A stretch of 13,740 bases of DNA, taken from assembly GCA_025774205.1 (NCBI GenBank), contig JALGWK010000113.1, positions 1 through 13,740 of the forward strand. The letters are read 5' to 3'. The DNA comes from a bacterium. GTDB lineage: Bacteria; Blakebacterota; Blakebacteria; Blakebacterales; Blakebacteraceae. Shown one piece after another: positions 1 to 13,740 of the stretch. Under the pieces are notes generated by a model. That model saw nothing but the letters and a program-made list of their open reading frames with translations. It was not told where the DNA came from and searched no databases. How positions within the stretch are numbered: position 1 is the first letter of the stretch; the number at the start of each line of letters is the position of its first letter. The position numbers were made by a program, and so were the translations under genes.

Positions 1-160
1 TGACCGCCAGGTCGACGTCCAGAACGATCACCTCCCGGGTGTTGAAATCGGGCAATCCGTCATCGCCCTCCTGGGCGCCGACACTGCCGGAGAAGGCGGA
101 GAGCAGGAACGGGATGGAGAGGAGCAGAACCTTGATGATGGAGCGGGTTCGGACGGTCAT
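1..160 (-). CDS. N-terminus of a secreted protein of unknown function (partial)
   Basis: The gene starts with ATG at 160 and is open through the left edge, giving 53 codons. A Shine-Dalgarno AAGGAG lies at 175-170, 9 nt before the start. The first ~29 residues form a clear Sec signal peptide: basic n-region MTVRTR, hydrophobic core around VLLLSIPFLLSAF, and a likely cleavage near SVGA|QEG. The mature start is acidic (EGDDGLPDF), followed by a beta-strand-like segment REVIVLDVDLAV. I see no recognisable domain in the visible part, so no function is assigned. It is divergent from the permease pseudogene at 368, with 207 bp between them. Start and export signal are well supported; identity is unknown. 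Confidence 0.75.
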   Translation of the reverse strand, partial: MTVRTRSIIKVLLLSIPFLLSAFSGSVGAQEGDDGLPDFNTREVIVLDVDLAV

Positions 161-367
161 TGTTGCAGTCTCCTTGAAGTTGAAACCTGCTGCACGAAAC
201 GCAGGATGGCTGTGCGGCTATGAAGTAATACAGTGAAGGTCGCCCGATTCCTTCACTTCCGACGCCTCGTTCGGATAGGACCGAGTCCCGACAGGGAGGG
301 AATGCGAGCAACTTCCGGGCCCGGGCGATCGTTCCATTACTGAACCTCCAGGCGATGAGGCTGTGCC
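161..367. other. Divergent intergenic region
   Basis: This 207-bp gap separates the minus-strand secreted-protein gene from the plus-strand permease pseudogene and must hold both promoters. I find the Shine-Dalgarno sites of both genes (AAGGAG at 175-170 on minus; a weaker GAGG shortly before 368 on plus) and one strong inverted repeat, listed separately. No convincing -35/-10 pair was found on either strand. A reading frame covering part of the gap on the minus strand has no homology-like character. Confidence 0.6.
232..257. repeat. 8-bp perfect inverted repeat, possible operator
   Basis: AGTGAAGG (232-239) and CCTTCACT (250-257) are perfect reverse complements around a 10-nt loop. The element sits mid-gap between two divergent genes and has no T-run on either side, which argues against an intrinsic terminator and fits a dimeric repressor site better. 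That role is inferred from position only. Confidence 0.4.
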
Positions 368-2790
368 ATGACCGACCTGATCCACGACATCCGCTACGGA
401 TTCCGAACCCTTCTGAATAGACCGGGATTCACGATCCTCGCGGTCCTCACGCTCGCGCTGGGCATCGGCGCCACCACCTCATTCACGATCCTCGCGGTCC
501 TCACGCTCGCGCTGGGCATCGGCGCCACCACCTCGATCTTCAGCGTCATCAACGGGGTCGTGCTCCAGCCCCTGCCGTTCAGGGACCCTGGACAGCTGGT
601 TCAGGTGTGGACCACCCAGCCCGAGAACGATCGTGACAACTGGAGCGGGGCGACCTTCATCGATGTCATGGAGCAGTGTGGTTCCTTCGAAGAATTCGCC
701 GGGATTTGCGGAGCGAGCCTGACCCTGACCGGATACGATCTGCCCCGCATGCTCATGGGAGCCTCGGTCACCTCCAACTGGTTCGAGTCGTCCTCAGACA
801 CGGCCTGTGGCAGACGGAGTTCGGTGGGGATGAGGGTGTTATTGGCCGATCGATCGAGCTGAATGGAGAACTGTATACCATCGTCGGCATCCTGGCGCCG
901 GGTGTCGGCTATCCCGAATCAGCCCAGTTCTGGGCATCATCGAGATACCGTGTTCCTGATCCCCCCTTCGATTTCGGCGGCGATCCGTCCACGGTACGCG
1001 GTGCGGAATACTTCAATGTCATCGCCCGCCTGGATGACGGCGTAACTCTGGCTCAGGCCGGCTCGGAACTCGATGTGGTCGGGGCTGGTCTCCGACAGCA
1101 ATACCCTGCCATGGATCCCGACGGGGGTTACAATATCGTCCCGCTGCGGGACGCGATCGTAGGCGATGTCCGCTCGATCCTGCTGACCCTCTTCGGGGCA
1201 GTCGGTTTTGTCCTCCTCATCGCCTGCGCCAATGTGGCCAATCTGCTGCTGGTACGTGCCTCCGGCCGCGAGCGGGAGATAGCCGTCAGGATGGCCATCG
1301 GCGCGACCCGGACGCGGGTGATCAGGCAGCTGGTGACGGAGAGTGCGGTGCTGGCCTTCATGGGAGGGATCCTCGGACTGACCTTTGCGTTCGGGGGGAC
1401 CGATCTTCTCCTCTCCCTGGTCCCGGAAGAGATCCCGCGGATGGCGTCGGTCGCGGTCGACTGGACCGTGCTGGGATTCACCATGCTCATCGCCCTGGCG
1501 ACCGGCCTCCTGTTCGGTCTCGTTCCGGCATTGCAGTCCTCCGACGGCAATCTGATGACCGCGGTGCGGGAAGGTGGAGGGCGGCACACGGCTGGTCGAT
1601 CACGGAGGAACCTCCGCAACGGGCTGATCATCGGTGAGGTAGCGATCTCCCTCATCCTCCTGGTCGGGGCCGGCCTGATGGTGCGAACCTTCATGGCGCT
1701 CAACGATGTCGATCCGGGCTTCGACCCGGTGGATGTCCATACCGCACGAGTCTGGATACCGGAGAGCAGGTACGGCGAAGACGCCCTGGTGACGGGATTC
1801 TACCGGGAGGTCATCGAGCGGATGGACGCCAGACCGGAAATTGAGGGTGCCGCGGCGATATTGAGTCTGCCAATCAACCCCGGGATCACCGGAACCCTTG
1901 CCTTCAGCATCCAGGGCAGACCGGCCGAGCCCGGCCAGGATGCCGTCGCAGGTTTCCAGCTGGTGAGTGCGGACTATTTCCGGATCATGAGCATCCCCCT
2001 GTTGAGTGGGAGGGCGCTGGAACCGGGGGATGATGAGAACGGACCCCGGGTGGTCGTGGTCAACCAGGCCCTGGCTGAGGAGTTCTGGCTCGGTGAGAAC
2101 CCCCTGGGGAAACAGGTTACCTGGAGTGATCCGACGGACGCGGAGACAGAATGGTCGGAGATTGTCGGCGTGGTCAGCAATACCCGGTTCGCATCACTCG
2201 ACACCGAGCCGCGAACGGAGATCTACCGGCCCTACTCTCAGAGTTCAATGCCATTTCTGACCATGGTGATCAGGAGTCGGGCGGAATCGGAGGCCGTGTT
2301 CTCCCTGTTGCGGCAGGTCGTGGCTGAGATAGACGCCGATCAAACGGTGACCGAGATGATCAGTATGGAAGAGGTCCTCTCGACCTCGCTGGCTCAACGA
2401 CGGTTCAACATGCAGTTGTTGGGGCTCTTTTCACTGATCGCGCTCCTCATGGCCGCCGTCGGTCTCTATGGCGTACTCAGCTATACTGTGGCTCAGCGAT
2501 CATCCGAGATCGGTGTCCGGGTGGCACTTGGAGCCGGATCGCGGAATGTCATCAGTCTGATCGTCCGGGACGGATTCCGTCTGGTCATGATCGGACTCGG
2601 GACCGGTGTGGTCGGGGCTCTGCTGCTGGTGCGGGTGATATCGAACCATGTCTACGGGATCGACGCTTACGATCCCGCCTCGCTCATCACGGGACTGGTA
2701 TTGATGGCCATGGTCGCAATGGTTGCCTGTCTCGTCCCCGCCTGGAGGGCCGCGCGGGTGGATCCGATGGTGGTGCTGAACAGGGATTAG
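368..2790 (+). pseudogene. ADOP-type (MacB/FtsX-like) permease, disrupted by deletion/frameshift
   Basis: The product resembles the large ABC-transporter-like permeases often called ADOPs: first TM segment, periplasmic MacB-type domain, three-TM FtsX block, second periplasmic domain and final FtsX block. The N-terminal part is in frame from ATG 368 and ends at a stop at 862. Family sequence resumes near 787 in the next frame ([15 protein letters not shown]) and runs to TAG 2788-2790. Against the intact paralogue at 10374-12791, about 23 residues between NWFE and HGLWQ are missing. The frame change needs a deletion of 3n+1 bases, so about 70 bp. A 54-bp tandem duplication also doubles most of TM1. 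FtsX motifs such as CANVANLLL and VGLYGVLSY, and the C-terminal RAARVDPM, are intact, so the damage looks recent. A complete membrane protein cannot be made without a frameshift. An assembly error is the main alternative. Confidence 0.85.
427..534 (+). repeat. Perfect 54-bp tandem duplication
   Basis: Bases 427-480 and 481-534 are identical head-to-tail copies. The duplication stays in frame and repeats the 18 residues [18 protein letters not shown], so the first membrane segment would be about 36 residues long. Permeases of this family have one such segment followed by IFSVINGV, which here follows only the second copy. The absence of any divergence implies a recent event or an assembly artefact. 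Confidence 0.95.
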
Positions 2791-2794
2791 TACC

Positions 2795-2806
2795 TGTCAC
2801 GTGACA
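2795..2806. repeat. 12-bp perfect palindrome TGTCACGTGACA
   Basis: A perfect palindrome with a CACGTG core lies 5 bp after the permease stop and about 120 bp before the GH2 start. Loopless palindromes of this size are typical of dimeric regulator sites. No T-run follows, so it is not an intrinsic terminator. The binding protein is unknown. Confidence 0.45.
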
Positions 2807-2846
2807 TGACCCTGGACGCAGCTCCGACAGTCGCTCGATCCTCTTC

Positions 2847-2884
2847 CTGACGTTCCGTTCCCGGGGGTATACTGCGGATACCCC
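2847..2884 (+). promoter_or_regulatory. Candidate promoter with inverted repeat over the -10, upstream of the GH2 gene
   Basis: A near-consensus -10, TATACT, lies at 2868-2873. The best -35 is CTGACG at 2847-2852, four of six matches with a short 15-bp spacer. The -10 overlaps a perfect 7-bp inverted repeat, GGGGTAT (2864-2870) and ATACCCC (2878-2884), around a 7-nt centre. A protein bound there would block RNA polymerase, so this is a candidate operator for the glycosidase. The -10 and repeat are seen directly; promoter activity and repression are inferred. Confidence 0.45.
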
Positions 2885-2928
2885 GTCCTGTCTTCCACAG
2901 CATCCGGGGAATTAAAGGAGCCCCTGCC

Positions 2929-5088
2929 TTGAAGCGCTCGTCACTCTTTCTGATCCCGCTTTTGCTGTTTGCCGTCGGTCTCACACTCTCCCCGGTCGAG
3001 GCTCAATGGCAGGTGGAAGACGCGCCGGTCATGACCAGATGGGCGGAGAATGTCTCTCCGGACCACGTCCACCCGGAATACCCCCGTCCCCAGCTGGTGC
3101 GTAATGAGTGGCAGACTCTGAACGGGTTGTGGGATTACTCGATCACTCCCCGGAACTCCCGCCGGCCGACCGACTGGCAGGCCGGTATCCTGGTCCCCTT
3201 TCCGGTCGAGTCGGCTCTCTCCGGCGTGATGGAGCGGATCGACGCCGACCACCGGCTCTGGTACCGACGAGCCTTCACCCTGCCGACCTCGTGGTCGGGG
3301 AAACGGGTACTCCTCCATTTCGGGGCCGTCGACTGGGAAGCGACCATCTGGGTGAACGGCCGCCGGGCAGGTGAGCACCGCGGCGGTTACGATCCCTTCA
3401 CCCTCGATATCACCTCCGCTCTCGAACCCGGTTCGGAACAGGAGATCATCGTTGCTGTCTGGGATCCCACCAGTTCGGGATACCAGCCGCGGGGGAAGCA
3501 GGTGAATGAACCGCGCGGTATCTGGTACACCCCGACCACCGGGATCTGGCGGAGCGTCTGGCTGGAACCGGTGCCGGAGGTATCGATCGATCATCTCCGA
3601 CTGGTACCAGATATAGACGGGGGGCACTTGATGGTAACGGCCATGGTCCAGGCCGCGAGGGATCATGACACGGTCGAGGTGCTCGCCCTGGAGGGTACCA
3701 GGGTCGTCTCACGTGCTGTCGGAAGGGTTAACAGTGTGATCGAGCTGGAGATCCCCGAGGCCAGGTTATGGTATCCTGACTTTCCCTTCCTCTACGACCT
3801 CAAGGTCACCCTGCTGCGGGACGGGGCTGCCGTCGATGAGGTGGAGAGCTATTTCGGCATGCGGAAGATTTCACTCGAACGGGACGCCGACGGGATCCTC
3901 CGCATGATGCTGAACAACGAGTTCCTCTTCCAGATCGGCCCCCTCGACCAGGGTTTCTGGCCGGATGGCCTCTACACCGCTCCGAGCGATGAGGCGCTCC
4001 GGTACGACATCGAAGTGACGAAGGAACTCGGTTTCAACATGGCGCGCAAGCACGTCAAGATCGAGCCCGACCGCTGGTACTACTGGTGCGATCGCCTCGG
4101 TCTGCTGGTCTGGCAGGACATGCCGAGCGGTGACCGGTATATCGGCGGCAACGATCCCGACATTGAACGAACGGCCCAGTCGGCGCGACAGTTCGAGCTG
4201 GAATTGCGAAGGAATATCGACGCGCTCTCCAACCATCCCAGCATCGTGACGTGGGTCATCTTCAACGAGGGCTGGGGGCAGTACGATACCGGACGACTCA
4301 CCGACTGGATCGGAGAGTACGATCCCACCCGGCTGGTGATCAGCGCTATCGTGCTGGGTGAGTTCGGGGGACTCGGATTCCCGGTCGAAGGGCATCTCTG
4401 GCAGAGTGATCGCAACTGGGGGTATCGGAACTTCGAATCGGCCGACGATCTCACCGTCGCTTACGAGACCCTCCTGCGCCGGCTCCATCGTCTGATAGCC
4501 GAGCCCGGTCTGTCGGCCGCCGTCTACACGCAGACTTCAGATGTCGAGACGGAAGTGAACGGGCTGATGACCTACGATCGGGCGGTGACCAAGATGGAGG
4601 TCGATCGGGTAGTGGCGGCCAACCGGAGGATCCACCTGCCGCCGCCGGAGTTCACGACCATCGTCACCGATGCGCGTCACGAGCCGCACCTCTGGCAGTA
4701 CACGATAGAAGAACCGGCAGCGGATTGGACCCTGCCGCGGTTCGATGACGGCTCCTGGCAGGAGGGTGAGGCGGGCTTTGGAAGGGAGGACACTCCGGGA
4801 GCGGTCGTGCGTACCCCCTGGGAAAGCGACGACATCTGGATCCGCCGCCGGTTCGATATGGACGACCTCTTTCTGGCCATCCACCATGACGAGGACGCTG
4901 AAATCTGGATCAACGGTATCCTGGCGGCCAGGGTCAGGGGGTACACCGCCACCTATGTCGATGAGCCGATCTCCGAAGCAACGCGGGCCGCACTCAGACG
5001 CAGGGGCAACGTGATCGCCATCCACTGTCACCAGACAGGCGGCGGACAGTATATCGACGCCGGCCTGGTACGGATCAGGGAGCGATGA
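2929..5088 (+). CDS. Secreted glycoside hydrolase family 2 protein (beta-galactosidase/glucuronidase-like)
   Basis: The start is TTG 2929, chosen because AAAGGAG (2914-2920) sits 8 nt upstream and the first ~25 residues form a signal peptide ending near VEA|Q. GH2 layout follows: N-terminal jelly-roll (LNGLWDYS to IWRSVWLEPV, about 62-215), Ig-like domain (about 215-310), (beta/alpha)8 barrel (about 320-590), and an extra C-terminal beta domain with HHDEDAEIWING and QTGGGQYIDAGLV. The likely acid/base is Glu447 in NEGWGQ and the likely nucleophile Glu478 in LGEFGG. They are 31 residues apart, while classical GH2 enzymes have roughly 75-90. Relatives known to me carry about 30 more residues (ASGWTD...H.YPG) between DPTRLV and VLGEFGG, so an in-frame internal deletion is suspected at 4336-4350. 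Export and fold are clear; substrate is unknown and activity doubtful. Confidence 0.88.
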   Translation: MKRSSLFLIPLLLFAVGLTLSPVEAQWQVEDAPVMTRWAENVSPDHVHPEYPRPQLVRNEWQTLNGLWDYSITPRNSRRPTDWQAGILVPFPVESALSGVMERIDADHRLWYRRAFTLPTSWSGKRVLLHFGAVDWEATIWVNGRRAGEHRGGYDPFTLDITSALEPGSEQEIIVAVWDPTSSGYQPRGKQVNEPRGIWYTPTTGIWRSVWLEPVPEVSIDHLRLVPDIDGGHLMVTAMVQAARDHDTVEVLALEGTRVVSRAVGRVNSVIELEIPEARLWYPDFPFLYDLKVTLLRDGAAVDEVESYFGMRKISLERDADGILRMMLNNEFLFQIGPLDQGFWPDGLYTAPSDEALRYDIEVTKELGFNMARKHVKIEPDRWYYWCDRLGLLVWQDMPSGDRYIGGNDPDIERTAQSARQFELELRRNIDALSNHPSIVTWVIFNEGWGQYDTGRLTDWIGEYDPTRLVISAIVLGEFGGLGFPVEGHLWQSDRNWGYRNFESADDLTVAYETLLRRLHRLIAEPGLSAAVYTQTSDVETEVNGLMTYDRAVTKMEVDRVVAANRRIHLPPPEFTTIVTDARHEPHLWQYTIEEPAADWTLPRFDDGSWQEGEAGFGREDTPGAVVRTPWESDDIWIRRRFDMDDLFLAIHHDEDAEIWINGILAARVRGYTATYVDEPISEATRAALRRRGNVIAIHCHQTGGGQYIDAGLVRIRER

Positions 5089-5448
5089 TCAGCCTTCCTG
5101 CGCTGATCTCAGTTCGATAAGAGCTTCTTTCGCCCCCTCGACCGTTTCATGAGTGTTAAAAAGCTTCACGACTTGTGAGATCATGAAGACCGATATCACC
5201 TTTTTCCCCGGGCGAGCAACAACCAGGTCACCACCGGCGTTACGACAGCTCGTCACACAGCTGATGAGCGTGCCGATGCCCTTGGAATTGAACCAGTCCA
5301 CTTTGCCGAGATCGACAACAACCCAGGGAATACCCTTCTCGATATGACCCTTCACCTTCTTCTGCAGTCCGGTAGTAGCCGGCGGGCCCATCATGCTGCC
5401 CGACGGACGAATAACGGCGATAGTGCTTTCATCAACAGGCTGCGGCAT
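5089..5448 (-). CDS. STAS-domain anti-sigma-factor antagonist
   Basis: The protein is 119 aa and is essentially one STAS domain. The start ATG (5448-5446) is chosen over an upstream in-frame ATG at 5538 because GGAGGT lies 7 nt before it and a TATAAT promoter lies between the two. The core reads PWVVVDLGKVDWFNSKGIGTL. It aligns with the SpoIIAA/RsbV phosphorylation loop (DSSGLG in the classical protein), with Asp replaced by Asn and the phosphorylatable Ser kept in NSKG. Such proteins bind an anti-sigma kinase when dephosphorylated and release its sigma factor. No kinase or phosphatase gene is nearby, so the partner is unknown. The stop abuts the GH2 stop. A non-sigma role for the STAS domain is possible. 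Confidence 0.88.
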   Translation of the reverse strand: MPQPVDESTIAVIRPSGSMMGPPATTGLQKKVKGHIEKGIPWVVVDLGKVDWFNSKGIGTLISCVTSCRNAGGDLVVARPGKKVISVFMISQVVKLFNTHETVEGAKEALIELRSAQEG

Positions 5449-5473
5449 AATTTGCACCTCCAGGATATCCTCG

Positions 5474-5503
5474 ATTATACACCGACTCCGGTCTGTTTGA
5501 CCA
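5474..5503 (-). promoter_or_regulatory. Promoter of the STAS gene
   Basis: On the minus strand a perfect TATAAT occupies 5479-5474, with TGGTCA (four of six to TTGACA) at 5503-5498 and an 18-bp spacer. Transcription would start near 5467, leaving a leader of about 20 nt containing GGAGGT before the ATG at 5448. Confidence 0.6.
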
Positions 5504-5525
5504 TCGACGAGGCCCGTGGTAAGGT
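5497..5525 (+). promoter_or_regulatory. Candidate promoter of the CsgG-like gene
   Basis: TTGACC (5497-5502, five of six) is followed after 17 bp by TAAGGT (5520-5525, three of six). Its -35 lies on the same bases as the -35 of the opposing STAS promoter, so both could not be occupied at once. The weak -10 keeps confidence low. Confidence 0.35.
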
Positions 5526-5560
5526 GCCACTGGATCACCCCCTGGAGGAGGGACGCTCAT

Positions 5561-6685
5561 TTGAACCGACACGCCGCACTTTCTGTTGTGCTCGTCGCAC
5601 TGATCGCCGGTATCCCGATCTCAGCGGCCGCGTTCACTCTCCCGCAGGATCCGCAGGAGTTGATGGCCATCGCGGTACTGGAACTCGAAGCCAACAATGT
5701 CGAGGTGGGAGAGGTCCGCGCGATCGCCGAGCGTCTGCGGGTGAAGCTGACCGAAAAACGCGACACTTTTGAAGTCGTCGAACGGAACCGGATGGAATCG
5801 ATCCTCGACGAAGTGGGCTTCCAGATGTCGGGAGCGTGCAACACCAACGAATGCGTGGTTCAGGTGGGACAGATCCTCGGGGTCCAGAAGATGGTCGCCG
5901 GAAGTGTGAGCAAGGTCGGCAATCTCTATACCCTGCAGGTCCGGATCGTGGATGTCGCCACGGGTCGGATCGAGGAGGTCGCCTACGAGGATGTCGCCGG
6001 GATCGAGCAGGTATTGACCGATGCCACGGGCGATGTCGCCGATAAACTGGCCGCCGCCGTAAGTGGTCAGCCGGAACCTGCCCGCCAGGAACAGGCAGAA
6101 CGGGGAGTTGATCCGATCGTCCCGTCCGACACCAACTGGCGGCAGAACGCGCACCACGACGGTTGGGTGATGCGCTTCGGCTCGGGGCCGAGAGGCGGCA
6201 CCGGGTCCCGGACCGCGCTGGTAACCGGTACGGAGGTCACCACCGACATTTCGGGCAGCGGGTTGGGGTGGGAACTCATGATCGGAAGGGCGATCCGCCC
6301 CGATTTCCTCTGGTTCTTCATTGCTTCACGGACCGAGATCTACGGGCCCGATATCACCGTCAGTAATCCGGGAACCACAACGACCAGTAAAGACAGCCGT
6401 CTCGGGATCGAATATGCCGGGCTTGGAATCACCATCTATCTGGAACCGAAGAACTGGTGGGGTTCGCTGGCCGTGGTGTCGACTACCTACGATTTTCTGA
6501 ATGATGAGATCGGTACGGAGACCACCTCAGATTCCGCGGCAGGTGTCTACCTGGCCCTCGGAAAGGACTGGTGGCTCTGGAAACGGTTCAATTTCGGGCT
6601 GACCGCGCGGCTGGTGTACTCGGAGAATGTATCCCTCCTCGGACTGGGCGTCTCCTTCACCCTCGATGTCACCCGCTCCCGCTGA
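5561..6685 (+). CDS. Exported CsgG-like domain fused to a predicted outer-membrane beta-barrel
   Basis: The start is TTG 5561, preceded by GGAGGAGGG (5544-5552). It gives a clean signal peptide (MNRHAALSVVLVALIAGIP...AAA|F), which the ATG at 5516 would bury behind 15 charged or aromatic residues. Length is 374 aa. Residues about 35-170 look like the CsgG/FlgO/LpoB-type domain: IAVLELEAN, FEVVERNRMESILDEVGF, then LGVQKMVAGSVSKVGNLYTLQVRIVDVATGRI in outline. Two cysteines (C93, C98) in GACNTNECVV could form a disulfide. After a Pro/Gln-rich linker, residues about 195-374 alternate polar and aromatic residues and end in LGLGVSFTLDV, as expected of a small barrel. Function is unknown; an envelope assembly or sensing role is inferred. 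It heads a unit with the next gene 1 bp away. Confidence 0.8.
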   Translation: MNRHAALSVVLVALIAGIPISAAAFTLPQDPQELMAIAVLELEANNVEVGEVRAIAERLRVKLTEKRDTFEVVERNRMESILDEVGFQMSGACNTNECVVQVGQILGVQKMVAGSVSKVGNLYTLQVRIVDVATGRIEEVAYEDVAGIEQVLTDATGDVADKLAAAVSGQPEPARQEQAERGVDPIVPSDTNWRQNAHHDGWVMRFGSGPRGGTGSRTALVTGTEVTTDISGSGLGWELMIGRAIRPDFLWFFIASRTEIYGPDITVSNPGTTTTSKDSRLGIEYAGLGITIYLEPKNWWGSLAVVSTTYDFLNDEIGTETTSDSAAGVYLALGKDWWLWKRFNFGLTARLVYSENVSLLGLGVSFTLDVTRSR

Positions 6686-6686
6686 C

Positions 6687-7295
6687 ATGGACGATCGACC
6701 TGAGCAGGCAGGCACCTCGCAGTTTCCGGGTAGAGGACCATCGGCCGGCTTCGCCTTCGGAGTCGCCCTGGCGAGCCTCCTGGTCTCGGGAGCACTCTTC
6801 TTCCACACCCTGAGCCTGAGCGGGAAGGTCAACCGACAGCTGAAGCAGAACTCCTTCCAGCTTCATCGGACAGGAGCGCTGCTGGAGGCGCTCGGCCTCT
6901 CCCTCGAGCCGGGCCTGGAATATGAAAACCTGAATCTGACCTGGCCACCGGCCCCGCCAGTCAGTGATGCCGCCAGGGCTCTCGATCAATCGAAGACCGC
7001 CGCGGCCCTCGGGCAGCTGAGGAACATCCAGATGGCGTTCGCCATGAGGATGGTCGAAGACGACCGCTCAGCTTACCCGACCTCGTTTGAGATCCGTTCG
7101 TACGCCGATCTCCGGGAAGCCCTCTCCGACTTCGCCTTCCTGCCGGCCGATCCCCTGGATAAGGGCTGGGTGTTCCTTGGGTATCTGCGGCCCGCCCGCG
7201 ACAGATTCATCCTCCTGACCGAGGCCCGGAACAGGGCACGCACCCTCATCACAGTCACACCGGAGCAGATCATGCCCTGGCAGATGACACCGTAA
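6687..7295 (+). CDS. Membrane-anchored protein with a pilin-like periplasmic region
   Basis: This 202-aa protein starts one base after the preceding stop, suggesting translational coupling. No Shine-Dalgarno is visible, and ATG 6666 in the same frame (overlapping the upstream gene) is an alternative. A single TM helix spans about 21-42 (FAFGVALASLLVSGALFFHTL), followed by a possible coiled stretch (SGKVNRQLKQNSFQLH) and a Pro-rich linker. Residues about 103-180 resemble the C-terminal region of type II pseudopilins or minor pilins: an AALGQLRNIQMAFAMR helix, then AYPTSFE, then LPADPLDKGWVFLGYL. The prepilin-peptidase site (G|FTLIE-like) is absent, so it is not a canonical pilin. I do not recognise a specific family. 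The pilin comparison is by eye and tentative. Confidence 0.7.
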   Translation: MDDRPEQAGTSQFPGRGPSAGFAFGVALASLLVSGALFFHTLSLSGKVNRQLKQNSFQLHRTGALLEALGLSLEPGLEYENLNLTWPPAPPVSDAARALDQSKTAAALGQLRNIQMAFAMRMVEDDRSAYPTSFEIRSYADLREALSDFAFLPADPLDKGWVFLGYLRPARDRFILLTEARNRARTLITVTPEQIMPWQMTP

Positions 7296-7313
7296 CGAAA
7301 GAAGGAAACCGGC

Positions 7314-8306
7314 ATGTCACCAACGCGACGTGATTTCATTATCAATACGGCCGTGGCCGGAAGCGCCATGAGCCTGGGACTGCATGCCTGTTCCGCGGGT
7401 CCGCGGAAACTGAAGATCCTGGTTCTGGGGGGAACCAGTTTCGTCGGCCCCCATCAGGTCCGTCCCGCGCTGGAAAGGGGACATGAGGTAACGCTCTTCA
7501 ACCGCGGCCGAACCAATACCCACCTTTTTCCGGAGGTCGAGAAGCTGGTCGGCGACCGGGTCGACGACCTTTCCGCCCTGGAAGGCAGGGAATGGGATGT
7601 GGTGATCGACAATTCCGCAATCCTGCCCTCATGGGTCCGCAGATCGGCCCGTCTCCTGAAGGACTCGGTCGGGATCTACCTTTTCACCTCGACCCGATCG
7701 GTCTACTCCGATCTGAGCAGGATCCCGATGGATATCGATGGTCCCGTCTACCCGGTCGAATCGTGGACCGAGGAGACCGAAGGTTCGATGGGTTACGGAC
7801 CCCAGAAGGCCGCCGCGGAGAGGGAAGCAATCGCGGCCTTTGGGGATCGGGCCCTGATCATCAGGCCGGGCCTGATCATCGATGTTCGCGATATGGGGGA
7901 ATGGTACATCCACCTGCTGGAGAACGGGTACACTGGTACTTTCATGGCCCTCGGACCCGATTACCCGCTCACTTTCAAGACCTTTCTCGAAGGAATCAGG
8001 GAGGGTGTGGAATCGGACGCCACCTTCACCTGGATGGATACGGAATTCCTGCAGCAGCAGAGAGTCAGGGCCTATTCACACATGCCGCTGTGGATGCCCG
8101 CCGTGGGTCGTAACGCTGGTTTCAACCGGTTCGATCTGACGAGGACATGGGAGGCGGGACTGACCTACCGGCCCCTGGCGGTGACGGCGAAGGACACTCT
8201 CGATTACCACTTCACCCGGCCGGAAGAGCGGCAGGCGCGCCTCCGGAGCGGGATCACGGCCGAGCGGGAAGCGGAACTCTTCTCGCTCTGGTATTCGCGG
8301 ACCTGA
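7314..8306 (+). CDS. Tat-exported NAD-dependent epimerase/dehydratase-family protein
   Basis: ATG 7314 has AAGGAA (7302-7307) 6 nt upstream. The N-terminus has a twin-arginine signal (TRRDFI, Arg5-Arg6), a hydrophobic stretch and Cys26 in GLHAC, so it may be a Tat lipoprotein. The Rossmann motif GGTSFVG is at 39-45, followed by GHEVTLFNRGRTN. The extended-SDR pair Tyr161/Lys165 (YGPQK) is present, with FTSTRSVYSD before it. The C-terminus has ATFTWMDTEFL and ITAEREAELF. In relatives known to me, about 35 residues (VGPGDPTDRF...PVQF type) lie between RPGLI and IDVRD. Here RPGLII joins directly to DVRDMGEW at about residues 187-190, suggesting an in-frame deletion in the substrate-binding region. 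The protein is 330 aa. Reaction and substrate are unknown. Confidence 0.85.
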   Translation: MSPTRRDFIINTAVAGSAMSLGLHACSAGPRKLKILVLGGTSFVGPHQVRPALERGHEVTLFNRGRTNTHLFPEVEKLVGDRVDDLSALEGREWDVVIDNSAILPSWVRRSARLLKDSVGIYLFTSTRSVYSDLSRIPMDIDGPVYPVESWTEETEGSMGYGPQKAAAEREAIAAFGDRALIIRPGLIIDVRDMGEWYIHLLENGYTGTFMALGPDYPLTFKTFLEGIREGVESDATFTWMDTEFLQQQRVRAYSHMPLWMPAVGRNAGFNRFDLTRTWEAGLTYRPLAVTAKDTLDYHFTRPEERQARLRSGITAEREAELFSLWYSRT

Positions 8307-8314
8307 GCAGGCGC

Positions 8315-8327
8315 GAACCGCGGGTTC
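8315..8327. terminator. Small hairpin between convergent genes, possible weak terminator
   Basis: GAACC (8315-8319) and GGTTC (8323-8327) pair around a GCG loop in the 33-bp gap between the convergent epimerase and redoxin genes. No T-run follows on either strand, so an efficient intrinsic terminator is doubtful. Confidence 0.3.
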
Positions 8328-8339
8328 AGATAATGAGCG

Positions 8340-9380
8340 CTACCGCTTCATCTCTGCCAGCAGGCGGTCGACCACCTCATCCATCGCCTCACCCCGCTTG
8401 TTCTTTTCGCGGATGACGCCTTCGTGGTCGATGATGAAGATGGTCGGCCAGCCGGTCACGCCCCAGCGGGTCGCGATCGGGCCGCCAGTGATGCCGCCGT
8501 CGGCGAAGGACGGCCAGGTGATTTCATTCTCGACGATCGCCGTCCGGTACCGTTCGGCCGGATCACTGTTCACGCCGACGATGGTGAAGGCTTCATCTTT
8601 CAGTCTGTCTACGAGCGACCGCTCGTGTGGGTACATGACCCGGCAGGGTGGTCACCAGTCTCCCCAGAAGTCGAGGACCACCACCTTTCCGAGATAGTCG
8701 CTCAGTTTCATCGCCTCGCCATCGACGTTCCACCCATTGATCTCCGGCGCGGGATCGCCGATCTCGAGGTCGGCCGGGTCGTGGGGATGCATCTCCGCCG
8801 TGGCGATCGCGCCGTAGGTGGTCTCGTTCCACTGCTCGTCTGCGTAATCGTGGATCAGGCCCTCCAGAAGTTCCACCCGACGCTGCTTCAGTTCATCGGT
8901 AGCGTCTCCGCGGGCTCCGGCGTCGGCCAGGGAATACATGGCCGAGGCTCGGACCTGAGCGTGGGGCGAATCCTCCATCAGCTGACTGAAATACTGCTCG
9001 CGTTGTTCAGTGGTGAGCATGTAGGGAGTATCCGTCAGATGATGGATATAGGGCGATCGAGCATACTCTTCAAAGATGCCTTCCACGATCGCCTCGGCGG
9101 TCCGTTCTTCCTGGTCCTCCGGGATCTCTGCGGAACGCATGGATTGCATTACCCATAGTTCCGCCTTCAGCCCGGCCTCGGTCCCCCAGTAGTCGTGCGC
9201 GATGGTCTGATACTGCTCAAAGAATTCTGTTATACGCTCCTGGTACCCCAGCTCACTGGCTTCGAATTCCACCTGGAGCGCCTCCAGGGCAGCTGTCGCC
9301 GGCGCTTCCTGTGAGCAGCCGGCCAATCCTGCCAGCAGGATCAGCCCGGGGATCATGCTTAATAGTCTCGTCCGCTTCAC
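8340..9380 (-). CDS. Selenocysteine-containing thioredoxin-like lipoprotein (UPPC redoxin)
   Basis: Two same-frame ORFs are separated only by TGA 8654-8652. Read through, they give one 346-aa protein. The start is GTG 9380 (n-region MKRTR, purine-rich AAAGGGA upstream). The lipobox is LAGC with lipidated Cys22, so the protein is periplasmic and membrane-anchored. Residues about 25-215 are a helical, acidic region. The C-terminal half is a TlpA/ResA-type redoxin: IGDPAPEINGW, GKVVVLDFWGDW, then codon 243 (TGA), then PPCRVMYPHERSL, and later ITGGPIATRWGVTGWPTIFII with the cis-Pro. Relatives have Cys at position 243, so the TGA replaces the nucleophilic Cys of CPPC and Cys246 remains. Sec there would make a more reactive thiol-selenol redoxin. 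A hairpin matching a bacterial SECIS follows the TGA. A nonsense mutation or sequencing error is the alternative. No sel genes are in the window. Confidence 0.82.
8611..8626 (-). promoter_or_regulatory. Candidate bacterial SECIS hairpin
   Basis: On the minus strand ACGAGC-GGUC-GCUCGU forms a perfect 6-bp stem with a GGUC tetraloop. The stem starts 25 nt after the UGA and the loop 31 nt after it, within the distance typical of bacterial SECIS elements. The GGUC loop matches the apical loop I recall for E. coli fdhF, where the G and U contact SelB. A short lower helix UGU/ACA (8635-8633 with 8608-8606) across an internal loop is possible. The hairpin overlaps codons for the conserved HERSLV, so part of the pairing may follow from protein conservation. 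Confidence 0.68.
8652..8654 (-). other. In-frame UGA, probable selenocysteine codon 243
   Basis: The sole interruption of the redoxin frame is TGA, flanked by TGG (Trp) and CCA CCC TGC (Pro-Pro-Cys). It sits on the catalytic cysteine codon, which one substitution from TGC or TGT would produce. Confidence 0.82.
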
Positions 9381-9442
9381 GATCGGTCCCTTTCTGAGTG
9401 GTGTTCAGACATGTTCGCCGATGATAATCTCGTTCCTCTCCC

Positions 9443-10306
9443 TTACCTGTCCAACAGATAGTTCTCGAACCAGGCGACCGTCGCATCGGTTGCCCTGCGG
9501 GCGTACTCATCCCGGAATCCATGCGCGGCGCCTTCCAGAATGATCAGTTCGGTGGTGACCCCCGTATCCAGAAACGCCTGATGGATCACCTGGCTTGATC
9601 GGAGGGGGACGAGTTCGTCAGCGTCGCCGTGGATGAGCAGGGTGGGTGGGTCATCCGGCGTCACGTGCAGAAGCGGTGAGATGGAGGGTGCCAGTTCCCG
9701 ATCGAACTCGAGGGCCGGGAACCGCTCGTTCGGTCCCGTGATCGCCCGGAGATCCACCGGGGGGTAGTAGGCCACCACCGCCGTGACCCGATCAGAGATC
9801 CTGAGCACCGGATCCTCCGCTCCCTGATCACCTGCGTCAGCAGCACATCCCAGCATGAGGGAGAGGTGGCCGCCGGCACTGCCTCCATAGACACCGAGTC
9901 GCTCCTGATCGATGCCCCATTCCTCACAGTTCAGACGGATGAAGCGTACCGCCCGCCTCACGTCCGCCACCGCGTCAGGAACCTTGTACCGGGGAGCGCT
10001 GCCATGCCGGATCGCGAAGACCGTGAATCCGGCCTCAAGCAGCTCGGTGAACATCCGGCCCAGTGCTGCCGGTTCCCTCCAGACAGAGAACCAGCCGCCG
10101 CTCACCATGTAGAGGATGCCGGCGCCGTTGCTCTCCACCTCGGGCCGGAACACGTCGAATGTCAGCGCCATCCCGTCTTTATGCCCGTAGACGATGTCGG
10201 GTGATATCCGCGGATCCGACTGAGCAGGAGCACAGTGGAGTGATGTCAGGATGAAGATCGATACGACGATGACTGCCAGTTGCGCGGTTATAATCTTTTT
10301 CTGCAT
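9443..10306 (-). CDS. Exported alpha/beta hydrolase (esterase/lipase-like)
   Basis: The protein is 287 aa, with an N-terminal signal sequence (MQKKIITAQLAVIVVSIFIL) and likely cleavage near APA|Q. LHC at 23-25 is a poor lipobox. The alpha/beta-hydrolase signature is complete: oxyanion region MVSGGW (Gly70-Gly71), nucleophile Ser143 in GGSAGG, acid Asp230 in HGDADELVP and base His262 in GAAHGF. The segment VADVRRAVRFIRLN before the nucleophile elbow is typical of the carboxylesterase/BD-FAE-like group. Substrate is unknown; a short-chain or sugar-linked ester is plausible given the nearby GH2 and epimerase. The start ATG 10306 has only a moderate Shine-Dalgarno (AGGCGGG). It lies 67 bp after the permease stop and 62 bp before the redoxin start on the same strand, so co-transcription is likely. 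Confidence 0.88.
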   Translation of the reverse strand: MQKKIITAQLAVIVVSIFILTSLHCAPAQSDPRISPDIVYGHKDGMALTFDVFRPEVESNGAGILYMVSGGWFSVWREPAALGRMFTELLEAGFTVFAIRHGSAPRYKVPDAVADVRRAVRFIRLNCEEWGIDQERLGVYGGSAGGHLSLMLGCAADAGDQGAEDPVLRISDRVTAVVAYYPPVDLRAITGPNERFPALEFDRELAPSISPLLHVTPDDPPTLLIHGDADELVPLRSSQVIHQAFLDTGVTTELIILEGAAHGFRDEYARRATDATVAWFENYLLDR

Positions 10307-10373
10307 CGACCCGCCTGCTCCCGTTCGGTGTGAATCTGAGCCGGTTGCAGGCGAGTCTATATTATCTCATCGA

Positions 10374-12791
10374 TCATTCATACCGGAGAGCAGTCACCGG
10401 ATCGATCCGGGTCGCCCGTCTGGCGGGAATGAATGATGCCAGCGTTCCTGTACCGACCAGGATCAACACGATGATGGCGAACATGACGGGATCGGTCGGG
10501 GAGACGCCGAAGAGGAGCATCTGAACTCCCTGGGCCAGGGCGAAGGCGAGACCGACACCGAGGAGGACACCGATGCCGAGCTGTATCGCGGCCTGCTTCA
10601 GGATCATTCTCACCAGATCTCCCGATTGGGCGCCGAGCGCCATCCTGATCCCCAGTTCCGAAGTCCGCCGGCTCACCGAGAAGGCCATTACTCCATACAG
10701 GCCGATCGCGGCGAGGAAGAGAGCGAAAAGACCGGCGATCATGATCATCGATCCGAAGATGGCATAGAACCAGGTCACCTCGAAGATCACCTCACTCATC
10801 GGCATCACCCAGTAGATCGGGAGGTCTCCATCAACCGCCTGAACCGCCCCGCGTATGGTAGAGGCATACGATACCGGATCGCCGCCGGTCTTCAGAGCCA
10901 GACTGACGAATTCAGCGTCCGATTGGTAGAGGGACACATAAACGATCTCCGGTACCTCGTGTTCGGTATCGGTCCATTCATCTCCGACCACGCCGATGAT
11001 GGTGAACCAGGGATCGTCCGGACCATCGGTGGCCCCCCGGGCCCGCTTCCCGATCGGGCTCTCTCCCGAGGACCATTTATCCGCGAAACTCCGATTCACG
11101 ATCGCCACCGGCAGGTTGCCCGCCACATCGGCCGAGGTGAAATCACGTCCCTGCATGATCTCTATTCCGAAGGTGCCGAAGTAATCAGGGGTAACCGGCT
11201 TCAACTGAGTGAAGGGAAAGTCTGAATCGGGCGGGTAATCGACCCCCTCGAAGATGAAATCGGTTCCGTCAGCGCCGCGCACCGGCAGAAAGGGCGTGAT
11301 TGAGGCCGCGTAGATCCCGGGCATCTCATTCAGGCCGACATGCAGATCCTTGAAGAACTGTGTCCGACTCTCGACGGTTGGATAATCGGTCTCGAAGAGA
11401 CCGAGACGGGCGGTCATGATGTTCTCACCCTCGATCCCGAAATCGAACTGATTGAGGTTCATCACGCTCCGGGTGATCAGGCCGGCGGCAAAGAGGAGAC
11501 CGAGTGAGAAGGCAACCTCGGCGATGACCAGGAACCTGCTGAATCTCGACATCCTGAATCCGGAGGCGGCCCGGGATTCATCCTTCAGGATCTCACTGAT
11601 GTTCGGTCTCGAGGCCTGGAGCGCCGGGAATATTCCCGCGAAGACAGAGGAGATGAGCATCATCCCGGCGACGAAGAGGATCACATTCAGATCGACGTTG
11701 AAGTTGAACCAGTAGGGGGGATCGCTCCCCTGGGCGTATTGCATGAAAACGGTGATGCCGATATGTCCCAACAGGAGGCCGATCGACGCGCCGATAACCG
11801 AGAATGATGAGGCCTCAAGAATGAGCTGTCTGATCAGCCTTCTCCGACTCGCTCCCAGAGAGGTGCGCACCGCCATCTCCCTGGTGCGCATGGAGGCACG
11901 CGCCAGCAGGAGGTTAGCAACATTGAAGCAGGCGATCAGCATCACCGCGAATGTAGCCGCCAGCATCAGGTGGAGGACGAGGTTCCCCTCGGTTCCCATG
12001 ATCAGCGCTGAGATCTTCTGTACCTGGATGCCGACTCCCTCATTCGATTCCGGGTACTCACGGGCCAGGTTGGCGGCAATGGCATTGAATTCCTCGGTCG
12101 CCTGCCGGTCGGTGACGCCCTCTCTCAGGCGGCCCATAACATTCAGAGGTACCCCGTCTCCCCGGGCAAGCACCAGGGGGTCCTGCTTCTGAGGCAGCCA
12201 GAGCACTTCCTCCATCGGGAACTGGAATCCCTCCGGCATGACGCCGATGATCGTCGATGTCTCGCCATTGACCCGGATGGTTCTGCCCAGGATCTCCGGA
12301 TCACCGCCAAACCTGGTCTGCCAGACGTCATGACCGATCAGGATCACCGGTAACGCGTCATTCGACCGCTCATCTTCGGTGAAGATCCGACCCATCAGGG
12401 GTTGGATCCGCAGAGCTGAGAATGCGCTGGGAGTGATGAACGCGCCATCATACCGGATGGGATTGTCTCCCTCGCTGACGATGTTCACGGTGCCCTCATA
12501 CCAACCGGCCAGATCCTCGAATGAGGTCTGCTGCCTGCGCAAGTCGGTGAAGTCGTGGATCGAGACTCCCATCTGATTAATGCCTTCGGCAGGATTGTTC
12601 CCCGTGAGGAACCGAAGGTCACGGGAGTCTTCGAAGGGGAGCGGTTCATACAGGGCGCCGTTGACGATGATGAACATGGTCGTGGTAAGTCCGATGCCCA
12701 GTGCCAGTGTTACCACGCAGGTGACAGCCAGCCCCGGATTCTTCACAAGCATCCGGAGGCTGTGTCTAAAATCCTGAAGAAGAGAACTCAT
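10374..12791 (-). CDS. Intact ADOP-type (MacB/FtsX-like) permease
   Basis: This 805-aa membrane protein begins at ATG 12791 with AGGAA about 9 nt upstream. Order of parts: TM1 (about 20-45, VTLALGIGLTTT), MacB-type periplasmic domain (about 50-275), first FtsX block with TM2-4 (IACFNVANLLLA near 290, then about 330-405), a further TM (FLVIAEVAFSLGLLFAAGL, near 430), second periplasmic domain, and final FtsX block with three TMs (AAIGLYGVMAFSV; the end RRATRIDPVTALRYE). The MALGA motif after SELGIR is present. Proteins of this type are thought to work with a MacB-like ATPase in export or mechanotransmission, but no ATPase gene is in the window. It is a paralogue of the broken gene at 368 and shows what that gene lost. 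It is probably the first gene of the minus-strand cluster. Confidence 0.9.
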   Translation of the reverse strand: MSSLLQDFRHSLRMLVKNPGLAVTCVVTLALGIGLTTTMFIIVNGALYEPLPFEDSRDLRFLTGNNPAEGINQMGVSIHDFTDLRRQQTSFEDLAGWYEGTVNIVSEGDNPIRYDGAFITPSAFSALRIQPLMGRIFTEDERSNDALPVILIGHDVWQTRFGGDPEILGRTIRVNGETSTIIGVMPEGFQFPMEEVLWLPQKQDPLVLARGDGVPLNVMGRLREGVTDRQATEEFNAIAANLAREYPESNEGVGIQVQKISALIMGTEGNLVLHLMLAATFAVMLIACFNVANLLLARASMRTREMAVRTSLGASRRRLIRQLILEASSFSVIGASIGLLLGHIGITVFMQYAQGSDPPYWFNFNVDLNVILFVAGMMLISSVFAGIFPALQASRPNISEILKDESRAASGFRMSRFSRFLVIAEVAFSLGLLFAAGLITRSVMNLNQFDFGIEGENIMTARLGLFETDYPTVESRTQFFKDLHVGLNEMPGIYAASITPFLPVRGADGTDFIFEGVDYPPDSDFPFTQLKPVTPDYFGTFGIEIMQGRDFTSADVAGNLPVAIVNRSFADKWSSGESPIGKRARGATDGPDDPWFTIIGVVGDEWTDTEHEVPEIVYVSLYQSDAEFVSLALKTGGDPVSYASTIRGAVQAVDGDLPIYWVMPMSEVIFEVTWFYAIFGSMIMIAGLFALFLAAIGLYGVMAFSVSRRTSELGIRMALGAQSGDLVRMILKQAAIQLGIGVLLGVGLAFALAQGVQMLLFGVSPTDPVMFAIIVLILVGTGTLASFIPARRATRIDPVTALRYE

Positions 12792-12951
12792 TGTGCGTTC
12801 CTGTTGAGGGTTTCAGTACTTCAGGCCTTCAGATGCGGAAGCCCCCACAGGAATCCACTCTGCTGTGCCGTTCACACTATTACGTACTTAAGAATAGTGA
12901 AGTTTCATTCCAGTGCCGGAGGTTGAGGAAATCTGAGATAGTCGTCGTGAC
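12792..12951. other. Intergenic region upstream of the intact permease
   Basis: This 160-bp gap lies between two same-strand genes and is visibly more AT-rich in its centre, around 12870-12915, than the surrounding genes. It holds the permease Shine-Dalgarno and one inverted repeat. I found no convincing -35/-10 pair and no terminator with a T-run. Confidence 0.55.
12871..12901. repeat. Inverted repeat upstream of the permease gene, possible operator
   Basis: CACTATT (12875-12881) and AATAGTG (12893-12899) are perfect reverse complements around 11 nt. Allowing a 2-nt bulge, the arms extend to TTCAC-TATT and AATAGTGAA. The site lies about 85 bp before the permease ATG in the most AT-rich part of the gap, and no T-run follows. 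A regulator site is inferred from position. Confidence 0.4.
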
Positions 12952-13740
12952 TCAGTACGGCCGGGGAGGCCTGTCACCTCCGGCTCCCGGGCCGTATTCG
13001 GCCAGGACCCAGTGCCCGTCACCACCCTCACGATTATCGATCCAGGCGATAAGTCCCACCCCGGGAGTCCAGTATTCGCAGTACTCCTCAAAGCTGGGCC
13101 CCTCGTCGGAGTCGGATCGCTGGTAATAGGACAGCTCCACACAGGTGAAGGTGCCGAACGGAACCGTAATGAGGGTATCGGTGGTGGTCACCACCCAACC
13201 GCTCTGGCCGGTGTTCCAGCCGCCTATCCGCGATCGGGGAGTGGGAACGATCAGGTCGGCCATGCGTTGCTGGGGGCGGTAGACGGGGCGGGGTGTGTCA
13301 TTGTCTCGCAGCCATATCCAGCTCGTCAGATCGATGAGTCCGGCAGAGGAATTGGCCACGTAGTGGGGGTATTTGCCCTGGGAGGAGTCGCCTCGTGCCT
13401 CGATCTGGCAGACTGGACCGGCGACTCTCACCAGCTGGTGTTCGATGAACCTGGTGGAATCGTACCACGCCTGAGCGGGCAGGTGGAAACTGTCGAACGG
13501 CAGCCTGACGGGATCCTCTTTCAGGCGGCGCGCCAGGGCCTGAGGATCATCACGGATCTCCCGGAATGACGGATGGCGGCTGAGGTTCACCAGCGGATCG
13601 ATGAGGATCGTATTGCCCGGCCGACGGAGTTCCTTCTCGACCCAGGTGATGAGGGTGTCCCGGGCGACAGGCTGGAGGCTCGATCGATCCTGATCGATCA
13701 TCCAGTAGACCCAGGCCGTGCCCTCGGAGAGATCCATATA
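12952..13740 (-). CDS. C-terminal part of an unrecognised protein (partial)
   Basis: The frame is open to the right edge (at least 262 codons) and ends at TGA 12954-12952. The ATG at 13737 has a sense codon before it, so it is probably not the start. The first ~150 residues are helical and charged (WVEKELRRPGNTILIDPL, ARRLKEDPVRLPFDSFHL) with no known motif. The last ~90 residues have a pattern I associate with secreted proteins of FCB-type bacteria: TTDTLITVPFGTFTCVELSYY, then YWTPGVGLIAWIDN, then GHWVLAEY, in outline a beta-sheet domain with a PGVGL turn. Cys residues are few. Function is unknown. It may be transcribed with the downstream permease, 160 bp away. Confidence 0.7.
   Translation of the reverse strand, partial: YMDLSEGTAWVYWMIDQDRSSLQPVARDTLITWVEKELRRPGNTILIDPLVNLSRHPSFREIRDDPQALARRLKEDPVRLPFDSFHLPAQAWYDSTRFIEHQLVRVAGPVCQIEARGDSSQGKYPHYVANSSAGLIDLTSWIWLRDNDTPRPVYRPQQRMADLIVPTPRSRIGGWNTGQSGWVVTTTDTLITVPFGTFTCVELSYYQRSDSDEGPSFEEYCEYWTPGVGLIAWIDNREGGDGHWVLAEYGPGAGGDRPPRPY

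Follow-up and report, generated by a model that had tools for sequence, protein, structure and literature searches.

A predicted UPPC redoxin selenoprotein with a lipoprotein signal and a genus-restricted helical domain

The window, by which we mean the whole 13,740-nucleotide stretch of DNA analysed here, carries on its minus strand a gene whose product is almost certainly one exported lipoprotein, 346 residues long, in which UGA codon 243 would be decoded as selenocysteine (Sec) and which would work as a thiol-disulfide oxidoreductase (Table 1). A preliminary description had read this gene as a redoxin selenoprotein with UPPC in place of CPPC, and that reading is supported by the Sec machinery, by an alignment column holding only Cys or UGA, and by the recurrence of the TGA in a second assembly.

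Table 1. Features of the predicted selenoprotein gene (window coordinates)
Feature	Position	Strand	Remarks
Complete selenoprotein gene	8340..9380	-	346 residues; begins at GTG and ends at TAG, with a single internal UGA inside the Pfam match
TGA codon 243, predicted selenocysteine, first residue of UPPC	8652..8654	-	From translation and homologue alignment
Cys246, resolving Cys of UPPC	8643..8645	-	Invariant in 38/38 aligned homologues
Lipoprotein signal peptide, lipobox LAGC	9315..9380	-	Lipidated Cys22 at 9315-9317; read from the translation by eye
All-helical N-terminal domain, residues 25-203	8772..9308	-	Genus-restricted; low-confidence models all-alpha
AhpC/TSA-Redoxin (ResA/TlpA-like) domain, residues 205-346	8343..8768	-	PF00578; cis-Pro motif GWPT
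Putative bacterial SECIS hairpin, ACGAGC-GGUC-GCUCGU	8611..8626	-	6-bp stem; loop begins 31 nt after the UGA

From 9380 to 8340, the minus-strand frame is interrupted by a single internal stop, the TGA at codon 243, which takes the place of the first Cys in the redoxin motif CPPC (DFWGDW-U-PPCRVMYPHE; joined translation, VVVLDFWGDW-U-PPCRVMYPHERSL), as the preliminary description had noticed. The joined protein gave a Pfam AhpC-TSA match that runs across the stop, from residue 207 to 325, with E = 1.5e-22, whereas the halves gave 9.5e-5 and 6.5e-8 when searched separately, which bears out the redoxin similarity claimed for both sides of the TGA. If the TGA stopped translation, the product would be 242 residues long. 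The 98-aa downstream half has a possible ATG start at 8636, preceded by TGGTGACCACCCTGCCGGGTC and without a clear Shine-Dalgarno, in agreement with the earlier claim that it lacks such a start of its own; the GTG start at 9380 has AAAGGGA a short distance upstream. Automatic annotation would report this selenoprotein gene as a truncated lipoprotein plus a fragment.

We compared the gene with its relatives in another genome from this genus (G001; the window's own genome is G000). The G001 orthologue (L023/L057) is 64% identical and the G001 paralogue (L024, L026) 52-55% identical (about 53%), and both have TGA at exactly codon 243, with the motifs UPPC and UGPC among the G001 copies. L024 is contained in L026 (bin Meg19_1012_Bin_119) over the stretch compared. 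The orthologue is syntenic with the window, the shared order being a homologue of the protein encoded at 12952-13737, a permease (10374-12791), the end of a hydrolase gene and the selenoprotein gene, then an epimerase, a STAS-domain gene and a glycoside hydrolase. Among 38 aligned homologous stretches, the codon-243 column holds Cys in 34 and UGA in four, and no other residue. Together with the shared TGA in three copies from two genomes, this agreement goes beyond what chance would give. Downstream of the UGA, dN/dS (NG86) was 0.19-0.40 in three pairs.

The window gene differs in its affinities on the two sides of the UGA. Downstream (8343-8651), it is 80% identical to the G001 paralogue L026 versus 78% to the orthologue, and it has the C-terminus KNKRGEAMDEVVDRLLAEMK in common with L026; upstream, the values are 43% and 60%, respectively. 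This contrast between the two sides suggests gene conversion between paralogues. A more distant and shorter redoxin lipoprotein from another genus of the family (L048/L059, G003:C47) has UGSC at the codon-243 position. Compared with the syntenic G001 contig L057, the permease gene of the window also contains a repeat of roughly 54 bp, and three gaps, each about 70-90 bp long, lie in the permease, glycoside hydrolase and epimerase genes; differences between the two lie at 415-535, 787, 4342 and 7866-7881. The repeat and the gaps may be either assembly artefacts or real deletions.

The preliminary description had proposed a search for selA, selB, selC and selD in the same genome, and all four are present, with selA and selD split between contigs. 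The window's genome is 86% complete and, like every other genome of the lineage, an incomplete bin from a metagenome. It contains a tRNA-Sec of 65.9 bits (ARAGORN call tRNA-SeC(tca)), together with SelB (313-343 bits) and SelA (382 bits; another part on a second contig), both above cut-off. SelD lies in two contig pieces, the N-terminal one with a UGA in CAG-U-ASK, the known Sec position. SelD would itself be a selenoprotein in this genome, and SelD with one internal UGA also occurs in G001 and G003 (SelD loci L017, on G000:C412, L092 and L094). In G001, SelA, SelB, tRNA-Sec and the UGA-containing SelD were all found. The SelB and SelD segments of the two bins are 79-88% identical (tblastx), so the Sec machinery belongs to the lineage, which argues against contamination. 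Judged by this gene content, the matches show that the lineage uses selenocysteine. A further redoxin with an apparent TGA, from genome G189, was rejected as a candidate: it has an ordinary CPPC, its TGA lies near the C-terminus, and the tRNA-Sec match of that genome is a tRNA-Ser.

We considered whether the TGA could be explained in the absence of selenocysteine. A nonsense mutation might have truncated the lipoprotein and left the downstream half to decay; a gene caller would indeed see a truncated gene, and further indels are apparent when the window is set against its syntenic relative. However, the orthologue and the paralogue have the same stop at the same codon, exactly at the catalytic Cys column, the part downstream of the UGA is under purifying selection, and the Sec machinery is present, which makes a pseudogene very improbable. 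An error of sequencing or assembly that turned TGC or TGT into TGA would be in keeping with the draft state of the window's bin and its apparent assembly indels, but two more copies, both from a separate bin (L023, L024/L026), have TGA there as well, and such an error is even harder to credit. The conserved UGA and the dN/dS values thus speak against both a pseudogene and an assembly error. It is just as hard to accept that TGA is a sense codon everywhere in this organism, for example for Trp or Gly, with no selenium involved. The in-frame TGA alone would allow this, but TGA serves as the stop of four further window genes and of the selenoprotein gene in both its G001 copies, and is thus not generally reassigned; moreover, the SelA and SelB matches contain no internal TGA, and the TGA of the selenoprotein occurs only at the Cys column.

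Bacterial SECIS (bSECIS) elements are modeled with a loop of 3-9 nt, a stem of 4-16 bp, G in the first two loop positions, a distance of 16-37 nt from the UGA and an MFE <= -7.5 kcal/mol (PMC13188914). The candidate hairpin downstream of codon 243 falls within these limits: its loop starts with two Gs, and the first 45 nt fold with -13.4 kcal/mol. Its sequence is identical in all three genus copies and therefore provides no covariation evidence; its wider outer stem pairs differently in each of the three copies, as seen by eye, again with no covariation support. An equally good hairpin follows about 5% of window codons and arises in 6-10% of cases when the three copies are recoded synonymously, and the folding energy after the UGA is not exceptional compared with shuffles. 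Identical codons are commoner in the 16 codons after the UGA, but with Fisher p at 0.03-0.15 in three pairs this codon conservation is no clear sign of a SECIS. An Rfam search matched no SECIS family. As stand-alone evidence for Sec, the hairpin is weak. SelD and L048 also have model-conforming hairpins (8 bp after the UGA in L048).

The lipoprotein anchor that had been claimed for the window gene (LAGC) recurs as LTGC in the G001 paralogue L026. In the G001 orthologue, LSGC (LSGCSKE; L057 7000-7160) lies just upstream but out of frame with the remainder of the gene, which looks like a frameshift in this draft sequence. The anchor is followed by an N-terminal domain of about 180 residues, which had no Pfam match and, of 386 genomes, occurs in G000 and G001 alone. 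A scan of IMG/VR yielded no relative. Structure models of the domain are all-helical, in line with the long helical domain described before, at low confidence (mean pLDDT 54 and 63). Foldseek with these models returned no significant match (best E 0.56), and in view of both values we claim no fold for the domain. In the window's copy of the domain there is no Cys besides the one in the lipobox, so a second redox centre there seems unlikely.

The redoxin domain scores 80.3 bits against PF00578 (gathering score 26) and also matches the Redoxin domain PF08534 (E 9.3e-18). Among named relatives in NCBIfam and the PDB, ResA, DsbE and TlpA come out best, and no NCBIfam model reaches its cut-off on the selenoprotein. 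It shares fold family and CxxC position with the ResA/TlpA/DsbE (CcmG) oxidoreductases, which, however, have Cys; since it scores 71.1 bits against the ResA model NF002854, far below the curated cut-off of 170, we do not file it as ResA. The WAxxUGC family NF041054 likewise comprises ResA-like selenoproteins, but its motif is UGC rather than UPPC, and a score of 34.5 bits against a cut-off of 300, with the UGC motif absent, places our protein outside it. Selenoprotein family names follow domain classification and overlap (inventory in PMC13188914). Compared by domain and motif only, our protein has the same Pfam domain and the same UxxC, with Sec first, as the Prx-like thiol:disulfide oxidoreductase selenoproteins (PF00578; 'Prx-like 1' of the Global Ocean Sampling survey), but adds a genus-restricted helical domain and a lipoprotein signal. 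The same two additions distinguish it, again by domain and motif only, from the redoxin family (PF08534, UxxC) and thiol-disulfide isomerase-like (cd02966, UxxC) selenoproteins, with which it has the Redoxin domain and UxxC in common.

These relatives also bear on what the enzyme would do. AhpC-TSA is the best Pfam family, so the selenoprotein might be mainly a Prx-like peroxidase rather than a disulfide reductase. However, its UPPC stands in the ResA/TlpA position, its NCBIfam and PDB relatives are those named above, and selenoproteins of the Prx type carry TxxU (PMC13188914). We therefore favour disulfide reduction and regard a mainly peroxidatic function as unlikely, though less so than the explanations that dispense with selenocysteine.

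The sequence itself shows the readthrough frame, the conserved UGA, the alignment column of Cys or Sec and the genes for Sec use. From these we infer that Sec is inserted, where the proposed disulfide oxidoreductase would lie, in which direction it would work and on what partner, as follows. SelB and tRNA-Sec would decode UGA 243 as selenocysteine, probably guided by the hairpin just downstream, so that a thioredoxin fold of the ResA/TlpA type would acquire a UPPC active site. The protein would be held at the membrane by its lipid anchor, on the periplasmic side, where the helical N-terminal domain probably binds a partner or substrate. The selenolate of residue 243 would attack an oxidised substrate, be it a disulfide or something else, and the resulting mixed selenosulfide would be resolved by Cys246, the protein acting as a thiol-disulfide oxidoreductase and more likely as a reductant than as a peroxidase.

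The preliminary description had suggested a little-described type of selenoprotein, which holds in part. UxxC selenoproteins of the Prx-like, Trx-like and thiol-disulfide isomerase-like kinds were reported in 2005 and 2008 (PMC1088965; PMC2398784), and the current inventory lists UxxC selenoproteins including the redoxin family (PMC13188914). Since such redoxins have been catalogued since 2005, the UPPC type itself is not new, and Prx-like selenoprotein fusions to unknown domains are also known (PMC2398784). The N-terminal domain, and the architecture of a lipoprotein signal, a genus-restricted helical domain and a UPPC redoxin, are apparently undescribed. The protein may represent a new subfamily of membrane-anchored UPPC/UGPC oxidoreductases, duplicated within the genus, with a genus-specific helical partner-binding domain and a dedicated exported substrate, a proposal for which we see the chances as evenly balanced.

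Taken together, the window gene leaves the general picture of selenoproteins unchanged. For a phylum with four genomes among those compared, it contributes a selenoprotein gene that is well supported, and it suggests a Sec-based disulfide enzyme working outside the cytoplasm on a lipid anchor.
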